From NCBI GenBank assembly GCA_030727405.1, contig JANRBR010000017.1:1-64000 (forward strand): a stretch of 64,000 nucleotides of DNA, in the 5' to 3' direction. This DNA comes from Crocinitomicaceae bacterium (GTDB lineage Bacteria > Bacteroidota > Bacteroidia > Flavobacteriales_D > Crocinitomicaceae). Shown here in pieces: positions 1-64,000 of this stretch (the first letter of the stretch is position 1; each line of letters starts with the position of its first letter). Under the pieces are notes generated by a model, which was not told where the DNA came from, did not search any database, and saw nothing but the letters and a program-made list of their open reading frames with translations. The position numbers and the translations under genes were made by a program.

Positions 1-53
1 AGAGCGCTTCCTTGGTAAGGAAGAGGTCACGAGTTCAATTCTCGTCATTGGCT
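1..53 (+). tRNA. tRNA-Thr (anticodon GGT), 3' part
   Basis: Only the 3' part of this tRNA lies in the window; the acceptor 5' strand and most of the D arm are cut off. The anticodon stem CTTCC/GGAAG encloses the loop TTGGTAA with anticodon GGT at 14-16, which reads the threonine codon ACC. A 5-nt variable loop is followed by the T arm ACGAG-TTCAATT-CTCGT and the acceptor 3' strand CATTGGC. CCA is not encoded. It lies just upstream of tuf, a common tRNA-tuf arrangement. Confidence 0.9.
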
Positions 54-72
54 CATTAATAAAAAGAAGTTG

Positions 73-102
73 AATCCTTTCCATGTTTTATGGTGAAGGA
101 TT
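73..102 (+). promoter_or_regulatory. Hairpin between tRNA-Thr and tuf
   Basis: AATCCTT (73-79) pairs with AAGGATT (96-102) and CCAT (81-84) with ATGG (90-93), with a small internal loop and loop GTTTT. It is followed by TTTATGATA rather than a clean T-run, so it may be a weak terminator, an RNA-processing stem for the tRNA transcript, or part of the tuf leader. No clear -33/-7 promoter is visible between it and tuf. Confidence 0.4.
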
Positions 103-147
103 TTATGATAAATAAGTATATTATTAACTAAGTAACAAATAAGAAAA

Positions 148-1335
148 ATGGCTAAGGAAAATTTTGACCGTTCCAAACCACACGTGAACATTGGTACTAT
201 TGGACACGTTGACCATGGTAAGACTACATTGACTGCAGCAATCTCTAGCGTTCTTGCTTCTAAGGGATTGGCTCAGGTTCGTGATTTCTCTTCAATCGAT
301 AACGCGCCCGAAGAAAAAGAGCGTGGTATCACTATTAACACTTCGCACATCGAGTACGAAACAGCAAACCGTCACTACGCACACGTTGACTGTCCAGGTC
401 ACGCGGATTACGTAAAGAACATGGTTACTGGAGCGGCACAGATGGATGGAGCGATTTTAGTAGTTGCTGCAACTGATGGTCCGATGCCTCAAACTCGTGA
501 GCACATCCTTCTTGGTCGCCAAGTTGGTGTTCCTCGTTTGGTTGTCTTCATGAATAAAGTGGACATGGTTGACGATGCTGAGTTATTAGAATTAGTTGAA
601 ATGGAAGTACGTGAATTACTTTCTTTCTACAAATACGATGGTGACAATGCACCAGTTATCCAAGGTTCAGCTTTGGGAGCATTAAACGGTGACCCTCAGT
701 GGGTTGCGACAGTTGATGCGTTAATGGAAGCAGTAGATACATACATTGAACTTCCTCCACGTGATGTAGACAAGCCTTTCTTAATGCCAGTTGAAGATGT
801 ATTTACGATTACAGGTCGTGGTACAGTTGTTACTGGTCGTATTGAAACAGGTGTTATCAACTCTGGAGATCCAGTTGAGATCTTAGGAATGGGTGAATTG
901 AAATTAACATCTACAGTAACAGGTGTTGAGATGTTCCGTAAAATGTTAGATCGTGGTGAAGCAGGTGACAACGCAGGATTATTACTACGTGGTATTGAGA
1001 AAACTCAAATCAAACGTGGAATGGTTATCTGTAAACCAGGTTCAACTACACCACACCAAGAATTTAAAGCTGAGATCTACGTATTGAAGAAAGAAGAAGG
1101 TGGTCGCCACACTCCTTTCCACAACAAATACCGTCCTCAGTTCTATTTCCGTACAACTGACGTAACAGGTGAGATCTTCTTAACGGATGGTCGCGAGATG
1201 GTTATGCCAGGTGACAACGTATCTATTAATGTAAAGTTGATCGTACCAGTTGCGATGGACAAAGGTCTCCGTTTCGCTATCCGCGAAGGTGGTCGTACAG
1301 TAGGTGCAGGTCAGGTTACAGAAATCGTAGCTTAA
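148..1335 (+). CDS. tuf: Elongation factor Tu
   Basis: EF-Tu is the GTPase that carries aminoacyl-tRNA to the ribosomal A site. The 395-residue protein has the expected family length. The P-loop GHVDHGKT is at residues 19-26, followed by DCPGHADY (G3) and NKVD (G4). Domains 2 and 3 follow, ending in the typical [13 protein letters not shown] tail. The ATG start gives the standard [17 protein letters not shown]-terminus. It sits between tRNA-Thr and tRNA-Trp and ahead of secE-nusG, the usual bacterial order; it was probably co-transcribed with upstream tRNA genes outside the window. Confidence 0.99.
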
Positions 1336-1357
1336 GATTCTACCAAAAGTAAAAAAC

Positions 1358-1383
1358 AAGGGGAGTTAACAGCTCCCCTTTTT
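1358..1383 (+). terminator. Rho-independent terminator after tuf
   Basis: AAGGGGAG (1358-1365) pairs with CTCCCCTT (1373-1380) around a 7-nt loop, followed by TTT and AAA. It stands directly before tRNA-Trp, so it either ends the tuf transcript or reduces read-through into the tRNA-secE-nusG unit. Confidence 0.8.
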
Positions 1384-1385
1384 AA

Positions 1386-1458
1386 ACGGGTGTAGCTCAG
1401 CTGGTAGAGTGGTGGTTTCCAAAACCATTGGTCGTGGGTTCGAATCCTACCGCCCGTG
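1386..1458 (+). tRNA. tRNA-Trp (anticodon CCA)
   Basis: A complete 73-nt cloverleaf: acceptor ACGGGTG/CGCCCGT, D stem GCTC/GAGT, anticodon stem GTGGT/ACCAT around loop TTCCAAA (anticodon CCA, codon UGG), T arm GTGGG-TTCGAAT-CCTAC, and discriminator G. CCA is not encoded. A single tRNA-Trp just before secE is a widespread bacterial arrangement. Confidence 0.97.
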
Positions 1459-1478
1459 CTCAATTTAAATTGAAATAA

Positions 1479-1700
1479 GTGTCAAAAATTAGATCATATT
1501 TTCAGGAAACTTACCAAGAAATGGTACACAACGTAACGTGGCCAACTTGGCAAGAATTACAAAACAACACGATTTTAGTTGTTGTTGCATCTGTTCTCAT
1601 AGCACTTGTCATCAAGTCAATGGATTATGCATTCGGTATTTCCGGTGATGAGGGTTCATTGTGGAAGGGATTACTTGGATTTATTTACGGATCATTCTAA
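1479..1700 (+). CDS. secE: Preprotein translocase subunit SecE
   Basis: SecE is the small clamp subunit of the SecYEG channel in the inner membrane. The 73-residue protein is the short single-span form typical of many bacteria. It has the conserved amphipathic stretch before the membrane span (MVHNVTWPTWQELQNNT) and one transmembrane helix (ILVVVASVLIALVI). The start is GTG; no in-frame ATG would keep the N-terminal amphipathic helix. nusG follows 11 nt downstream, the standard secE-nusG pairing. Confidence 0.95.
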   Translation: MSKIRSYFQETYQEMVHNVTWPTWQELQNNTILVVVASVLIALVIKSMDYAFGISGDEGSLWKGLLGFIYGSF

Positions 1701-1711
1701 CAAAAACGGTA

Positions 1712-2263
1712 ATGGCAGAAATTGTTAAGAAGTGGTATGTAGTTCGTGCTGTTAGTGGTAAGGAAAAGAAAGTGAAGGAGTACCTCGAGCTAGAAATTTC
1801 TCGAATGAAACTAAATGACTATGTCAACCAAGTACTTATTCCAACTGAAAAAGTTTTCAAAATACAGAACGGTAAAAAGGTAAATAAAGAAAAAGCTTTC
1901 TTACCTGGTTATGTGTTAATTGAAGCCGCTCTTGTCGGAGAGGTAAGTCACGTGATTAAAAGCATCCCGAATGTAATTGGATTTCTTGGTACAGAGAAAG
2001 GTGGTGCACCTGTTCCTATGCGTTTAGCGGAAGTTAATCGAATCTTAGGAAAGGTAGACGAACTGGCGATGACCGAGGAAGAATTGAAAATTCCTTTTGT
2101 TATCGGAGAATCTGTGAAAGTAGTTGATGGACCGTTTAATAACTTTAGCGGTGTCGTTGATGAAATCAACGAAGACAAGAAAAAATTGAAAGTAATGGTC
2201 AAAATATTTGGCCGCAAAAACCTTTTGGAGCTCAACTACATGCAAGTTGAGAAAGAAGGGTAA
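1712..2263 (+). CDS. nusG: Transcription elongation factor NusG
   Basis: NusG binds RNA polymerase, affects pausing and couples transcription with translation or Rho. The 183-residue protein has an N-terminal NGN domain (KKWYVVRAVSGKEKKVKEYL, then LPGYVLIEA and IPNVIGFLG) and a C-terminal KOW domain (VVDGPFNNFSGVVDEI). The ATG at 1712 gives the typical MAEIVKKWYVV start; the reading frame is open further upstream into secE, but that extension has no NusG character. It precedes the rplKAJL ribosomal protein genes. Confidence 0.97.
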   Translation: MAEIVKKWYVVRAVSGKEKKVKEYLELEISRMKLNDYVNQVLIPTEKVFKIQNGKKVNKEKAFLPGYVLIEAALVGEVSHVIKSIPNVIGFLGTEKGGAPVPMRLAEVNRILGKVDELAMTEEELKIPFVIGESVKVVDGPFNNFSGVVDEINEDKKKLKVMVKIFGRKNLLELNYMQVEKEG

Positions 2264-2345
2264 AATTTGTATTAACCGTAGGAGTGAGTCCGATGATTAA
2301 AGCTTCCCATCACAGATTCACGTTGACTACATAATTTTAATATAT
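2264..2345 (+). promoter_or_regulatory. Possible structured leader of rplK-rplA
   Basis: This 82-nt gap precedes rplK. A two-helix fold with asymmetric internal loops can be drawn: GTGA (2284-2287) with TCAC (2318-2321), and GATG (2292-2295) with CATC (2308-2311). Ribosomal protein L1 autoregulates L11-L1 operons in other bacteria by binding a leader of this general kind. That this is an L1 site is inference; no homology could be checked. Confidence 0.3.
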
Positions 2346-2792
2346 ATGGCTAAAGAAGTAGCAGCATTGATCAAATTGCAGATCAAAGGAGGCGCAGCCA
2401 ACCCGTCACCGCCAATCGGACCAGCTTTAGGTGCGAAAGGGGTAAACATCATGGAGTTTTGTAAGCAGTTTAATGCTCGTACTCAAGATAAAATGGGTAA
2501 GGTCGTACCAGTTGTTATCACTGTTTATGGTGATAAATCTTTTGATTTCGTTCTTAAAACACCACCGGCAGCGGTACAAATCATCGAGCATACAAAAATC
2601 AAAAAAGGTTCTTCTGAACCGAATCGTGTGAAAGTTGCTTCCATTTCTTGGGATCAAATTCGCATGATCGCGGAAGATAAATTACCTGATTTGAATTGTT
2701 TTACCGTTGATGCAGCGATGCGCATGGTTGCAGGAACAGCAAGAAGTATGGGGGTAACCGTTAAAGGTGGAGACGCTCCTAAATCCAAATAA
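2346..2792 (+). CDS. rplK: 50S ribosomal protein L11
   Basis: L11 binds 23S rRNA at the GTPase-associated centre. The 148-residue length is near the usual 141-145. Visible are the N-terminal [20 protein letters not shown] motif, with its conserved Pro-Ser-Pro-Pro-hinge, and the C-terminal rRNA-binding part ending [17 protein letters not shown]. It begins the rplK-rplA-rplJ-rplL group and lies 9 nt before rplA, so the two are clearly co-transcribed. Confidence 0.98.
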
Positions 2793-2801
2793 TTTAATGT
2801 T

Positions 2802-3497
2802 ATGAAAAGAGTTTCTAAAAAAAGAAAAGAGGTCTTGTCGAAATTTGATTTGACAAAAACCTACACTCTATCTGAAGCATGTGATTTGGTGAAGGGAATT
2901 TCTACAACCAAATTCGATGCCTCTGTAGATATCTGTGTTCGTTTAGGGGTTGATCCTCGTAAAGCGAATCAAATGGTACGTGGAACCGTTGCATTGCCTC
3001 ACGGAACTGGTAAGGATATTAAAGTACTTGTACTTTGTACTCCAGACAAGGAAAAAGAAGCAATTGACGCAGGTGCGGAATATGTTGGATTAGACGACTA
3101 CATTGAGAAAATCAAAGGTGGTTGGACTGATATCGATGTAATCATTACAATGCCTTCAGTAATGGGTAAAGTAGGTGCACTTGGGCGAGTTCTAGGACCA
3201 CGTGGTTTAATGCCTAATCCGAAAACTGGAACAGTTACCATGGATATTGGTAAAGCTGTAACAGAAGTGAAAGCTGGTAAAATCGACTTTAAAGTAGATA
3301 AATACGGTATCATTCACTCTTCGGTTGGTAAAGTTAGTTTTGAAGGAGATAAAATTCATGAAAATGCGAACGAGTTGATTCAAACACTAGTGAAATTAAA
3401 ACCATCTGCTGCAAAAGGTACTTATATTAAAAGTATCTACCTAAGCTCAACGATGAGCCCAGGGATACAAATTGACGCGAAGTCTGTTACTGCTTAA
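2802..3497 (+). CDS. rplA: 50S ribosomal protein L1
   Basis: L1 forms the mobile L1 stalk that helps release E-site tRNA, and in many bacteria represses its own operon. The 231-residue length is typical. Recognisable are the central [18 protein letters not shown] signature and the C-terminal [10 protein letters not shown]. It follows rplK by 9 nt and precedes rplJ by 11 nt. The short gap to rplJ leaves no room for a separate L10-type leader. Confidence 0.98.
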
Positions 3498-3508
3498 TAC
3501 TTAAGAAA

Positions 3509-4030
3509 ATGACAAAAGAAGAAAAAGCAAAGTATATCAGCGATTTGGCGGCAGATTTAACTGCTAACAATGTGTTGTATCTAGCAGACACGGCAGAATT
3601 AACAGTAGAGACAGTAAACGCTTTACGTAGAAGATGTTTTCAATCAAACATCTCCATGCGTGTAGTGAAAAATGCATTGCTTCAAAAAGCGATGGACCAA
3701 GTAGAAGGAAAGAATTTCGGTGCGTTGAGAGATGTATTGAAAGGATCTACTTCTGTGATGTTCAGCGAAGTAGCAAATGCTCCTGCTAAATTGATCGCAG
3801 ATTTCCGTAAGAAATCTCCGAAACCAATTTTAAAAGGTGCTTACATTGATGAAGCAATTTTCATTGGCGATAACCAATTAACAGTTCTAGAATCACTGAA
3901 AAGTAAAGAAGAATTGGTTGGCGAAATCATTGGAATGTTACAAAGTCCTGCTCAAAATGTATTGTCTGCTCTTAAAGGTTCTGGTGGCACAATCGCTGGA
4001 ATCCTTAAAACGCTCGAAAAACGAGCATAA
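3509..4030 (+). CDS. rplJ: 50S ribosomal protein L10
   Basis: L10 anchors the L7/L12 dimers to the ribosome. The 173-residue protein has the N-terminal rRNA-binding domain (starting TKEEKAKYISDLAADL, with the conserved RVVKNALLQKA) and a C-terminal helix for L12 binding (GMLQSPAQNVLSALK, ending GILKTLEKRA). It lies between rplA and rplL, as in most bacteria. Confidence 0.97.
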   Translation: MTKEEKAKYISDLAADLTANNVLYLADTAELTVETVNALRRRCFQSNISMRVVKNALLQKAMDQVEGKNFGALRDVLKGSTSVMFSEVANAPAKLIADFRKKSPKPILKGAYIDEAIFIGDNQLTVLESLKSKEELVGEIIGMLQSPAQNVLSALKGSGGTIAGILKTLEKRA

Positions 4031-4066
4031 ATTAATTAATAATAACCTTTTTTAAATTAAAATAAA

Positions 4067-4447
4067 ATGGCTGATTTAAAGCAAATTGCAGAAACGTTAG
4101 TTAACCTTACAGTAAAAGAAGTAAGCGAGTTAGCAACAATTTTAAAAGACGAATATGGAATCGAACCAGCTGCTGCTGCTCCAGTAATGATGGCGGGTGG
4201 TCCTGCTGCTGGTGGTGGTGAAGCTGCTGCTGAGAAAACTGAATTCGACGTAATCTTGAAATCTGGTGGTGCAAACAAACTTGCAGTAGTTAAACTTGTA
4301 AAAGAATTGACTGGAAACGGATTGAAAGAATCAAAAGATCTAGTTGACGCTGCTCCTACAACATTGAAAGAAGCGGTTTCTAAAGACGAAGCTGAAGGGC
4401 TTAAAAAAGCTTTAGAAGAAGCTGGAGCTGAAGTTGAGGTTAAGTAA
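4067..4447 (+). CDS. rplL: 50S ribosomal protein L7/L12
   Basis: L7/L12 is the acidic stalk protein that recruits translational GTPases. The 126 residues contain the N-terminal dimerisation domain ([24 protein letters not shown]), an Ala/Gly-rich flexible hinge (residues about 36-58), and the C-terminal domain [20 protein letters not shown] with [13 protein letters not shown]. An attenuator-like hairpin follows before rpoB. Confidence 0.98.
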
Positions 4448-4463
4448 TTAATCCCACAATATT

Positions 4464-4509
4464 ACAGGAAAGGCACCGCTATTTTAGCGGGTGCCTTCTC
4501 CTGTTTTTT
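4464..4509 (+). terminator. Attenuator/terminator hairpin between rplL and rpoB
   Basis: A two-part stem: outer ACAGGA (4464-4469) with TCCTGT (4499-4504), inner GGCACC (4472-4477) with GGTGCC (4490-4495), and GCTA with TAGC with one bulged G. A T-run (4504-4509) follows. In E. coli a partial terminator at the same place lets far more rplJL than rpoBC mRNA be made; the same role is inferred here. Confidence 0.8.
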
Positions 4510-4557
4510 CGCATGTTGATTTTGACAGAATAATCGAATAACTAAAAAATAAAAGCC

Positions 4558-7500
4558 TTGGCAACATCAAATAATTCAACCCGAATTAATTTTGCTTCAA
4601 GCAAAAATCAATTTGAGTATCCAGATTTTCTGGAAATTCAGTTAAAATCCTTCCAAGAATTCTTTCAGTTGGAAACAACTCCTGAGAATCGTGAAAGTGA
4701 AGGGTTATTTAAAGTTTTCGCTGAAAACTTTCCAATTACCGATACTAGAAATCAATTCGTATTGGAGTTTTTGGATTACTTTATCGATCCACCCCGCTAT
4801 TCAATAGATGAGTGTATCGAACGCGGTTTGACTTACAGTGTTCCGCTTAAAGCAAAATTGAAATTATATTGTACTGACCCTGAACACGAAGATTTCGAAA
4901 CAATCGTTCAGGATGTATATTTAGGTACAATTCCTTATATGACACCGAAAGGGTCGTTTGTGGTGAATGGTGCTGAACGTGTGATCGTTTCTCAATTACA
5001 CCGCTCACCAGGTGTGTTCTTCGGTCAAAGCCGACACGCTAATGGCACTAAATTGTACTCTGCTCGTATCATTCCTTTCAAAGGTTCTTGGATTGAATTC
5101 GCGACAGATATCAATAACATCATGTATGCTTACATCGATCGTAAGAAAAAATTGCCGGTAACCACGTTGTTCCGTGCAATTGGATACGAAACGGATCGTG
5201 ATATCCTAGAAATTTTTGGATTGGCTGATGAAGTCAAGGTCAATAAAGCCAATTTGAAAAAATTAGTTGGACGTCGTTTGGCTGCTCGTGTGTTAAAAAC
5301 ATGGATTGAAGATTTCGTTGATGAAGATACAGGAGAAGTGGTATCAATTGAACGTAATGAAGTGATTCTAGACCGTGAATTAGTGATCGGTGAGGAACAC
5401 TTGGATTCAATCATGGATTCAGGAGCAAAATCATTGATTTTACACAAAGAAGATGGTAATTCTACGGATTATACCATTATCTACAATACCTTACAAAAGG
5501 ATACTTCCAACTCTGAAAAAGAAGCGGTTGAACACATTTACCGTCAATTAAGGAATGCAGATCCACCCGACTACGAAACAGCAAAAGGAGTTTTTGAGAA
5601 ATTATTCTTCTCCGATGCTCGTTACGATTTAGGTGAAGTTGGACGTTTCCGTTTGAATAAAAAGTTAGGATTAGATGATTCGGAAGAGTCTCGTGTCCTT
5701 ACGAAAACAGACATTATCAACATCATTAAATATTTGATCGAGTTGATTAACTCGAAAGCAGATATCGATGATATTGACCACTTATCAAATCGACGTGTTC
5801 GTACGGTTGGTGAGCAATTGTATGCGCAATTTGGTGTGGGTCTTGCTAGAATGGCAAGAACCATCCGAGAGCGTATGAACGTTCGTGACAATGAAGTCTT
5901 TACACCTATTGACTTGATCAATGCGAAAACACTTTCGTCGGTGATTAATTCTTTCTTTGGAACGAATCAACTTTCTCAGTTTATGGATCAAACCAATCCA
6001 TTATCTGAGGTAACACACAAGCGCCGTCTATCGGCTTTAGGACCTGGCGGACTTTCTCGTGAAAGAGCTGGTTTTGAGGTTCGTGACGTTCACTACACGC
6101 ACTACGGTCGTCTATGTACGATTGAAACGCCGGAAGGACCAAACATTGGTTTGATTTCCTCCTTGTGTGTTTTTGCGAAAGTAAATAAACTAGGTTTCAT
6201 AGAAACTCCTTACCGTCGTGTTGAAAATGGTAAAGTTGTATTAAATGAAGAGCCTGTTTATCTAGCGGCTGAAGAAGAAGATTCAAAAATGATCGCACAA
6301 GCAAATGCTGTGATGGATGATAAAGGAAACTTCTTGTCTGATGTCGTAAAAGCTCGTTTTGAAGGAGACTTCCCAGTGGTTGCTCCGAAAGACTTGAATT
6401 TGATGGATGTAGGTGCGAACCAAATTGCATCGATTGCCGCTTCGTCTATTCCATTCTTGGAGCATGATGATGCCAACCGTGCATTGATGGGATCGAACAT
6501 GCAACGTCAAGCAGTTCCATTATTACGTCCAAATTCTCCAATTGTTGGTACTGGAATCGAACGCCTTGTTGCACGTGATTCTCGTGTATTAATCAATGCT
6601 GAAGGAACAGGAACAGTAGAATATGTAGATGCAAATGAAATCGTGATTCGTTACGATTGGAACGAAGAAGATAAATTGGTAAGTTTTGATAGCGAAGTAA
6701 CGCGTTATGGCTTAACCAAATTCATGAAAACGAATCAAAGTACATGCATCAACTTGAAACCAATTGTTCAAAAAGGTGACCGAGTTGAAAAAGGACAAGT
6801 TCTTTGTGAAGGATATGCAACGCAAGCTGGTGAGTTGGCTTTAGGTCAAAACTTAAAAGTAGCTTTCATGCCTTGGAAAGGATATAACTTTGAGGATGCG
6901 ATCGTAATCTCTGAAAAAGTGGTTCGTGATGACATCTTTACTTCGGTTCACATCGATGAATACTCATTGGAAGTACGCGACACAAAACGTGGTATGGAGG
7001 AATTAACTTCTGATATTCCAAACGTAAGTGAAGAAGCAACGAAAGATTTAGATGATAACGGATTGATCCGTATTGGTGCAGAAATCAAAGAAGGTGATAT
7101 CCTTATCGGTAAAATAACACCGAAAGGTGAAACAGATCCATCTCCAGAGGAAAAATTATTGCGTGCCATTTTTGGTGACAAAGCGGGAGATGTGAAAGAT
7201 GCTTCATTGAAAGCTGGTCCATCTTTACGTGGTGTTGTAATTGAGAAAAAATTGTTCTCAAGAGCAATTAAAGATCGTAAATCTAAATCTCAAGATAAAC
7301 CAATCTTAGAAACCATTGATGCAGAATACCAAAAGGATTTTGCTGATTTGAAAGAAAAACTTGCTGAAAAGTTGATGGTCATTTTAGGTGAAAACAAGTC
7401 ATCAGGTGTATTCAATAACTTCAAAGAGGAATTGATTAAGAAAGGTACGAAGTTTACCGTTAAAGCGTTGATGGCATTGGATTATTCCATTGTTAATCCG

Positions 7501-8367
7501 TTAAATTGGACTTCAGACGCAAAAATAAATCAATTGATTAGCCGTGTCATTCACAACTTTAATATTAAAGCAAACGATTTACTTGGTAACTACAAACGAC
7601 GTAAATTCCATATCTCTGTTGGGGATGAACTTCCTGCAGGAATTGTGAAATTGGCGAAAGTTTATGTTGCGAAGAAACGTAAGTTAAAAGTTGGGGATAA
7701 AATGGCGGGTCGTCACGGAAATAAAGGAATCGTAGCGAACATCGTTCGTCAAGAGGACATGCCTTTCCTTGAGGATGGAACACCAGTTGATATCGTATTG
7801 AATCCACTTGGGGTACCATCTCGTATGAACCTTGGTCAGATTTATGAAACTGTTCTTGGTTGGGCAGGTGAAAAATTAGGCATGAAGTTCGCGACTCCAA
7901 TTTTTGATGGTGCTAAACCATCTGAAATTGATGAATGGACAGTAAAAGCTGGAGTTCCTAAGTCAGGTAAAACGTACCTGTATGATGGAGGTACTGGTGA
8001 GCGTTTCCATCAACCAGCAACTGTTGGGGTAATTTACATGTTGAAATTATCACACATGGTGGATGATAAAATGCATGCACGTTCTATCGGACCATACTCA
8101 TTAATTACGCAGCAACCACTTGGTGGTAAAGCGCAATTCGGAGGTCAGCGTTTTGGAGAGATGGAGGTTTGGGCATTAGAGGCATTTGGTGCAGCTAATA
8201 TCCTTCAAGAAATCTTGACAGTGAAATCGGATGACGTAATGGGTCGTGCGAAAGCATACGAAGCAATCGTTAAGGGTGACAACATTCCTGAACCAGGAAT
8301 TCCTGAATCATTCAATGTATTGTTACACGAGCTTCGCGGATTGTGTTTGAACGTATCGATGGACTAA
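4558..8367 (+). CDS. rpoB: DNA-directed RNA polymerase subunit beta
   Basis: RpoB forms, with RpoC, the catalytic cleft of RNA polymerase. The 1269-residue protein is in the usual range for the phylum. The rifampicin-pocket segment ([17 protein letters not shown], then [13 protein letters not shown]) is intact and shows the ordinary sensitive-type residues. The C-terminal [20 protein letters not shown] is also clear. The start is TTG: it gives [20 protein letters not shown], which fits the family N-terminus, and no ATG is available before the conserved [17 protein letters not shown]. It is separated from rplL by an attenuator-like hairpin and from rpoC by 30 nt. Confidence 0.98.
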
Positions 8368-8397
8368 TTGATTAATAACGAAAACATTATATAAAAA

Positions 8398-11300
8398 ATG
8401 GCTTTCAAAAGAGAAATACCAAAAAAACAAAGTAGCTTTAATAAAATCACCATTTCATTGGCTTCTCCAGAAAATATTTTGGAGCATTCAAGTGGTGAGG
8501 TATTAAAGCCTGAGACAATCAACTACCGTACGTACAAACCAGAGCGCGACGGGTTGTTCTGCGAGCGCATTTTTGGTCCAGTAAAAGACTACGAATGTCA
8601 CTGTGGAAAATACAAACGTATTCGCTATAAAGGAATCGTATGTGACCGTTGTGGAGTAGAAGTAACGGAGAAGAAAGTACGTAGAGAGCGCATGGGACAC
8701 ATTTCGTTAGTGGTTCCTGTAGCTCACATCTGGTACTTCCGTTCATTACCGAACAAAATTGGTTACTTGTTAGGCTTGCCTACGAAAAAGCTAGATCAAA
8801 TTATCTATTACGAGCGCTATGTGGTTATCAACGCAGGTGCGGCTCTAACATTGGATAATGTTAATTTGAAAAAATTCGACTTCTTAACAGAAGAAGAATA
8901 TTTGGATATCGTTGACGCTTTGCCAAAAGAAAATCAATATTTGGAGGATTCAGATCCGAACAAATTTTTGGCGAAAATGGGAGCGGAAGCATTGTATGAC
9001 TTATTGAAGGACTTAAATCTGGAGGAGTTATCCTACACGCTTCGCGATCAAGCTGAAAACGAAACATCCGTTCAACGTAAAAATGAAGCGTTAAAACGTC
9101 TTCAGGTAGTTGAAGCGATGAAAGATTCACAAACACGTATCGACAACCGTCCAGAGTGGATGATTGTGAAAGTGGTGCCTGTTATTCCACCTGAATTGCG
9201 TCCATTGGTTCCACTAGATGGAGGTCGTTTCGCAACTTCAGATTTGAATGACTTGTATCGTCGTGTGATTATACGTAACAATCGATTGAAACGATTGATC
9301 GAAATCAAAGCGCCAGAAGTAATCTTGCGTAATGAGAAACGTATGTTACAAGAATCTGTTGATTCATTGTTCGATAACTCAAGAAAATCAAGTGCAGTTA
9401 AAACGGAATCAAATCGCGCTTTGAAATCCCTTTCTGATTCATTGAAAGGTAAACAAGGTCGTTTCCGTCAAAACTTACTTGGTAAACGTGTGGATTATTC
9501 AGCGCGTTCAGTTATTGTCGTTGGTCCAGATTTGAAATTACACGAATGTGGTTTACCAAAGGACATGGCTGCGGAACTATACAAACCGTTTATCATCCGT
9601 AAGATGATCGAACGTGGCATCGTGAAAACAGTGAAATCTGCAAAGAAAATTGTTGATCGAAAAGAGCCAGTTGTTTGGGATATCTTAGAGAATGTATTGA
9701 AAGGTCACCCAGTTCTTTTGAACCGTGCCCCTACACTTCACCGTTTAGGTATTCAGGCGTTCCAACCAAAACTTATCGAAGGAAAAGCGATTCGTCTTCA
9801 CCCTTTGGTAACAACAGCCTTCAATGCCGATTTCGATGGTGACCAGATGGCGGTTCACTTACCACTAGGTAACGCTGCAATTTTGGAAGCTCAAATGTTG
9901 ATGCTTGCATCTCATAACATCTTGAATCCTGCTAATGGGGCGCCGATTGCGGTACCTTCTCAAGACATGGTCTTGGGTCTATATTACATCACGAAAGGTA
10001 AACTTTCTATGGAAGGTGACATCGTGAATGGACAAGATGGTATTTTCTATTCACCACAAGAGGTAATCATTGCTTACAATGAGAAAAAACTTGATTTGCA
10101 TGCACGAATCAAAGTTAAATCATATGATTTAGGTAAAAATGGTGAGCCGGAATTGATGTTGATTGAAACGACTTGTGGTCGCGTAATGTTCAACGAAAAA
10201 GTTCCAAGAGAAGTAGGATACATCAATGATGTCTTAACGAAAAAAGCACTTCGCGATATCATCGGTGAGGTATTGAAAGTTTGTGGTACTTCACGTACTG
10301 CTCAATTCCTTGATGACATCAAAGGATTAGGATATGAAATGGCCTTTAGAGGTGGATTATCGTTCAACCTTGATGACATCATCATTCCAAAAGAAAAAGA
10401 AGTTTTAGTTGGTAAGGCTGAAAATGAAGTGAAAGAAGTCATGATGAATTACAACATGGGTCTTATCACCAATAATGAGCGTTACAATCAAATCATTGAT
10501 ATTTGGACACATACAAATTCACGTTTGACTGCCACTTTGATGGATCAATTGAAAACCGATCGCCAAGGATTTAACTCCATCTATATGATGTATGATTCTG
10601 GAGCTCGTGGATCGAAAGAGCAAATCCGTCAGTTATCTGGTATGCGTGGATTGATGGCGAAACCGCAAAAATCTGGTGCGTCTGTTCAGGAAATCATTGA
10701 AAACCCGATCTTATCCAACTTTAAAGAAGGATTATCGATTCTTGAGTACTTCATCTCCACTCACGGTGCACGTAAAGGTTTGGCCGATACAGCCCTGAAA
10801 ACGGCAGATGCTGGTTACTTAACACGTCGTTTGGTCGATGTTGCTCAGGATGTTGTGATTAATTCAAATGATTGTGGTACGCTTCGCGGAATCGTTGCGA
10901 CTGCATTGAAGAAAAACGACGAGGTAGTTGAACCATTATACGATCGTATTTTAGGACGTACTTCTGTACATGATGTTTACTTACCTGATACAGATGAGTT
11001 AGTCATTGCAGCTGGTGAATTGATTTCTGAAGACATCGCAAATACGATTTCTAAAGCCGGAATCGAGGAAGTTGAAATCCGTTCTGTATTGACTTGTGAA
11101 ATGAGACGTGGTGTTTGTTCTAAATGCTACGGACGTAACCTTGCCAACCACCGCCTTGCGCAACGTGGAGACGCTGTAGGAGTTGTCGCTGCACAATCCA
11201 TTGGTGAGCCAGGTACTCAGTTAACGCTTCGTACATTCCACGTTGGGGGTACTGCATCGAACATCGCAGATATTTCTGACTTGAAAGCGAAAGCAAACGG

Positions 11301-12687
11301 TAAATTGGAAATCGATGAGTTAAGAACAATTGAACGTAAAAATTCGGATGGTTCGAAACAAGTAATCGTTGTTGGTCGTTCAGCTGAATTGAAAATCACT
11401 GACGAGAAAACAGGCATTACTGTCATGACCGCAAACATTCCTTACGGATCTGAGTTGTTGGTTACGAATGAAATGAAAATTAAAAAAGGTGATGTGATTT
11501 GTAAATGGGATCCATACAATGCCATTATCGTGTCTGAAGTGACAGGAAAAGTGGTATTCGACGGAATCATTGAAAACATTACCTACCGCGAAGAAGTCGA
11601 TGAGCAAACTGGATTTACCGAGAAAGTAATCATCGAATCTCGTGATAAAAAGAAAAGCCCGGCTATTCATATCATCGATCCTAAGTCGAAGGAAATTTTA
11701 AGAGAGTACTCCATTCCAGTTAATGCGCATATCTCTGTTACAGAAGGCGACAAAATTGAAGCGGGTGTGATCATGGTTAAAATCCCTCGTTTAGCAGGTA
11801 AAACCGGAGATATCACCGGAGGTCTTCCACGTGTAACGGAGTTATTCGAGGCAAGAAATCCTTCAAATCCAGCAGTTGTTTCTGAAATCGATGGAACAGC
11901 CGCATTTGGAAATGTGAAACGTGGTAACCGTGAAATCATCATTACATCTAAATTGGGCGAAGTAAGAAAATACTTAGTTCCACTTTCTAAACACATTCTT
12001 GTACAACAAAACGATTTCGTTCGTGCTGGTCAACCTTTATCTGATGGTGCAATAACACCAAATGACATCTTGAACATTGAAGGTCCTACGAAAGTACAAG
12101 AGTACATCGTAAATGAGATCCAAGAGGTTTACCGTTTACAAGGGGTGAAGATTAATGATAAACACTTCGAAGTAATTGTTCGTCAAATGATGTTGAAAGC
12201 GCAAATCATCGAGTCTGGTGATACGCGTTTCTTAGAAGGTCAATCTGTACACAAAGCAGATATCATGGAAGCAAATGATGCGCTTTATGGTATGATGTTC
12301 GTGAAAGACGCAGGTGATTCAGCTGAATTGAAAAAAGGACAATTGATTTCCGTTCGTCGTTTAAGAGACGAGAATTCGAAATTGAAACGTGAGGACAAAA
12401 CGTTGGTAGAGGCGAGAGAGGCAATGCCTGCAACCTCAACACCTTTGTTGCAAGGAATCACGCGTGCTTCACTTCAAACACAATCGTTTATTTCTGCTGC
12501 TTCCTTCCAGGAAACAACAAAAGTATTAAACGAGGCAGCAATTTCAGGTAAAGAAGACCATTTGTTAGGATTGAAAGAAAACGTGATCGTTGGACACTTA
12601 ATCCCAGCTGGTACAGGTGTACGTGAATACCAAACAATGATTGTTGGTTCACAAGAAGCTTATGATGAAATGCTACAAGACGCATAA
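8398..12687 (+). CDS. rpoC: DNA-directed RNA polymerase subunit beta'
   Basis: RpoC carries the active-site magnesium loop of RNA polymerase. The 1429-residue protein includes the N-terminal zinc finger ([20 protein letters not shown]), the catalytic [12 protein letters not shown] motif, the bridge-helix/trigger-loop region ([19 protein letters not shown]), the second zinc-binding site ([14 protein letters not shown]) and the [18 protein letters not shown] motif. It ends with the expected [20 protein letters not shown] region. A strong hairpin terminator follows 20 nt after the stop. Confidence 0.99.
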
Positions 12688-12707
12688 TCGAAAGATGATA
12701 AAATAGG

Positions 12708-12737
12708 AAAAGGATGATCGAAAGGTCATCCTTTTTT
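12708..12737. terminator. Bidirectional terminator between rpoC and recG
   Basis: A 12-bp stem AAAAGGATGATC (12708-12719) with GGTCATCCTTTT (12724-12735) closes a GAAA tetraloop, followed by a T-run on the plus strand. The flanking A/T runs also make a T-rich tail for the minus-strand gene recG, whose stop is immediately adjacent, so it probably serves both convergent transcripts. Confidence 0.9.
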
Positions 12738-14834
12738 TTATGCGATGCGACCCCAGTTTGGACGTGATTTCAACACTTGTCGCATGCGTTGATTCAAAAT
12801 GGAATTTTCCGGTAATAAAAGGTCTGGATCCTTTTCAAGTATTTCCCTTGCTTTTTCTCTGGCCAAACTTACAATTTGTCCATCTCGTGATAAATCGGCT
12901 AATTTAAGGTTCAGGACACCACTTTGTTGTGTACCCATTAAATCTCCTGGACCGCGCAATTGTAAATCAACTTCGGAAATTTGAAATCCATCATTCGTCA
13001 TCACCATGGTTTCCATTCGCTTCATGGATTCCTTGGACAATTTTTCTCCGGTCATGAGAATACAATAAGATTTTTCTGCTCCACGGCCAACGCGTCCTCG
13101 TAATTGATGCAATTGTGAAAGTCCAAAACGTTCTGCACTTTCGATCACCATGACGGAGGCATTTGGAACGTTTACGCCAACCTCGATGACTGTTGTTGCT
13201 ACCATGATTTGTGTTTCCGCTCTGACAAAACGTTGCATTTCCGCATCTTTCTCCGCAGGTTTTAATTTCCCATGAACCATGCTCACTTGATATTGCGGAC
13301 TTGGGAAAGCATCCGTAATTAAATCAAATCCTTCCTGCAGGTTTTTGAAATCCAGCTTTTCGGATTCTTGAATTAGTGGATATACGATGTATATTTGTCT
13401 TCCCAGTTCAATTTGTTCCTGGATAAATTGCAGCAATTTTGGACGGTGATTTTCTCTTCGGTGAATGGTTTGAATTGGTTTTCGACCAGGAGGTAGTTCA
13501 TCAATAATGGATACGTCTAAATCGCCGTAAAACGTCATGGCTAACGTTCTAGGAATAGGTGTTGCCGTCATGATTAATACATGCGGAGGTACTGAGTTTT
13601 TTCCCCACATTTTAGAGCGCTGTGCAACTCCAAATCGATGTTGCTCGTCGATGACTACAATTCCTAAATTGGAAAATTGAACGACATCCTCCAATAATGC
13701 ATGGGTTCCAATTAACAAATGAATGCTGCCATTTTGAAGTCCGTCATGAATTTCCAATCTCCTTCCTTTTTTTGTTGAACCAGTGAGCAGCGCAATTTCA
13801 ATGGGAAGATCCTTCACTAACTCACGAAGTGATTCGTAATGTTGTGTCGCTAATATTTCTGTTGGCGCCATTAAAGCCCCTTGAAAACCGTTATCGATTC
13901 CCATGAGTATCGTTAATAAAGCTACAAGTGTTTTCCCACTGCCGACATCTCCTTGCAACAAGCGATTCATATGTTCACCATGTAAAAAGTCTTTTCGAAT
14001 TTCTTTCAAAACCCTCTTTTGGGCATTTGTTAATTCAAAAGGCAGGTATTCCGTATAAAATCGATTAAAAAGATTGCCTAATTCAGGAAAGATAAAGCCT
14101 TTCATTTTTTTTGCTCGTATTTCCTTACGGAGCAATAATTCTAATTGTAGAAAGAATAATTCCTCAAATTTGAGTCGGTAACGAGCTTGTTTAAATTCTA
14201 CTTCGTTTTTGGGAGCATGAATTTGTACGTATGCTTGTTCTCTAGATACAAGGTTTAATTCCTCGATTAAATAGGGTGGAATTACTTCTGGGATGTGTTG
14301 TTTTATTTGAGGCAGAAGTGTTTGAATCAATTTTCCAATTCCTTTTGCATGAAGTCCTTTCGTGTTCAGCTTTTCCGTGCTCGGATACATTGCTTGTAAA
14401 CCGAGTTCTTTGGATTGTTCTCCCCATTTTGTTAATTCGGGATGTGGTATGGTCCATTGTTGATTAAACGCTTTCGGTTTACCAAACAATAAATAGGTTT
14501 CACCTACCAATAAATTGGATTTCACCCATTGTATTCCTTGAAACCAGATTAAATCTACCGTTCCTGAATTGTCTTCAAATCTAGCTGTTAATTTTCGGTG
14601 TCGACCAGTACCAATTTCTCCCATTTGGGTTATTTTTCCTTTTAATTGCAGGTAATTATCCACCAAATGAATGTCCCGAATTTCATGAAACACGGAACGA
14701 TCTTGGTACCTAAAAGGAAAATGATTAAGTAGATCACGAAAAGTAAACACACCTAATTCTGTTTGTAAACTTGCCGCGCGCTGCGGTCCAACCCCTTTTA
14801 AAAATTCAATGGGTGTGGATAACAAGTCTGTCAT
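12738..14834 (-). CDS. recG: ATP-dependent DNA helicase RecG
   Basis: RecG remodels stalled replication forks and Holliday junctions. The 698-residue protein has the N-terminal wedge/OB domain (about 60-150), the SF2 helicase core with Walker A QGDVGSGKTLVAL, Walker B IDEQHRFG (DEQH box), motif III TATPIPRTLA, and the C-terminal motif VIEVGVNVPNASVM with QLRGRVGRG. It is convergent with rpoC and followed upstream by accA on the same strand (21 nt apart), so recG is likely co-transcribed downstream of accA. Confidence 0.97.
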   Translation of the reverse strand: MTDLLSTPIEFLKGVGPQRAASLQTELGVFTFRDLLNHFPFRYQDRSVFHEIRDIHLVDNYLQLKGKITQMGEIGTGRHRKLTARFEDNSGTVDLIWFQGIQWVKSNLLVGETYLLFGKPKAFNQQWTIPHPELTKWGEQSKELGLQAMYPSTEKLNTKGLHAKGIGKLIQTLLPQIKQHIPEVIPPYLIEELNLVSREQAYVQIHAPKNEVEFKQARYRLKFEELFFLQLELLLRKEIRAKKMKGFIFPELGNLFNRFYTEYLPFELTNAQKRVLKEIRKDFLHGEHMNRLLQGDVGSGKTLVALLTILMGIDNGFQGALMAPTEILATQHYESLRELVKDLPIEIALLTGSTKKGRRLEIHDGLQNGSIHLLIGTHALLEDVVQFSNLGIVVIDEQHRFGVAQRSKMWGKNSVPPHVLIMTATPIPRTLAMTFYGDLDVSIIDELPPGRKPIQTIHRRENHRPKLLQFIQEQIELGRQIYIVYPLIQESEKLDFKNLQEGFDLITDAFPSPQYQVSMVHGKLKPAEKDAEMQRFVRAETQIMVATTVIEVGVNVPNASVMVIESAERFGLSQLHQLRGRVGRGAEKSYCILMTGEKLSKESMKRMETMVMTNDGFQISEVDLQLRGPGDLMGTQQSGVLNLKLADLSRDGQIVSLAREKAREILEKDPDLLLPENSILNQRMRQVLKSRPNWGRIA

Positions 14835-14855
14835 GAAATAGGTTTTTAGGGTTGT

Positions 14856-15809
14856 TTATTTCCAAACACCCATTTGACAGAATTTCTCAATGCGGTCTTC
14901 CACACGTTTTTCTGGATTCATTTTTTCTAATTCTGAGAGGTAATTTTTGATTTTCACCTTCACGGCACTGAACATTTCTTCTGGATTTCGATGAGCGCCA
15001 TTTGAAGGCTCGGGAATAACTTCATCCACGAGTCCATTTTTACGCATATCTGTAGAGGTTAACTTCAACGCATCAGCTGCTGTTTCTTTGTAATTCCAAG
15101 ATCGCCAAAGAATGGAAGAACAGCTTTCAGGTGAAATCACAGAATACCAGGTATTTTCCAACATCACTACTTTATCACCAACGCCAATTCCAAGAGCGCC
15201 ACCAGATGCACCTTCACCAATAATGATACAGATTACCGGAACTTTCAAACGCATCATTTCATAGATGTTTCTCGCAATCGCTTCTCCTTGACCACGTTCT
15301 TCTGCTTCTAAACCAGGAAAAGCTCCCGGGGTATCAATGAATGTAACGATTGGTTTATTGAATTTTTCTGCCAATTTCATTAAACGCAATGCTTTTCGAT
15401 ATCCTTCCGGATTCGGCATTCCAAAATTTCGGTATTGACGCATTTTTGTGTTGATTCCTTTTTGTTGACCAATCAACATTACACTCTTGCCATCAATCAT
15501 TCCGAAACCGCCAACCATTGCCTTGTCGTCTTTCACACTGCGATCGCCGTGCAACTCTATGAATTGACCATTGGTGATGGCATCAATGTATGCAAGTGTG
15601 TAGGGTCTATCCGGGTGTCTTGATAGTTGAACGCGTTGCCAAGGAGTTAAACCAGAAAAAACTTCTTTTGTTTTTTCCTGCAAAACTTGCTCTAATTCAG
15701 CCAATTGTTCTGACATATCCACATTCGTGGATTCACCAAGTTCTTTGGTCTGAGCAATTTGTTCTTCCAATGCTTTTAATGGTTCTTCAAAATCAAGGTA
15801 CGTAGACAT
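14856..15809 (-). CDS. accA: Acetyl-CoA carboxylase carboxyltransferase subunit alpha
   Basis: AccA pairs with AccD to transfer the carboxyl group from carboxybiotin to acetyl-CoA, making malonyl-CoA for fatty acid synthesis. The 317-residue protein has the expected length and motifs: [50 protein letters not shown], the oxyanion-hole region [15 protein letters not shown], and [20 protein letters not shown]. It is divergent from ispE and has a -7 box upstream. Confidence 0.98.
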
Positions 15810-15828
15810 AATTTTTTTATTGAGTATA

Positions 15829-15836
15829 CAAAGTTA
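15829..15836 (-). promoter_or_regulatory. Candidate -7 box of accA
   Basis: On the minus strand TAACTTTG matches the Bacteroidetes -7 consensus TAnnTTTG and lies 19 nt upstream of the accA start. No good TTTG is seen at the -33 position, so support rests on the -7 box alone. Confidence 0.45.
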
Positions 15837-15897
15837 ATTGATTTTCTGAAACGATCATTTCTAAACGGAATTTGCGAAAAAGTTCGCTTGAAAAAAC

Positions 15898-15905
15898 TAC
15901 ATTTG
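15898..15905 (+). promoter_or_regulatory. Candidate -7 box of ispE
   Basis: TACATTTG matches TAnnTTTG and ends only 4 nt before the ispE ATG. A TTTG at 15871-15874 is a possible -33 element, although the 23-nt spacing is slightly long. If used, transcription would begin about at the start codon and the mRNA would be leaderless. Confidence 0.45.
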
Positions 15906-15909
15906 TTAT

Positions 15910-16728
15910 ATGATTTTGTATCCTCCAGCAAAGATAAATCTTGGACTAAACATCCTCCGTAAAAGGGAGGATGGATATCACGACATTGATACGTGTATGG
16001 TGGAAATTCCATTCACGGATATTCTAGAAGTAACGAAGTCTGAATCGTTTGAATTTGTTCAAACGGGTATTACAATTAATGGAATCGGAGGCACTAATTT
16101 ATGTGAGAAGGCTTATCATTTGATGCGCAAAGAATTTGAAATTGGTCCCGTTCGCATTCATCTAAGAAAGCAAATTCCAGTTGGAGCTGGACTTGGAGGA
16201 GGATCGGCTGATGCAACTTATACGCTACTAGCAATGAATCAGCTTTTTCAACTCCAACTATCTAATCAAAAACTGAAAGAATTATCTGCCGATTTAGGAA
16301 GTGATTGTCCTTTTTTTGTGGAAGGATTGCCACAGATTGCTCAGGGTAGAGGTGAAATACTGACACCTGTAGAATTGGATTTGTCCAATCTTTACTTGGT
16401 GCTATTAAATCCAGGGATACACGTGGGCACAAAAGAAGCTTACGATGGAGTTTCGGTAGGAGAGAATACCGTTTCGATTGAAGAAATCGTGCAAAAACCT
16501 ATCGATGAATGGAATGGCTTGCTTAAAAACGATTTTGAAACATCTGTTTTTCTACAGCACCCTAATATACAAAGATTAAAAGAATCGCTGTATCAATCAG
16601 GTGCGATTTATGCTGCTATGTCGGGCTCTGGATCTAGTGTTTATGGTATTTTTACTGAAGAAAAAAATCTGATTGATTTTAATTCTTCTCATATTATCTA
16701 CAAAGGAAAGTTTAAAAATATGAAGTAG
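15910..16728 (+). CDS. ispE: 4-diphosphocytidyl-2-C-methyl-D-erythritol kinase
   Basis: IspE phosphorylates CDP-methylerythritol in the MEP isoprenoid pathway. The 272-residue protein is a GHMP kinase: N-terminal PPAKINLGLNILRKREDGYH with the conserved Lys, ATP loop PVGAGLGGGSADA, catalytic-region DLGSDCPFF, and C-terminal AAMSGSGSSVYGIF. The ATG used gives the family's standard N-terminus. It is a single gene, divergent from accA, followed by the promoter of the starch locus. Confidence 0.96.
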   Translation: MILYPPAKINLGLNILRKREDGYHDIDTCMVEIPFTDILEVTKSESFEFVQTGITINGIGGTNLCEKAYHLMRKEFEIGPVRIHLRKQIPVGAGLGGGSADATYTLLAMNQLFQLQLSNQKLKELSADLGSDCPFFVEGLPQIAQGRGEILTPVELDLSNLYLVLLNPGIHVGTKEAYDGVSVGENTVSIEEIVQKPIDEWNGLLKNDFETSVFLQHPNIQRLKESLYQSGAIYAAMSGSGSSVYGIFTEEKNLIDFNSSHIIYKGKFKNMK

Positions 16729-16746
16729 AATTATTAAAACAATTTC

Positions 16747-16774
16747 TTGTTTTCCGATTTTATTTTTATTTTTG
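16747..16774 (+). promoter_or_regulatory. Candidate promoter of the starch-binding protein gene
   Basis: The -7 box TATTTTTG (16767-16774) matches TAnnTTTG. A TTG at 16747-16749 is the best -33 candidate, but the 17-nt spacing is shorter than the usual 19-21. It would give a 5' UTR of about 45 nt and place the neighbouring palindrome at or just after the transcription start. Confidence 0.45.
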
Positions 16775-16778
16775 AAGT

Positions 16779-16796
16779 TGTCAATCTGACACTAAG
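16779..16796 (+). promoter_or_regulatory. Candidate operator 1 of the starch locus
   Basis: The inverted repeat TGTCA-ATC-TGACA is followed by CTAAG. Fifteen of 19 positions match the element upstream of susC; the common form is TGTCAAyyTGACAyTAAG. It lies just downstream of the candidate -7 box, where a bound protein could block initiation. The regulator is unknown; none is encoded in this locus. Confidence 0.55.
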
Positions 16797-16824
16797 TATT
16801 TTTTAACCTTTTAAAATTTAAACT

Positions 16825-17838
16825 ATGAAAAGAATGTTTACTTTTTTAGCTACTGTTTTCATTAGCGTAGCTTCTTATGCTCAATTTCCTGCTGTAGGGA
16901 TGATTGGTTCTGCGGTTCCTCCGTACGACTGGGCAACTGATTTCCCAATGCAAACAATGGATGGAAACATCTATGCAGGTATTGTTACTTGTGTTGATGG
17001 TGAGGCGAAATTTCGTCAAGACGGTGATTGGGCAATCAACTGGGGAGCAAATACATTCCCAGCTGGCGCAGGTGTTCAAGATGGTGCTAACATCCCAGTT
17101 ACTGCTGGAACTTATTTGGTTGTTTTTGACCGTACAACAGGAGCATACAATTTCATGACAGATTACACTGTAACTTACCAAGTTGATATTACTGCTTATT
17201 TGGCTGGTGGTGCAACATTGGCAGCAAATGGTATCCGTGTTGGTGGTGACTTTGGAACAAACCTAGGTTCAGTAGCTGCAGGTCCAATGGCTGATTGGTC
17301 TCCTGGAGATGCAAATTCTGCTATGACAGATTTAGGTAACAACATTTGGTCAATCGATGTAACTTACCCAGTTTCTACATTACAAGCAACTCAAATGTAC
17401 AAATTCGTAAATGGTGATTGGGGTTCAAATGAAGGAACTGATCCATTAAACACCATTGCTGTTGACTCTTGTGGAGTAGATGATGGTTCAGGAAACATCA
17501 ACCGTACGTATTTATTATTACCGGGAACAGTATGTTATGTTTGGGATGCATGTACAGCATGTGGATCAGGAAATGTTGCTGAAAATGCAATTAATAACTT
17601 GACTGTTTCTCCAAACCCAGCTACAGATGTTGCTAACTTCAAATTTGATGTGAACAACGCTACTGAAGCAACAATTACATTATTTGATTTAACAGGTAAA
17701 GCAGTTGCTACGAAAACAGTTGCGACATCTGCTTCAAACAATGTTGAATTAAACACAGCTAACTTGTCTGCTGGTTCTTACATTTACAAAGTGTTCGCTG
17801 GTGACAAAGTTTCTACTGGAAAATTGATCAAACAATAA
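16825..17838 (+). CDS. Secreted SusE/F-like starch-binding protein with T9SS sorting domain
   Basis: Predicted extracellular protein of 337 residues. Residues 1-19 are a signal peptide (cleavage after SYA). About 22-110 resembles the SusE/SusF starch-binding fold (VGMIGSAVPPYDW, FRQDGDWAINWG), and about 120-240 looks like a second carbohydrate-binding beta domain with a nearby Cys pair. The C-terminal ~80 residues are a T9SS type A sorting domain (VSPNPATD, ITLFDLTGKAV, LSAGSYIYKV, ending GKLIKQ). Classical SusE/F are lipoproteins, whereas this one is a T9SS cargo. As the first gene of the starch locus it probably binds starch at the surface; the ligand is inferred from context and fold resemblance. 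Well-biased codons suggest high expression. Confidence 0.8.
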   Translation: MKRMFTFLATVFISVASYAQFPAVGMIGSAVPPYDWATDFPMQTMDGNIYAGIVTCVDGEAKFRQDGDWAINWGANTFPAGAGVQDGANIPVTAGTYLVVFDRTTGAYNFMTDYTVTYQVDITAYLAGGATLAANGIRVGGDFGTNLGSVAAGPMADWSPGDANSAMTDLGNNIWSIDVTYPVSTLQATQMYKFVNGDWGSNEGTDPLNTIAVDSCGVDDGSGNINRTYLLLPGTVCYVWDACTACGSGNVAENAINNLTVSPNPATDVANFKFDVNNATEATITLFDLTGKAVATKTVATSASNNVELNTANLSAGSYIYKVFAGDKVSTGKLIKQ

Positions 17839-17859
17839 TTTTTCATAAATTAAAAGAAG

Positions 17860-17891
17860 GCCTAAGTTGAAATATACTTAGGCTTTTTTTT
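17860..17891 (+). terminator. Terminator/attenuator inside the starch locus
   Basis: GCCTAAGT (17860-17867) pairs with ACTTAGGC (17876-17883), followed by eight T. It lies only 17 nt before the start codon of the next gene, with no promoter visible in between, so it most likely lowers rather than ends transcription into the enzyme genes. Confidence 0.85.
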
Positions 17892-17908
17892 ACCTTAAAC
17901 ATTTCAAG

Positions 17909-20692
17909 ATGAAAAGCATATTCCTAACCGTATTGACGAGTTTTTATAGTTCGATGCTCATCGCACAAGTTTTAGATGTTTCCCCAGCGTTTCCCACGGT
18001 AAATGACGTGGTAACCATTACCTATGATGCCACTCAAGGAAATGGGACGCTCGTTGGTCAATCTCAAATTTATGCCCATGCCGGATTGATTACTTCAGCG
18101 AGTACATCGCCGTCGAACTGGCAATACGTTCAAGGAACTTGGGGAACCGTTGATCCTGAAGTTGCCATGACGAACATCGGGAATAATAAACACACCATCA
18201 CTATTGACATCGACCAATTTTATGGGTATCCCGTTGCAAGTACAACAGTATTGAAATTGGCATTTGTTTTTCGAAATGCAAGTGGAAACATTGTTGGACG
18301 AAATGCGGATGGAAGTGATATTTTTTATGATGTTTATCCAGTCAATTCTGGATTATTAGGTCAGTTTTTTCATCCAAATAATGGAAGCATCTTTAACCTA
18401 AATGATCAAATTGACATCGCTGCTGAAGCAAATACGCCATCCGTTTTAAATTTAAAGTTGGATGGAAGTACCCTATCTACATTGTCAAATGCTACCACCT
18501 TGGATTACATGTTGAATGCAAGTAATCCTGGTACGCACCTATTGGAATTTGAAGTGAATGATGGTGCAAACACCGTGATCGATAGTATTTATTTTACCGT
18601 AAATCCTACGGTGAACATTATCAATCCAAGTGTTTCTGGACTTGAGAATGGTGTAAATTACATCAATGACACCACGGTAATTTTGCAATTATATGCCCCG
18701 CAAAAGGAACATATCTATGTCATTGGTGATTTCAACAATTGGACACCCACCGCAGCCTACCACATGAATTTATCGACGAATAATTCAACCTGGTGGATTG
18801 AACTAAGCGGGCTTACTGCCGGACAAAAATATGGGTATCAATATTTCATCGACGGAGAAATGAAATTGGCGGATCCACTTAGCTCGATCATCTTAGACCC
18901 AAACAATGATGGAAACATTAATGCCTTAACGAATCCGAATCCACACCCTTATCCGATTGGTCAAACTACAGGATTTGTTTCCGTTTTTCAACCAGGAGCA
19001 ACTCCTTATAGTTGGCAAAACACCACATTTCAAGGTCCAGCAAAAAAAGATTTGGTCATTTATGAATTATTGGTGCGTGATTTCGTGGCAAAACACAATT
19101 ATCAAACCCTCATTGACACACTTGATTACCTAGACAAATTAGGCATCAATGCCATCGAATTAATGCCACCAGGAGAATTTGAAAACAATGAAAGTTGGGG
19201 CTACAATCCATCTTTTCATAAAGCCTTGGATAAGTATTATGGCACCCCAGAAAAATTCAAAGAATTTATAGACAGTTGCCACAATCGTGGAATTGCCGTT
19301 ATTGTTGATATGGTATTGAATCATGCATTCGGTCAAAATCCAATGGTCAATATGTATTGGGATGCGGTGAATAATCGTCCTGCAGCAAACAATCCTTGGT
19401 TTAATGCGATCTGTCCCCATGAACCCTATTGTTGGGGTTATGATTTTGATCATACACGAATGGCTACCCAAAATTACATTGACCAAGTAAATAAATATTG
19501 GTTAGATGAATACCATGTAGATGGATTCCGTTTTGATTATACCAAAGGATTTGTAAACAATGCATCGGGGTATAGCATGGAACGAATTAATTTGCTAAAA
19601 CGAATGGCAGATCAAATTTGGGATGTGAAATCAAACGCATATGTCATACTAGAACATTGGTGTGATAATTCCGAAGAGATTCAATTGGCGAATTACGGTA
19701 TGATGTTGTGGGGAAATGTAACGCATGCTTATCAGGAAGCGGGTATGGGTTATACTAGTTCTTCAAACATTAGTTCGGGAATTTACACGAATCGTACATG
19801 GACCGTTCCTCACTTGGTGAGTTACATGGAAAGTCACGATGAGGAGCGAATGATGTTTAAAAACATCAGTTTTGGAAACCAAACCAATCCAAATCATAAT
19901 GCAAAGAATTTGTATGTAGCATTAGGAAGAATGCAAACGGCGGCGGTGATTTTCCTGACACAACCTGGACCAAGAATGATTTGGCAGTTTGGCGAATTAG
20001 GATACGACATTTCCATTGATAACCCATGCCGCGTGTGCAACAAACCGATTCTATGGAATTATTACACGCAAGCACGCCGACGTCAATTATACGATGTTTA
20101 CTCCGCTACCTTAAAATTGAGAAATGATTATGAAACGTTTCGTTCCTTAAATTTCACTTACAATTTAAGTGGGGCAGTAAAAAAAATGAAAATGACACAT
20201 CCATCGATGAACGGTGTAGTCATTACCAATTTTGATGTGAACAATCAAATCGGTTCACCTAATTTCCACCACAATGGTTGGTGGTATGAATATTTTTCAG
20301 GTGATAGTTTAAACGTGACCGATGTGAACATGAACTTTTCGCTTCAACCAGGAGAATACCGTATCTATACAGATGTTCGCCTAGAACAACCAACAATTAC
20401 TGACGCACCTGTTTCCATTGAGGAATTGTTAAATTCAGCTTTTGAATTGGTTGTATACCCCAATCCGAGTAGTGATTATATCAATCTAAAGTTCCAAGCA
20501 CTTGATTTTAGTCCGGTTGAAATCGTTGTTTTAGACCAAACAGGAAAAGAAATTTACACACACAAGGGTTTTTCGAATTTTGGTGAAAATCAATTTGAAA
20601 TCAATGTAGGTGATTGGCCTAGTGGATCCTATCACTCGATTATTCGCCTAGGAAAACTTGTGGCAAACGAAGCATTTTTGATTCAACATTGA
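17909..20692 (+). CDS. Multidomain GH13 alpha-amylase with T9SS sorting domain
   Basis: Predicted secreted enzyme of 927 residues cutting alpha-1,4-glucans. Signal peptide 1-19 (IAQ end); a beta domain about 20-145; an Ig-like segment about 152-235 (FFHPNNGSIF); a CBM48-like domain about 255-330 (IYVIGDFNNWTP, KYGYQYFIDG); GH13 barrel about 380-800. Conserved regions: DMVLNH (467-472), GFRFDYTK with nucleophile Asp543, VILEHW with acid/base Glu582, and ESHDEE with Asp644. The last ~80 residues are a T9SS sorting domain (VVYPNPSSDYINLKF, VVLDQTGKEI, WPSGSYHSII). Its TGA overlaps the ATG of the CotH gene by one base. The exact specificity (amylase or pullulanase type) cannot be told from sequence alone. 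Confidence 0.9.
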   Translation: MKSIFLTVLTSFYSSMLIAQVLDVSPAFPTVNDVVTITYDATQGNGTLVGQSQIYAHAGLITSASTSPSNWQYVQGTWGTVDPEVAMTNIGNNKHTITIDIDQFYGYPVASTTVLKLAFVFRNASGNIVGRNADGSDIFYDVYPVNSGLLGQFFHPNNGSIFNLNDQIDIAAEANTPSVLNLKLDGSTLSTLSNATTLDYMLNASNPGTHLLEFEVNDGANTVIDSIYFTVNPTVNIINPSVSGLENGVNYINDTTVILQLYAPQKEHIYVIGDFNNWTPTAAYHMNLSTNNSTWWIELSGLTAGQKYGYQYFIDGEMKLADPLSSIILDPNNDGNINALTNPNPHPYPIGQTTGFVSVFQPGATPYSWQNTTFQGPAKKDLVIYELLVRDFVAKHNYQTLIDTLDYLDKLGINAIELMPPGEFENNESWGYNPSFHKALDKYYGTPEKFKEFIDSCHNRGIAVIVDMVLNHAFGQNPMVNMYWDAVNNRPAANNPWFNAICPHEPYCWGYDFDHTRMATQNYIDQVNKYWLDEYHVDGFRFDYTKGFVNNASGYSMERINLLKRMADQIWDVKSNAYVILEHWCDNSEEIQLANYGMMLWGNVTHAYQEAGMGYTSSSNISSGIYTNRTWTVPHLVSYMESHDEERMMFKNISFGNQTNPNHNAKNLYVALGRMQTAAVIFLTQPGPRMIWQFGELGYDISIDNPCRVCNKPILWNYYTQARRRQLYDVYSATLKLRNDYETFRSLNFTYNLSGAVKKMKMTHPSMNGVVITNFDVNNQIGSPNFHHNGWWYEYFSGDSLNVTDVNMNFSLQPGEYRIYTDVRLEQPTITDAPVSIEELLNSAFELVVYPNPSSDYINLKFQALDFSPVEIVVLDQTGKEIYTHKGFSNFGENQFEINVGDWPSGSYHSIIRLGKLVANEAFLIQH

Positions 20693-22110
20693 TGAAAATC
20701 CTATACGGCATATTAATCATTTTTGTCACGCAAGGAGTACAGGCACAGTTTGTTCATCCAGCAAATAATAATGCCTTTCTTCAAACGGAAGTAGCCTCGG
20801 TTTATGTCACCATGTCTTCACAAGATGCCTGGACCATGGTAAACGATAGTTTATACAGTGACTTTCCTTTTGTTTCATCGGTCATCTATTCCAGTTCAAC
20901 CATTCAAGACACTATTTTAACGGTAGGAATCCACGTTCGAGGCAATACATCGAGGGATGCAGGCAAAAAATCATTTGAGCTTTCATTTAACACCTACGTT
21001 CAAGGCCGAAAGTATAGAGGTTTAGAAAAAATGAAATTGAATGGTGAACACAACGATGTTTCCATTTTGAGATCTAAATTAGCGAATGAATTGTGTGCTC
21101 AAGCCGGCATTATTGCTCCACGTACCAGTTATGTGAAATTATTCATCAATAATGTTTACAAAGGCTTGTATATAAACGTTGAGCATACAGACGATGAATT
21201 TATTCAAAAACGCTTTCCGAATGATCATACTGGTAATTTGTTTAAATGTTCCTATGGGTCAGATTTGACCTACCATGGAGCAGGTGTGGGTTATTATCAA
21301 AATACGTATGAATTAAAAACAAATGAACTTTCCAATGATTATTCAGGCTTGATTTATTTTATTAATATTTTAAATAATTCAACACCTACAAATTTTGTTT
21401 GTGACATTCAAGAAGTTTTTGATGTTGATTCTTATTTGAGAACCCTAGCCATGGAAATATTAATGGGACAATGGGATGGGTATGCCTATAACAAAAACAA
21501 TTTCTTCTTGTATGAAAGGCCTTCAGATGGTAAATTTATATTCATTGAATACGATTTGGACAATACCTTCGGCATCGATTGGTTTAACATCGATTGGTCC
21601 AGTCGATCCATCTATTCATGGGCCAATGCAAATCGGCCATTATACTCGAAATTGTTAGCGGTACCCTATTTTAAGGATCGGTTTAATTTTCACATGAAAG
21701 ACATCCTAACAAATGATTTTCAACCAAGTACGATTTTAAATTACCTTCAAAACACCCAAAATATGATTTCCAGTGCGGCCATATTGGATGATTTTAAAGG
21801 ATTGGACTACGGATTCACCGATCAAGATTTTTTAAATGCGATTGACCAAGCTTGGGGTTTTCATGTGACACAGTCGCTCAGTGAATACATTGAAAATAGG
21901 TATGCAACGGCTAATGCGCAAGTATTGAATTTTCAAGGAATTCAAAACCCATGTACAGTTGGAGTATTTGATTTGGAAATGAACAATGCATCGAAACCTA
22001 TGCAAGCTTTTGATTTGCTCGGAAGGGAAATCCCGCTGAATGCAAAAAATTGCATCAAAATGGTACGCTATGAAAATGGCACGGTTAAACAACTTTATGA
22101 ACATGAATAA
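20692..22110 (+). CDS. CotH-family (kinase-like) secreted protein
   Basis: A 472-residue exported protein of the CotH kinase-like family; the B. subtilis member phosphorylates spore-coat proteins, but the role of Bacteroidetes members is not established. Signal peptide 1-19 (GVQAQ). Family features: VRGNTSR, KSFELSF, LNGEHNDVSILRSKLANEL, KLFINNVYKGLYINVEHTDD, LFKCSYGSDL and the putative metal-site motif IEYDLDNTFG. A full T9SS domain is absent, but the end (FDLLGREIPLNAKN then VRYENGTVKQL) resembles the terminal part of one. The start ATG overlaps the TGA of the upstream amylase, and the next amylase begins before this stop, so translation is coupled to both. The single-codon upstream TTG is an alternative start. 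Confidence 0.85.
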   Translation: MKILYGILIIFVTQGVQAQFVHPANNNAFLQTEVASVYVTMSSQDAWTMVNDSLYSDFPFVSSVIYSSSTIQDTILTVGIHVRGNTSRDAGKKSFELSFNTYVQGRKYRGLEKMKLNGEHNDVSILRSKLANELCAQAGIIAPRTSYVKLFINNVYKGLYINVEHTDDEFIQKRFPNDHTGNLFKCSYGSDLTYHGAGVGYYQNTYELKTNELSNDYSGLIYFINILNNSTPTNFVCDIQEVFDVDSYLRTLAMEILMGQWDGYAYNKNNFFLYERPSDGKFIFIEYDLDNTFGIDWFNIDWSSRSIYSWANANRPLYSKLLAVPYFKDRFNFHMKDILTNDFQPSTILNYLQNTQNMISSAAILDDFKGLDYGFTDQDFLNAIDQAWGFHVTQSLSEYIENRYATANAQVLNFQGIQNPCTVGVFDLEMNNASKPMQAFDLLGREIPLNAKNCIKMVRYENGTVKQLYEHE

Positions 22111-24001
22111 GCGATTTTTTCTATCTATGGTAATCATTTGTGCTTTTCAACTCAATGCACAAGTATTAAAACATGTTGAGCCTGCGAACTGGTGGGTTGG
22201 AATGGAACACCATGAAGTTCAACTATTATTGCACGGCACAAATATTGCGCAATACCAAGTTGAAATTTCTGGACTACCAATTACAGGAATAATTAAAACG
22301 GAAAATCCCAATTACCTTTTCGTAAGTGTGGAAACAAAAGACAAAGTAGCTGGCACTTATCCAATCACACTAAAAGACAAGAAAAAGGAAATGGCTCATT
22401 TCGACTTCAAGTTAGAAGAACGAATGAACAATAGTGCGCAGCGTGAAAGTTATTCTTCCGCAGATGTGATCTACCTATTAATGCCGGATCGTTTTGCCAA
22501 TGCGAACGAAGGACTTGATACACATCCGGATACCAAAGAAGTATCTGATCGGGCAAATCCAGGTGGAAGACACGGTGGAGATATCATGGGAATTATTCAG
22601 CATTTGAATTACATCAAAGAATTGGGTGCGACCGCGATTTGGACCACTCCAATGCTCGAGGATAACGAAGAAACCTATTCATATCATGGTTATGCCCAGT
22701 CAGATTTGTATAAAATTGACCCACGTTATGGAACCAATTCTTGGTATAAAGAAATGGTACTTGAAGCACATCGCCAAGGATTAAAAGTCATCAAGGATGA
22801 AGTCCCGAATCACTGGTCGAGTAAACATTGGATGATTCAAGATTTGCCTTCGCAAGATTGGATCCATCAATTTCCATCGTTTACACGTTCAAGCTACCGA
22901 ACAAGTACGCAAATGGATCCCTATGCTTCCGAAAAGGACAAACGAGCATCCGAAGACGGTTGGTTCGATACAACCATGCCGGACATGAATCAATCCAATC
23001 CAATATTATTGACGTACTTGATTCAAAATACCATCTGGTGGATTGAATATGCGCAATTAGATGGACTACGTGTAGATACCTATTCTTACAATGAAAAAGA
23101 GGCGATTTCAAAATGGACCAAAGCCATTACAGACGAATACCCTCGTTTGAACATCATGGGTGAAGTTTGGATGCACAATCAAGCGCAAATTTCTTATTGG
23201 CAAAAAGAAAGTCCCGTAGGTGCGATTGATTCATACAATAGCTACCTTCCAACCGTTATGGATTTTACCATGCACGATGCATTCATGCAGGCTTTTAATG
23301 AAACGAAACAAGATTGGGACAAAGGTATGGTTCGATTTTACGACAATATTGCCAACGATTACTTGTATAAGGATCCTTCCAATTTGCTCGTGTTTTTTGA
23401 AAACCATGACACCAAACGCTTCAATGAATATTGTCCGAATCTCGCGGACTATAAATTAGCAATGACGCTTATTTCTACTACACGTGGCATTCCCCAGATT
23501 TATTATGGATCTGAAATAGGCATGAAAGGAAGCAAAGATCTAGGTGACGCAGATATTCGTCGGGACTTCCCTGGTGGTTGGGCGGCTGATCGTCACACCG
23601 CTTTTTGCAGCAGCGAAGATGGCAAGTGCCATGCTTATCAAACAGGACGTACACCAGAAGAGGAATCATATTTTCAGTTTACCAAGTCTTTATTGAATTG
23701 GAGAAAAAACAATAAAGTCATTCACGAAGGTAAATTGATGCAATTTGTTCCGGAAAATAATGTCTATGTCTATGCTCGTTACAAGGAGCCAAATGGGATG
23801 TATGATATGCCAGGGAAGCAGGTCGTTTTGGTGATAATCAATAACTCCACGAAGGAGGAAACGATTCGTTGGGACCGTTATCAAGAAATGATTCAAGGCA
23901 AAGAAATAGGTGTGGATGCACTGACCAATCAAACCGTAAATTTCGACCTTAAAACTGCTACAATTCCAGCAAAAACAGCTTACATTCTCGAAATTAAATA
24001 A
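22097..24001 (+). CDS. GH13 cyclomaltodextrinase/neopullulanase-like amylase
   Basis: A 634-residue exported glycoside hydrolase of the SusA/neopullulanase type. Signal peptide about 1-21 (FQLNAQ). An N-terminal beta domain (about 25-105) is followed by a GH13 barrel: YLLMPDRFANAN, DEVPNH (region I), GLRVDTYSY with nucleophile Asp327, IMGEVWMH with acid/base Glu356, and FFENHDTKRF with Asp438. No T9SS domain is present, so a periplasmic location is likely, where imported oligosaccharides would be cut. It overlaps the CotH gene by 14 nt; the alternative ATG six bases downstream (22103) is equally plausible. It is followed 2 nt later by the GH31 gene. Confidence 0.92.
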   Translation: MNMNKRFFLSMVIICAFQLNAQVLKHVEPANWWVGMEHHEVQLLLHGTNIAQYQVEISGLPITGIIKTENPNYLFVSVETKDKVAGTYPITLKDKKKEMAHFDFKLEERMNNSAQRESYSSADVIYLLMPDRFANANEGLDTHPDTKEVSDRANPGGRHGGDIMGIIQHLNYIKELGATAIWTTPMLEDNEETYSYHGYAQSDLYKIDPRYGTNSWYKEMVLEAHRQGLKVIKDEVPNHWSSKHWMIQDLPSQDWIHQFPSFTRSSYRTSTQMDPYASEKDKRASEDGWFDTTMPDMNQSNPILLTYLIQNTIWWIEYAQLDGLRVDTYSYNEKEAISKWTKAITDEYPRLNIMGEVWMHNQAQISYWQKESPVGAIDSYNSYLPTVMDFTMHDAFMQAFNETKQDWDKGMVRFYDNIANDYLYKDPSNLLVFFENHDTKRFNEYCPNLADYKLAMTLISTTRGIPQIYYGSEIGMKGSKDLGDADIRRDFPGGWAADRHTAFCSSEDGKCHAYQTGRTPEEESYFQFTKSLLNWRKNNKVIHEGKLMQFVPENNVYVYARYKEPNGMYDMPGKQVVLVIINNSTKEETIRWDRYQEMIQGKEIGVDALTNQTVNFDLKTATIPAKTAYILEIK

Positions 24002-24003
24002 GC

Positions 24004-26430
24004 ATGAAAAAGCTACTCTTTTTCCTTTTTGTTTCTACCATTAGTTGGGGACAAAATGCAACGCGTCAATTTGTCTCCATTGAAAAAGCAGACAATGGTT
24101 TCAAAGTAAAAGTTTCCGATGGTGCGTATTATTTTTCAGCATGGTCCGCAAAGATCGTCGAAACGACTTTTATCCCAAATGGACAAGTGCATTCTGCAAC
24201 ATCACATGCTGTTGTAGCTCCCGTTAATTCGGACATCCTTGAGATGGATTCGTTGCAAGGAATAATCAGTTTGACAACCAACGAGGAATTAAAAATTGAC
24301 ATTCAAAAAAAACCATTTCAGATTAGTTACTGGTATATGAAAAAACCGGTCATTTCTGAAAATTGGGGCTATGAGAAATCAGATGAAGCAGAAAAAATAC
24401 ATTTCAATTTAACCCAAGATGAATTGCTTTATGGAGCAGGGGCACGTGCTTTGGGAATGAACCGACGCGGTTATCGTTTGCAATTGTACAACCGTGCGCA
24501 TTATGGATACGAAGAACATTCAGAATTGATGAATTACACGATGCCAATGGTCGTTTCGAATAAATGTTATGCCATTCATTTCGATAATGCACAAATTGGC
24601 TATTTGGATTTAGATTCAAAAAAGAACAATGTGTTGACCTATGAAACAATCGGAGGACGCAAAACCTATCAAGTGATTGTGGGGGATGATTGGAAAGATC
24701 TCTTGTCAGAATACACCGATTTAACTGGACATCAACCCATGCCTCCGCGATGGGCATTTGGTAATTTTGCGAGCCGTTTTGGTTACCATTCGGAAACTGA
24801 AGCGAGAAATGTGGTGAATCAATTTCGAAAAGATTCCATTCCATTGGATGCGATTATTTTCGATTTATATTGGTTTGGAAAAGAAATTCAAGGAACACTC
24901 GGTAATTTGTCCTTTTACACCGATTCCTTTCCGCATCCGAAAGAGATGATTCAGGATTTCACGAATCAACAAGTAAAAACAGTGTTGATTACGGAGCCAT
25001 TCATTTTAACTACCTCCAAAAAATGGCAAGAAGCATCAGATAAAAAAATCTTGGGAACCAATGAACTTGGTGCTCCTTTTACCTATGATTTTTATTTCGG
25101 CAACACCGGATTAATCGACGTATTTAAACCGGAAGCTAGAAATTGGTTCTGGGACATTTACAAGGATTTACATCAATACGGTGCACGCGGATTTTGGGGT
25201 GATTTAGGTGAGCCCGAGGTACATCCCGCAAAATTAAAGCATGCCGTTGGCTACGCTGATGAAGTTCATAACATTTATGGACATGAATGGGCAAAGTTAA
25301 TTTATGAAGGCTATCAAAAAGATTACCCAAATGAACGTCCTTTTATCTTGATGCGTTCAGGGAGTTCTGGAACACAGCGTTTCGGAATCATTCCCTGGTC
25401 TGGTGATGTTAACCGAACTTGGGGAGGATTGCGACCGCAGGTGGAAATAAGTTTGCAAATGGGACTGCAAGGAATTGCCTATATGCATTCAGATTTAGGC
25501 GGATTTGCAGGTGCGAATGATGATCCAGAATTGTATGTTCGTTGGTTGCAATACGGTGTTTTTCAACCGATTTTTCGTCCACATGCCCAACAGGAAGTTG
25601 CAAGCGAGGCAATATTTAAAGACGAGAAAACCAAGCAACTTGCGAAAGAAGCCATCGAATTACGTTACCAAATGTTGCCATATAACTATTCATTGGCCTT
25701 CGAAAATCACGTGCATGGAACACCCTTGATGCGTCCAGTTTTCATGGAGGACACAAACGCGAAATGGACGGAGTCAAGCGCAGATGAATACATGTGGGGC
25801 AGTTGTTTTTTGGTGAATCCAATTACAAAAAAGATAGAAGCTAATTCTTTGCCCATTCAAGTGGTGCATGCGCCGGCAGGAACATGGTATGATTTTAAGT
25901 CCGGCAGAGAAGCAACTCCTTTGCACATTGAGACAGGAGATATAAGTACAGATGAACCAAACATAAAAACGGATCAGAAATTCTTGATTGGTGGAGATTT
26001 GTCCTCGATTCCAGTATTGGTAAAAGGAGGTTCTTTTGTTCCTTTATCACCCGTTTTTCAGTCCACCGAAGCCTATGTTGATACAGCTGTTACCATTCAT
26101 TATTACGATGCAGAGGAGCTGACAACAAGCGAGGGTATTTGGTACGAGGATGATGGAGTTACCAACGAAGCATATGAGAAAGGACTATATAAATACCTTT
26201 ATATGAAAATGACGCAATCATCAAAGAAAACCAAATTGACCTTTGCTCCGCACTATGGTGAGTTGATACAAAAGAATGAGTTTATTTTTGATGTGTGCAT
26301 TCATTCAGAACGAATTCCCAAACGCATTTTGATTAATGGAAAGAAAATTAAATTCAATGCTGCTAACCAACACATCCAGTTGGAATTGAAATTATCCGAG
26401 AAAGTTCAAAACATTCAATTGAATTGGTGA
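24004..26430 (+). CDS. GH31 alpha-glucosidase
   Basis: An 808-residue exported enzyme releasing alpha-linked glucose from maltodextrin ends. Signal peptide 1-16 (STISWG). The N-terminal galactose-mutarotase-like domain (to about 235) leads into the barrel at QPMPPRWAFGNFASRFGY. The nucleophile Asp400 lies in GFWGDLGEPE and the acid/base Asp468 in PWSGDVNRTWGG. C-terminal beta domains contain VLVKGGSFVPL and YEDDGVTNEAYEKG. The Bacteroides Sus system uses a GH97 (SusB) at this step; here a GH31 takes that place. Last gene before the susC promoter. Confidence 0.94.
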   Translation: MKKLLFFLFVSTISWGQNATRQFVSIEKADNGFKVKVSDGAYYFSAWSAKIVETTFIPNGQVHSATSHAVVAPVNSDILEMDSLQGIISLTTNEELKIDIQKKPFQISYWYMKKPVISENWGYEKSDEAEKIHFNLTQDELLYGAGARALGMNRRGYRLQLYNRAHYGYEEHSELMNYTMPMVVSNKCYAIHFDNAQIGYLDLDSKKNNVLTYETIGGRKTYQVIVGDDWKDLLSEYTDLTGHQPMPPRWAFGNFASRFGYHSETEARNVVNQFRKDSIPLDAIIFDLYWFGKEIQGTLGNLSFYTDSFPHPKEMIQDFTNQQVKTVLITEPFILTTSKKWQEASDKKILGTNELGAPFTYDFYFGNTGLIDVFKPEARNWFWDIYKDLHQYGARGFWGDLGEPEVHPAKLKHAVGYADEVHNIYGHEWAKLIYEGYQKDYPNERPFILMRSGSSGTQRFGIIPWSGDVNRTWGGLRPQVEISLQMGLQGIAYMHSDLGGFAGANDDPELYVRWLQYGVFQPIFRPHAQQEVASEAIFKDEKTKQLAKEAIELRYQMLPYNYSLAFENHVHGTPLMRPVFMEDTNAKWTESSADEYMWGSCFLVNPITKKIEANSLPIQVVHAPAGTWYDFKSGREATPLHIETGDISTDEPNIKTDQKFLIGGDLSSIPVLVKGGSFVPLSPVFQSTEAYVDTAVTIHYYDAEELTTSEGIWYEDDGVTNEAYEKGLYKYLYMKMTQSSKKTKLTFAPHYGELIQKNEFIFDVCIHSERIPKRILINGKKIKFNAANQHIQLELKLSEKVQNIQLNW

Positions 26431-26442
26431 TAAAATTCTATG

Positions 26443-26460
26443 TGTCAACTTGACATTAAG
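26443..26460 (+). promoter_or_regulatory. Candidate operator 2 of the starch locus
   Basis: TGTCAA-C-TTGACA is a perfect 6+1+6 inverted repeat followed by TTAAG, and shares TGTCAAyyTGACAyTAAG with the element upstream of the starch-binding protein gene. It covers the TTG of the susC -33 element, so a bound protein would compete with, or position, RNA polymerase. Confidence 0.6.
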
Positions 26461-26480
26461 AAAAATAAAAAATATATTTG
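26450..26480 (+). promoter_or_regulatory. Promoter of susC-susD
   Basis: TTG (26450-26452), a 20-nt spacer and TATATTTG (26473-26480) match the Bacteroidetes primary-sigma consensus TTTG-N19-21-TAnnTTTG. The start codon is 30 nt downstream. The gap after the GH31 gene therefore probably contains a second promoter, so that susCD can be expressed apart from the enzymes. Confidence 0.75.
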
Positions 26481-26510
26481 ATTCACTAAAACGAGAAATT
26501 ACAAACTAAA

Positions 26511-29500
26511 ATGACTTCTATGGTTCAAAAAATTACACGAACATTTGCTGTATTTACCAGTTTTATGTTGGTATCCATTCTTTCTTTTGCGCAAAATGCA
26601 AGCGTGAAAGGATTGGTGAAAGATGCCGACGGACAAGCTTTATACAATGCATCTGTAACAGTTGAAGGTAAGTACAAGGGTGCGATGACAAACGAAAAAG
26701 GTTACTATGAAATCTCTGGTTTGTCCGCAGGAAAGTATACTTTGATTTATCGCTTCATGGGAATGGAGACTGTTAAACAAAACATTGAATTGCAGGAAAA
26801 TCAAGCTTTAATCAAGGACATGACCTTGCAATCAAGAGCAAAGGAGGAAAATGAAGTAGTTGTTATTGGTTATGGTACTTCTCGAACAAAAGACTTGACA
26901 GGTTCCGCAACGGTCATCAACGAGAAAAATTTCGTTCAAGGTTCACTTTCCTCGCCTGAGCAATTGATCATGGGTAAAGTCGCAGGTCTAAAAGTTACCT
27001 CTAACGATGGCGCTCCTGGATCTGGAAGCACCTTGCGTTTGCGCGGTGGAACCTCGATTAATGCAAGCAACGACCCGTTAATCGTGGTAGATGGAGTTCC
27101 TTTAGATAATGGTGGAATTGCTGGTGTAGCAAATCCATTGTCTTTAATTAATCCGAACGACATCGCTTCTTTTGTAGTTTTAAAAGATGCATCGGCTACA
27201 GCGATCTATGGTTCACGTGCAGCGAATGGTGTCATCATTATCACAACCAAAAAAGGGGATGGTGGTAAAAATGCGCCATTGAAAATTGTGTTAGACACTA
27301 AAATATCTCAGTCAACCATTGCAAAATATGCAGATGTATTGAGTGCGGACTCATTGCGTTCCCTTGTCAATGCGAGAGGAACCAATGCTCAGAAAGCCTT
27401 GCTAGGAGATTCTTCTACCGATTGGCAAAAACAAGTTTTTCGCAATGCAATGGTGTTAGACAACAACCTATCCATAACAGGTGGCATCAAGAATTTCCCT
27501 TACCGATTGTCCATTGGTAACAGAAATGAAAACGGAATCTTAAAAAGAGATCAATTCAACCGTACTTCAGTTGGTTTGAATATGAGTCCTTCATTCTTCA
27601 ATAATACCTTGTTACTAGAATCCAATTTGAAATACATTCAAACCAATTCGTTCTTTGCCAATCGCGGTGCTTTAGGAGCGGCTTATTTTGACCCAACACA
27701 ACCAATTTACTCTGGAAATGAGAATTACAACGGGTATTTCGAATGGGTTGATAATGGAAAACCAAATACATTGTCTGCAAGAAATCCATTGGGATTGATC
27801 AATCAAACAGAAGACGTAAGTAAAGTAAACCGTGCGATTGCAAACGCGAAATTAAGCTACAGTTTTCCAACAATCGAAGGATTGAAAGCCATTGTGAATG
27901 TTGGAGGTGATTTCTCGGAAGGAAATGGTTATGTGATTACGGACTCCAATTCTGCAGCAGGTTATTTTACAAACGGTCGATATTCTGAGTATTTATCTAG
28001 AAAAGAAAACAAATTGATCGAAACCTATGCAAATTATAACTCAGGTGATCGTTTTAATGACCAAGTACTAGATTTCACTGCTGGATATTCTTACCAAGAT
28101 TGGATGAGTAGAGGTCCAAATAATCCTGCCTACAATCAAGCACAAGATTCAATTATTCAACCAGCTTCTAGTCCATTCCCGAATTACACGAAAAATGTAT
28201 TATTATCTTATTATGCTCGTGCTATTTATAGTTACAAAGGAAGGTATATTGTGAATGCATCTTTACGTAGAGATGGATCTTCTCGCTTCAGTCCAGAACA
28301 ACGTTGGGGCTTATTCCCGGCGGTTTCTGCAGCGTGGTTGATTAATGAAGAAAATTTCCTGAAGGATTCTAAAACGATCAACATGTTGAAATTACGTGCT
28401 GGTTGGGGTATTACTGGTCAACAAGACGGGATTGGTGATTACTCATACATAGGAAACTATTTCCTTGGTGCATCGACTGCTCAATATGCGTTTGGAGGAC
28501 AATATTACCAAGTACTACGTCCAGCAGGATTCGATGCAAATTTGAAGTGGGAGACCACGACTAGTTACAATTTTGGTTTGGACTTTGGATTTAAAAACGA
28601 TCGTTTTTCTGGAAGTATCGATGTTTACCGCAAAGAAACAAGTGACTTATTGGCAACGGTTCCGGTGCCAGCAGGTACAAATTTCACCAACGAGATTTTA
28701 ACGAATGTTGGTGGGATGAGAAACCAAGGGGTTGAATTGAGTCTGAATGTAGGTTTAATTGCTACCAAAAACATGCGTTTGGATTGGACGGTGAATGGAA
28801 CATATAATGAAAACAGCGTAACGAAATTATCGCGTGTAGCCGACACCACTTCTCCAGGTGTACTAGTAGGTGGAATTGGTGGTGGAATTGGTAATACCAT
28901 CCAAGTTCACCAAGTTACATATCCTACTTTCACTTATTTTGTATTAGAGCAACAATACGATTCAAATGGTGACATGATTCAGGTTGGTGAATTGGCTAAC
29001 GTAGATGTAAATAATGACGGTGTAGTAACTGCGGCTGATAAATGGAAAGACACAAGTGCATATGTTGATCGAAACAATGATGGTATCATCAATATTGATG
29101 ACCGTTACTATGCGGGTCAAGCAGCAGCAAAGATGTTCCTAGGAACAGCATTTAACTTTACTTACAAAAAATGGTATGCTGGTTTCTCCATGAGAAGTGA
29201 ACTTGGCGCAACCATCTACAATAACTTGCACTCGAATAGCGCTACTTTCCAAACAGTTGATGGAACGAAAAAATATTTGAACAACATCAGCTCGCTTTAT
29301 TACGAAGATGAGGTTCAAAAAACCACGACAAATCAGTTATTATCTGATCACTATTTGGAAAAAGCAGATTTCTTACGCATGGACTTCGTGAACATTGGTT
29401 ATCGTTTTGGTAAATTGAAATTCACGAACAACAAGCTTGGTTTGAATGCAAGCTTTACCGTGCAAAACGTTTTTGTTGTAACGAATTACAAAGGACAAGA

Positions 29501-29582
29501 TCCTGAGGTGAACGGAGGAATTGATAACAATTTCTACCCACGTCCACGAGTTTACTCATTGAACCTAACATTTGACTTCTAA
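26511..29582 (+). CDS. susC: SusC/RagA-family TonB-dependent outer-membrane transporter
   Basis: A 1023-residue outer-membrane barrel that imports oligosaccharides with its SusD lid. Signal peptide about 1-27 (ILSFAQ); carboxypeptidase-regulatory-like domain about 30-105; TonB-box-like EVVVIGYGT at 115-123; plug domain with PLIVVDGVPLDNG and DASATAIYGSRAANGVIIIT; then the beta-barrel, ending RPRVYSLNLTFDF with terminal Phe. Substrate (starch or maltooligosaccharides) is inferred from the adjoining GH13/GH31 genes. susD follows after a few bases. A second ATG three codons in is an alternative start. Confidence 0.95.
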   Translation: MTSMVQKITRTFAVFTSFMLVSILSFAQNASVKGLVKDADGQALYNASVTVEGKYKGAMTNEKGYYEISGLSAGKYTLIYRFMGMETVKQNIELQENQALIKDMTLQSRAKEENEVVVIGYGTSRTKDLTGSATVINEKNFVQGSLSSPEQLIMGKVAGLKVTSNDGAPGSGSTLRLRGGTSINASNDPLIVVDGVPLDNGGIAGVANPLSLINPNDIASFVVLKDASATAIYGSRAANGVIIITTKKGDGGKNAPLKIVLDTKISQSTIAKYADVLSADSLRSLVNARGTNAQKALLGDSSTDWQKQVFRNAMVLDNNLSITGGIKNFPYRLSIGNRNENGILKRDQFNRTSVGLNMSPSFFNNTLLLESNLKYIQTNSFFANRGALGAAYFDPTQPIYSGNENYNGYFEWVDNGKPNTLSARNPLGLINQTEDVSKVNRAIANAKLSYSFPTIEGLKAIVNVGGDFSEGNGYVITDSNSAAGYFTNGRYSEYLSRKENKLIETYANYNSGDRFNDQVLDFTAGYSYQDWMSRGPNNPAYNQAQDSIIQPASSPFPNYTKNVLLSYYARAIYSYKGRYIVNASLRRDGSSRFSPEQRWGLFPAVSAAWLINEENFLKDSKTINMLKLRAGWGITGQQDGIGDYSYIGNYFLGASTAQYAFGGQYYQVLRPAGFDANLKWETTTSYNFGLDFGFKNDRFSGSIDVYRKETSDLLATVPVPAGTNFTNEILTNVGGMRNQGVELSLNVGLIATKNMRLDWTVNGTYNENSVTKLSRVADTTSPGVLVGGIGGGIGNTIQVHQVTYPTFTYFVLEQQYDSNGDMIQVGELANVDVNNDGVVTAADKWKDTSAYVDRNNDGIINIDDRYYAGQAAAKMFLGTAFNFTYKKWYAGFSMRSELGATIYNNLHSNSATFQTVDGTKKYLNNISSLYYEDEVQKTTTNQLLSDHYLEKADFLRMDFVNIGYRFGKLKFTNNKLGLNASFTVQNVFVVTNYKGQDPEVNGGIDNNFYPRPRVYSLNLTFDF

Positions 29583-29594
29583 AAAATGATGGCC

Positions 29595-31169
29595 ATGAAA
29601 AAAATAATCGCATACACTTTTATTACAGTTTCCCTATTTTTGGTTTCGTGTAATAAACAATTAAATCAGTCGCCAAAGTACGGCTTAAATGCCGAGGCTG
29701 TTTACAGCAATCCAGATCAATACATACACGTTTTAGCGAAATTGTATTCTGGAATGTCCATGACAGGAAATCAAGGTCCTGCGGGATCTGCGGATATCGC
29801 GGGCATCGATGAAGGATTCTCCGCATACATTCGTGTATTATGGAACCTACAAGAGCTTCCAACGGATGAGGCAATCTGTGGATGGAATGACCCAGGAATT
29901 CCTGATTTGAATAAATCTCAATGGAATGCAGACAACGTTTGGGTGAAAGGGATGTATTACCGCATCTATTACCAAATCACGCTTTGCAATGAATTCATTT
30001 GGCAAGCTCGCGAAGAGAAATTAACCACTCGTGGATTCTCAGAAGCCAAAATGGATGAAATCCGAACCTTCCGTGAAGAAGCACGTTTCTTGCGTGCGAT
30101 GGCATACTACCATGCAATGGACCTTTTTGGTAACGTACCTTTCGTGACAGAAAATGATCGAGTAGGTGCATTTGAACCAGCACAGATTAGTCGTGCAGAT
30201 TTATTCAAATACATCGAAGATGAATTGAAAGCGGTTGAAACCACACTTCTAGATCCAACAGCCGTTCCTTATGGAAGAGCGTCAAAAGCAGCAGCTCAAG
30301 CGCTTATGGCAAAAATGTACTTGAACGCTGAAGTTTATTTAGGTACAGGTAATGACTATTACTCGGAATGTGCAACGTATTGCGAAAAAGTAATGAATAC
30401 TGGCGCGTTTTCGTTAGATGACCGTTACCAAGATTTATTTTTAGCAGACAATAACACCTCTCCTGAAATCATCTTCCCAATCGTTTACGATGGCTTGTAT
30501 GCTCAAACATGGGGAGGAACAACGTTTATGGTATGTGCATCTTTAGGAGGAACAATGGTTGCTGCTGATTATGGTGTCAATGGAAAATGGGCCGGGCTCC
30601 GTGCTACAGCACCTTTCATCGATAAATTTGTGGATACAACACAAGATACACGTTGGATGTTCTATACAGGAGGACAACAAAAGGAAATCACGAGCATGTC
30701 TACATTTACACACGGTTATGCTAATCCAAAATTCAAGAATAAGACTTCTACCGGTGGAAGTGCGTCAAACAATTCGACCTCTCCTCACACGGACATCGAT
30801 TTTCCTTTATTGCGCCTTGGCGATATTTATTTGATGTATGCAGAAGCACAATTGCGTATGGGTAATGAGGCAACAGCGATTCAGTATGTAAACTTTATCC
30901 GTGAAAGAGGATATGGGAATTCATCCTACAATGTAACAAGTTTAACCTTGGATGACATCTTAGATGAGCGTGCTCGCGAAATGCAATGGGAAGCAACCAG
31001 AAGAACGGATTTAATCCGTTTCGGATACTTTACTAGCGGCGATTATGTTTGGCCATTTAAAGGTGGCGATGTGACAGGTGTTGCATTACCTTCCTATGCG
31101 AATTTATACCCGATTCCAACAGCGGATATCGTATTAAATAGAAACTTAACCCAAAATCCGGGGTACTAA
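29595..31169 (+). CDS. susD: SusD/RagB-family glycan-binding lipoprotein
   Basis: A 524-residue surface lipoprotein that binds glycan and closes the SusC barrel. The chosen ATG gives the lipoprotein signal MKKIIAYTFITVSLFLVSC with lipobox Cys19; two ATGs just upstream are possible but add nothing. Family features: EAVYSNPDQYIHVLAKLYSG, the TPR-like helices (FREEARFLRAMAYYHAMDLFGNVP), and the C-terminal LRLGDIYLMYAEAQLR and ILDERAREMQWEATRRTDLIRF. It follows susC by about 12 nt and ends in a strong terminator, closing the starch locus. Confidence 0.95.
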   Translation: MKKIIAYTFITVSLFLVSCNKQLNQSPKYGLNAEAVYSNPDQYIHVLAKLYSGMSMTGNQGPAGSADIAGIDEGFSAYIRVLWNLQELPTDEAICGWNDPGIPDLNKSQWNADNVWVKGMYYRIYYQITLCNEFIWQAREEKLTTRGFSEAKMDEIRTFREEARFLRAMAYYHAMDLFGNVPFVTENDRVGAFEPAQISRADLFKYIEDELKAVETTLLDPTAVPYGRASKAAAQALMAKMYLNAEVYLGTGNDYYSECATYCEKVMNTGAFSLDDRYQDLFLADNNTSPEIIFPIVYDGLYAQTWGGTTFMVCASLGGTMVAADYGVNGKWAGLRATAPFIDKFVDTTQDTRWMFYTGGQQKEITSMSTFTHGYANPKFKNKTSTGGSASNNSTSPHTDIDFPLLRLGDIYLMYAEAQLRMGNEATAIQYVNFIRERGYGNSSYNVTSLTLDDILDERAREMQWEATRRTDLIRFGYFTSGDYVWPFKGGDVTGVALPSYANLYPIPTADIVLNRNLTQNPGY

Positions 31170-31191
31170 TATTTTACTTGTTGATTGATGG

Positions 31192-31222
31192 AAAGGGGAG
31201 GTCTTCGGGTCTCCCTTTTTTA
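31192..31222 (+). terminator. Rho-independent terminator of the starch locus
   Basis: A 12-bp stem (31192-31203 with 31208-31219) capped by a cTTCGg tetraloop and followed by a T-run. It may also act for the convergent minus-strand gene that ends a few bases downstream. Confidence 0.92.
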
Positions 31223-31233
31223 TTTGTAAAGAA

Positions 31234-31914
31234 TCAAAAGGTTTTATTGTAGGAGAATCGAAGCAATGGTTGATTCCCACTTGAACGTTGCCTAAGTCCA
31301 GCTTGAATCTTGATCGATTGTTTTTTTGGTAGCTCAATTTCCACACCAGCAAAATAACGCCATTGTACTGTTGTTCCCCTAATAAGAACTTCCGTTGGAG
31401 TATATACTACATTTGCGTTCCATTGGTAAAAATGTTCTACACTCATGAGTGGGGTAAGCGGAAAATTCTTTACATCATAATCCAAACTTAACTTGTTTCG
31501 CCAAATACTGCTTGTGCCTTGTACTGCGCTTAATCTCCATTGTTGAGTACTTGTCCAACTTAGACTTAGTCTTTTTGGACCAATATCAAAGGCATCTAAT
31601 ATGGACAATTTAAAACCAAGTTGTATTCGTTGAGAAAGCCGATCGCCAGCGAGCACCAATTGGTCTCCTTTTTCATTTAAAGCCAAACGATAGGCAGCTT
31701 CAATTTGCAGCCCATCGAGCAACTGAACTTGGTGTCCTGCATCAAGGAAAATACGATCGATACCAAGACCTAAGTTCTGCCTGTTACCAATTCCAATTTC
31801 GGAGGATTGGTTCTTGTTCCACTTTTTAGTGATATCGGCATCCATCCATAACCCTGTTTGGGCATTTGCTTGTAGGATGAAGAAAGAACTGATGTATAGA
31901 ACGTACTTGCGCAT
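31234..31914 (-). CDS. DUF2490-like outer-membrane protein
   Basis: A 226-residue exported protein with signal peptide MRKYVLYISSFFILQANAQ. The rest has alternating hydrophobic/aromatic strands of a small outer-membrane barrel (IGIGNRQNLGLG, RIQLGFKLSI, LSLDYDVKNFPLTP, VQWRYFAGVEIELP, LRFSYNKTF) and resembles DUF2490 proteins. Function unknown. It starts at the stop codon of the upstream lipoprotein gene and is the last member of the lnt-CotH-lipoprotein group. Confidence 0.65.
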   Translation of the reverse strand: MRKYVLYISSFFILQANAQTGLWMDADITKKWNKNQSSEIGIGNRQNLGLGIDRIFLDAGHQVQLLDGLQIEAAYRLALNEKGDQLVLAGDRLSQRIQLGFKLSILDAFDIGPKRLSLSWTSTQQWRLSAVQGTSSIWRNKLSLDYDVKNFPLTPLMSVEHFYQWNANVVYTPTEVLIRGTTVQWRYFAGVEIELPKKQSIKIQAGLRQRSSGNQPLLRFSYNKTF

Positions 31915-32672
31915 TAGAAGTAGATTTCGAATTCACCTAAATCAACAATGGATTGCTTAGCTTCAATTTTACCTGATTTCTCAATTTTTAATGTCGCATT
32001 TGGCTGCTGAGGATTGTTGCCAAGTACATAGACTTTATAGGAGCCAATTTGCAATCCTTCGAATGAAAATTCACCCAATTCATTTGTTCTAACTGTATTT
32101 GAATAAAAGGCATTGTCACCATAAACTATGTAAACACGTTGATCTCCTGCTGGAGCAACACTTTGTGTGCCTTGTACTTTTCCTTGAGTAACGACATCAA
32201 TGGCAAAAGAGGTTGTGCCATTGTCAGCATCTGAAACCAACGCAAACGTAGAGTGTACGATACGCAGAATGTCTTGTGTACGTGTAACCGTATATGGTGC
32301 AGCAGATACTCCAGTCAAAGCAGTTTGTGTTTTTTGTGCAATGTCTAGGTTTGAGTCACTGTAATTAAACGATACCGGAATACCGATTCTTCCTTCCAAT
32401 TGAGGATCTGCATTGGAAATCCAATTTGGATTAACATAGTAGATGTAGTAGTATTTTGCTGTATTAGCACTGTTCAGTAACCAATAATCTCCATGTTCAA
32501 TGCTTGCACCATTTGTGCAAATGACATCTGTTGTTTCTGCTTGTCCGGGCGTTGCCAATTCGGTACCTGTTACCGTTCCTCGTATCGCTGAAGTTCCTCC
32601 ATCGCCTGCTATCTTTTTACAAGAACTGAAGATGAATAGGGTGAAAATAAAAATGGATAGTGATTTTAACAT
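31914..32672 (-). CDS. Putative lipoprotein with a carboxypeptidase-regulatory-like domain
   Basis: A 252-residue protein with lipoprotein signal MLKSLSIFIFTLFIFSSC (Cys18). The C-terminal part has a prealbumin-like beta fold (TVRTNELGEFSFEGLQIGSY, then KVYVLGNNPQQP) common in surface proteins; the middle part is unrecognised. It begins 1 nt after the CotH gene and its stop overlaps the DUF2490-like start. Tight coupling suggests the three exported proteins act together, perhaps at the outer membrane; that is inference. Confidence 0.65.
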   Translation of the reverse strand: MLKSLSIFIFTLFIFSSCKKIAGDGGTSAIRGTVTGTELATPGQAETTDVICTNGASIEHGDYWLLNSANTAKYYYIYYVNPNWISNADPQLEGRIGIPVSFNYSDSNLDIAQKTQTALTGVSAAPYTVTRTQDILRIVHSTFALVSDADNGTTSFAIDVVTQGKVQGTQSVAPAGDQRVYIVYGDNAFYSNTVRTNELGEFSFEGLQIGSYKVYVLGNNPQQPNATLKIEKSGKIEAKQSIVDLGEFEIYF

Positions 32673-32673
32673 G

Positions 32674-34854
32674 TCAATGAAGTATAATTAGTTTAATAGG
32701 TTCCTGTACTGAATCTTTTACACGAACAAAATAGAGTCCATTCGAAAAAGAACTCACGTCAATCGCATTTATTTCATCCTGTGCATTAAATTGGGTAATG
32801 AGTTGACCCAATTCATTTCTTATTTCAATTTGATCCGAAAGATTTAAGCCCTCAAGGTAAACCACGCTTCCACTTGGATTGGGAAACAATCGCAGTTTGG
32901 ATTCAATTTTTTCGTCCATTCCAACGGAATAGCAAGTTCCAAACATATTCGCATCCATCCACGCCGTTCTGGCAAGAATCCAATTTTTCATGTAGTTGAT
33001 TTCTTCCTGATAGGTATTCCCAACATAATTATTTGGCCATACATAAACACCGAGAATGGGCCAGCGATTGAAATTTCTTACGGCTGGTTCAGCAAGCATG
33101 GTGGCCATGGAATCAATGTAATCCATCAAGTTACTATCACTGAGGATACTTGTTCTCAAGTCGGACCAACGACACCGAACGTTATTCGCAAAAAGTGTGT
33201 CTTGTAGCATTCGATTCAACCAAAATGGATTCATGTTCGCTCCATTGCCTTGACAAACGGAATTAAAATTAATTTCCCATCCGGATGTTTGTCCGCCCTG
33301 ACAATAGTTGGCATTTCCCCAGCCAAGGTTGAAATCCCAAAGAGGTCCCGCATATATTTTTCCGCCTTCACTAAAACGACGCTTATGCAAAAAGGTGGAA
33401 ATTCGGTAACCATCCACATTCTTTGAAAGTTCATTAATGAGTAAAAAGTCTATAAATGATTGTTCATCGGAATAGGCTCTATAACCGATTTGAGGATTCG
33501 CGAAAGTAGTACTCTTTAAAACAGTTTCCCAATTGTCGACATACGATTCAATGTAGTTCAATTGATCCGGATGCACTTCTTCGATTTCTGGATCATGAAG
33601 TTGATAATAGATTGGACCGGAACTTGGAGCTTGTGCGGTGTATGGAGATGTCCAAGCAATAATTCCGCCAGCAGTTGTCTTATCTACTTTGATTATATAC
33701 CCACCGGTCAATTGATTATCTAGTGTATCGGAATACAGCAATGGATCAACGTCTACGCGCCCTGGATTGATTTTTATGCGCTCCATCAATACATACACTC
33801 CAATATAGGATCCATTTAAAATGACTTCGCATAATTTGGTTCTTGGAGCCCATTGACCCATTTGGCGACCAAGATCATACGTAAGGACATTTCGAATCAT
33901 TGCTTTGTCCGTATATGGAGCATAAAGAATCCAATCGTTATCACTGGGCCAGTCAAAAAGGGACACGTTGTAATTCACTGAATCTGGACCGCGAGTCTCT
34001 AGACCATATGATTTCATCGGGAAGGAATTGGAAGAAGAACCACGTTTTTCAATTGCTATTTGACCATAGAATTCATTAAATGGATCTGTCAGATGATTGA
34101 TTTGATTTTCACCATTATAAATAATTCCCATGGTACCATCAATTTTCGGTTCGTCAGGAATATCAACGTTGTAGGTGTCAAGTACGACAATGGGTAAATT
34201 GGAACTCGCAAGGATAAAAGGAGGTGTAAACCATGTTGGAATTGGTCCGTAAGTGACATTGGGATTGTTCTTACCGATACTTAAGAAACTGCGACAAGTT
34301 AAATCAGACGAATTTACTTGTTGGTTATGCACTTCCACACAGAAAACATTTGTGCCATTCACCAGAAGACCTGCTAACTGGTTTGGAAAGAAAATAAATT
34401 GGTCGGGTTGTTGATTTTGATACAATTTGGCTTCATGCGAAATGCTTGCTAACTGATTATATGTTGGTTGACCAGTTCCGGATAGTCCATTTCGAGCAAC
34501 TTCAGTTCCATTTAAATAGGCAACAAATCCATCATCGTAATCAAAGTGTAGGGCAAGTGCAACGATTTCATTGAGGTTTGCAATATTGAATTCGATACGA
34601 GTGTAAACTGAAACTGCAGAAGTAGGCAAGACGGTATTGTCATCACCATCCCCAAATCCGAAACCACCTGGTCCTTGCAACCAAGAATTTACAGTAAATG
34701 AAGGTGAAATCCATTCCGGAGAGGATGCTGCTGAAGGAACCTGATAATACCAGGAGCTGTTATCCTTGACGATTGTTTCCCAATGGTCTAACTGAGCATA
34801 AGTTTGAAGTTTAAAAAAACTAAGCAGGACGAAAAGCAAGAATGGAAATTTCAT
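32674..34854 (-). CDS. CotH-family protein with T9SS sorting domain
   Basis: A 726-residue secreted protein. Signal peptide 1-20 (LQTYAQ). About 20-195 is a lectin-like beta domain (YTRIEFNIANLNEIVALALH, YDDGFVAYLNGTEVAR). The CotH kinase-like domain (about 220-560) shows FPMKSYGLETRGPDS, DKAMIRNVLTYDLGRQMG, VILNGSYIGVYVLMERIK and the putative metal-site motif GPLWDFNLGWGNANY. The last ~80 residues are a T9SS domain (LRLFPNPSGSVVYLEGL, EIRNELGQLI, FSNGLYFVRV). It is the second CotH protein here and more complete than the one in the starch locus. It overlaps the lnt stop by one base. Confidence 0.88.
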   Translation of the reverse strand: MKFPFLLFVLLSFFKLQTYAQLDHWETIVKDNSSWYYQVPSAASSPEWISPSFTVNSWLQGPGGFGFGDGDDNTVLPTSAVSVYTRIEFNIANLNEIVALALHFDYDDGFVAYLNGTEVARNGLSGTGQPTYNQLASISHEAKLYQNQQPDQFIFFPNQLAGLLVNGTNVFCVEVHNQQVNSSDLTCRSFLSIGKNNPNVTYGPIPTWFTPPFILASSNLPIVVLDTYNVDIPDEPKIDGTMGIIYNGENQINHLTDPFNEFYGQIAIEKRGSSSNSFPMKSYGLETRGPDSVNYNVSLFDWPSDNDWILYAPYTDKAMIRNVLTYDLGRQMGQWAPRTKLCEVILNGSYIGVYVLMERIKINPGRVDVDPLLYSDTLDNQLTGGYIIKVDKTTAGGIIAWTSPYTAQAPSSGPIYYQLHDPEIEEVHPDQLNYIESYVDNWETVLKSTTFANPQIGYRAYSDEQSFIDFLLINELSKNVDGYRISTFLHKRRFSEGGKIYAGPLWDFNLGWGNANYCQGGQTSGWEINFNSVCQGNGANMNPFWLNRMLQDTLFANNVRCRWSDLRTSILSDSNLMDYIDSMATMLAEPAVRNFNRWPILGVYVWPNNYVGNTYQEEINYMKNWILARTAWMDANMFGTCYSVGMDEKIESKLRLFPNPSGSVVYLEGLNLSDQIEIRNELGQLITQFNAQDEINAIDVSSFSNGLYFVRVKDSVQEPIKLIILH

Positions 34855-36467
34855 TAATCCAAAGATACCGATTTCTTTTTACTTAACACAAGCTTAACAA
34901 TGGTTGTCGACAAGATAAGTAGGAGGAGAAGGACGGAAATGACACCGATAAAATCTCCGTGTTCGGTGTAAAAAGTTATTCTTCTCAATGTCGGAACGGC
35001 TTGTTGAAAAGCGGCATCTTTCCAATATTCGGTTTCTTTTACAATGTGTCCAAATTCATCGAAAACCCCACTTTTACCTGTGTTAGCACTTCGTACTACC
35101 CAGCGTCGGTTTTCAATGGCACGAAGAGCTGAAAACGAAAAATGTTGTTTGTATCCGGGAGAATCACCCCACCAGCCATCGTTGGTGATGACGGTTAAAA
35201 TGCTTGCTCCTTGACGCACTTGATTCGACACAAAATCACCATAAATGGATTCATAACAAACAATAGGAGCGAGGATTTCTTTTGCACGAAAAACTTTTGG
35301 CTGCTTCTCAATACCCAATGTACCTGAAGTCCCACCGTTTTCTATCGCTAAATCCTCTAAAAATGGAAACAAATTAGAGAAGGGAATCATTTCTACGCCC
35401 GGTACTAATTTGGATTTGTGAATAAAGCTGGGTTCTCCTTTGTTTGGTATAAGTAAAGAACTGTTGTAGCTTTCGTAATACATGCGCTGTCCTGGAATAG
35501 GTACGCTTGCGCGCGAATGTTTGGTGTCGAATAATTCCGCTGTCGATGCGCCAATGAGCAATTCTGCATCTCCCCATTTTTTCATTTCAGACACGATGTA
35601 CGGATAAAACGAAAGTCCCTGCAGTCGCGATTCGATAAATCCTTGACTAATGGCTGTTTCAGGCCCGACGACCAAATCAGTGGTGGAGTCCACAACGGTT
35701 TTCGCTAGTTTGAAAAATCGTTGAAGTTGTTGTTCGTTGCTCGTTCCTAATGCAAACTTCTCGTTGTAGGGATCAACGTTCGGTTGAGCAACCGCTACTG
35801 TGTAAAGTCGTGCACCTTTGAAAGGTAAAATAGGTAGTTTTTTCCAGCTAAAAACAATTGGAAGCACAAACATGAATAGCGAGAAAATTAACCAATTATT
35901 CCATTTTTTCTTTTTTTGAATCCATACGGAACGAATCCATAGGAAGAGCAGAATGTTTACAGATAGCACCCACAGACTTCCGCCGAATACTCCTGTAAAT
36001 TCATACCATTGAATCCAGGATGTACGTATACTAAAAAAGTTACCTAATGTTAACCACGGCCAAGAAAGTTCCCAGTTGAAATGAAAATACTCAAAACTGA
36101 TCCAAAGAGGAATGAGTGTCCAGATAGCCCAGTTGGATCTTAGTCCTTTCTTCACTACATGAAAAAGGACAAACGTCAGCGACATGAATAAGGTATTGAA
36201 GACAAATGCTAAAAGTGCGCCAACGAAAGAGGAATTAGCGACCCACCAAGTAGTTCCTAAATTGAAGATTAAAAATGCGAGATAGGATTGGATGAACAAG
36301 TGCCAACCACCTTTGGATTTTGTTTGTAAATCTTCAGACAGAAACAAGAGCGGAACGAATCCAATAAAAACGAGCGGTGTGATGCTCCCAGTAAATGGGA
36401 AGGAAATGCTCAGAAGGATTCCGGAACATAGGCTCAATAGGTATCGTTGCGCTCGGGTGAGGTTCAT
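34854..36467 (-). CDS. lnt: Apolipoprotein N-acyltransferase
   Basis: Lnt adds the third acyl chain to lipoproteins in the inner membrane. The 537-residue protein has N-terminal membrane helices and a nitrilase-like periplasmic domain with the expected triad: Glu270 (VVGPETAIS), Lys353 (HKSKLVPGVEMIP) and Cys404 (PIVCYESIYG). A further helix lies near the C-terminus. The ATG at 36467 (MNLTRAQRYLL) is preferred. The frame is open 32 codons further upstream, but that extension would run across the rpmA terminator. The downstream group of exported proteins begins at its stop codon. Confidence 0.93.
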   Translation of the reverse strand: MNLTRAQRYLLSLCSGILLSISFPFTGSITPLVFIGFVPLLFLSEDLQTKSKGGWHLFIQSYLAFLIFNLGTTWWVANSSFVGALLAFVFNTLFMSLTFVLFHVVKKGLRSNWAIWTLIPLWISFEYFHFNWELSWPWLTLGNFFSIRTSWIQWYEFTGVFGGSLWVLSVNILLFLWIRSVWIQKKKKWNNWLIFSLFMFVLPIVFSWKKLPILPFKGARLYTVAVAQPNVDPYNEKFALGTSNEQQLQRFFKLAKTVVDSTTDLVVGPETAISQGFIESRLQGLSFYPYIVSEMKKWGDAELLIGASTAELFDTKHSRASVPIPGQRMYYESYNSSLLIPNKGEPSFIHKSKLVPGVEMIPFSNLFPFLEDLAIENGGTSGTLGIEKQPKVFRAKEILAPIVCYESIYGDFVSNQVRQGASILTVITNDGWWGDSPGYKQHFSFSALRAIENRRWVVRSANTGKSGVFDEFGHIVKETEYWKDAAFQQAVPTLRRITFYTEHGDFIGVISVLLLLLILSTTIVKLVLSKKKSVSLD

Positions 36468-36536
36468 GAAATGCGTTTGAATAAAGGTAATTAATTTGAT
36501 CGAATCAGCGTTGAGGATAGAATTTTTGGGCAAAAA

Positions 36537-36562
36537 AAAAGACCGCGGTTGCGGTCTTTTCA
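36537..36562 (-). terminator. Terminator of rplU-rpmA
   Basis: AAAAGACCGC (36537-36546) pairs with GCGGTCTTTT (36551-36560). On the minus strand the stem is followed by a run of nine T. It lies just downstream of rpmA and fixes the lnt start as lying beyond it. Confidence 0.93.
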
Positions 36563-36579
36563 ATAGTATGATCTCTCAA

Positions 36580-36849
36580 TTATGCGTTTGCAGCTTCAAA
36601 TGGAACTACAGATACAAATGAACGATTGTCTTTTTTCTTACGAAATTCTACTAAACCATCCGTTAAAGCAAACAACGTATGGTCTTTTCCAATTCCAACA
36701 TTGTTACCTGGGTGGTGTTGCGTTCCTCTCTGACGAACAATAATGTTTCCAGAGATTGCTGCTTGTCCACCAAAAATTTTCACACCTAAGCGCTTGCTAT
36801 GTGATTCACGACCGTTTTTCGAACTACCGACTCCTTTTTTGTGTGCCAT
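36580..36849 (-). CDS. rpmA: 50S ribosomal protein L27
   Basis: L27 reaches the peptidyl transferase centre with its N-terminus. The 89-residue protein begins [20 protein letters not shown] and contains [20 protein letters not shown] and [17 protein letters not shown], all diagnostic. It has no cleaved N-terminal extension. It follows rplU by 33 nt and is followed by a terminator. Confidence 0.99.
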
Positions 36850-36882
36850 GGTTTCTCTATTTATTCCTGAAAATCAGGATGA

Positions 36883-37194
36883 TTATGCTTTAATATTTGT
36901 AATTGTAATTGCAGTAAACTGCTGACGGTGACCGTTTCTTTTTCTGTAACCTTTTCTACGTTTCTTTTTGAAAATAATTACTTTGTCTCCTTTCACGTGG
37001 TCAATTACCGTTGCGGTAACGATTGCACCTTCTATAGCTGGGGCGCCTAAGGTAATTTTGCCACCATTGTCTAACAACATAACACGATCGAATTCTAATT
37101 TCGCTCCTGCCTCTGCTGCCAAACGATGAACAAAAACCTTTTGGTCTTTTTGCACCTTGAACTGCTGCCCTGCTATCTCTACAATTGCGTACAT
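36883..37194 (-). CDS. rplU: 50S ribosomal protein L21
   Basis: L21 is a 23S-binding large-subunit protein. The 103-residue length is normal, with [20 protein letters not shown] at the N-terminus and [20 protein letters not shown], the rRNA-binding basic stretch, near the C-terminus. It is the first gene of the rplU-rpmA operon and has a well-matched promoter. Confidence 0.98.
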
Positions 37195-37234
37195 ATAGCT
37201 TGTTTTAATTTAAATTTCACCCAAAATTGGAGGG

Positions 37235-37265
37235 CAAAGATACATATTTAAATTCAAATCCCAAA
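37235..37265 (-). promoter_or_regulatory. Promoter of rplU-rpmA
   Basis: On the minus strand TTTG (37265-37262), a 19-nt spacer and TATCTTTG (37242-37235) match the Bacteroidetes consensus. The resulting 5' UTR is about 35 nt. The promoter fills the gap after the EamA gene. Confidence 0.8.
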
Positions 37266-37270
37266 CGTTT

Positions 37271-38218
37271 TCAATTATTTTCAATATTTTTTCCTTGTGA
37301 TTTTGATCGCTTTTGAAAAAACACTTGGCCGTAATTCGCCAGAATAATCCCAAAGATAACAATAAACATGGAGGTGATTTGATGCTGCTCAATGTGCTCA
37401 TGGAAAAAGGTTCCAATGATTACAGCAAAAATGGGAATGAGGTATGTTACGCTGCTCGCGAAAAGAGCCGAGGAGGATTGGATGATGCCATTAAAAAGAA
37501 AAACGGCAAACGCTGTTCCAACAATCGCCAGTATTGCAATGGCTGAGAATCCATTCATGGCATCCGGATTAACTCGGAAAACTTCCTCTGTATTAAAGGA
37601 GAAAAAGCCAATGATGGATGGAACGAGTACCATGAAGAATCCACCTGAGGCAACATGAATAGGTTTGTAGTGGGATAATTTAAATTTTATGGTATTCAAG
37701 CTAATTCCATATAAAAAGGTTGCGAGAACAATTGCTAAGGAAGGTAAGAGTCCTTGGTTATTTGTTGTGGTCGTATCCTGGTTAAGAACAAGTAAGGTGA
37801 TTCCACAAAATCCAATAATTGTTCCGAGTAGTTGGTATCGGTTAATTTTATTGGAGAAGAATAAATACCCAACAAGTAAAGTGAATATCGGTGTGAAGCT
37901 ATTCATGATTCCGGCAAGTCCAGAGGAGATTTGCGTTTCGGCGTAGGTGAATAAAAAAGCAGGAATGAAATTTCCACAGATTCCCACAACAGCAAAATAT
38001 CCTAGGTCTTTGCGACTGACAAGGTTTCGCATGGTTTGAATGGAAAATGGAAGCAGGGCTAAGCTCGCTAGCAACATGCGCAGCGCGCCAACTTGAGTGG
38101 AAGTGAAGATTTGATCCCCATTACCGTTATACATTCCTTTTTTCATTAGGATAAACGAGCTGCCCCAAATGCAGGCCAAAAGAATGAGAAGTAACCAGCT
38201 TTTCAAATTGCTCTTCAT
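37271..38218 (-). CDS. EamA/DMT-family transporter
   Basis: A 315-residue inner-membrane protein with about ten hydrophobic helices in two EamA repeats (WLLLILLACIWGSSFILMKKG at the start; GISLNTIKF beginning the second half). Members export or import small metabolites, but the substrate cannot be told. The gene is divergent from the dcw cluster; the shared intergenic region contains a minus-strand MraZ-type box and a DnaA box. A -7 box ends 4 nt before its ATG. Confidence 0.9.
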   Translation of the reverse strand: MKSNLKSWLLLILLACIWGSSFILMKKGMYNGNGDQIFTSTQVGALRMLLASLALLPFSIQTMRNLVSRKDLGYFAVVGICGNFIPAFLFTYAETQISSGLAGIMNSFTPIFTLLVGYLFFSNKINRYQLLGTIIGFCGITLLVLNQDTTTTNNQGLLPSLAIVLATFLYGISLNTIKFKLSHYKPIHVASGGFFMVLVPSIIGFFSFNTEEVFRVNPDAMNGFSAIAILAIVGTAFAVFLFNGIIQSSSALFASSVTYLIPIFAVIIGTFFHEHIEQHQITSMFIVIFGIILANYGQVFFQKRSKSQGKNIENN

Positions 38219-38222
38219 GGCT

Positions 38223-38230
38223 CAAAAGTA
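38223..38230 (-). promoter_or_regulatory. Candidate -7 box of the EamA gene
   Basis: On the minus strand TACTTTTG matches TAnnTTTG and ends 4 nt before the start codon, implying a leaderless mRNA if used. A -33 TTTG is not evident. Confidence 0.4.
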
Positions 38231-38252
38231 CGCATTATTTCAGCTTGTAAAT

Positions 38253-38261
38253 TGTGTATAA
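38253..38261 (-). promoter_or_regulatory. Single DnaA box
   Basis: TGTGTATAA is the reverse complement of the perfect DnaA box TTATACACA. Only one copy is seen, in the region between the EamA gene and mraZ, so a replication origin is not supported; a regulatory role or chance occurrence is possible. Confidence 0.35.
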
Positions 38262-38293
38262 CCAGGTGATATGAACAGCATGTTAAAAAGTCT

Positions 38294-38308
38294 CCCACAT
38301 CTTCCCAC
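38294..38308 (-). promoter_or_regulatory. Candidate MraZ box on the minus strand
   Basis: On the minus strand GTGGG-AAGAT-GTGGG: two repeats exactly 10 nt apart, matching the known MraZ site pattern of TGGGN repeats separated by 5 nt. It lies upstream of the mraZ promoter and about 75 nt upstream of the divergent EamA gene, facing the latter. Confidence 0.55.
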
Positions 38309-38353
38309 AATTGTTTAAAAAAGCAGTAAAATAAAGGATTTAAGAAAATATAT

Positions 38354-38384
38354 TTTGTTAAAAACGAAACATTAAATACCTTTG
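38354..38384 (+). promoter_or_regulatory. Promoter of the dcw cluster (mraZ)
   Basis: TTTG (38354-38357), a 19-nt spacer and TACCTTTG (38377-38384) match the Bacteroidetes consensus. The predicted 5' UTR is about 70 nt and contains the plus-strand MraZ-type repeats. Confidence 0.78.
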
Positions 38385-38416
38385 AACGTTAGAAGTTATT
38401 AACATTTAAAAATCCA

Positions 38417-38431
38417 GTGGTAAAAAGTGGT
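38417..38431 (+). promoter_or_regulatory. Candidate MraZ operator in the mraZ leader
   Basis: GTGGT-AAAAA-GTGGT: two repeats with 10-nt period, a slightly relaxed form of the TGGGN-N5 MraZ repeat. It lies between the predicted transcription start and the mraZ ATG, where MraZ binds in E. coli. A CCACT in the opposite orientation follows at 38438. Confidence 0.6.
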
Positions 38432-38463
38432 AGAAATCCACTAATTTTACCCATTATAAAGCT

Positions 38464-38925
38464 ATGGCAGGATTAGTAGGAGAATTTGAAGTGAAATTGG
38501 ATGAAAAAGGCCGGTTTCTTTTGCCTTCCGGATTACGGAAGCAACTTCCTCCTGCGTCCCAGCGAGATTTCATGCTGAATAAAGGATTTGAAGATTGTTT
38601 AACACTTTATCCGCTTTCTGATTGGGAGCAGATTAGTGCAAAGCTTTCCAAATTGAATTTATTCAAACCGCAAAATCGAATGTTCTTTCGTTTGTTTCAT
38701 CAAGGGGCAAAACAACTGGCATTGGATAATGCAGGTCGACTTCTAATTCCAACCGCACACATGGAACGTGTGGGACTGGTTTCTGAAGTTATGCTCATCG
38801 CATACAACGACCGAATTGAAATCTGGGACAAATCCAAATACTTCAATATGATTGAAGGGAACATGGCTGATTTCGCTGATTTGGCGGATGAAGTAATGGG
38901 TGATTTGGACAATGGAGAAAAATAA
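38464..38925 (+). CDS. mraZ: Transcriptional regulator / division protein MraZ
   Basis: MraZ is a DNA-binding protein that regulates its own dcw operon. The 153 residues contain two SpoVT-AbrB-like repeats: EFEVKLDEKGRFLLPSGLRK (about 7-26) and ALDNAGRLLIPTAHMERVG (about 82-100). It is the first gene of the cluster, with candidate binding sites in its own leader, which fits autoregulation. Its end overlaps rsmH by 14 nt. Confidence 0.96.
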   Translation: MAGLVGEFEVKLDEKGRFLLPSGLRKQLPPASQRDFMLNKGFEDCLTLYPLSDWEQISAKLSKLNLFKPQNRMFFRLFHQGAKQLALDNAGRLLIPTAHMERVGLVSEVMLIAYNDRIEIWDKSKYFNMIEGNMADFADLADEVMGDLDNGEK

Positions 38926-39829
38926 TACGAGCTACCACATACCGGTACTTTTTCAGGAAAGCATAGATGCATTGGATATTCATCCAGATGGTGTATATGT
39001 AGATGTAACCTTCGGTGGAGGTGGGCATGCTCGTGCGATTTTTGATCAATTAAATGACGCTGGTCAATTAATTGTTTTTGATCAAGATGCGGACGCAAAG
39101 AAAAACGCTTGGCAAGCCCCGAACTTTCATTTTGTTGCAGCCAATTTTGCCTTTCTAAAAAACCACCTTCAACTCCTGCGTTTTACGAAAGTGAATGGAA
39201 TCCTTGCAGATCTTGGGGTTTCATCGCATCAATTCGATACTGGCGAACGCGGATTCTCCATCCGTGAAAGCGCTCCTTTGGATATGCGCATGAACCAACA
39301 ATCTGGAAAATCAGCTGCACAAGTAATCAATGAATACGAAGAGCATGAGCTCATTCGAATTTTTAGAAATTACGGCGAATTGAAAAACGCTCGCGCGATT
39401 GCAGCGGAAATTGTTCGCAAACGTTCTGATGGAACCATTGAAACTACAGGTGATTTAATGAAGGCATTAAATAGATACGCACCAAAATTCAAGGAACATA
39501 AATTTTATGCTCAGGTTTTTCAAGCTGTCCGAATTGAAGTAAATCAAGAATTACAAGTTTTAGAAGACATGTTGACTCAGGCGGCAGAAGTGCTTGCTCC
39601 TGGTGGAAGATTAGTCGTGATTTCTTATCATTCGTTGGAAGATCGCCTCGTGAAAAACTTCATGAAAAGGGGTTCCTTCTCAGGTGAAATTGAAAAAGAT
39701 TTTTTTGGAAACGTTCAAAAACCATTCACGGAAATTGTGCGACATCCAATCGTTTCTACAGATGAAGAAAACGAACGAAACCCGCGCGCAAGAAGTGCTA
39801 AATTAAGAATTGCTGAAAAGAATGCATGA
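38912..39829 (+). CDS. rsmH: 16S rRNA (cytosine1402-N4)-methyltransferase
   Basis: RsmH methylates C1402 of 16S rRNA at N4. The 305-residue protein has YHIPVLFQESIDAL, the SAM-binding VDVTFGGGGHARAI, GILADLGVSSHQFD and the C-terminal SYHSLEDRLVKNFMK motif. The ATG at 38912 gives the usual N-terminus; a GTG four codons upstream is possible. It overlaps mraZ by 14 nt and ftsL by 8 nt. Confidence 0.97.
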   Translation: MEKNNTSYHIPVLFQESIDALDIHPDGVYVDVTFGGGGHARAIFDQLNDAGQLIVFDQDADAKKNAWQAPNFHFVAANFAFLKNHLQLLRFTKVNGILADLGVSSHQFDTGERGFSIRESAPLDMRMNQQSGKSAAQVINEYEEHELIRIFRNYGELKNARAIAAEIVRKRSDGTIETTGDLMKALNRYAPKFKEHKFYAQVFQAVRIEVNQELQVLEDMLTQAAEVLAPGGRLVVISYHSLEDRLVKNFMKRGSFSGEIEKDFFGNVQKPFTEIVRHPIVSTDEENERNPRARSAKLRIAEKNA

Positions 39830-40229
39830 AGATGAATACATATTAGGAGGCACTGCTCCAAAGTCGGAAAAACCGAAAACGCCGAAAACGGAAAAACGAC
39901 CGTCGAAAGCGTCGGCCTTTTCGCAGATTTTGAATGGTGATTTTTTGACAAAGGAATTTGTACTCAATAATTTGAATTACATCTTCTTCATCATGTTTTT
40001 ACTCATAATCGTCATTGCTAAAGGATACTACGGCAAACAAGTAAGCAAAGATTTAGATAATGCTCAGCGCGAATTGGATCAAAATACGGCGGAATTCATT
40101 GAGGCGAAAGCAAGGCTCGAACTAAGAACTAGAAGGTATAAACTCGCTGAAAAATTGGCAGAAAGAGAAATAAAAGAAACAAAGAACGCAACCAAAGTAA
40201 TCCGTTTGAAAAAGCCATCACATGAGTAA
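39822..40229 (+). CDS. ftsL: FtsL-like division protein
   Basis: A 135-residue bitopic membrane protein in the position of ftsL. The N-terminal ~45 residues are charged and Lys/Pro-rich (EKPKTPKTEKRPSK). One transmembrane helix follows (YIFFIMFLLIIVIAKGYY, about 54-71), then a coiled-coil-prone segment (LDNAQRELDQNTAEFIEAKA). FtsL links FtsQ/FtsB to FtsW/FtsI in the divisome. The call rests on topology and location because FtsL is weakly conserved. The ATG overlaps rsmH by 8 nt, and the end overlaps ftsI by 8 nt. Confidence 0.8.
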   Translation: MHEDEYILGGTAPKSEKPKTPKTEKRPSKASAFSQILNGDFLTKEFVLNNLNYIFFIMFLLIIVIAKGYYGKQVSKDLDNAQRELDQNTAEFIEAKARLELRTRRYKLAEKLAEREIKETKNATKVIRLKKPSHE

Positions 40230-42336
40230 GAACATAGATAAAAAATACCTTTATCGCCGTGCCTACACGATCTATTTCACATTTGTGTTGCTCATTCTCG
40301 TTGTATTGTATACAACCCTGAAACTTCAGCTAGAAGGAAGAAGCAATCTTTTTGACAATGTAGACAAAAAATTACCTGTAAAAGTGGTGAAACGCGTTCC
40401 AAGAATGGGTGAGATTTTGGATATGAATGGCATTCCCTTAGTCACCTCTGTTACCTTTTATGACATCCACATGGATCCAACGGTTGTGGATCAAAAATTA
40501 TTTGATTCTGACTTGGCGGGTCTTGCTGCTGGACTTCACAAAATGTATCCCGATAAATCTGCTCGTGAATACGAGGACGAAATCCGAAAAGCGAGGGAAA
40601 ACAAAGTGCGTTATTTATTGATTCGTAAAAAAGTCACCAATGATGAACGCAAACAACTAAACACCCTGCCAATTTTTAAGGAGGGTCAAATGAAGGGGGG
40701 CATCATAGATAAAGATGAAACCATTCTTCGTAAAAAACCATATGGCAACATGTTGAGTCGAACACTCGGTTACTACAAGTTCGACCAAGGAAAGGAATAC
40801 AATGTAGGAATTGAAGGGGCTTTTTATTCTTATTTGAAAGGTGAAGATGGGGAGGAATTAGAGCAGCGCATATCTTCTGGTTGGAAAAAAACAGGTAAGA
40901 TCATCAAAGAAGCGGTGGAAGGCGCTACGGTTACAACGACCATAGATAAAGAAATTCAAGAAGTCGCTCATTCCGAGTTAGAGAAACAAATGATTTACAT
41001 GAAAGCCGAATACGGTTGTGTCATAGTGATGGATGTTAAAACAGGTTTCATTCGTGCGGTTGCGAATCTAACTAAGCAAGAAAATGGTTCTTATGCGGAG
41101 CAATACAACTACGCTATAGGACACACTGAGGTTCCTGGTTCAACGTTTAAATTGGCGGCATTATTGGCTGGATTGGAAGATAATAAATTCAAAATCACGG
41201 ATTTTGTCAATGCCAATGGTTCCTACGCGATAGCTGGCGGAAAATTATCCGATTCCAACCACGGTAGAGGTTATGGGAAAATTACCATTAGAAAAGCATT
41301 TGAAAAATCATCCAATGTCATCGCGCAAATCACGTATAAAGCATACCGCAATGATCCAAAAAGATTTTTAGACCATTTGGAGAAATTCGGTTTGACCAAA
41401 GAACTTGGAATTGACCTCAAAGGAGAGGGAAAACCGCATGTTCCTCGTCCAGGAACCCCTGGCTGGTCTGCTATGTCCATTCCGTGGATGTCCATTGGTT
41501 ATGAGTTTCGACAAACACCTTTACAGACTTTGGCATTCTACAACGCAGTAGCGAATAATGGGACACTTTTAAAACCTCAATTTGTACAGAAAATCGCTCG
41601 TTCTGGCAGAGTCATTAAGAATTTTAAACCCATCGTTTTAGAAGAACAAATTTGTTCACCAAGTTCAATCGCTATCATGAAATCATGCTTAGAAGGGGTT
41701 ATGACCGATGGGACAGGTAAGGAATTAAAAAGTTCATTCTTTACCATAGCTGGTAAAACGGGTACAGCGAAATTGTTAGGTGAAAACAAGCAGTTTAACG
41801 ATGAGAAAATGAGTGATTATCAGGCTTCTTTTGTTGGTTACTTCCCCGCAAACAAACCGATTTATTCCTGTATTGTAGTCATTTCTAAACCAAAAAGAGA
41901 ATATTATGGTGCGCGTGTTTCGGGAATTGTTTTTGCAGAAATTGCAAATAAAGTTTATGCCTCGGCTCTTCAATACCATAGAGCAGTAAACTCACCAAAG
42001 GCGAGTCGTTCGACACAAATCCCTACCGTTAAAACGGCCTATTTTAGAGATATCACAGATGTATTAAAATCATTTAATCTTCGCTATCAAAAAAACCATG
42101 AAAGCGAATGGCTTAAAGCGGATACTCTGAAAGGATCTATTCATTTAAACCGAAAAAAAATCAACAAAAAACTTGTGCCAGATGTAGTTGGTATGACTGC
42201 AAAAGATGCGGTGTTCTTGCTCGAATCGGCAGGTATGATCGTGCAGCTTCAAGGACGAGGTGTAGTAAGAAATCAATCCGTAAATCCTGGTCAAGCTTTA
42301 GTAAAAGGACAACTCATTAAAATCACATTAAATTAA
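40222..42336 (+). CDS. ftsI: Division transpeptidase (PBP3/FtsI) with PASTA domain
   Basis: A class B penicillin-binding protein that cross-links septal peptidoglycan. The 704 residues contain a short cytoplasmic segment, a membrane anchor (YTIYFTFVLLILVVLYTTL, about 15-33), a pedestal domain, and the transpeptidase domain with SxxK at Ser307-Lys310 (PGSTFK), SxN at 363-365 (SSN read from Ser363) and KTG at 512-514. A C-terminal PASTA domain (VPDVVGMTAKDAVFLLESAG) is present, as in many Bacteroidetes homologues. It overlaps ftsL and lies 1 nt before murE. Confidence 0.94.
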   Translation: MSKNIDKKYLYRRAYTIYFTFVLLILVVLYTTLKLQLEGRSNLFDNVDKKLPVKVVKRVPRMGEILDMNGIPLVTSVTFYDIHMDPTVVDQKLFDSDLAGLAAGLHKMYPDKSAREYEDEIRKARENKVRYLLIRKKVTNDERKQLNTLPIFKEGQMKGGIIDKDETILRKKPYGNMLSRTLGYYKFDQGKEYNVGIEGAFYSYLKGEDGEELEQRISSGWKKTGKIIKEAVEGATVTTTIDKEIQEVAHSELEKQMIYMKAEYGCVIVMDVKTGFIRAVANLTKQENGSYAEQYNYAIGHTEVPGSTFKLAALLAGLEDNKFKITDFVNANGSYAIAGGKLSDSNHGRGYGKITIRKAFEKSSNVIAQITYKAYRNDPKRFLDHLEKFGLTKELGIDLKGEGKPHVPRPGTPGWSAMSIPWMSIGYEFRQTPLQTLAFYNAVANNGTLLKPQFVQKIARSGRVIKNFKPIVLEEQICSPSSIAIMKSCLEGVMTDGTGKELKSSFFTIAGKTGTAKLLGENKQFNDEKMSDYQASFVGYFPANKPIYSCIVVISKPKREYYGARVSGIVFAEIANKVYASALQYHRAVNSPKASRSTQIPTVKTAYFRDITDVLKSFNLRYQKNHESEWLKADTLKGSIHLNRKKINKKLVPDVVGMTAKDAVFLLESAGMIVQLQGRGVVRNQSVNPGQALVKGQLIKITLN

Positions 42337-42337
42337 C

Positions 42338-43798
42338 ATGAAGACGCTTTCTGAACTTTTACGGCAATCAACTTTTGAATGTGTTCAAGGATCTTTGTCA
42401 ATGGAAATTTCTTCCTTGACTTTTGATTCTCGAAAAGCGGTAGATGGAAGTGTTTTTATCGCTATTGTTGGGACAAATTCGGATGGTCACCAATTTGTGC
42501 AATCTGCTTATGATTTAGGTTGCAGGGTTTTTGTGGTGGAAAAAGCGGTTCAACTACCAGCCGATGCATGCATCATTCAGGTTTCTAAAACGGATACTGT
42601 TTTAGCTGAACTTGCCTGTGCATTCTATGTACATCCTTCGAAAGAACTAAAATTGATTGGAATTACTGGTACCAATGGTAAAACCACTACCACCACTTTG
42701 TTGCATGATTTATTTTCGAATCTGGGATATGCTTGTGGTTTGATTTCTACGGTTGTCAATAAAATTAAAAATCAAGCAAGTCCTTCGACGCATACAACCC
42801 CAGATCCCATTCGCTTAAATGAATTATTGAGGTCTATGGTTGATCAAGATTGTACGCATTGTTTTATGGAAGTTAGTTCCCATGCGGTTCATCAACAACG
42901 CATTCATGGAATCTCTTTTGCAGGTGCTGTGTTTACAAACATCACCCACGATCACCTCGACTACCACAAAACTTTTGCTGAATACATTCGTGTTAAAAAA
43001 CAGTTTTTCGATGACCTAGATTCATCTTCATTTGCGCTAATCAACGGCGATGATCGAAATGGTCAAGTCATGTTGCAAAATACAAAAGCCCAAAAAAGCA
43101 GTTTTGCACTGAAAACGCCTGCTGATTTTAAAGGAAAAGTTCTGGAAAATGAAATTTCTGGTCTAACCATGACCATTAACCAAACGGAATTATGTTCTCG
43201 CTTAGTGGGTGAATTCAATGCTTATAATTTATTGGCCGTGTACGGAGTAAGTACATTGCTAGGTTTGGATTCCTTAGATGTATTAAGAGGAATGAGCAAT
43301 TTAGTTTCCGTTGAAGGTCGCTTTCAGTATGTAAGGAGTCAGTCGGGTGTTACAGCCATCATCGATTATGCACACACACCGGATGCACTTGACAATGTTC
43401 TGAATACCATTTCTGCCATTTGCAAAGCTGGTCAAAAGGTTATCGCAGTTGTTGGTTGCGGTGGTGATAGGGACCGCGAAAAGCGTCCACTCATGGCGCA
43501 AATTGCCGCGAAAAAAAGCCAGCAAGTAATCTTGACATCCGATAATCCTCGCACGGAAGATCCATTCAAGATTTTACAGGACATGGAAAATGGCTTGACA
43601 ACAGAAGAACGTCAACAAGTACTGACAATCTCGGATCGGGCACAAGCGATAAAAACGGCTATTATGTTGGCACAACCCGGTGACATTGTATTGATCGCTG
43701 GAAAGGGCCATGAAAAATACCAAGAAATCAACGGAGTGAAACATGACTTTGATGATTTCAAACTAACAGAGGAATTTTTTATTCAATTGAAAAAATAA
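42338..43798 (+). CDS. murE: UDP-MurNAc-tripeptide synthetase MurE
   Basis: MurE adds the third stem-peptide residue. The 486-residue protein has the Mur-ligase P-loop [13 protein letters not shown] (Gly111-Thr117 core), [14 protein letters not shown] and [12 protein letters not shown]. The DNPR motif (402-405) marks the meso-diaminopimelate-adding type rather than the lysine type. It is 1 nt after ftsI and 4 nt before mraY. A murF gene, often next, is absent from this cluster. Confidence 0.97.
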
Positions 43799-43802
43799 TC
43801 AG

Positions 43803-45047
43803 ATGCTATACTATTTATTTGACTATCTCAATACATTAAACTTACCAGGAGCAGGCTTGTTCCATTATATCTCGTTTCGCGCTGGTTTGGCCTTGATTTT
43901 TTCCTTGATTGTTTCCATCGTAATCGGAAAAAAAATCATCAATAAATTACGTCAACAACAAATCGGAGAAACCGTTCGTGATTTAGGCCTAGCGGGACAA
44001 ATAGAAAAATCTGGCACACCAACAATGGGAGGCATCATCATTTTAGCAGCCATTCTAATTCCTGTTTTGCTGTTTGCCAAATTGCATAATGTTTATGTCT
44101 TAACCATGATTCTTGCCACCGTTTGGCTTGGTTTGATTGGTTTCCTTGACGATTACATCAAGGTCTTTAAAAAAAACAAAGAAGGTTTAAAGGGTTCATT
44201 CAAAATCATCGGTCAAATAGGTGTGGGACTCATCGTGGGTTGCATTTTATACTTTTCAGATGATGTTGTAGTACACAAACGCGTAGCCTCTAATTACCAA
44301 TTACAAGCGGATGAACAATTCGTGACCCATCTGCATGTTCAAAACCAAGGAGAGCATTTTAAGTGGATCATGACGGATGATATGACAACCACCATTCCAT
44401 TCATTCGAGGCAACGAGTTTAATTACAATTGGTTGATTAGTGATCTGCAAAAATCATATGGATGGTTATTGTTTATTCCCATCGTTATTTTTATTGTCAT
44501 TGCGGTATCGAATGGTGCAAACATGACGGACGGGTTGGATGGATTAGCGACCGGAACATCCGCCATCGTGGGAATCGCATTAGCTGTTTTAGCTTATGTG
44601 AGTTCACATGCCAATTTTGCAGATTACCTCGGTGTCATGTACATCCCCAATGCGGAGGAATTGGTCATCTTCATTGCTGCTTTCGTGGGAGCTTGCATCG
44701 GTTTCTTGTGGTATAATTCCTTTCCAGCTCAAGTCTTTATGGGCGATACAGGTAGTTTGGCTCTAGGTGGAATCATCGCTGTGTTTGCCATCGCTATACG
44801 CAAAGAATTATTAATTCCAGTGCTTTGCGGAGTATTCTTAATTGAAAATGTATCGGTCATGTTGCAAGTGGCTTATTTCAAGTATTCCAAGAAGCGGTAT
44901 GGAGAAGGGCGTCGCATTTTCTTGATGGCTCCACTGCATCATCATTATCAGAAAAAAGGCATACATGAAGCCAAAATTGTCGCCCGTTTTTGGATCGTAG
45001 CCGTGCTATTAGCTGTGGTAACCATCGTTACCTTAAAATTGAGATAG
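43803..45047 (+). CDS. mraY: Phospho-MurNAc-pentapeptide transferase MraY
   Basis: MraY makes lipid I from UDP-MurNAc-pentapeptide and undecaprenyl phosphate. The 414 residues have about ten membrane helices, [18 protein letters not shown] (catalytic Asp-Asp), [23 protein letters not shown] and [13 protein letters not shown] roughly 60-residue hydrophilic insertion (about 160-220) makes it longer than the ~360-residue E. coli protein; such insertions are usual in Bacteroidetes. Its stop overlaps the murD GTG by one base. Confidence 0.97.
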
Positions 45048-46390
45048 TGAGTCAAAAAACGAAAAATATAGTCATTCTTGGCGCTGGTGAATCCGGCGTT
45101 GGCGCAGCTATTCTTGCTGTTCAGAAGGGATGGCATGTTTTTGTTTCCGATGCATCTAGCATAAAATCCGAATTCCAAAAGGAACTGAATCGATTGGGTG
45201 TTGAATCGGAAGAAGGAAAACATTCCATGGATCGAATATTAGCTGCTGATGTCATCATCAAGTCTCCTGGCATACCTGAAAAAACACCGTTGATGAAAGC
45301 GATTCGTGAAAAGGGTTTGAAGGTGATCTCTGAAATTGAATTTGGTGGGTATTATTCCAAAGGGAAAACCATTTGCATTACAGGAAGCAATGGAAAAACC
45401 ACGACATCCTTGCTTACGCACCACATCTTGAAAAATGCAGGATTGGATGTTGGACTCGCTGGAAATGTTGGATACAGCTTCGCAAAACAAGTGGCAGAAG
45501 GAGACCACGAGTGGTATGTGATTGAATTAAGTTCATTCCAATTGGACGACATGCATGAATTTCACGCCAACATTGCCATTTTAACCAACATCACTCCAGA
45601 TCACTTGGATCGCTACGAGTATGATATGCAAAACTATGTCGATTCTAAATTTCGCATTTTGCAAAATCAGACCAACCAAGACTGGTTCATTTTTAACGCA
45701 GATGATCCAATCATTTCAAACGAAATGAAAAAAAGAATGCCTCAAATGAATTTAGCACCATTCTCTTTGAAAATGGAACAAAATCCAGGGGCTCATGCAT
45801 TAAACAAACAACTAACAATCAATATAAACCAACAATTTGCCATGTCAATACATGAATTAGCATTAAAGGGTAAACACAATACCCAAAACGCGCTGGCTGC
45901 AGGGATCGCAGCACGCCTAGTTGAAATCCGCAAGGATATTGTGCGTGAAAGTCTAGAAGATTTTACGAATGTAGAACACCGTTTAGAATTTGTTGCTAAA
46001 GTGAATGGAATTGAATTTATCAATGATTCCAAAGCAACAAACATCAATTCTGCTTGGTTTGCTCTAGAAAGCATGGAAAAACCGACGGTTTGGATTGTTG
46101 GTGGTGTGGACAAAGGGAATGATTACGCTGAACTTACGGCACTTGTGCGTGAAAAAGTGAAAGCAATCGTTTGCCTAGGTGTCGACAATCAAAAGATCTT
46201 GGATGCGTTTTCTGGAGTGGTAGACACCATTGTGGAAGCTGGTTCAGCGATGGAGGCTGTGGCTTACGGCTACCGCTTAGCGCAAAATGAAGAAATCGTT
46301 CTCCTTTCTCCTGCTTGTGCAAGTTTTGACTTGTTCGAAAACTACGAGGATCGAGGAAATCAATTCAAGCAAGCCGTTCGCTCACTTTAA
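45047..46390 (+). CDS. murD: UDP-MurNAc-L-alanine:D-glutamate ligase MurD
   Basis: MurD adds D-glutamate. The 447 residues include the N-terminal Rossmann IVILGAGESGVGAA, the P-loop CITGSNGKTTTSLL, TNITPDHLDRYE, and VEHRLEFVAKVNGIEFINDS followed by WIVGGVDKGNDY. The GTG start at 45047 is chosen because it gives MSQKTKNIVILG and overlaps the mraY stop by one base; the longer frame upstream lies inside mraY. The next gene is an uncharacterised one before ftsW. Confidence 0.96.
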   Translation: MSQKTKNIVILGAGESGVGAAILAVQKGWHVFVSDASSIKSEFQKELNRLGVESEEGKHSMDRILAADVIIKSPGIPEKTPLMKAIREKGLKVISEIEFGGYYSKGKTICITGSNGKTTTSLLTHHILKNAGLDVGLAGNVGYSFAKQVAEGDHEWYVIELSSFQLDDMHEFHANIAILTNITPDHLDRYEYDMQNYVDSKFRILQNQTNQDWFIFNADDPIISNEMKKRMPQMNLAPFSLKMEQNPGAHALNKQLTININQQFAMSIHELALKGKHNTQNALAAGIAARLVEIRKDIVRESLEDFTNVEHRLEFVAKVNGIEFINDSKATNINSAWFALESMEKPTVWIVGGVDKGNDYAELTALVREKVKAIVCLGVDNQKILDAFSGVVDTIVEAGSAMEAVAYGYRLAQNEEIVLLSPACASFDLFENYEDRGNQFKQAVRSL

Positions 46391-46405
46391 TTTTCTAGCT
46401 TGAAC

Positions 46406-46846
46406 ATGCAAGAAAAACACGGATTTGTCGATGCGCAAGCAAAAGTAGATTCCCTGCGAAAAGCGCGGGGAGAAGGCATTCGTGCGCATGGAAAATTGAA
46501 GGGCTTGGATGTGTTTTCATGGATGCAACCCGATCAACAGGCATTGGTGAATTTCATGACGGCAATTCCTACATCCATTGTATGGGTCGGTAATCCTGCT
46601 GAGATCGAAGCGGTGTTATCTGGGCATCCCGAGTTACTTAATAAATTTCAAAGCATTCTTTCCTTTGGGGAAAATCGAACAGGGTTTATGTTGGAAAATG
46701 AGTTCGATGGTATTCAAGATGTTTTGAATGGCTTAATGACTGAATTAAAATCAAATGGAACGTTGTTATTCACGTGCACTGAGAATGACAGTGAATACGT
46801 TTCCTTAAAAATTGTTGCATACTTGAACTTGGTACAACTGATATGA
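46406..46846 (+). CDS. Uncharacterised protein encoded between murD and ftsW
   Basis: A 146-residue soluble protein of unknown family. The N-terminus is charged and helical (DAQAKVDSLRKARGEGI), and the remainder looks like an alpha/beta fold: PTSIVWVGNPAEIEAVL, FQSILSFGENRTG, SNGTLLFTC. No signal peptide or membrane span is visible. The layout of the strand-helix segments loosely recalls the C-terminal domain of Mur ligases, but this is weak and unproved. The ATG is chosen over a TTG two codons upstream. The stop overlaps the ftsW ATG (ATGA), so translation is coupled and a role in wall synthesis or division is likely. Confidence 0.75.
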   Translation: MQEKHGFVDAQAKVDSLRKARGEGIRAHGKLKGLDVFSWMQPDQQALVNFMTAIPTSIVWVGNPAEIEAVLSGHPELLNKFQSILSFGENRTGFMLENEFDGIQDVLNGLMTELKSNGTLLFTCTENDSEYVSLKIVAYLNLVQLI

Positions 46847-48018
46847 GAGATTACTTAAAATACTTAAAAGGCGATCCTGTCATCTGGATTATTACCATCC
46901 TTATGATGTCTTTTTCGTTGGTCACGGTATATAGTTTCGTTCCAATTTTAGTTAAAATTGAAGGGGGCTCTCCTTTTCAGTATTTGTTCAAGCATTTAAT
47001 TTATGTGGTCCTTGGGTTTGGGTCAATGTTTGCCTTGCATCGGCTTCCTTCGAAGTACTTTAGTCAACTGGCCAAATTCTCCTATTACTTAGCCATCGCA
47101 TTACTCTTGTTTACGGTGTTTTTTGGAACAGAAGTCAATGGCGCTGGACGTTGGATTCGCATTCCTTTTGTTAAATTGACGTTTCAATCCTCTGACTTTG
47201 CAAAACTCGCCTTGATCATATATGTGAGTCGTTTATTGGTGAAAAAGAAAGAAAAATTAAACAGTTGGAAGGAGGGAATTCTTCCCTTGATGATCCCGAT
47301 TGCGGTGATTTGCGCATTGATTTTGAAAGATAATTTTTCTACAGCGGCGATGTTATTTATGCTCTGTATGGCTTTGTTATACATCGGACAAGTTCCTTGG
47401 GGTAAATTGTTTACTATGGCGGGTGGTGGAATTGCATTAGCTGCCCTAGCGGTGATGCTTCATTTGGCCGTTCCAGAATTGGGTTTATTGCCACGTTTCG
47501 ACACCTGGAAAAACCGACTAACGAATCGAATGGACTCAGATTCTCAAGACATTAAAACAGTCCAGGCAAATGCACAGGCTAAAAATGCTCAACTCGCTAT
47601 TCATGTCGGATCGGTATTTGGACAGGGTGTGGGTGATGGGAAATTGAAAGAATATTTACCAGAGGCGTATGCTGATTTTTATTATGCCACATTTGTAGAA
47701 GAATTCGGATTCCTAATGGCGGTATTTCTCGCTCTATTGTATTTGATCTTATTGTTCCGCATCATAAAAATAGCCTTGAAAACTTCAGATCCTTTTCAGT
47801 CTTATGTATCCTTGGGAATCGGAATACATTTATTGACGCAAGCAAGCATTAACATGTTGGTTTGCACAGGTGTTTTTCCTGTTACAGGCCAAAACATGCC
47901 CTTCCTAGCGATGGGTGGATCTGCTTTGATTATGGCTTGTGTTTCCATCGGTGTCATTCAAGCTTTTGCAAAAGATTTAGAAAAAGATAAAGACACTGCT
48001 TCTTTCGAACAAGCATAA
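46843..48018 (+). CDS. ftsW: Septal peptidoglycan glycosyltransferase FtsW
   Basis: FtsW is a SEDS-family glycosyltransferase that polymerises septal glycan with FtsI. The 391-residue protein has about ten membrane helices and the SEDS motifs: EVNGAGRWIRIP, FQSSDFAKLALIIYVSR, KDNFSTAAMLF, FGQGVGDGKLKEYLPEAYADFYYATFVEEFG (in parts) and PVTGQNMPFLAMGGSALI. It overlaps the uncharacterised gene upstream by four bases and lies 13 nt before murG. Confidence 0.95.
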   Translation: MRDYLKYLKGDPVIWIITILMMSFSLVTVYSFVPILVKIEGGSPFQYLFKHLIYVVLGFGSMFALHRLPSKYFSQLAKFSYYLAIALLLFTVFFGTEVNGAGRWIRIPFVKLTFQSSDFAKLALIIYVSRLLVKKKEKLNSWKEGILPLMIPIAVICALILKDNFSTAAMLFMLCMALLYIGQVPWGKLFTMAGGGIALAALAVMLHLAVPELGLLPRFDTWKNRLTNRMDSDSQDIKTVQANAQAKNAQLAIHVGSVFGQGVGDGKLKEYLPEAYADFYYATFVEEFGFLMAVFLALLYLILLFRIIKIALKTSDPFQSYVSLGIGIHLLTQASINMLVCTGVFPVTGQNMPFLAMGGSALIMACVSIGVIQAFAKDLEKDKDTASFEQA

Positions 48019-48031
48019 AGACATAGTTGTA

Positions 48032-49147
48032 ATGAATATTCAAAAGGTTATAATTTCAGGCGGCGGTACAGGTGGACACATCTTTCCTGCCGTGGCCATT
48101 GCGGATGAAATCAAAAGAAGAAATCCGAATGCTGACATTCTGTTTGTTGGTGCATTGGGAAAAATGGAAATGGAAAAGGTTCCTCAAGCTGGATATGAAA
48201 TCATCGGTTTGCCTATTGCTGGTTTTCAGCGTAAATTGACCTTGTCCAATTTTTTATTGCCTTTCAAGATTTTAAAAAGCCTTTGGATGGCAAGAAACGT
48301 TTTGAAAAAGTTTAAACCAGAATTGGTGATTGGAGTAGGTGGATACGCGAGTGGACCAACCTTGAAAATGGCTAATTTATCGCAAATACCAACACTCATT
48401 CAAGAACAGAATTCCTTTCCCGGAAAAACGAACCAATTGCTGGCAAAAAAAGCTGCAAAAATTTGTACAGCGTATCATGGAATGGAGCAATTTTTTCCCT
48501 CGGAAAAAATAGTAGAAACAGGTAATCCTGTTCGGAATTTGGTAAGGAAACAATCCGAATTACGCGACGAAGCACATTCCTTTTTTCAATTGGATGCATC
48601 CAAAAAAACCATCTTAATCATCGGTGGAAGTTTGGGGGCGCGCACGCTGAATGAAAGCGTGTTGAACCACGTTTCCCTCATACAATCTTCCAATGTTCAA
48701 GTGATATGGCAGTGCGGCAAGAACTACCTGAATCAAATAGAAAATCAAGCATTGGAACAATGGAAGCCAAACATCCAGTTTCATGCATTCATTCAGCGGA
48801 TGGACCTCGCATATGCAGCAGCAGACCTAATTGTTTCTCGCGCTGGGGCACTATCTGTTTCTGAATTAACATTAATAGGTAAACCCTGTATTCTGGTTCC
48901 GTCTCCCAATGTTGCTGAGGACCATCAAACCAAAAATGCGCTATCCTTGGTGAAACAGGACGCAGCCATTCTCATTAAAGATGCTACGTCAAAAGAAATG
49001 CTCATTCCAGCAGCAATCGAACTTTTAAGCGATTCAAATAAGTGTTTGATTTTAAGTGAAGCGATTAAAAAATTAGCAAAACCAAATGCCTGCATTGACA
49101 TTGTCGATGTGTGCGAATCAATAATAGAGGCAAATGCAACAGTTTGA
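48032..49147 (+). CDS. murG: Lipid II synthase MurG
   Basis: MurG transfers GlcNAc to lipid I at the inner face of the membrane. The 371 residues contain GGGTGGHIFPAVAIADE, the second-site VGVGGYASGPTLKMA and EQNSFPGKTNQLLAKKA, and the C-terminal donor-binding region SRAGALSVSELTLIGKP with PNVAEDHQTKNAL. It overlaps murC by 14 nt. Confidence 0.97.
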   Translation: MNIQKVIISGGGTGGHIFPAVAIADEIKRRNPNADILFVGALGKMEMEKVPQAGYEIIGLPIAGFQRKLTLSNFLLPFKILKSLWMARNVLKKFKPELVIGVGGYASGPTLKMANLSQIPTLIQEQNSFPGKTNQLLAKKAAKICTAYHGMEQFFPSEKIVETGNPVRNLVRKQSELRDEAHSFFQLDASKKTILIIGGSLGARTLNESVLNHVSLIQSSNVQVIWQCGKNYLNQIENQALEQWKPNIQFHAFIQRMDLAYAAADLIVSRAGALSVSELTLIGKPCILVPSPNVAEDHQTKNALSLVKQDAAILIKDATSKEMLIPAAIELLSDSNKCLILSEAIKKLAKPNACIDIVDVCESIIEANATV

Positions 49148-50510
49148 TCGATACAAGCGTGTATATTTTATTGGAATTGGTGGGATTGGAATGTCTGCAT
49201 TGGCGCGTTATTTTAAGCTTCAAGGGTTATTAGTTGGGGGTTACGACAAAACGCCCTCGCCCTTAACGAAGGAATTAGAGAAGGAAGGTTGCGACATTCA
49301 TTATGATGACCTTGGAGACAAAATCCCATCCGACTATACAGATTCTTCGAATACCTTGGTGGTTTATACGCCTGCGATTAAGCAGCTAGACGAATTAACC
49401 TATTTTAAAGTAAATAAATTCACCTTGCTTAAACGGGCAGAGGTGCTTGGAATGCTTACCCGTCAATCCAAAGGGCTATGCGTTGCCGGCACACATGGAA
49501 AAACCACAACTAGTTCCATGCTGGCTTTTTTATTGGACCAGTCCTCGTGGAAATGCAATGCTTTTTTAGGTGGTATTGCCACAAATTTTCAGTCCAATTT
49601 AGTACTAAACAAAGGCAGTGAATATACGGTCATTGAGGCCGATGAGTTTGATCGCTCTTTTTTGCACTTGTCACCTTACGCTTCCATTATTACCGCCGCA
49701 GATCCGGATCATTTAGATATTTACGGGACAGCTGAACAATTCAAAGAAGGATTTCGTCAATTCGCGATGAAACTAGATCCAAATGGGATTTGTTTGCAAA
49801 AAGAGGGCTTGAATTTACAGTCCTTGGGCAAAACATTTACCTATGCAGTAGATTCTGAAACAGCGGATTATGCAGTCACGAATTTTTCCTGGTTAGATGG
49901 ATTCTTATGTGGAGATGTTCGTTTGAAAAACACCTGGTGGAAGGAAGTAAAATTTGGCTTGCCAGGTATTCATAACGCAGAGAATGCATTGGCTTGCATC
50001 GGCTTGCTTTACGAATTAGGAATGGAGGAAAAAACCATCCGGGAAGGACTAAAAAATTTCAGGGGAGTGAAGCGTAGATTCGAGTACATTATTCGAACGG
50101 AAAAATTAGTGTATGTCGATGATTACGCACATCATCCAGAAGAAATAAAAGCACTGGTTAGCTCCATTCGCTTACTATATCCAGGAAAGAAAATCACAGG
50201 AATATTTCAACCACACTTATTTTCACGAACAAAGGATTTTGCCGATGATTTTGCAAAAGAACTTTCAGCATTAGATGAATTAATCCTGTTGCCCATTTAT
50301 CCCGCAAGAGAAGAACCCATTCACGGTGTTTCCAGCGAGTGGTTGCTTTCGAAATGTAAAAACGAGGTAAAATCCATTAAAAAACCAAGTGAATTATTGC
50401 CTTTCCTGAGTTCTTTTGAACAGGGAGTGCTTTTGACCATTGGGGCAGGAGACATTGACCGCTTGGTTCAGCCGATGAAAGAACTGTTAACGATAAATTT
50501 AGCTGATTGA
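49134..50510 (+). CDS. murC: UDP-MurNAc:L-alanine ligase MurC
   Basis: MurC adds the first amino acid of the stem peptide. The 458-residue protein begins RVYFIGIGGIGMSALARYF, has the P-loop CVAGTHGKTTTSSML, then EADEFDRSFLHLSP, DPDHLDIYG and VYVDDYAHHPEEIKA. The C-terminal FQPHLFSRTKDFADDF is typical. It starts inside murG and ends 1 nt before ftsQ. Confidence 0.97.
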   Translation: MQQFDRYKRVYFIGIGGIGMSALARYFKLQGLLVGGYDKTPSPLTKELEKEGCDIHYDDLGDKIPSDYTDSSNTLVVYTPAIKQLDELTYFKVNKFTLLKRAEVLGMLTRQSKGLCVAGTHGKTTTSSMLAFLLDQSSWKCNAFLGGIATNFQSNLVLNKGSEYTVIEADEFDRSFLHLSPYASIITAADPDHLDIYGTAEQFKEGFRQFAMKLDPNGICLQKEGLNLQSLGKTFTYAVDSETADYAVTNFSWLDGFLCGDVRLKNTWWKEVKFGLPGIHNAENALACIGLLYELGMEEKTIREGLKNFRGVKRRFEYIIRTEKLVYVDDYAHHPEEIKALVSSIRLLYPGKKITGIFQPHLFSRTKDFADDFAKELSALDELILLPIYPAREEPIHGVSSEWLLSKCKNEVKSIKKPSELLPFLSSFEQGVLLTIGAGDIDRLVQPMKELLTINLAD

Positions 50511-50511
50511 C

Positions 50512-51309
50512 ATGAAAAAATGGATGAAATATGTCTTGTGGATTTTGGTTGCGGCAGGGGTCGTGGCCATTTTGGTTTTCGCCAATAAAGAGGAGCAAAA
50601 TAAAAAATACACGAAACCGGAAGTTTCCATTCATGTGGATGGCGATTCGTTCTTAACAGAGCCAGAGCTGATTGATCGACTGAATTTTCATGGATTGATT
50701 GAACAGCAACAAGCCATTGGTAAATTGAACATTCGAAAAATTGAATACCTCATCTCACACATGCCCGAAGTAAAACATGTGAAGGTTTTTAAACGCATCG
50801 GAAACAAATGGGACATTCAATTGGAACTTAGAAAACCCATCGCGCGGATCTTCAATAAATTCGGACAAAGTTTTTACTTAGATCAAGATGGATTTTTAAT
50901 AAACCGTTCTAGCCTACACACCTCACGAGTACTCGTTTTTTCAGGTAACATTAAAGACCGATTTGAGCCTAATTCCATCTTTAAAATTATTAACAACGAT
51001 TCCTTGAAAAGTATTCGAAATTTAGATGATATCTATCGAATTTCAAATTATGTTTGTAATGATCCAATATTGCATAAAATGATTGGTCAAGTTTACCGTG
51101 AAAACAACGGTGATTTTGTACTAATTCCGATTGTAGGCGATCAAAAAATCATTCTAGGAACAGCTCAGTCAGATGCGGTCGTGAAAGATAAATTTGAACG
51201 TCTATTGGATTTTTACAAAGAAGCCATGCCATTTGAGGGATGGAATAAGTATAGCGAAATAAGTGTAAAGTATGAAGGACAAATCGTTTGTAGAAAAAGA
51301 GCCAACTAA
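50512..51309 (+). CDS. ftsQ: FtsQ-like division protein
   Basis: A 265-residue bitopic inner-membrane protein between murC and ftsA. It has a short cytoplasmic tail, one membrane span (YVLWILVAAGVVAILVFANK, about 7-26), and a periplasmic POTRA/FtsQ region (VSIHVDGDSFLTEPELIDRL, IEYLISHMPEVKHVKVFKRI). The C-terminal beta domain includes FGQSFYLDQDGFLI. FtsQ recruits FtsL/FtsB. Its 3' end overlaps ftsA by 38 nt, a fairly long overlap. Confidence 0.88.
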   Translation: MKKWMKYVLWILVAAGVVAILVFANKEEQNKKYTKPEVSIHVDGDSFLTEPELIDRLNFHGLIEQQQAIGKLNIRKIEYLISHMPEVKHVKVFKRIGNKWDIQLELRKPIARIFNKFGQSFYLDQDGFLINRSSLHTSRVLVFSGNIKDRFEPNSIFKIINNDSLKSIRNLDDIYRISNYVCNDPILHKMIGQVYRENNGDFVLIPIVGDQKIILGTAQSDAVVKDKFERLLDFYKEAMPFEGWNKYSEISVKYEGQIVCRKRAN

Positions 51310-52621
51310 TGAAGTGAAACGCAGCAAGATTGTTGTTGGACTCGATATCGGGACTACAAAAATCGCTTGTTTTGTTGGGTGCAAAAATGAACACAATAAA
51401 ATTGAAATCATTGCGATGGGCAAAAGTGAATCCCTCGGAGTGATGCGCGGTGTGGTTTCTAACATCGAACGAACGGTTCAGTCTATATCAAATGCTGTTG
51501 AATTGACGCAAGCGTCAGTGGAGGGTGATTTGAAAATTAACAATGTCAACGTTGGAATTGCAGGTCAGCACATAAGCAGCATGCAACACCGAGGAATGTA
51601 CACGCGTCGCGATGCGCAAGGTGAAATCACGCAAATCGACATCGATGCTTTTGTAGACGACATGTATCAATTAGTGATGACTCCAGGAGAGGAAATCATT
51701 ACGGTCATCCCACAGGAATACATCGTGGACAACGAACCTGAAATCAAAGATCCAATTGGTATGGGTGGTGTTCGTTTGGAGGCAAATTTCCACATCATTA
51801 CAGGGCAAGTAAACAACATTAAAAACATCAAGCGTTGCATCGATCGATCGGGCTTGAAAGTAAAAGAAATCATCCTAGAACCAATCGCGTCTGCAGAGGC
51901 GGTTTTAAGTGATGAAGAAAAAGAAGCAGGTGTGGTTTTGGTGGACATCGGCGGTGGAACTACGGATGTGGCCATTTTCCAAGATGGACTCATTCGTCAT
52001 ACTTCCGTTATTCCTTTTGGTGGAAATGTTATCACGGACGACATCAAAGAAGGTTGTCGCATCATGCATCGCCATGCCGAATCATTGAAGGTGCGTTTTG
52101 GAAGCGCATTAGCATCAGAAAGCAAGGAAAACGAAGTGGTTTGCATCCCTGGACTACGCGGTCGCGAACCAAAAGAAATTACATTGAAGAATTTGGCAAG
52201 CATCATTCAGGCACGAATGGAAGAAATCATCGAATTGGTAAATTTCGAAATTAAATCTTCTGGTTATTCCAATAAGTTGATTGGTGGAATCGTTGTGACA
52301 GGTGGTGGTGCGCAATTGAAACATTTGACGCAATTGTTTGAATACATGACCGGAATGGATACGCGCATTGGTTACCCAACGGAACATTTAGCAAACACAA
52401 ATGATTTGGATAAATTGGCAAGTCCAATGTATTCAACCGGAATTGGGCTCGTATTAAAAGGCTTCGAAGCAGCGGAAAAATCTGGTTTGGATTTTGTTCC
52501 TAAACAAGAAGAGCTAAAAACAACGCAAAAAGCAAGAACACATTCAAATCCGAAAAGAGACGATGGATTCTTCAAGAAAATAAGACAATCAGTAGGGGAA
52601 TTTTTTGATGATAAAGATTAA
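51272..52621 (+). CDS. ftsA: Cell division protein FtsA
   Basis: FtsA is the actin-like protein that tethers FtsZ to the membrane. The 449 residues include the phosphate-1 motif VVGLDIGTTKIACFVG, the 1C domain with AGQHISSMQHRG, phosphate-2 VLVDIGGGTTDVAIF and the adenosine motif GGIVVTGGGAQLKHL. The end (KKIRQSVGEFFDDKD) is an amphipathic helix, fitting membrane attachment. The start ATG lies in the end of ftsQ; the first conserved block begins about 20 residues later, so the N-terminus is less certain. Confidence 0.95.
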   Translation: MKDKSFVEKEPTNEVKRSKIVVGLDIGTTKIACFVGCKNEHNKIEIIAMGKSESLGVMRGVVSNIERTVQSISNAVELTQASVEGDLKINNVNVGIAGQHISSMQHRGMYTRRDAQGEITQIDIDAFVDDMYQLVMTPGEEIITVIPQEYIVDNEPEIKDPIGMGGVRLEANFHIITGQVNNIKNIKRCIDRSGLKVKEIILEPIASAEAVLSDEEKEAGVVLVDIGGGTTDVAIFQDGLIRHTSVIPFGGNVITDDIKEGCRIMHRHAESLKVRFGSALASESKENEVVCIPGLRGREPKEITLKNLASIIQARMEEIIELVNFEIKSSGYSNKLIGGIVVTGGGAQLKHLTQLFEYMTGMDTRIGYPTEHLANTNDLDKLASPMYSTGIGLVLKGFEAAEKSGLDFVPKQEELKTTQKARTHSNPKRDDGFFKKIRQSVGEFFDDKD

Positions 52622-52629
52622 AAGAAAAA

Positions 52630-54399
52630 ATGATGGATATGGAATTTGATTTACCAAAAATGGGAGCGGCAGCGGAAAGTAACGCAAACTCAATCATCAA
52701 AGTAATTGGTGTTGGAGGTGGAGGTTCAAACGCAGTGAATCACATGTTTTTACAAGGAATTGTAGGCGTGGATTTCATTGTGTGTAACACGGACCGACAG
52801 GCATTGGATATTTCTCCTGTCCCACATAAAATTCAGTTAGGTCCAAACTTAACAGAAGGAAGAGGCGCAGGGATGATTCCAGAAATGGGAATGAATGCAG
52901 CCATTGAAAATATTGAAGAAATTCGCGAGATCCTCTCCAAAAATACCAAAATGGTGTTTGTAACAGCAGGAATGGGCGGTGGTACCGGAACTGGTGCAGC
53001 ACCGGTGATTGCTCAAGTTGCGAAAGACCTTGGGATTTTAACGGTAGGTATTGTAACCGTTCCGTTTAATTTCGAAGGAAGAAAACGACGTCAACAAGCG
53101 CAAGAAGGTTTGGATAAAATGCGTCAAAACGTAGATACCTTATTAATTATCAATAACGAACGTTTACGTGAGTTTGGTAAAGACATGTCTCTATCAAGTG
53201 CCTTCTCTCATGCAGACAACGTATTGACTGTTGCTGCGAAAGGCATTGCGGAAGTAATTTCTGTTACGGGAACTATTAACGTTGATTTCAATGATGTAAA
53301 TACCGTGCTTCGCAACAGTGGTCAGGCAATTATGGGAAGTGCAATTGCAGAAGGTGAAGACCGTGCAATTGTGGCTGTGAAAGAAGCGCTTACTTCGCCA
53401 TTATTGAACGACAACGACATCAACGGTGCAAGCTATGTCTTATTAAACATTACCTATGGCGAGAAAGAAGTCATGATGGATGAAATCACTGAAATCACTG
53501 ACTACATTCAAGATGCGGCTGGTGCTACTGCTGATGTCATCTGGGGACATGGTTATGACGCAAATTTAGGTGATAAGCTATGCATTACCTTGATTGCAAC
53601 AGGATTCTCTTCTTCCCCGATTACGGGTTTTGAGAAAGCTCCAGAGCGCAAGATCGTCGCACTGGAGGATGAGAACAAAAAAGAGATTTTAAATCCTTTG
53701 GAGTCTCCGGTACAACATACAACGATCCAAACGGAATCTGTACAAGAACCCTTTTTAAAAGCGGATGAGCCGGTGGTAAATGAGGTTTCATATACATCGC
53801 CAAGCGCTGCAGTAAATGTGCTTGAATCCCCAATCATGGAAACGACACGTTTTGAGTTGGAAGAACCAATGGTGAATGAAGTAGTTACTTACCAACTTGA
53901 AGAGGAACAAGCACCAGTAGCTGAAATGCCAACTTTTGAAGTGGAGCCTACTTTGAATCATGTTGAAGAGGAAAACGCCTTTACATGGGATGTTATGGAC
54001 GTTACTTCAAACGATGTTGAGGAAGAAATCGTTTATCAAGCACCGGTTCAACCAGTAGCGCAAGTGAACGAACCTCAAACCATTGTTCGTCACATGTTGG
54101 AAGATGATGTAGAAGAACGCATGAGCATCGAACCTGCTAAACGTATCCTTTCTCCTGAAGAACAACAAAGAAAAGCACAAGAACGTGTTTCTCGCATTCA
54201 AGAATATACTGCCAAATTGAAAAAAGCAGAAGGTATTTTAGAATTTGAAAATGAACCAGCTTTCGTTCGACGAAACATTGCGATTCAACAAACGACACCA
54301 AGCAATGAAGAACGTTTTTCTCGCTTTGGTTTGTCGCAAGATGAAGATGGACGAGTGGAACTAAGAAGCAATAATTTCTTACACGATAACGTAGACTAA
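52630..54399 (+). CDS. ftsZ: Cell division protein FtsZ
   Basis: FtsZ is the tubulin-like GTPase of the Z-ring. The GTPase core covers about residues 20-335: VIGVGGGGSNAVNHM, the tubulin signature GGGTGTG at 116-122, NFEGRKRRQQAQEG and NVDFNDVNTV. The protein is 589 residues, far longer than the ~380 of E. coli, because of a Glu/Val/Pro-rich linker (about 340-540) with two copies of the motif EP(V/M)VNEV. The C-terminal part (EFENEPAFVRRNIAI, then SRFGLSQDEDGRVELRSNN) likely binds FtsA and partners. Its TAA overlaps the yqeY ATG by one base. Confidence 0.97.
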   Translation: MMDMEFDLPKMGAAAESNANSIIKVIGVGGGGSNAVNHMFLQGIVGVDFIVCNTDRQALDISPVPHKIQLGPNLTEGRGAGMIPEMGMNAAIENIEEIREILSKNTKMVFVTAGMGGGTGTGAAPVIAQVAKDLGILTVGIVTVPFNFEGRKRRQQAQEGLDKMRQNVDTLLIINNERLREFGKDMSLSSAFSHADNVLTVAAKGIAEVISVTGTINVDFNDVNTVLRNSGQAIMGSAIAEGEDRAIVAVKEALTSPLLNDNDINGASYVLLNITYGEKEVMMDEITEITDYIQDAAGATADVIWGHGYDANLGDKLCITLIATGFSSSPITGFEKAPERKIVALEDENKKEILNPLESPVQHTTIQTESVQEPFLKADEPVVNEVSYTSPSAAVNVLESPIMETTRFELEEPMVNEVVTYQLEEEQAPVAEMPTFEVEPTLNHVEEENAFTWDVMDVTSNDVEEEIVYQAPVQPVAQVNEPQTIVRHMLEDDVEERMSIEPAKRILSPEEQQRKAQERVSRIQEYTAKLKKAEGILEFENEPAFVRRNIAIQQTTPSNEERFSRFGLSQDEDGRVELRSNNFLHDNVD

Positions 54400-54845
54400 T
54401 GGGATTTACTGAATTGATCAATGAGGATATCAAAAAGGCAATGCTGGCGAGAGAAAAAGAAAAGCTAGCAGCTTTGAGGGATATTAAGTCTAAACTCTTA
54501 TTAGAAGCAACTTCTGGTAATGGTGAAGTCAGTGAAGAAGCGGCCATTAAAATCTGCATGAAATTACATAAACAACGCATGGAAACCTATGAGTTGTATG
54601 TTGCTCAAAATCGCCAAGATCTTGCGGATGATGAATTGTTTCAAGCTAAAGTGATTGAGGCGTACATGCCAAAAATGATGAGTGAGGACGAAGTTCGAGC
54701 TTCTGTTGCTGCTGCTATCGAATCTTTGGGGGCTACAGGTCCACAGGACATGGGTAAAGTAATGGGCGTGTTGAGCGGAAAATTAGCAGGAAAAGCTGAT
54801 GGTAAATTAATCGCAACGTTGGTGAAAGAAATGTTAGCCAATTAA
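54399..54845 (+). CDS. GatB/YqeY-domain protein
   Basis: A 148-residue helical protein of the YqeY family, which shares a tRNA-binding-type domain with GatB. It starts MGFTELINEDIKKAMLAREKEKL and shows EAYMPKMMSEDEVRA and GPQDMGKVMGVLSGKLAGKADG, all typical. The cellular role is not well defined. It overlaps the ftsZ stop by one base and is followed by a terminator, making it the last gene of the dcw transcription unit. Confidence 0.92.
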   Translation: MGFTELINEDIKKAMLAREKEKLAALRDIKSKLLLEATSGNGEVSEEAAIKICMKLHKQRMETYELYVAQNRQDLADDELFQAKVIEAYMPKMMSEDEVRASVAAAIESLGATGPQDMGKVMGVLSGKLAGKADGKLIATLVKEMLAN

Positions 54846-54868
54846 TGATAACAAACAACAAACAATGG

Positions 54869-54893
54869 AAAACGCATCTTTTGGTGCGTTTTT
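54869..54893 (+). terminator. Terminator of the dcw cluster
   Basis: AAAACGCATC (54869-54878) pairs with GGTGCGTTTT (54883-54892) around a TTTT loop, followed by T-rich sequence. It separates yqeY from the methionine-salvage genes. Confidence 0.85.
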
Positions 54894-54917
54894 CTTCGTT
54901 TAGGAAAGAACATAAAA

Positions 54918-55499
54918 ATGAAAGTTAAGTTAGCAGAAACAATTCGGGCATACCACCAAAAAGGGTGGTCTCCTGCTACTTCGACCAATTATTCATTTAT
55001 CGAAAATGATCAAATTTGGGTTTCTCGCTCCGGTGTGGATAAATCCGAATTTTCAGAGAATGATTTTATCCCCATAGACAATGCGGGCAAGGTTCAAGTT
55101 CCTTTCGAGGGAATAAAACCGTCGGATGAAACCATGATTCACGTGCTGATTTACCATTTGTTCCCTGAGGCCAAAGTCATCCTTCATAGTCATTCCAAAA
55201 ATCCGGTGTTGATTTCAATGAAACACAAAGCGCATTTTATGGTTCAAAACTATGAAGTGCAAAAAGGATTTTCGGGAATTCAAACACATGATTGCCAAGT
55301 TCAAATTCCTATTTTTGATAACGCACAAGATATGCGCTATTTTGAGGATGTCCTGACGGAACGAAAATCAGAAATCAAACAACATTGTTTCATCATTCGC
55401 CAGCACGGAACCTATGCATGGGGTGAAAACCTTTTTGCCGCTAAAAGGCATTTGGAAACCCTTGATTATTTATGTGAATGCGAATTAGCTCAAGTGTAA
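54918..55499 (+). CDS. mtnB: Methylthioribulose-1-phosphate dehydratase
   Basis: MtnB dehydrates 5-methylthioribulose-1-phosphate in the methionine salvage pathway. The 193-residue class II aldolase-fold protein has GWSPATSTNYSF, the zinc ligands in ILHSHSKNPV, and the third histidine in RQHGTYAWGENLFAAKRHLE. It is the first gene of mtnB-mtnD-mtnC; its stop overlaps the mtnD ATG by one base. Confidence 0.95.
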   Translation: MKVKLAETIRAYHQKGWSPATSTNYSFIENDQIWVSRSGVDKSEFSENDFIPIDNAGKVQVPFEGIKPSDETMIHVLIYHLFPEAKVILHSHSKNPVLISMKHKAHFMVQNYEVQKGFSGIQTHDCQVQIPIFDNAQDMRYFEDVLTERKSEIKQHCFIIRQHGTYAWGENLFAAKRHLETLDYLCECELAQV

Positions 55500-56044
55500 T
55501 GGCCATATTATCGATACCCAATCTTGACATTCAAATGACAGACCCGAAACAGATTCGGGACTTTATGAACCAACGGGGAATTTTCTTTGATCAATGGCAT
55601 TGTCCTGTCGAGTTTGACGATACTGCTAGTACCCAGGAAATCCTGGACGCTTATGATGCGGACCTAGATCCATTCATGAAAAAAGGCGGATATCTTACTG
55701 CAGATGTCATTTCAATCAATGCATTGACTGAAAATTATGCTGCCATTCGCGCGAAATTCTTAGCTGAACACACGCATTCTGAGGATGAAATTCGTTTTTT
55801 TGTCGATGGAAAAGGCTTGTTTTGGTTTCATTTGGATGAGGAAGAAGTGTTTAATTTGCTTTGTGAACGTGGAGACTTGATCTCAGTGCCTGCCGGAACC
55901 AAGCATTGGTTCGATGCTGGTGAAACAAATCCATTCGTTAAAGCGATTCGTATTTTTATTGATATGTCAGGCTGGGTACCAAACTATACGGAATCAGGAA
56001 AAGAAACAGAATTTATAGATTTTAATTTCCCCAATCGTGGATAA
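55499..56044 (+). CDS. mtnD: Acireductone dioxygenase
   Basis: MtnD (ARD) oxidises the acireductone to the ketoacid precursor of methionine. The 181-residue cupin has metal ligands in HTHSEDEIRFFVDG (His, His, Glu) and GTKHWFDAG (His). The ATG at 55499 is chosen because it overlaps the mtnB stop (TAATG); a longer frame begins inside mtnB. It overlaps mtnC by 8 nt. Confidence 0.96.
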   Translation: MAILSIPNLDIQMTDPKQIRDFMNQRGIFFDQWHCPVEFDDTASTQEILDAYDADLDPFMKKGGYLTADVISINALTENYAAIRAKFLAEHTHSEDEIRFFVDGKGLFWFHLDEEEVFNLLCERGDLISVPAGTKHWFDAGETNPFVKAIRIFIDMSGWVPNYTESGKETEFIDFNFPNRG

Positions 56045-56720
56045 ACAAATTAAGTATATTTTAAGTGATATTGAAGGGACGACTTCCTCCATTTCTTTTG
56101 TCGTAGACGAATTATTTCCTTATTTCCGTGCGCACATACAAGAGCTGCCAAAAATGGCTCAGGTAAGCGAGGTAAAGGAATCCTTTGCGCAAGTCATTCA
56201 ATTGGTAAAAGAGGAAGAAGGCAAAAGCATTACCACTACCGAAGAGGTAATTGCCTATTTGGATCAATGGAGTCGAGAAGATCGTAAAGTAACGCCGTTA
56301 AAAACACTTCAAGGATTTGTTTGGAAGAGAGCGTATGAGGAAGGAGCGATCAAAGGACATGTCTACGATGACGTTCCTACATGCCTTAATAAATGGCGAA
56401 CCCTTGGACTTAAGATTGGCATCTTTTCCTCAGGTTCCATTCACGCACAAAAATTATTGTTCCAGCACAGTTGTTACGGGGATTTAAGTAAGCACTTATC
56501 CAATTACTTCGATACAAAAACTGGAACAAAACGCGATGCGTCCACATATAAACTCATTGCGGAAATCCTTGACCTAGAACCAAAGCAAATTCTCTTTTTG
56601 TCGGATATAAAAGAGGAATTAATGGCCGCTGATGAAATAGGTTTCCTAACCATGCAATTGGTTCGACCTGGTACAACGGCTTCGTGGAAGAATAACGTAG
56701 AAAGCTTCAATGAAATTTGA
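56037..56720 (+). CDS. mtnC: Acireductone synthase (enolase-phosphatase E1)
   Basis: MtnC, a HAD-family enzyme, enolises and dephosphorylates 2,3-diketo-5-methylthiopentyl-1-phosphate. The 227 residues include LSDIEGTTSSISFV (HAD motif I), GHVYDDVPTCLNKW, IFSSGSIHAQKLLF (motif II), and LFLSDIKEELMAADEIGF (motif IV). The start is GTG, overlapping mtnD. mtnA and mtnK are not in the window. A terminator follows. Confidence 0.96.
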   Translation: MDKQIKYILSDIEGTTSSISFVVDELFPYFRAHIQELPKMAQVSEVKESFAQVIQLVKEEEGKSITTTEEVIAYLDQWSREDRKVTPLKTLQGFVWKRAYEEGAIKGHVYDDVPTCLNKWRTLGLKIGIFSSGSIHAQKLLFQHSCYGDLSKHLSNYFDTKTGTKRDASTYKLIAEILDLEPKQILFLSDIKEELMAADEIGFLTMQLVRPGTTASWKNNVESFNEI

Positions 56721-56749
56721 ATTCTCCGATTTCCTGAATGGATATAACT

Positions 56750-56780
56750 AAAAAAGCCGATCGTTTGATCGGCTTTTTTT
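56750..56780. terminator. Bidirectional terminator between mtnC and the DUF1573 gene
   Basis: AAAAAAGCCGATC pairs with GATCGGCTTTTTT around a GTTT loop (56763-56766). A/T runs on both sides allow it to end the convergent transcripts from either direction. Confidence 0.93.
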
Positions 56781-56800
56781 ATGATAAGAGTTGAGTATTC

Positions 56801-57244
56801 TTAGTTGTTTGTTGGTGCGCCTGCGTTGTTTACAGGTGTTCCTACTTCTGGAGCTGGACCAACTTCACCTTTAATGCGAATCACTTTATTCGGCTCGTTG
56901 ATAGCGTTTGAAGTGATCGTCACGTTTTTATTGATTGGACCCGGACGGTTTGTATCGTATTTCACACGAATTGTTCCTTTTGCTCCTGGTGCAATTGGTT
57001 CTTTCGGCCATTCAGGAACGGTACATCCACATGATCCTTTCGCGTTCGAAATGATTAAAGGTTCGTCACCTGTGTTTTTGAATTCAAATGTACAAAGTGG
57101 GTCACCACCGTATTTAATGTTTCCATAATCGTGTGTTTCCTTGCTGAATTCGATTTTAGCACCTTTTTCAATTTGTGCATTCAACGTGTTCATTCCCAAT
57201 ACTGCGATGAACATGATTCCAAAAGATAAAAATAGTTTTTTCAT
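56801..57244 (-). CDS. DUF1573-domain exported protein
   Basis: A 147-residue protein with signal peptide (MKKLFLSFGIMFIAVLGM, cleavage near LNAQ). The DUF1573 beta-sandwich follows: HDYGNIKYGG, FEFKNTGDEPLIISNAKGSC, GCTVPEWPKEPIAPG, and IRVKYDTNRPGPINKNVTI. These domains are common in Bacteroidetes exported proteins, with no firm function. The tail is Ala/Pro/Asn-rich. The ATG is preferred over a TTG two codons upstream. It stands alone between a terminator and a -7 box. Confidence 0.9.
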   Translation of the reverse strand: MKKLFLSFGIMFIAVLGMNTLNAQIEKGAKIEFSKETHDYGNIKYGGDPLCTFEFKNTGDEPLIISNAKGSCGCTVPEWPKEPIAPGAKGTIRVKYDTNRPGPINKNVTITSNAINEPNKVIRIKGEVGPAPEVGTPVNNAGAPTNN

Positions 57245-57264
57245 AGTCAATTAATTTTATGAAT

Positions 57265-57272
57265 CAAACTTA
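57265..57272 (-). promoter_or_regulatory. Candidate -7 box of the DUF1573 gene
   Basis: On the minus strand TAAGTTTG matches TAnnTTTG about 20 nt upstream of the ATG. A -33 TTTG is not evident. Confidence 0.45.
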
Positions 57273-57349
57273 CGCAGGATTCGAACAACTCATTTTTATT
57301 TAACTAAATGTTAACAGAATGAATTCTCCCTATGATTCTTTTATAAGTG

Positions 57350-58351
57350 CTATTTTTTGAGCCAACCACGCTTGATGAAGAACGCAAGCAATCCTGCTCC
57401 CAAGACAAACATAATGGCTACAATCGTATAATAACCATAACGGTATTTCAATTCGGGCATATGCTCGAAGTTCATTCCATATACGCCTACAATAAAGGTT
57501 AATGGAATGAAGATGGAACTCACAACGGTTAACACACGCATGATTTCATTCATCCGCTGACCTTGTGCAGCATAATAAAGATTGGCCATTCCTTCAAGTA
57601 TTTGCTTATTGGCATCGATTTCTTCAAGCACACTTAGGCAGGAGGATCGTAAACTTCGAAAGTAATGACGATTGGATTCTTCGATGAATGGACTCTCACT
57701 ATTTTCCAATTGATTGGTGATGTCCCTCATCGGCTGTGCTATTTTGCGCAATTCAATTAGTTTCCTTTTCTCAAGTTCGATGCTGGATAAAATGGATTTG
57801 TTATGCACTTTGTGTAACTTTCGATCGATGTTTTCAATTTGAGAGGAAATCTCCTCTAATACTTCAAAATAATTATCGATAATGGATTCCAACATTCGGA
57901 ACATTAAAAAATCGGTTCCTTTTGAACGAATTTTCCCTCTCCCTTTTTCGATGCGATCGCGCACATCTGTGAAATGATCAGAGGGTTTGTCCTGAAATGA
58001 AATGAGGTAATTGGATCCCATTAAAAATGAAATTTGATCCTGGTGTAAGTAGGGGTTATGTGGTTCCTTTGGCAAAGCAGACATCACATAAAAGGACATG
58101 TATTTGCTGTATTCCTCCACTTTGGGACGACGAACTTGCTGGTGAATGTTTTCAATGGATAACTTATCGATTCTTAACTTTTAACATAAATGTTCAATGG
58201 ATTGATCATCTTCTAAACCATGAAAGTTGAGCCAAGCCATATGGTCTTTGTCAATCTCCGATTCTAAAAATTCATTCGCAAAGTAAGAAGGAAGGTCGTT
58301 TTTAACCGAATAAAAAGTAGCGTTGTACTTATAAAGTTGAACGTTTGCCAT
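57350..58351 (-). pseudogene. corA: corA-type magnesium/cobalt transporter gene with an in-frame stop
   Basis: Read on the minus strand from the ATG at 58351, the frame gives a CorA N-terminus (MANVQLYKYNATFY, then HMAWLNFHGLEDDQSIEHLC), a TAA at codon 57 (58181-58183), and then continues in the same frame (KLRIDKLSIENIHQQVRRPK) to a complete C-terminus. The latter has the long stalk helix, TM1 ending in the family signature YGMNFEHMPE, and TM2. Without the stop it would be 333 residues, the usual CorA length. A single substitution from CAA, GAA or AAA would explain it. A GTG at 58120 could give a 256-residue remnant. It could be a recent pseudogene, a strain polymorphism or a sequencing error. 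Confidence 0.85.
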
Positions 58352-58493
58352 AATCTTGTTGCTCTTTCGTCAATGTCTGATGCAACGCACAACCTTCACA
58401 AGTCGATTTCCTATCGAAAAATTGTTTCCATAATTTTCTTCCCAAATAATAGAGGGAAAGTCCGACGGCAAGGAATATAATGAGCGTTTGCAT
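58329..58493 (-). CDS. FeoB-associated Cys-rich small membrane protein
   Basis: A 54-residue open frame on the minus strand, 30 nt after feoB. It begins with a membrane helix (MQTLIIFLAVGLSLYYLGRK), then basic residues, a C-x2-C motif (CEGC, residues 32-35) and a polar tail. Size, topology, Cys pair and position after feoB fit the FeoB-associated Cys-rich membrane protein family. It probably assists Fe(II) uptake, but the mechanism is unknown. It overlaps the corA start by 23 nt. Confidence 0.75.
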   Translation of the reverse strand: MQTLIIFLAVGLSLYYLGRKLWKQFFDRKSTCEGCALHQTLTKEQQDYGKRSTL

Positions 58494-58523
58494 ATCTGAA
58501 CGAATATAAGGTTTATCCTTGAA

Positions 58524-60476
58524 TTAGGAAAGCAAGACATAGGTAATCCATGCAGCGGCATAAGCGAGTGCGCCCATGAATACCAATTGAATAATGGGCC
58601 ATTTCCAAGAATTTGTTTCGCGTTTTACAACTGCCATTGTGGCCATACACTGCATCGCAAACACATAGAAAACCATCAACGAAACACCACTTGCTAAAGT
58701 AAAAACGGGTGTTCCATCTGCTTTCACTTCGTTGCGCATGCGATCAATCAAAAGAGCTTGGTCCTCTCCATCATCTTGTACCGCATAAATCGTTGCCAAA
58801 GAACCAACAAAAACTTCCCTTGCGGCAAAAGAAGTAATCAGTGAAATGCCAATTTTCCAGTCATACCCTAAGGGAGCAATTACCGGCTCCATTCCTTTTC
58901 CGAGAATCCCAATGTAGGAATTGGAAAGTTTACACGCATCCATTGCTTTTGTTTGTTCTTTTTCCGTCATAGATTGATACACACTTGTTTTGCTCAATCC
59001 ATGCATTGATTCGTTCATATTTGGACCAAAACTTGCAAGGAACCAAAGTAGGATGGAAATCGCTAAAATAATTTTTCCAGCGTCCAAAATGAATATTTTT
59101 ACTTTTTCCAAAACGTTTATGAATACATTTCCCCAGCGTGGATTTTTGTAGTCAGGTAATTCTAAAAGTAAAAAACCACGGTCTTTTTGCTTGATGAATA
59201 ACTTCAAAAGAAAGGAAACAAGCAAAGCAAAAACAATTCCTAGGCTATACAAACCGAAGAGAACGAGTCCTTGCAAATTGAAGAACCCAAGTACGTAGGA
59301 TTTTGGAATAACCAAAGAAATGAGCAAGGTATACACAGGAATGCGCGCACTGCAACTCATGAATGGCGCTACTAATATGGTAATGAGTCGCTCTTTCCAG
59401 TTGGAAATTGTTCGCGTAGCCATTATACCTGGTATCGCACAGGCGATGCTAGACATTAATGGAACAACACTTTTACCATTTAAACCAAATGGCCGCATCA
59501 ATCGATCCATGATGAAAACCACGCGAGATAAATACCCGCTTTCCTCTAAAATGGAAATGAAAAAGAACAACATGGCGATTTGAGGCACAAAGACTACTAC
59601 ACCTCCAATTCCTGGGATAATTCCTTCTGAAATCAAGTCATTCACCATTCCAGGTGGCATTGTATCTGAACTCCAACTGGAGAAATACGAGAATAATTGA
59701 TCAATCCAATTCATTGGAGTATTTGCAAACGTAAAGATGAATTGGAATATTGTCATCAATATAAATGCGAAAATGAGGTAGCCCCAAATTGGATGCACTA
59801 AAAACCGATCAATTTTTCGAGAAATATTTTCGGTAGTGGGTGTTTTTGTTTGTACAATTTGACCTAAGGCCTCTTTTATTTTTTGAAGTCGAATTTCAGC
59901 TTCTTTTTTTTGTCCAGCGACATCTTCAAAGGAACAAAAATGATACGCTTCAATGAATTTCTGCTGATGAACAGCCGTGTTTTTTAATCCTGCTAAGGCT
60001 TCAATGATTCGATCTTTGCCTAGTCCAATGCGGGCATTGCTTTGAACAATGGGGACACTCGGAAATAGTTTCCCTAAGGCATCAATCGAAATTTCCATTC
60101 CCTTGCGTTGTGCCAAATCCCACATATTTAAAACCAAAACACATGGAATGCCTAAGTCATATACTTGCGAAAAGAAAAGTAAATTCCGCTGTAAATTACT
60201 GGCGTCCACCACAAAGATGATTTGATCCGGATGTTGCGAATGGTTTGGGTTTGAAAGGACATCGTACACCACCGATTCTTCTTTTGATCGAGGGTAAATG
60301 CTATAGGTTCCGGGAAAATCAATCAGTTCATGCTGAACTTTCCCCACGCTAATAAAACCACTTCTTTTGTCCACCGTTACTCCTGGGAAATTCCCAACCT
60401 GTTGACGCAAACCTGTCAAAAGGTTAAATACTGAACTTTTTCCAGTATTTGGATTACCGAGTAACGCAATTTTCAT
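58524..60476 (-). CDS. feoB: Ferrous iron transporter FeoB
   Basis: FeoB imports Fe(II) across the inner membrane under control of its G domain. The 650-residue protein has the N-terminal GTPase (G1 GNPNTGKS at 7-14, VGNFPGVTVDKRSG, G3 DFPGTYSI, G4 NMWD), a helical GDI-like segment, and a membrane domain with two Gate regions (GVVVFVPQIAMLFFFISILE, SCSARIPVYTLL). The ATG is preferred over a TTG three codons upstream. It lies 33 nt after feoA and before the small Cys protein, a typical feo operon. Confidence 0.96.
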   Translation of the reverse strand: MKIALLGNPNTGKSSVFNLLTGLRQQVGNFPGVTVDKRSGFISVGKVQHELIDFPGTYSIYPRSKEESVVYDVLSNPNHSQHPDQIIFVVDASNLQRNLLFFSQVYDLGIPCVLVLNMWDLAQRKGMEISIDALGKLFPSVPIVQSNARIGLGKDRIIEALAGLKNTAVHQQKFIEAYHFCSFEDVAGQKKEAEIRLQKIKEALGQIVQTKTPTTENISRKIDRFLVHPIWGYLIFAFILMTIFQFIFTFANTPMNWIDQLFSYFSSWSSDTMPPGMVNDLISEGIIPGIGGVVVFVPQIAMLFFFISILEESGYLSRVVFIMDRLMRPFGLNGKSVVPLMSSIACAIPGIMATRTISNWKERLITILVAPFMSCSARIPVYTLLISLVIPKSYVLGFFNLQGLVLFGLYSLGIVFALLVSFLLKLFIKQKDRGFLLLELPDYKNPRWGNVFINVLEKVKIFILDAGKIILAISILLWFLASFGPNMNESMHGLSKTSVYQSMTEKEQTKAMDACKLSNSYIGILGKGMEPVIAPLGYDWKIGISLITSFAAREVFVGSLATIYAVQDDGEDQALLIDRMRNEVKADGTPVFTLASGVSLMVFYVFAMQCMATMAVVKRETNSWKWPIIQLVFMGALAYAAAWITYVLLS

Positions 60477-60509
60477 GGTTTGCAAACTTATTAAATTAGA
60501 TCCAAAGCA

Positions 60510-60734
60510 CTATGCTTTCACTTCAATAAATTGCGCTTCCTCTAAACGGAGTGAAAGCACTGAGCCGTTCAGTTCAATGGCGATGGGATCACCAAATGGG
60601 GCTTTGAATAGAGTGGTGATAAATTGACCTGAAACCAAGCCCATTTCCGTTAGTTTGGAAGATATTGGAGACTGATCCACAGACACAATTTCTACGACTT
60701 GACGCAAAGCGATATGATCCAAGGTATTTACCAT
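60510..60734 (-). CDS. feoA: Ferrous iron transport protein FeoA
   Basis: FeoA is a small SH3-like cytoplasmic protein needed for FeoB activity. The 74 residues contain VVEIVSVDQSPISSKLTEMG, LVSGQFITTLFKAPFGDPIA and ELNGSVLSLRLEEAQFIEV, covering the whole domain. It is the first gene of the feo operon. Its start region and upstream gap contain repeated GGTATTT half-sites and a -7 box. Confidence 0.93.
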   Translation of the reverse strand: MVNTLDHIALRQVVEIVSVDQSPISSKLTEMGLVSGQFITTLFKAPFGDPIAIELNGSVLSLRLEEAQFIEVKA

Positions 60735-60790
60735 GGTACAAAACTACGCGCAAATAACAAAATAGTAAATACCGCAAAAGTGGTATTTGC
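60723..60790 (-). promoter_or_regulatory. Repeated GGTATTTRC half-sites and hairpin at feoA
   Basis: Three copies of one 9-mer: GGTATTTAC at 60723, its reverse complement at 60765, and GGTATTTGC at 60782. The last two form an inverted repeat (60765-60790) around AAAA. Either this is an operator for an iron-responsive regulator around the feoA promoter, or the hairpin is a weak terminator of the upstream aspartate kinase gene; both are inference. Confidence 0.45.
60739..60746 (-). promoter_or_regulatory. Candidate -7 box of feoA
   Basis: On the minus strand TAGTTTTG matches TAnnTTTG and ends 4 nt before the feoA ATG, implying a leaderless transcript if used. No convincing -33 element is seen. 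Confidence 0.4.
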
Positions 60791-60793
60791 AGT

Positions 60794-62059
60794 TTATTTT
60801 AAAACGAAACGAGCCGTATGTCTTGTACGCTGCTGCAGGAGTACTTCTTTACCCTTGGTCACTTGATTGATCGTTTCTTCATCGTAATGACGTATGGTTA
60901 CTAAAGATAAATCCTCGTTGTATTTCACCTCGTATTCTTTTTGAAACAACTCGAGCAATTGTGTTCTTTTTACCTTGTTCTGATCGACCAATATAGAGAA
61001 ACTTAGTGCAGAATTCTGCATGAGGTTGATCTTGACATTCAAATCCGATAATTTTCCAAAAATGACACTTAAGTTCTCTTCCACAATAAAGGAAAAGTCC
61101 TTTGGAGTAAATGAATACAAGGCTTGATCAAACTTAAAGATATAGGATGGAATTAAATGGTCTTGGCTTGAGGAAGCTTGTATGACCGTTCCATCTGACT
61201 TTGGATCGAGAAAGGACTTCACGTAAAGTGGAATGTTTCTGTTTTGAAGTGGTTGAATGGTTTTCGGATGGATGACACTCGCACCATAATAAGAAAGTTC
61301 AATGGCTTCCTTGAAAGAGATGGCTTCTAGTTTCTTGGTGTTCTCAAAATATTTCGGATCAGCGTTCAACATCCCGGGGACGTCTTTCCAAATCGTAACA
61401 CTTTCCGCTTCGCTACAATAGGCCAATATTCCGGCAGTGTAATCTGAGCCTTCTCTTCCTAAAGTAGTCGTGAATCCTTCTAATGTGTGACCAACAAATC
61501 CCTGCGTAAGGAGAATATCCGTATCTATAAAGGAAGGAAGCATGTTTTCACGCACCAATTGTTCCGTTTTCTTCCAGTCCACTTTTCCTTCTTGGTACGA
61601 ATGATCTGTTCGAATCAATTTTCTGGCATCCATCCACTGAACAGAAAAATCTTGATCGATTAAATAGGCACTCACAATCTGAGATGATAAAACTTCTCCA
61701 AGTGATACGACTTGATCGTATTCAAAGCTCTTGTTTTCAGAAAAAACGGCTTCGTATCGGGACCTTAATTTTTCGAATAATTCTTCAATCGTTTGGTAGA
61801 TTTTAAAATGCCTTTCCGGAAACAATGCCGCCATGATGTCCATGTGGAACTCTTCCAGTTCATCAACCAAACCACTAAACAACTTATGATTTTTTGTTTC
61901 AAGTGCCTCCACAATTTCTTCTAATTTGTTTGTGGATTTGCCCATTGCTGAAACCACAACGGTGAGTTTTTTCCCTGGGTAAAGGGAAAGAATTGAAGCG
62001 ACGTTCTGTATCGCAGCGGCATCTCTTACGGATGCACCTCCAAATTTAAAAACAAGCAT
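60794..62059 (-). CDS. Aspartate kinase
   Basis: Aspartate kinase phosphorylates aspartate, the first step toward lysine, threonine and methionine. The 421 residues start LVFKFGGASVRDA (kinase motif) and contain VVSAMGKSTNKL, TTLGREGSDYTAGILA, VPGMLNADPKYF and ELSYYGASVIHPKT, then a C-terminal ACT region (VEENLSVIFGKLSDLNVKIN). It is the monofunctional type, without a homoserine dehydrogenase domain. It follows gpsA by 11 nt on the same strand. Confidence 0.94.
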   Translation of the reverse strand: MLVFKFGGASVRDAAAIQNVASILSLYPGKKLTVVVSAMGKSTNKLEEIVEALETKNHKLFSGLVDELEEFHMDIMAALFPERHFKIYQTIEELFEKLRSRYEAVFSENKSFEYDQVVSLGEVLSSQIVSAYLIDQDFSVQWMDARKLIRTDHSYQEGKVDWKKTEQLVRENMLPSFIDTDILLTQGFVGHTLEGFTTTLGREGSDYTAGILAYCSEAESVTIWKDVPGMLNADPKYFENTKKLEAISFKEAIELSYYGASVIHPKTIQPLQNRNIPLYVKSFLDPKSDGTVIQASSSQDHLIPSYIFKFDQALYSFTPKDFSFIVEENLSVIFGKLSDLNVKINLMQNSALSFSILVDQNKVKRTQLLELFQKEYEVKYNEDLSLVTIRHYDEETINQVTKGKEVLLQQRTRHTARFVLK

Positions 62060-62070
62060 TTCTTTATAAA

Positions 62071-63069
62071 TTAAGATAGTTTTTCAGCAAGTAATTTCAT
62101 TTCAATGACAGGAGAAATCCCTCCGTATAAAATGCGATAGACAGCAGCTAAAATCGGCATGTCAACCTCAAATTTCTTATTCATCTCTGTCAAACTGTTC
62201 GTGGCATAATACCCCTCTGCAATCATGTTCATCTCGAGCTGTGCGGATTTCACGGAATAACCTTTGCCAATCATGAATCCAAACGTTCGATTTCTCGAGA
62301 AATTTGAATAGGCAGTTACAAGTAAGTCACCTAGGTAAGCACTTGTTTTGGTGTCGCGGTGCACCGGACTAACCACATCGATAAACCGCTCAATTTCTTG
62401 AATGGCATTGGAAATCAAAACTGCTTGAAAATTATCACCATAACCGATGCCATGGCAAATTCCTGCGGCAAGCGCATATACATTTTTTAACACAGCAGAA
62501 ATTTCCGTTCCAAATAAGTCGTCGGACGTCGTTGTTTTAATGTACCTGCAAGCCAGTGCATCGGCCATTTTCGTTGCGATCGATTCATTGCTACAGGCAA
62601 TTGTCAAATAGGATAAACGTTCCAAAGCCACTTCTTCCGCATGACAAGGACCACAAATGATTCCAATTTGATCATAAGGTGTACCAAAGGTTTTATGAAT
62701 GAAACGAGCAGGAATCGCATTGTATTCAGGAATAATTCCTTTGACCGCAGAGAAAACAATTTTCCCATCAAATAATCCAGCTGGAATTGCTGAAAAAGCT
62801 TCAGTTAAAAAAGCAGAGGGTGTGGCAATGATCACGATGTCTGCTGTAGCGATGACATGATTTAAATCCGTAGAAACGGCTAATTTATCAAGATTAAATT
62901 CAACGGATTGAAGGTATTTAGGGTTGTGCTTGAATTGTTTAATGTGGGCCACAGCTGACTCACTGCGCATCCACCAATTCACTTTTTCTTGCGTGTTACA
63001 CAATAATTTAACAATGGCAGTTGCCCAACTTCCCCCTCCAATTACGGCAATTCTTTCAGCTGTTTTCAT
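62071..63069 (-). CDS. gpsA: NAD(P)H-dependent glycerol-3-phosphate dehydrogenase
   Basis: GpsA makes sn-glycerol-3-phosphate for phospholipids. The 332-residue protein has the Rossmann motif AVIGGGSWATAIVKLL, FSAVKGI, GIICGPCHAEEVA, the catalytic-Lys region AVLKNVYALAAGICHGIGYGD (in parts), and TKTSAYLGDLLVTAYS. The E. coli-type GLGDL becomes YLGDL. It is followed by the aspartate kinase gene; upstream lies a small hypothetical gene. Confidence 0.95.
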   Translation of the reverse strand: MKTAERIAVIGGGSWATAIVKLLCNTQEKVNWWMRSESAVAHIKQFKHNPKYLQSVEFNLDKLAVSTDLNHVIATADIVIIATPSAFLTEAFSAIPAGLFDGKIVFSAVKGIIPEYNAIPARFIHKTFGTPYDQIGIICGPCHAEEVALERLSYLTIACSNESIATKMADALACRYIKTTTSDDLFGTEISAVLKNVYALAAGICHGIGYGDNFQAVLISNAIQEIERFIDVVSPVHRDTKTSAYLGDLLVTAYSNFSRNRTFGFMIGKGYSVKSAQLEMNMIAEGYYATNSLTEMNKKFEVDMPILAAVYRILYGGISPVIEMKLLAEKLS

Positions 63070-63074
63070 TGCTG

Positions 63075-63082
63075 CAAAAATA
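63075..63082 (-). promoter_or_regulatory. Candidate -7 box of gpsA
   Basis: On the minus strand TATTTTTG matches TAnnTTTG and ends 5 nt before the gpsA ATG, again implying a leaderless transcript. No -33 TTTG is evident. Confidence 0.35.
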
Positions 63083-63117
63083 GAAAAGTTTGACGGATAT
63101 CCGGCTGAATCTGGGCA

Positions 63118-63471
63118 CTAGTTCAAATTGATGATGTCTCCAGCTTGAAGCGCTTCAGAAAAGGCGTCACGCATTTTTTCCATTTTCAAACGAGAATGGG
63201 GATCTCCACTCATTGCACTGTGCTTTAATTTGTAGTATGTGTCTAAGGATTTACCAAATAAATTTTGTTCAAGTTGACCTTTGATTTCCATTATTTTTGA
63301 ATTGACACCCAATAAATAGTGTTCAATTTCACCTAAGCGCACCAATTCGGCTTTATCCAAATGTTCCTTTTTCAACAAAGAATGATACTTTGGCAAAAGC
63401 TGATTGAGCATTTCGATGAATCGCTCCAACTCCTTATCTAATGCTCCTTGATGTTCTTGAAAATCGTCCAT
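63118..63471 (-). CDS. Hypothetical helical protein
   Basis: A 117-residue soluble protein, rich in Leu, Glu and Lys and predicted to be almost all helical (ELERFIEMLNQLLPKYHSLL, KAELVRLGEIEHYLLGVN). No family is recognised and no cysteine or membrane span is present. It lies between cvfB and gpsA on the same strand, separated from cvfB by about 140 nt in which no other gene is seen. The composition and an ordinary ATG start support a real gene; function unknown. Confidence 0.7.
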   Translation of the reverse strand: MDDFQEHQGALDKELERFIEMLNQLLPKYHSLLKKEHLDKAELVRLGEIEHYLLGVNSKIMEIKGQLEQNLFGKSLDTYYKLKHSAMSGDPHSRLKMEKMRDAFSEALQAGDIINLN

Positions 63472-63611
63472 ATTTCCTTCTTACTTGATAAAAGTAAACA
63501 ATAAAGTCATCCAATGAACAATTTTTTTTGATTCATTTTTAGATCAATTTCGGAAATATTTTACGCGTGATAAACTGCTGAATCGTTAAAAAGGAATGAG
63601 TCAAACGAAGG

Positions 63612-64000
63612 TCAAGCAATCAATTCGATGGAATCCTCTTTGATGATGATTTTCTTCCAACGGTATAGCTTACCAATGGCTTGTTTAAAGGTTTTTTTAC
63701 TCATGCCTAAGTGTTCACGTATTTCTTCTGGGGAAGAATGATCGCTCAAAGGCAAGACCTTTACTTTTTGCAATTCGTCTAAAATAAATTGCGATGCTTC
63801 ATCGTATTTTTCAAAGGTAATAGGCTCCAGTCGGATGTCTAATTTTCCATCTGGCCTTACCACACTCACGTATCCCTTCATTTCTTGACCGCGTTCTAAA
63901 ATTTTCGACTGTTGGTTTTTGAAAATCAATCCCTCGAAGCGGTTATTGACGATGACGTTTCTGCCAAGTTTACCCTCTTCACAAATGAGTAAATCAACGG
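63612..64000 (-). CDS. CvfB-type S1 RNA-binding protein, 3' part
   Basis: The frame is open to the window edge, so the N-terminus is missing; the visible part begins DLLICEEGKLGRNVIVNN. S1-like beta segments (GYVSVVRPDGKLDIRLEP) are followed by a C-terminal winged helix (SSPEEIREHLGMSKKTFKQA, then IGKLYRWKKIII). This arrangement is that of CvfB/YitL-type proteins, which bind RNA and affect virulence or stress genes in some bacteria. About 129 codons are visible. Confidence 0.85.
   Translation of the reverse strand, partial: VDLLICEEGKLGRNVIVNNRFEGLIFKNQQSKILERGQEMKGYVSVVRPDGKLDIRLEPITFEKYDEASQFILDELQKVKVLPLSDHSSPEEIREHLGMSKKTFKQAIGKLYRWKKIIIKEDSIELIA

Follow-up and report, generated by a model that had tools for sequence, protein, structure and literature searches.

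The 18-base motif shared by the two promoters of this starch locus very probably belongs to an operator read by a regulator of the NrtR family, referred to below as NrtR-A, whose gene lies on another contig (G000:C35:110667-111419), and comparative evidence suggests that this protein is probably a repressor exerting joint control over the uptake of starch and the principal route of glucose breakdown in these uncultured Flavobacteriales. Starch loci of Bacteroidota are usually pictured via the Bacteroides SusR or the hybrid two-component model. If the assignment is true, one cytoplasmic Nudix-type repressor serves both starch capture and the main glucose pathway in a large uncultured group of Flavobacteriales, and proteins easily mistaken for ordinary NUDIX hydrolases acquire a role.

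The motif lies upstream of the first gene of the locus (TGTCAATCTGACACTAAG, 16779-16796) and of susC (TGTCAACTTGACATTAAG, 26443-26460), both as located in an earlier sequence-only reading, and the whole site forms a palindrome, CTTAGTGT-N7-ACACTAAG, that extends beyond the 18 bases recognised there. At the first gene it occupies 16774-16796 (GAAGTTGTCAATCTGACACTAAG), with a strong core and right arm and a weak left arm, and begins at the last base of the -7 box TATTTTTG (16767-16774), in keeping with the placement just after that box in the original reading; at susC it occupies 26438-26460 (CTATGTGTCAACTTGACATTAAG) and covers the -33 TTG, as had also been recognised, with the -7 box TATATTTG at 26473-26480. 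All of these elements and the following genes are on the + strand. By Pfam, the genes after the first operator encode a secreted protein with a T9SS tail (16825-17838, the first gene, with weak SusF_SusE and X25 matches that both fall under the Pfam cut-off), a secreted GH13 alpha-amylase with a CBM48-like region and T9SS tail (17909-20692), a CotH-type protein (20689-22110), a GH13 cyclomaltodextrinase-type enzyme (22040-24001) and a GH31 alpha-glucosidase-type enzyme (24004-26430), while those after the second are the TonB-dependent receptor susC (26511-29582) and susD (29586-31169). Pfam finds no regulator domain in these seven genes; the earlier reading had likewise noted no regulator gene in the locus.

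Exact copies of TGTCAANNTGACANTAAG number two in the 2.23-Mb genome, both at the starch promoters, so the genome-wide scan proposed earlier did not turn up a multitude of exact copies; the window (the whole 64-kb stretch of DNA analysed) likewise contains no further match free of mismatches, and no other such element had been noticed there. Among those of the 77 13-mer rows that were inspected, two exact copies of the 13-mer core fall within ORFs (C15:105, C40:28519) and were taken as chance. At up to two mismatches the genome holds 13 matches, one of them the susC site on the other strand, compared to five for a reversed-pattern control. Further promoters bear such two-mismatch copies of the motif, and weaker copies of the site lie at nrtR-A/badF, zwf-pgl-edd, eda and pdhA.

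Conservation was scored as the presence of the 18-mer, at up to three mismatches, upstream of orthologs in the same genus, applying identity floors per gene and excluding tblastn matches that started past query residue 60 or had fewer than 100 bases upstream. For susC, eda, pdhA and gapA, 37 of the genus's 61 genomes were searched, with further rows from loci otherwise obtained. The motif precedes 28/29 susC orthologs and 13/14 orthologs of the first gene (a partly circular count, as the loci behind 13 of the 14 rows were retrieved at motif matches or close to them), and is thus conserved at both promoters, the second check that the sequence-only reading had called for. It also precedes zwf in 32/32 cases at a 60% identity floor (50/50 at 40%) and pdhA in 32/34, and is found at 34/46 nrtR-A promoters and 14/28 eda promoters, the other 12 and 14 respectively falling under the threshold. 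The in-operon controls gave 0/116 (0/32, 0/30, 0/25 and 0/29) and shuffles at most 5%. GapA was rejected as a genus-wide target, having the motif at only 2/11 promoters, and gdhA (5/5) was not counted as support because its loci had been picked by the motif itself.

The palindrome stays constant while its position relative to the -7 box varies by gene (+1, +15, -26). Its centre lies 15 bases after the -7 centre in 10/13 orthologs of the first gene and 26-27 bases before it in 21/28 susC orthologs; these sites overlap promoter boxes, as do those at zwf (49/50) and badF (31/44). The geometry at pdhA is mixed, the commonest position being -37 (13/30), which would suit an activator too. Overlap with promoter boxes at several genes is what one would expect if the shared sequence were a piece of the core promoter or a chance likeness with no regulator behind it, and the window at up to three mismatches shows no excess over shuffles (4 matches against 3.3 expected). 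Such an origin is nevertheless scarcely credible, given that the palindrome is kept at differing distances from the -7 box, that the in-operon controls lack it, and that the same palindrome lies beside regulator genes in five other families; conservation across the genus and the order already disfavours chance.

The sequence-only reading had proposed the operator of an unidentified, perhaps LacI-type, starch regulator encoded elsewhere. An operator with a regulator elsewhere fits the present results, with NrtR-A as the candidate, but a LacI-type protein is unsupported, since a PF00356 (LacI helix-turn-helix) profile search of the genome gave no match at E<=0.001, yet was positive in 9 of 14 control genomes. 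NrtR-A combines an N-terminal Nudix-like domain (PF00293, 29.5 bits; cut-off 21.1) with a C-terminal NrtR winged helix (PF21906, 91.8 bits; cut-off 27). Its Nudix box is degraded (RVLEELTGL), with two glutamates replaced relative to the active signature REUXEEXGU (PMC4666351, in part). Together with a semi-palindromic site of about 21 bp near its own gene, these are traits of the NrtR family, while on the NCBIfam NrtR equivalog model NrtR-A reaches 116 bits (cut-off 400 bits).

A copy of the site lies in the promoter of nrtR-A itself, which is divergent from a BadF-like kinase gene in this genome, an arrangement seen in 16/17 loci. The badF operon encodes, besides the kinase, a GH13 amylase, an MFS transporter, a beta-phosphoglucomutase-like HAD protein and a GH65 protein that is probably a maltose phosphorylase. 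The L393 locus brings nrtR-A together with the maltose genes, zwf-pgl-edd-eda and susD-susC, and both badF and zwf are preceded by sites there. A motif-free search beside clade-A regulator genes recovered AGTGT-N7-ACACT in 20/46 loci, the next half-site reaching 2, and in 1/31 loci of non-clade NrtR genes; the palindrome at up to four mismatches is also present in 9 of these 31, and the half-site is therefore not private to clade A.

The closest solved protein to NrtR-A is AraR of Bacteroides thetaiotaomicron (BtAraR, BT0354; PDB 5BS6, 5DDG, 5DEQ; E 7.5e-47), likewise an NrtR-family protein with a Nudix-like sensor and winged helix. According to excerpts of PMC4666351, the gel-shift oligonucleotides of BtAraR contain GTGT-N7-ACAC, the operator form also seen here, its Lys179, Arg180 and Asn181 read GTGT, and it too controls polysaccharide loci and sugar catabolism, but responds to L-arabinose and controls araMPRDAB. 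The DNA contacts of AraR comprise these three residues, Lys184 and, in the wing, Lys204 and Arg205. Of the first four, which were compared, the equivalents of Lys179, Arg180 and Asn181 are kept in NrtR-A, with Arg in the place of Lys184, while relatives in which Lys179 or Arg180 is replaced lie mostly beside ATTGT palindromes. In contrast to AraR, NrtR-A has maltose, starch and glycolytic neighbours and no arabinose gene cluster, carries an insertion before the PDARV stretch, and has Asn and Leu replacing Gly48 and Phe49 (our numbering) of the arabinose pocket; the arabinose-binding Arg34 and His131 have equivalents in NrtR-A, and Arg86 falls at a gap of ambiguous placing. In the tree it also lies outside the AraR branch, BtAraR grouping with L408 and L412 (100/99) and NrtR-A falling in a 53-row clade (99/99).

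By description, XylR of Bacteroides (BT0791) is likewise an NrtR-family regulator of sugar catabolism, although of the xylose pathway (PMC4666351 and PMC3878776, both in part). The family architecture is common to NrtR of Shewanella oneidensis (3GZ5) and the NAD-metabolism regulators, which differ in controlling NAD genes through ADP-ribose (PMC4666351, in part). Among the matches listed, we recognised no description in the literature of an NrtR-type regulator of starch, maltose or glycolysis.

A regulator of another family (LacI, SusR-like or Crp-like) could in principle read the site, the copy at nrtR-A then reflecting just co-regulation. We consider this improbable, as a genome-wide profile search for the LacI domain gave no match, and it would have to be coincidence that the site, the recognition residues and the variants among the paralogs all fit AraR chemistry. 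SusR of Bacteroides does control a starch SusCD locus, but it is described in the consulted part of PMC3878776 as a maltose-binding activator with long-spaced direct-repeat sites, and both these and the Crp-like wwwTATGTTnTAnAACATAwww from the same source differ from the tight inverted repeat conserved here.

The genome also encodes a second NrtR paralog, NrtR-B (G000:C23:10164-10781), which alone or together with NrtR-A might read the sites. The main exception to the NrtR-A model bears on this point: G020, rated 100% complete, has NrtR-B only, with no nrtR-A in its assembly, yet its susC, zwf, eda and pdhA still carry sites. The nrtR-A gene was not found in twelve further genomes of the 61 in the genus. 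Where the zwf promoter was scored, G001, G018, G032, G044 and G053, all less than 95% complete and with no nrtR-A found, keep AGTGT-type sites. Such sites are present in 39/40 genomes with nrtR-A and 7/10 without (Fisher 0.02), a link that is not our main support, as the three exceptions look related and G010, counted as being without nrtR-A, carries part of the gene where a contig breaks off; the left arm at zwf is ATTGT-like, as would suit NrtR-B, in G039, G045 and G006, without nrtR-A, and in G050, with it. Reading by NrtR-B is nonetheless unlikely, although less so than reading by another family: the palindrome at NrtR-B loci is another one, CTTATTGT-N7-ACAATAAG/T (within three mismatches in 10/11 genomes, within two in 7/11), the recognition helix of NrtR-B has Ala in the place of Arg180, the motif-free search recovers AGTGT beside clade-A genes, and the promoter of nrtR-A itself bears the site.

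Under the NrtR-A model, a ligand-free dimer would bind CTTAGTGT-N7-ACACTAAG over or beside the -33 and -7 boxes, thereby keeping both starch operons, the divergent promoter of nrtR-A itself and zwf-pgl-edd from being transcribed, and would act at eda and pdhA too. A starch-derived sugar, likely glucose or a glucose phosphate, may then bind the Nudix domain and free these promoters, and the capture of starch, the cleavage of maltose and the Entner-Doudoroff pathway would be switched on together.

Outside the genus, the site lies before pfkA in 15/16 genomes with NrtR-A compared to 1/11 without (Fisher 1.4e-5), a count in which 9 of 39 genomes matching PFK are left out because they yielded no locus, G042 is labelled as having the regulator though the regulator search shows none, and one of the 15 matches (G063) is weak, at four mismatches. 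In G096 the best match lies 226 bases upstream of pfkA, and another site at four mismatches abuts the gene. The present genus is mostly without PFK and has sites at Entner-Doudoroff genes instead. We tentatively suggest, as a possibility somewhat short of even, that AGTGT-type (NrtR-A) and ATTGT-type (NrtR-B, DTRN-type) paralogs, with operators a single base apart in each half-site, split glucose catabolism in the Flavobacteriales, and that small changes in its operator brought the Entner-Doudoroff operon of this genus from ATTGT- to AGTGT-type control while pfkA, an older NrtR-A target, was mostly lost, the regulon having moved with the pathway. The paralogs may provide a natural test both of a recognition residue setting one operator base and of a regulator following the replacement of phosphofructokinase glycolysis by the Entner-Doudoroff pathway.

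Both copies of the 18-bp motif which a sequence-only reading had placed at two starch promoters, upstream of the secreted-protein gene heading the starch operon (16779–16796) and of susC (26443–26460), lie at these positions, and neither the window nor the remainder of the genome (42 contigs totalling 2,233,639 bases; completeness 99.75%) contains a further exact match. With up to three mismatches the window holds four matches compared to 3.3 in shuffled sequences, which is no excess, and thus the two copies by themselves are only modest evidence. The question is settled by conservation across relatives. Within the genus, allowing ≤3 mismatches to the 18-mer within 350 bases, the motif precedes 28/29 susC orthologs and 13/14 orthologs of the first gene. 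Of 100 relatives (own genome included), 56 contain the motif with no more than one mismatch, and G016, G022 and G059 have 8–9 each, compared to none for the reversed pattern. The motif is therefore real and conserved.

Comparison of ortholog promoters showed the full site to be a 23-bp palindrome, CTTAGTGT-N7-ACACTAAG; its core and right arm make up the 18-mer. In the window's own genome it reads CTATGTGTCAACTTGACATTAAG at susC, CTTAGTGTATTTTTGACACAAAC at zwf, CTTTGTGTCATTTTTACACTATC between nrtR-A and badF, CTTAGTGTAAAAATGACAATTTG at pdhA and CTTTGTGTCAAACTGACATCTAT at eda; the first-gene site has a weak left arm, and most orthologs depart from the palindrome at five positions. Allowing two mismatches to the 18-mer, this genome has 13 matches in 12 places: the two starch promoters, five within ORFs and five upstream of other genes, namely zwf (followed by pgl and edd), eda, pdhA, a FabH-like gene and the divergent pair nrtR-A and badF, a BadF-like kinase gene whose Pfam match scores under the cut-off. 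For the genes following badF, beta-phosphoglucomutase (bPGM) and maltose phosphorylase are names that we gave to HAD and GH65 matches. Counted as for the starch genes, the site is present in 32/32 zwf, 32/34 pdhA, 34/46 nrtR-A and 34/47 badF orthologs (the last two having one intergenic region in common), but in only 14/28 for eda, which is thus a target in only part of the genus, and 2/11 for gapA. Shuffled sequences match in ≤5%, and genes inside operons lack the site (pdhC 0/32, pgl 0/30, susD 0/25, amylase 0/29).

The regulator had been suggested to be of LacI type, which is not borne out; we assign the site with good confidence to the NrtR/AraR kind. NrtR-A (G000:C35:110667–111419) is a 251 aa protein with a NUDIX domain, its Nudix box broken, and an NrtR winged helix; orthologs occur in 47/61 genus genomes, with an additional fragment in G010. 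The closest solved protein is AraR of Bacteroides thetaiotaomicron (BtAraR), and NrtR-A keeps Asp-Lys-Arg-Asn-Phe-Arg at the DNA-reading places, with Arg where BtAraR has Lys184. In the BtAraR study, gel-shift oligos contain GTGT-N7-ACAC, and in the crystal Arg180 is inserted between bases while Lys179 bonds the first G of GTGT (PMC4666351). A tree built from 89 rows places it within a 53-row clade (clade A, support 99/99) that excludes BtAraR and the paralog NrtR-B. The kind of regulator is already known; the branch of NrtR-A and its proposed role are new. Among the best 80 of at least 583 matches, the nearest named loci (L385–L392) belong to MAGs carrying the labels Flavobacteriales, Crocinitomicaceae, Bacteroidetes and, once, Lishizhenia tianjinensis. 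A search beside regulator genes for 5-base half-sites at 7-base spacing, with no input motif, recovered AGTGT upstream of 20/46 clade-A genes (every other half-site ≤2), compared to 1/31 outside the clade. The full palindrome with ≤4 mismatches was present in 34/46 clade-A and 9/31 non-clade loci (shuffles about 1%), so related regulators beyond clade A have part of the pattern, as expected from the AraR operator.

Some observations stand against NrtR-A. A search of G020 did not find nrtR-A, yet susC, zwf, eda, pdhA and the first gene still have sites in this genome, and five less complete genomes without nrtR-A (G001, G018, G032, G044, G053) keep AGTGT-type zwf sites; we read these as putative assembly gaps or recent loss. 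Of the promoters scored, half of those at eda and one in four at nrtR-A also fall below the threshold for the site.

Outside the genus, 17 loci spread over five other families were compared: nrtR-A and badF are divergent in 16, the badF operon includes pfkA in 13 and gapA in 7, and starch genes lie behind or beside nrtR-A in 7. Where the search yielded a pfkA locus outside the genus (27 genomes), the palindrome (≤4 mismatches) is upstream of pfkA in 15/16 with NrtR-A compared to 1/11 without (G077; Fisher 1.4e-5). Most of these sites lie in the divergent promoter shared with nrtR-A, although in G067 and G083 nrtR-A is on a different contig. PFK is found in 6/61 genus genomes compared to 33/39 others, and Zwf in 52/61 compared to 6/39; the PFK search had no match in the own genome, and all three PFK-bearing genus members scored lack the pfkA site.

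The strongest mechanistic argument comes from the paralogs, where structure, protein change and operator change agree, in a small sample partly related by descent. NrtR-B, flanked by MFS transporter and TonB-dependent receptor genes (G000:C23, L094 1647–7000), has DKAN in the recognition helix where NrtR-A has DKRN. Palindromes at its loci are CTTATTGT-N7-ACAATAAG/T (≤3 mismatches in 10/11 genomes scanned, ≤2 in 7/11), and CTTATTGT-N7-ACAATAAT in the own genome. Elsewhere, six NrtR proteins with DTRN, in which Lys179 is replaced by Thr (L465, L466, L468, L469, L470, L472), and two with DKAN (L474) all have ATTGT-type sites with 0–1 mismatch, that of L472 being half AGTGT and half ATTGT; beside two DKRN proteins (L475, L476) neither type was found at ≤3 mismatches. 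The operator base changing from G to T is that contacted by Lys179 in the AraR crystal (PMC4666351). The Entner-Doudoroff operon has ATTGT-type sites (0–1 mismatch) in G091, G080 and G076, a weak one (3 mismatches) in G095 and a mixed site in G086; no ATTGT-type site was found for it in G097. In a Flavobacteriia MAG (L393, 1–14741), GH65-bPGM-MFS-GH13-badF, nrtR-A, zwf-pgl-edd-eda and susD-susC form a single contiguous locus with sites preceding badF and zwf. From these states we infer that the operon may have changed hands between regulators.

Relative to the best-scoring -7/-33 pair nearby, zwf has the palindrome centred on its -7 box (49/50); at badF (31/44) and the first gene (10/13) it lies directly after this box, and at susC (21/28) it covers the -33. 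These positions fit a repressor. Positions vary at pdhA (13/30 at -37), and no convincing promoter was found near the eda site. AraR releases DNA upon arabinose binding (PMC4666351); by analogy, the inducer freeing NrtR-A from DNA would be a starch-derived sugar.

In Bacteroidales, clade-A regulators precede a two-gene layout, e.g. in Marinifilum flexuosum (L442 7744–11803; similar in L423, L436, L439), of a gene of ~530–545 aa, which in L442 resembles a symporter by eye, and one of ~810–830 aa, which Pfam assigns in L442 to GH94 phosphorylase; the sugars sensed by the clade may thus extend beyond starch. Relatives of NrtR whose Arg180 position holds Pro or Ser (L433, L446, L455, L462) have TTATGGT/TTATAGT-type palindrome-like sequences upstream, weakly suggesting, from few loci, a third operator flavour. 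The intergenic palindrome upstream of the FabH-like gene, CTTATTGTCATTTATACACTAAG (L005 1501–1523; G000:C12:11891), is half ATTGT and half AGTGT, making this gene a possible target of both NrtR paralogs. A near-perfect palindrome precedes an NADP-type glutamate dehydrogenase gene in G020 (ATTAGTGTCAATTTGACACTAAT, L099 2081–2103) and also in G010, G011, G013 and G054, loci selected by motif, so that their conservation is no independent test. Two genus members have a site directly upstream of a TPR-protein gene (L107 2054–2076, L108 1985–2007).
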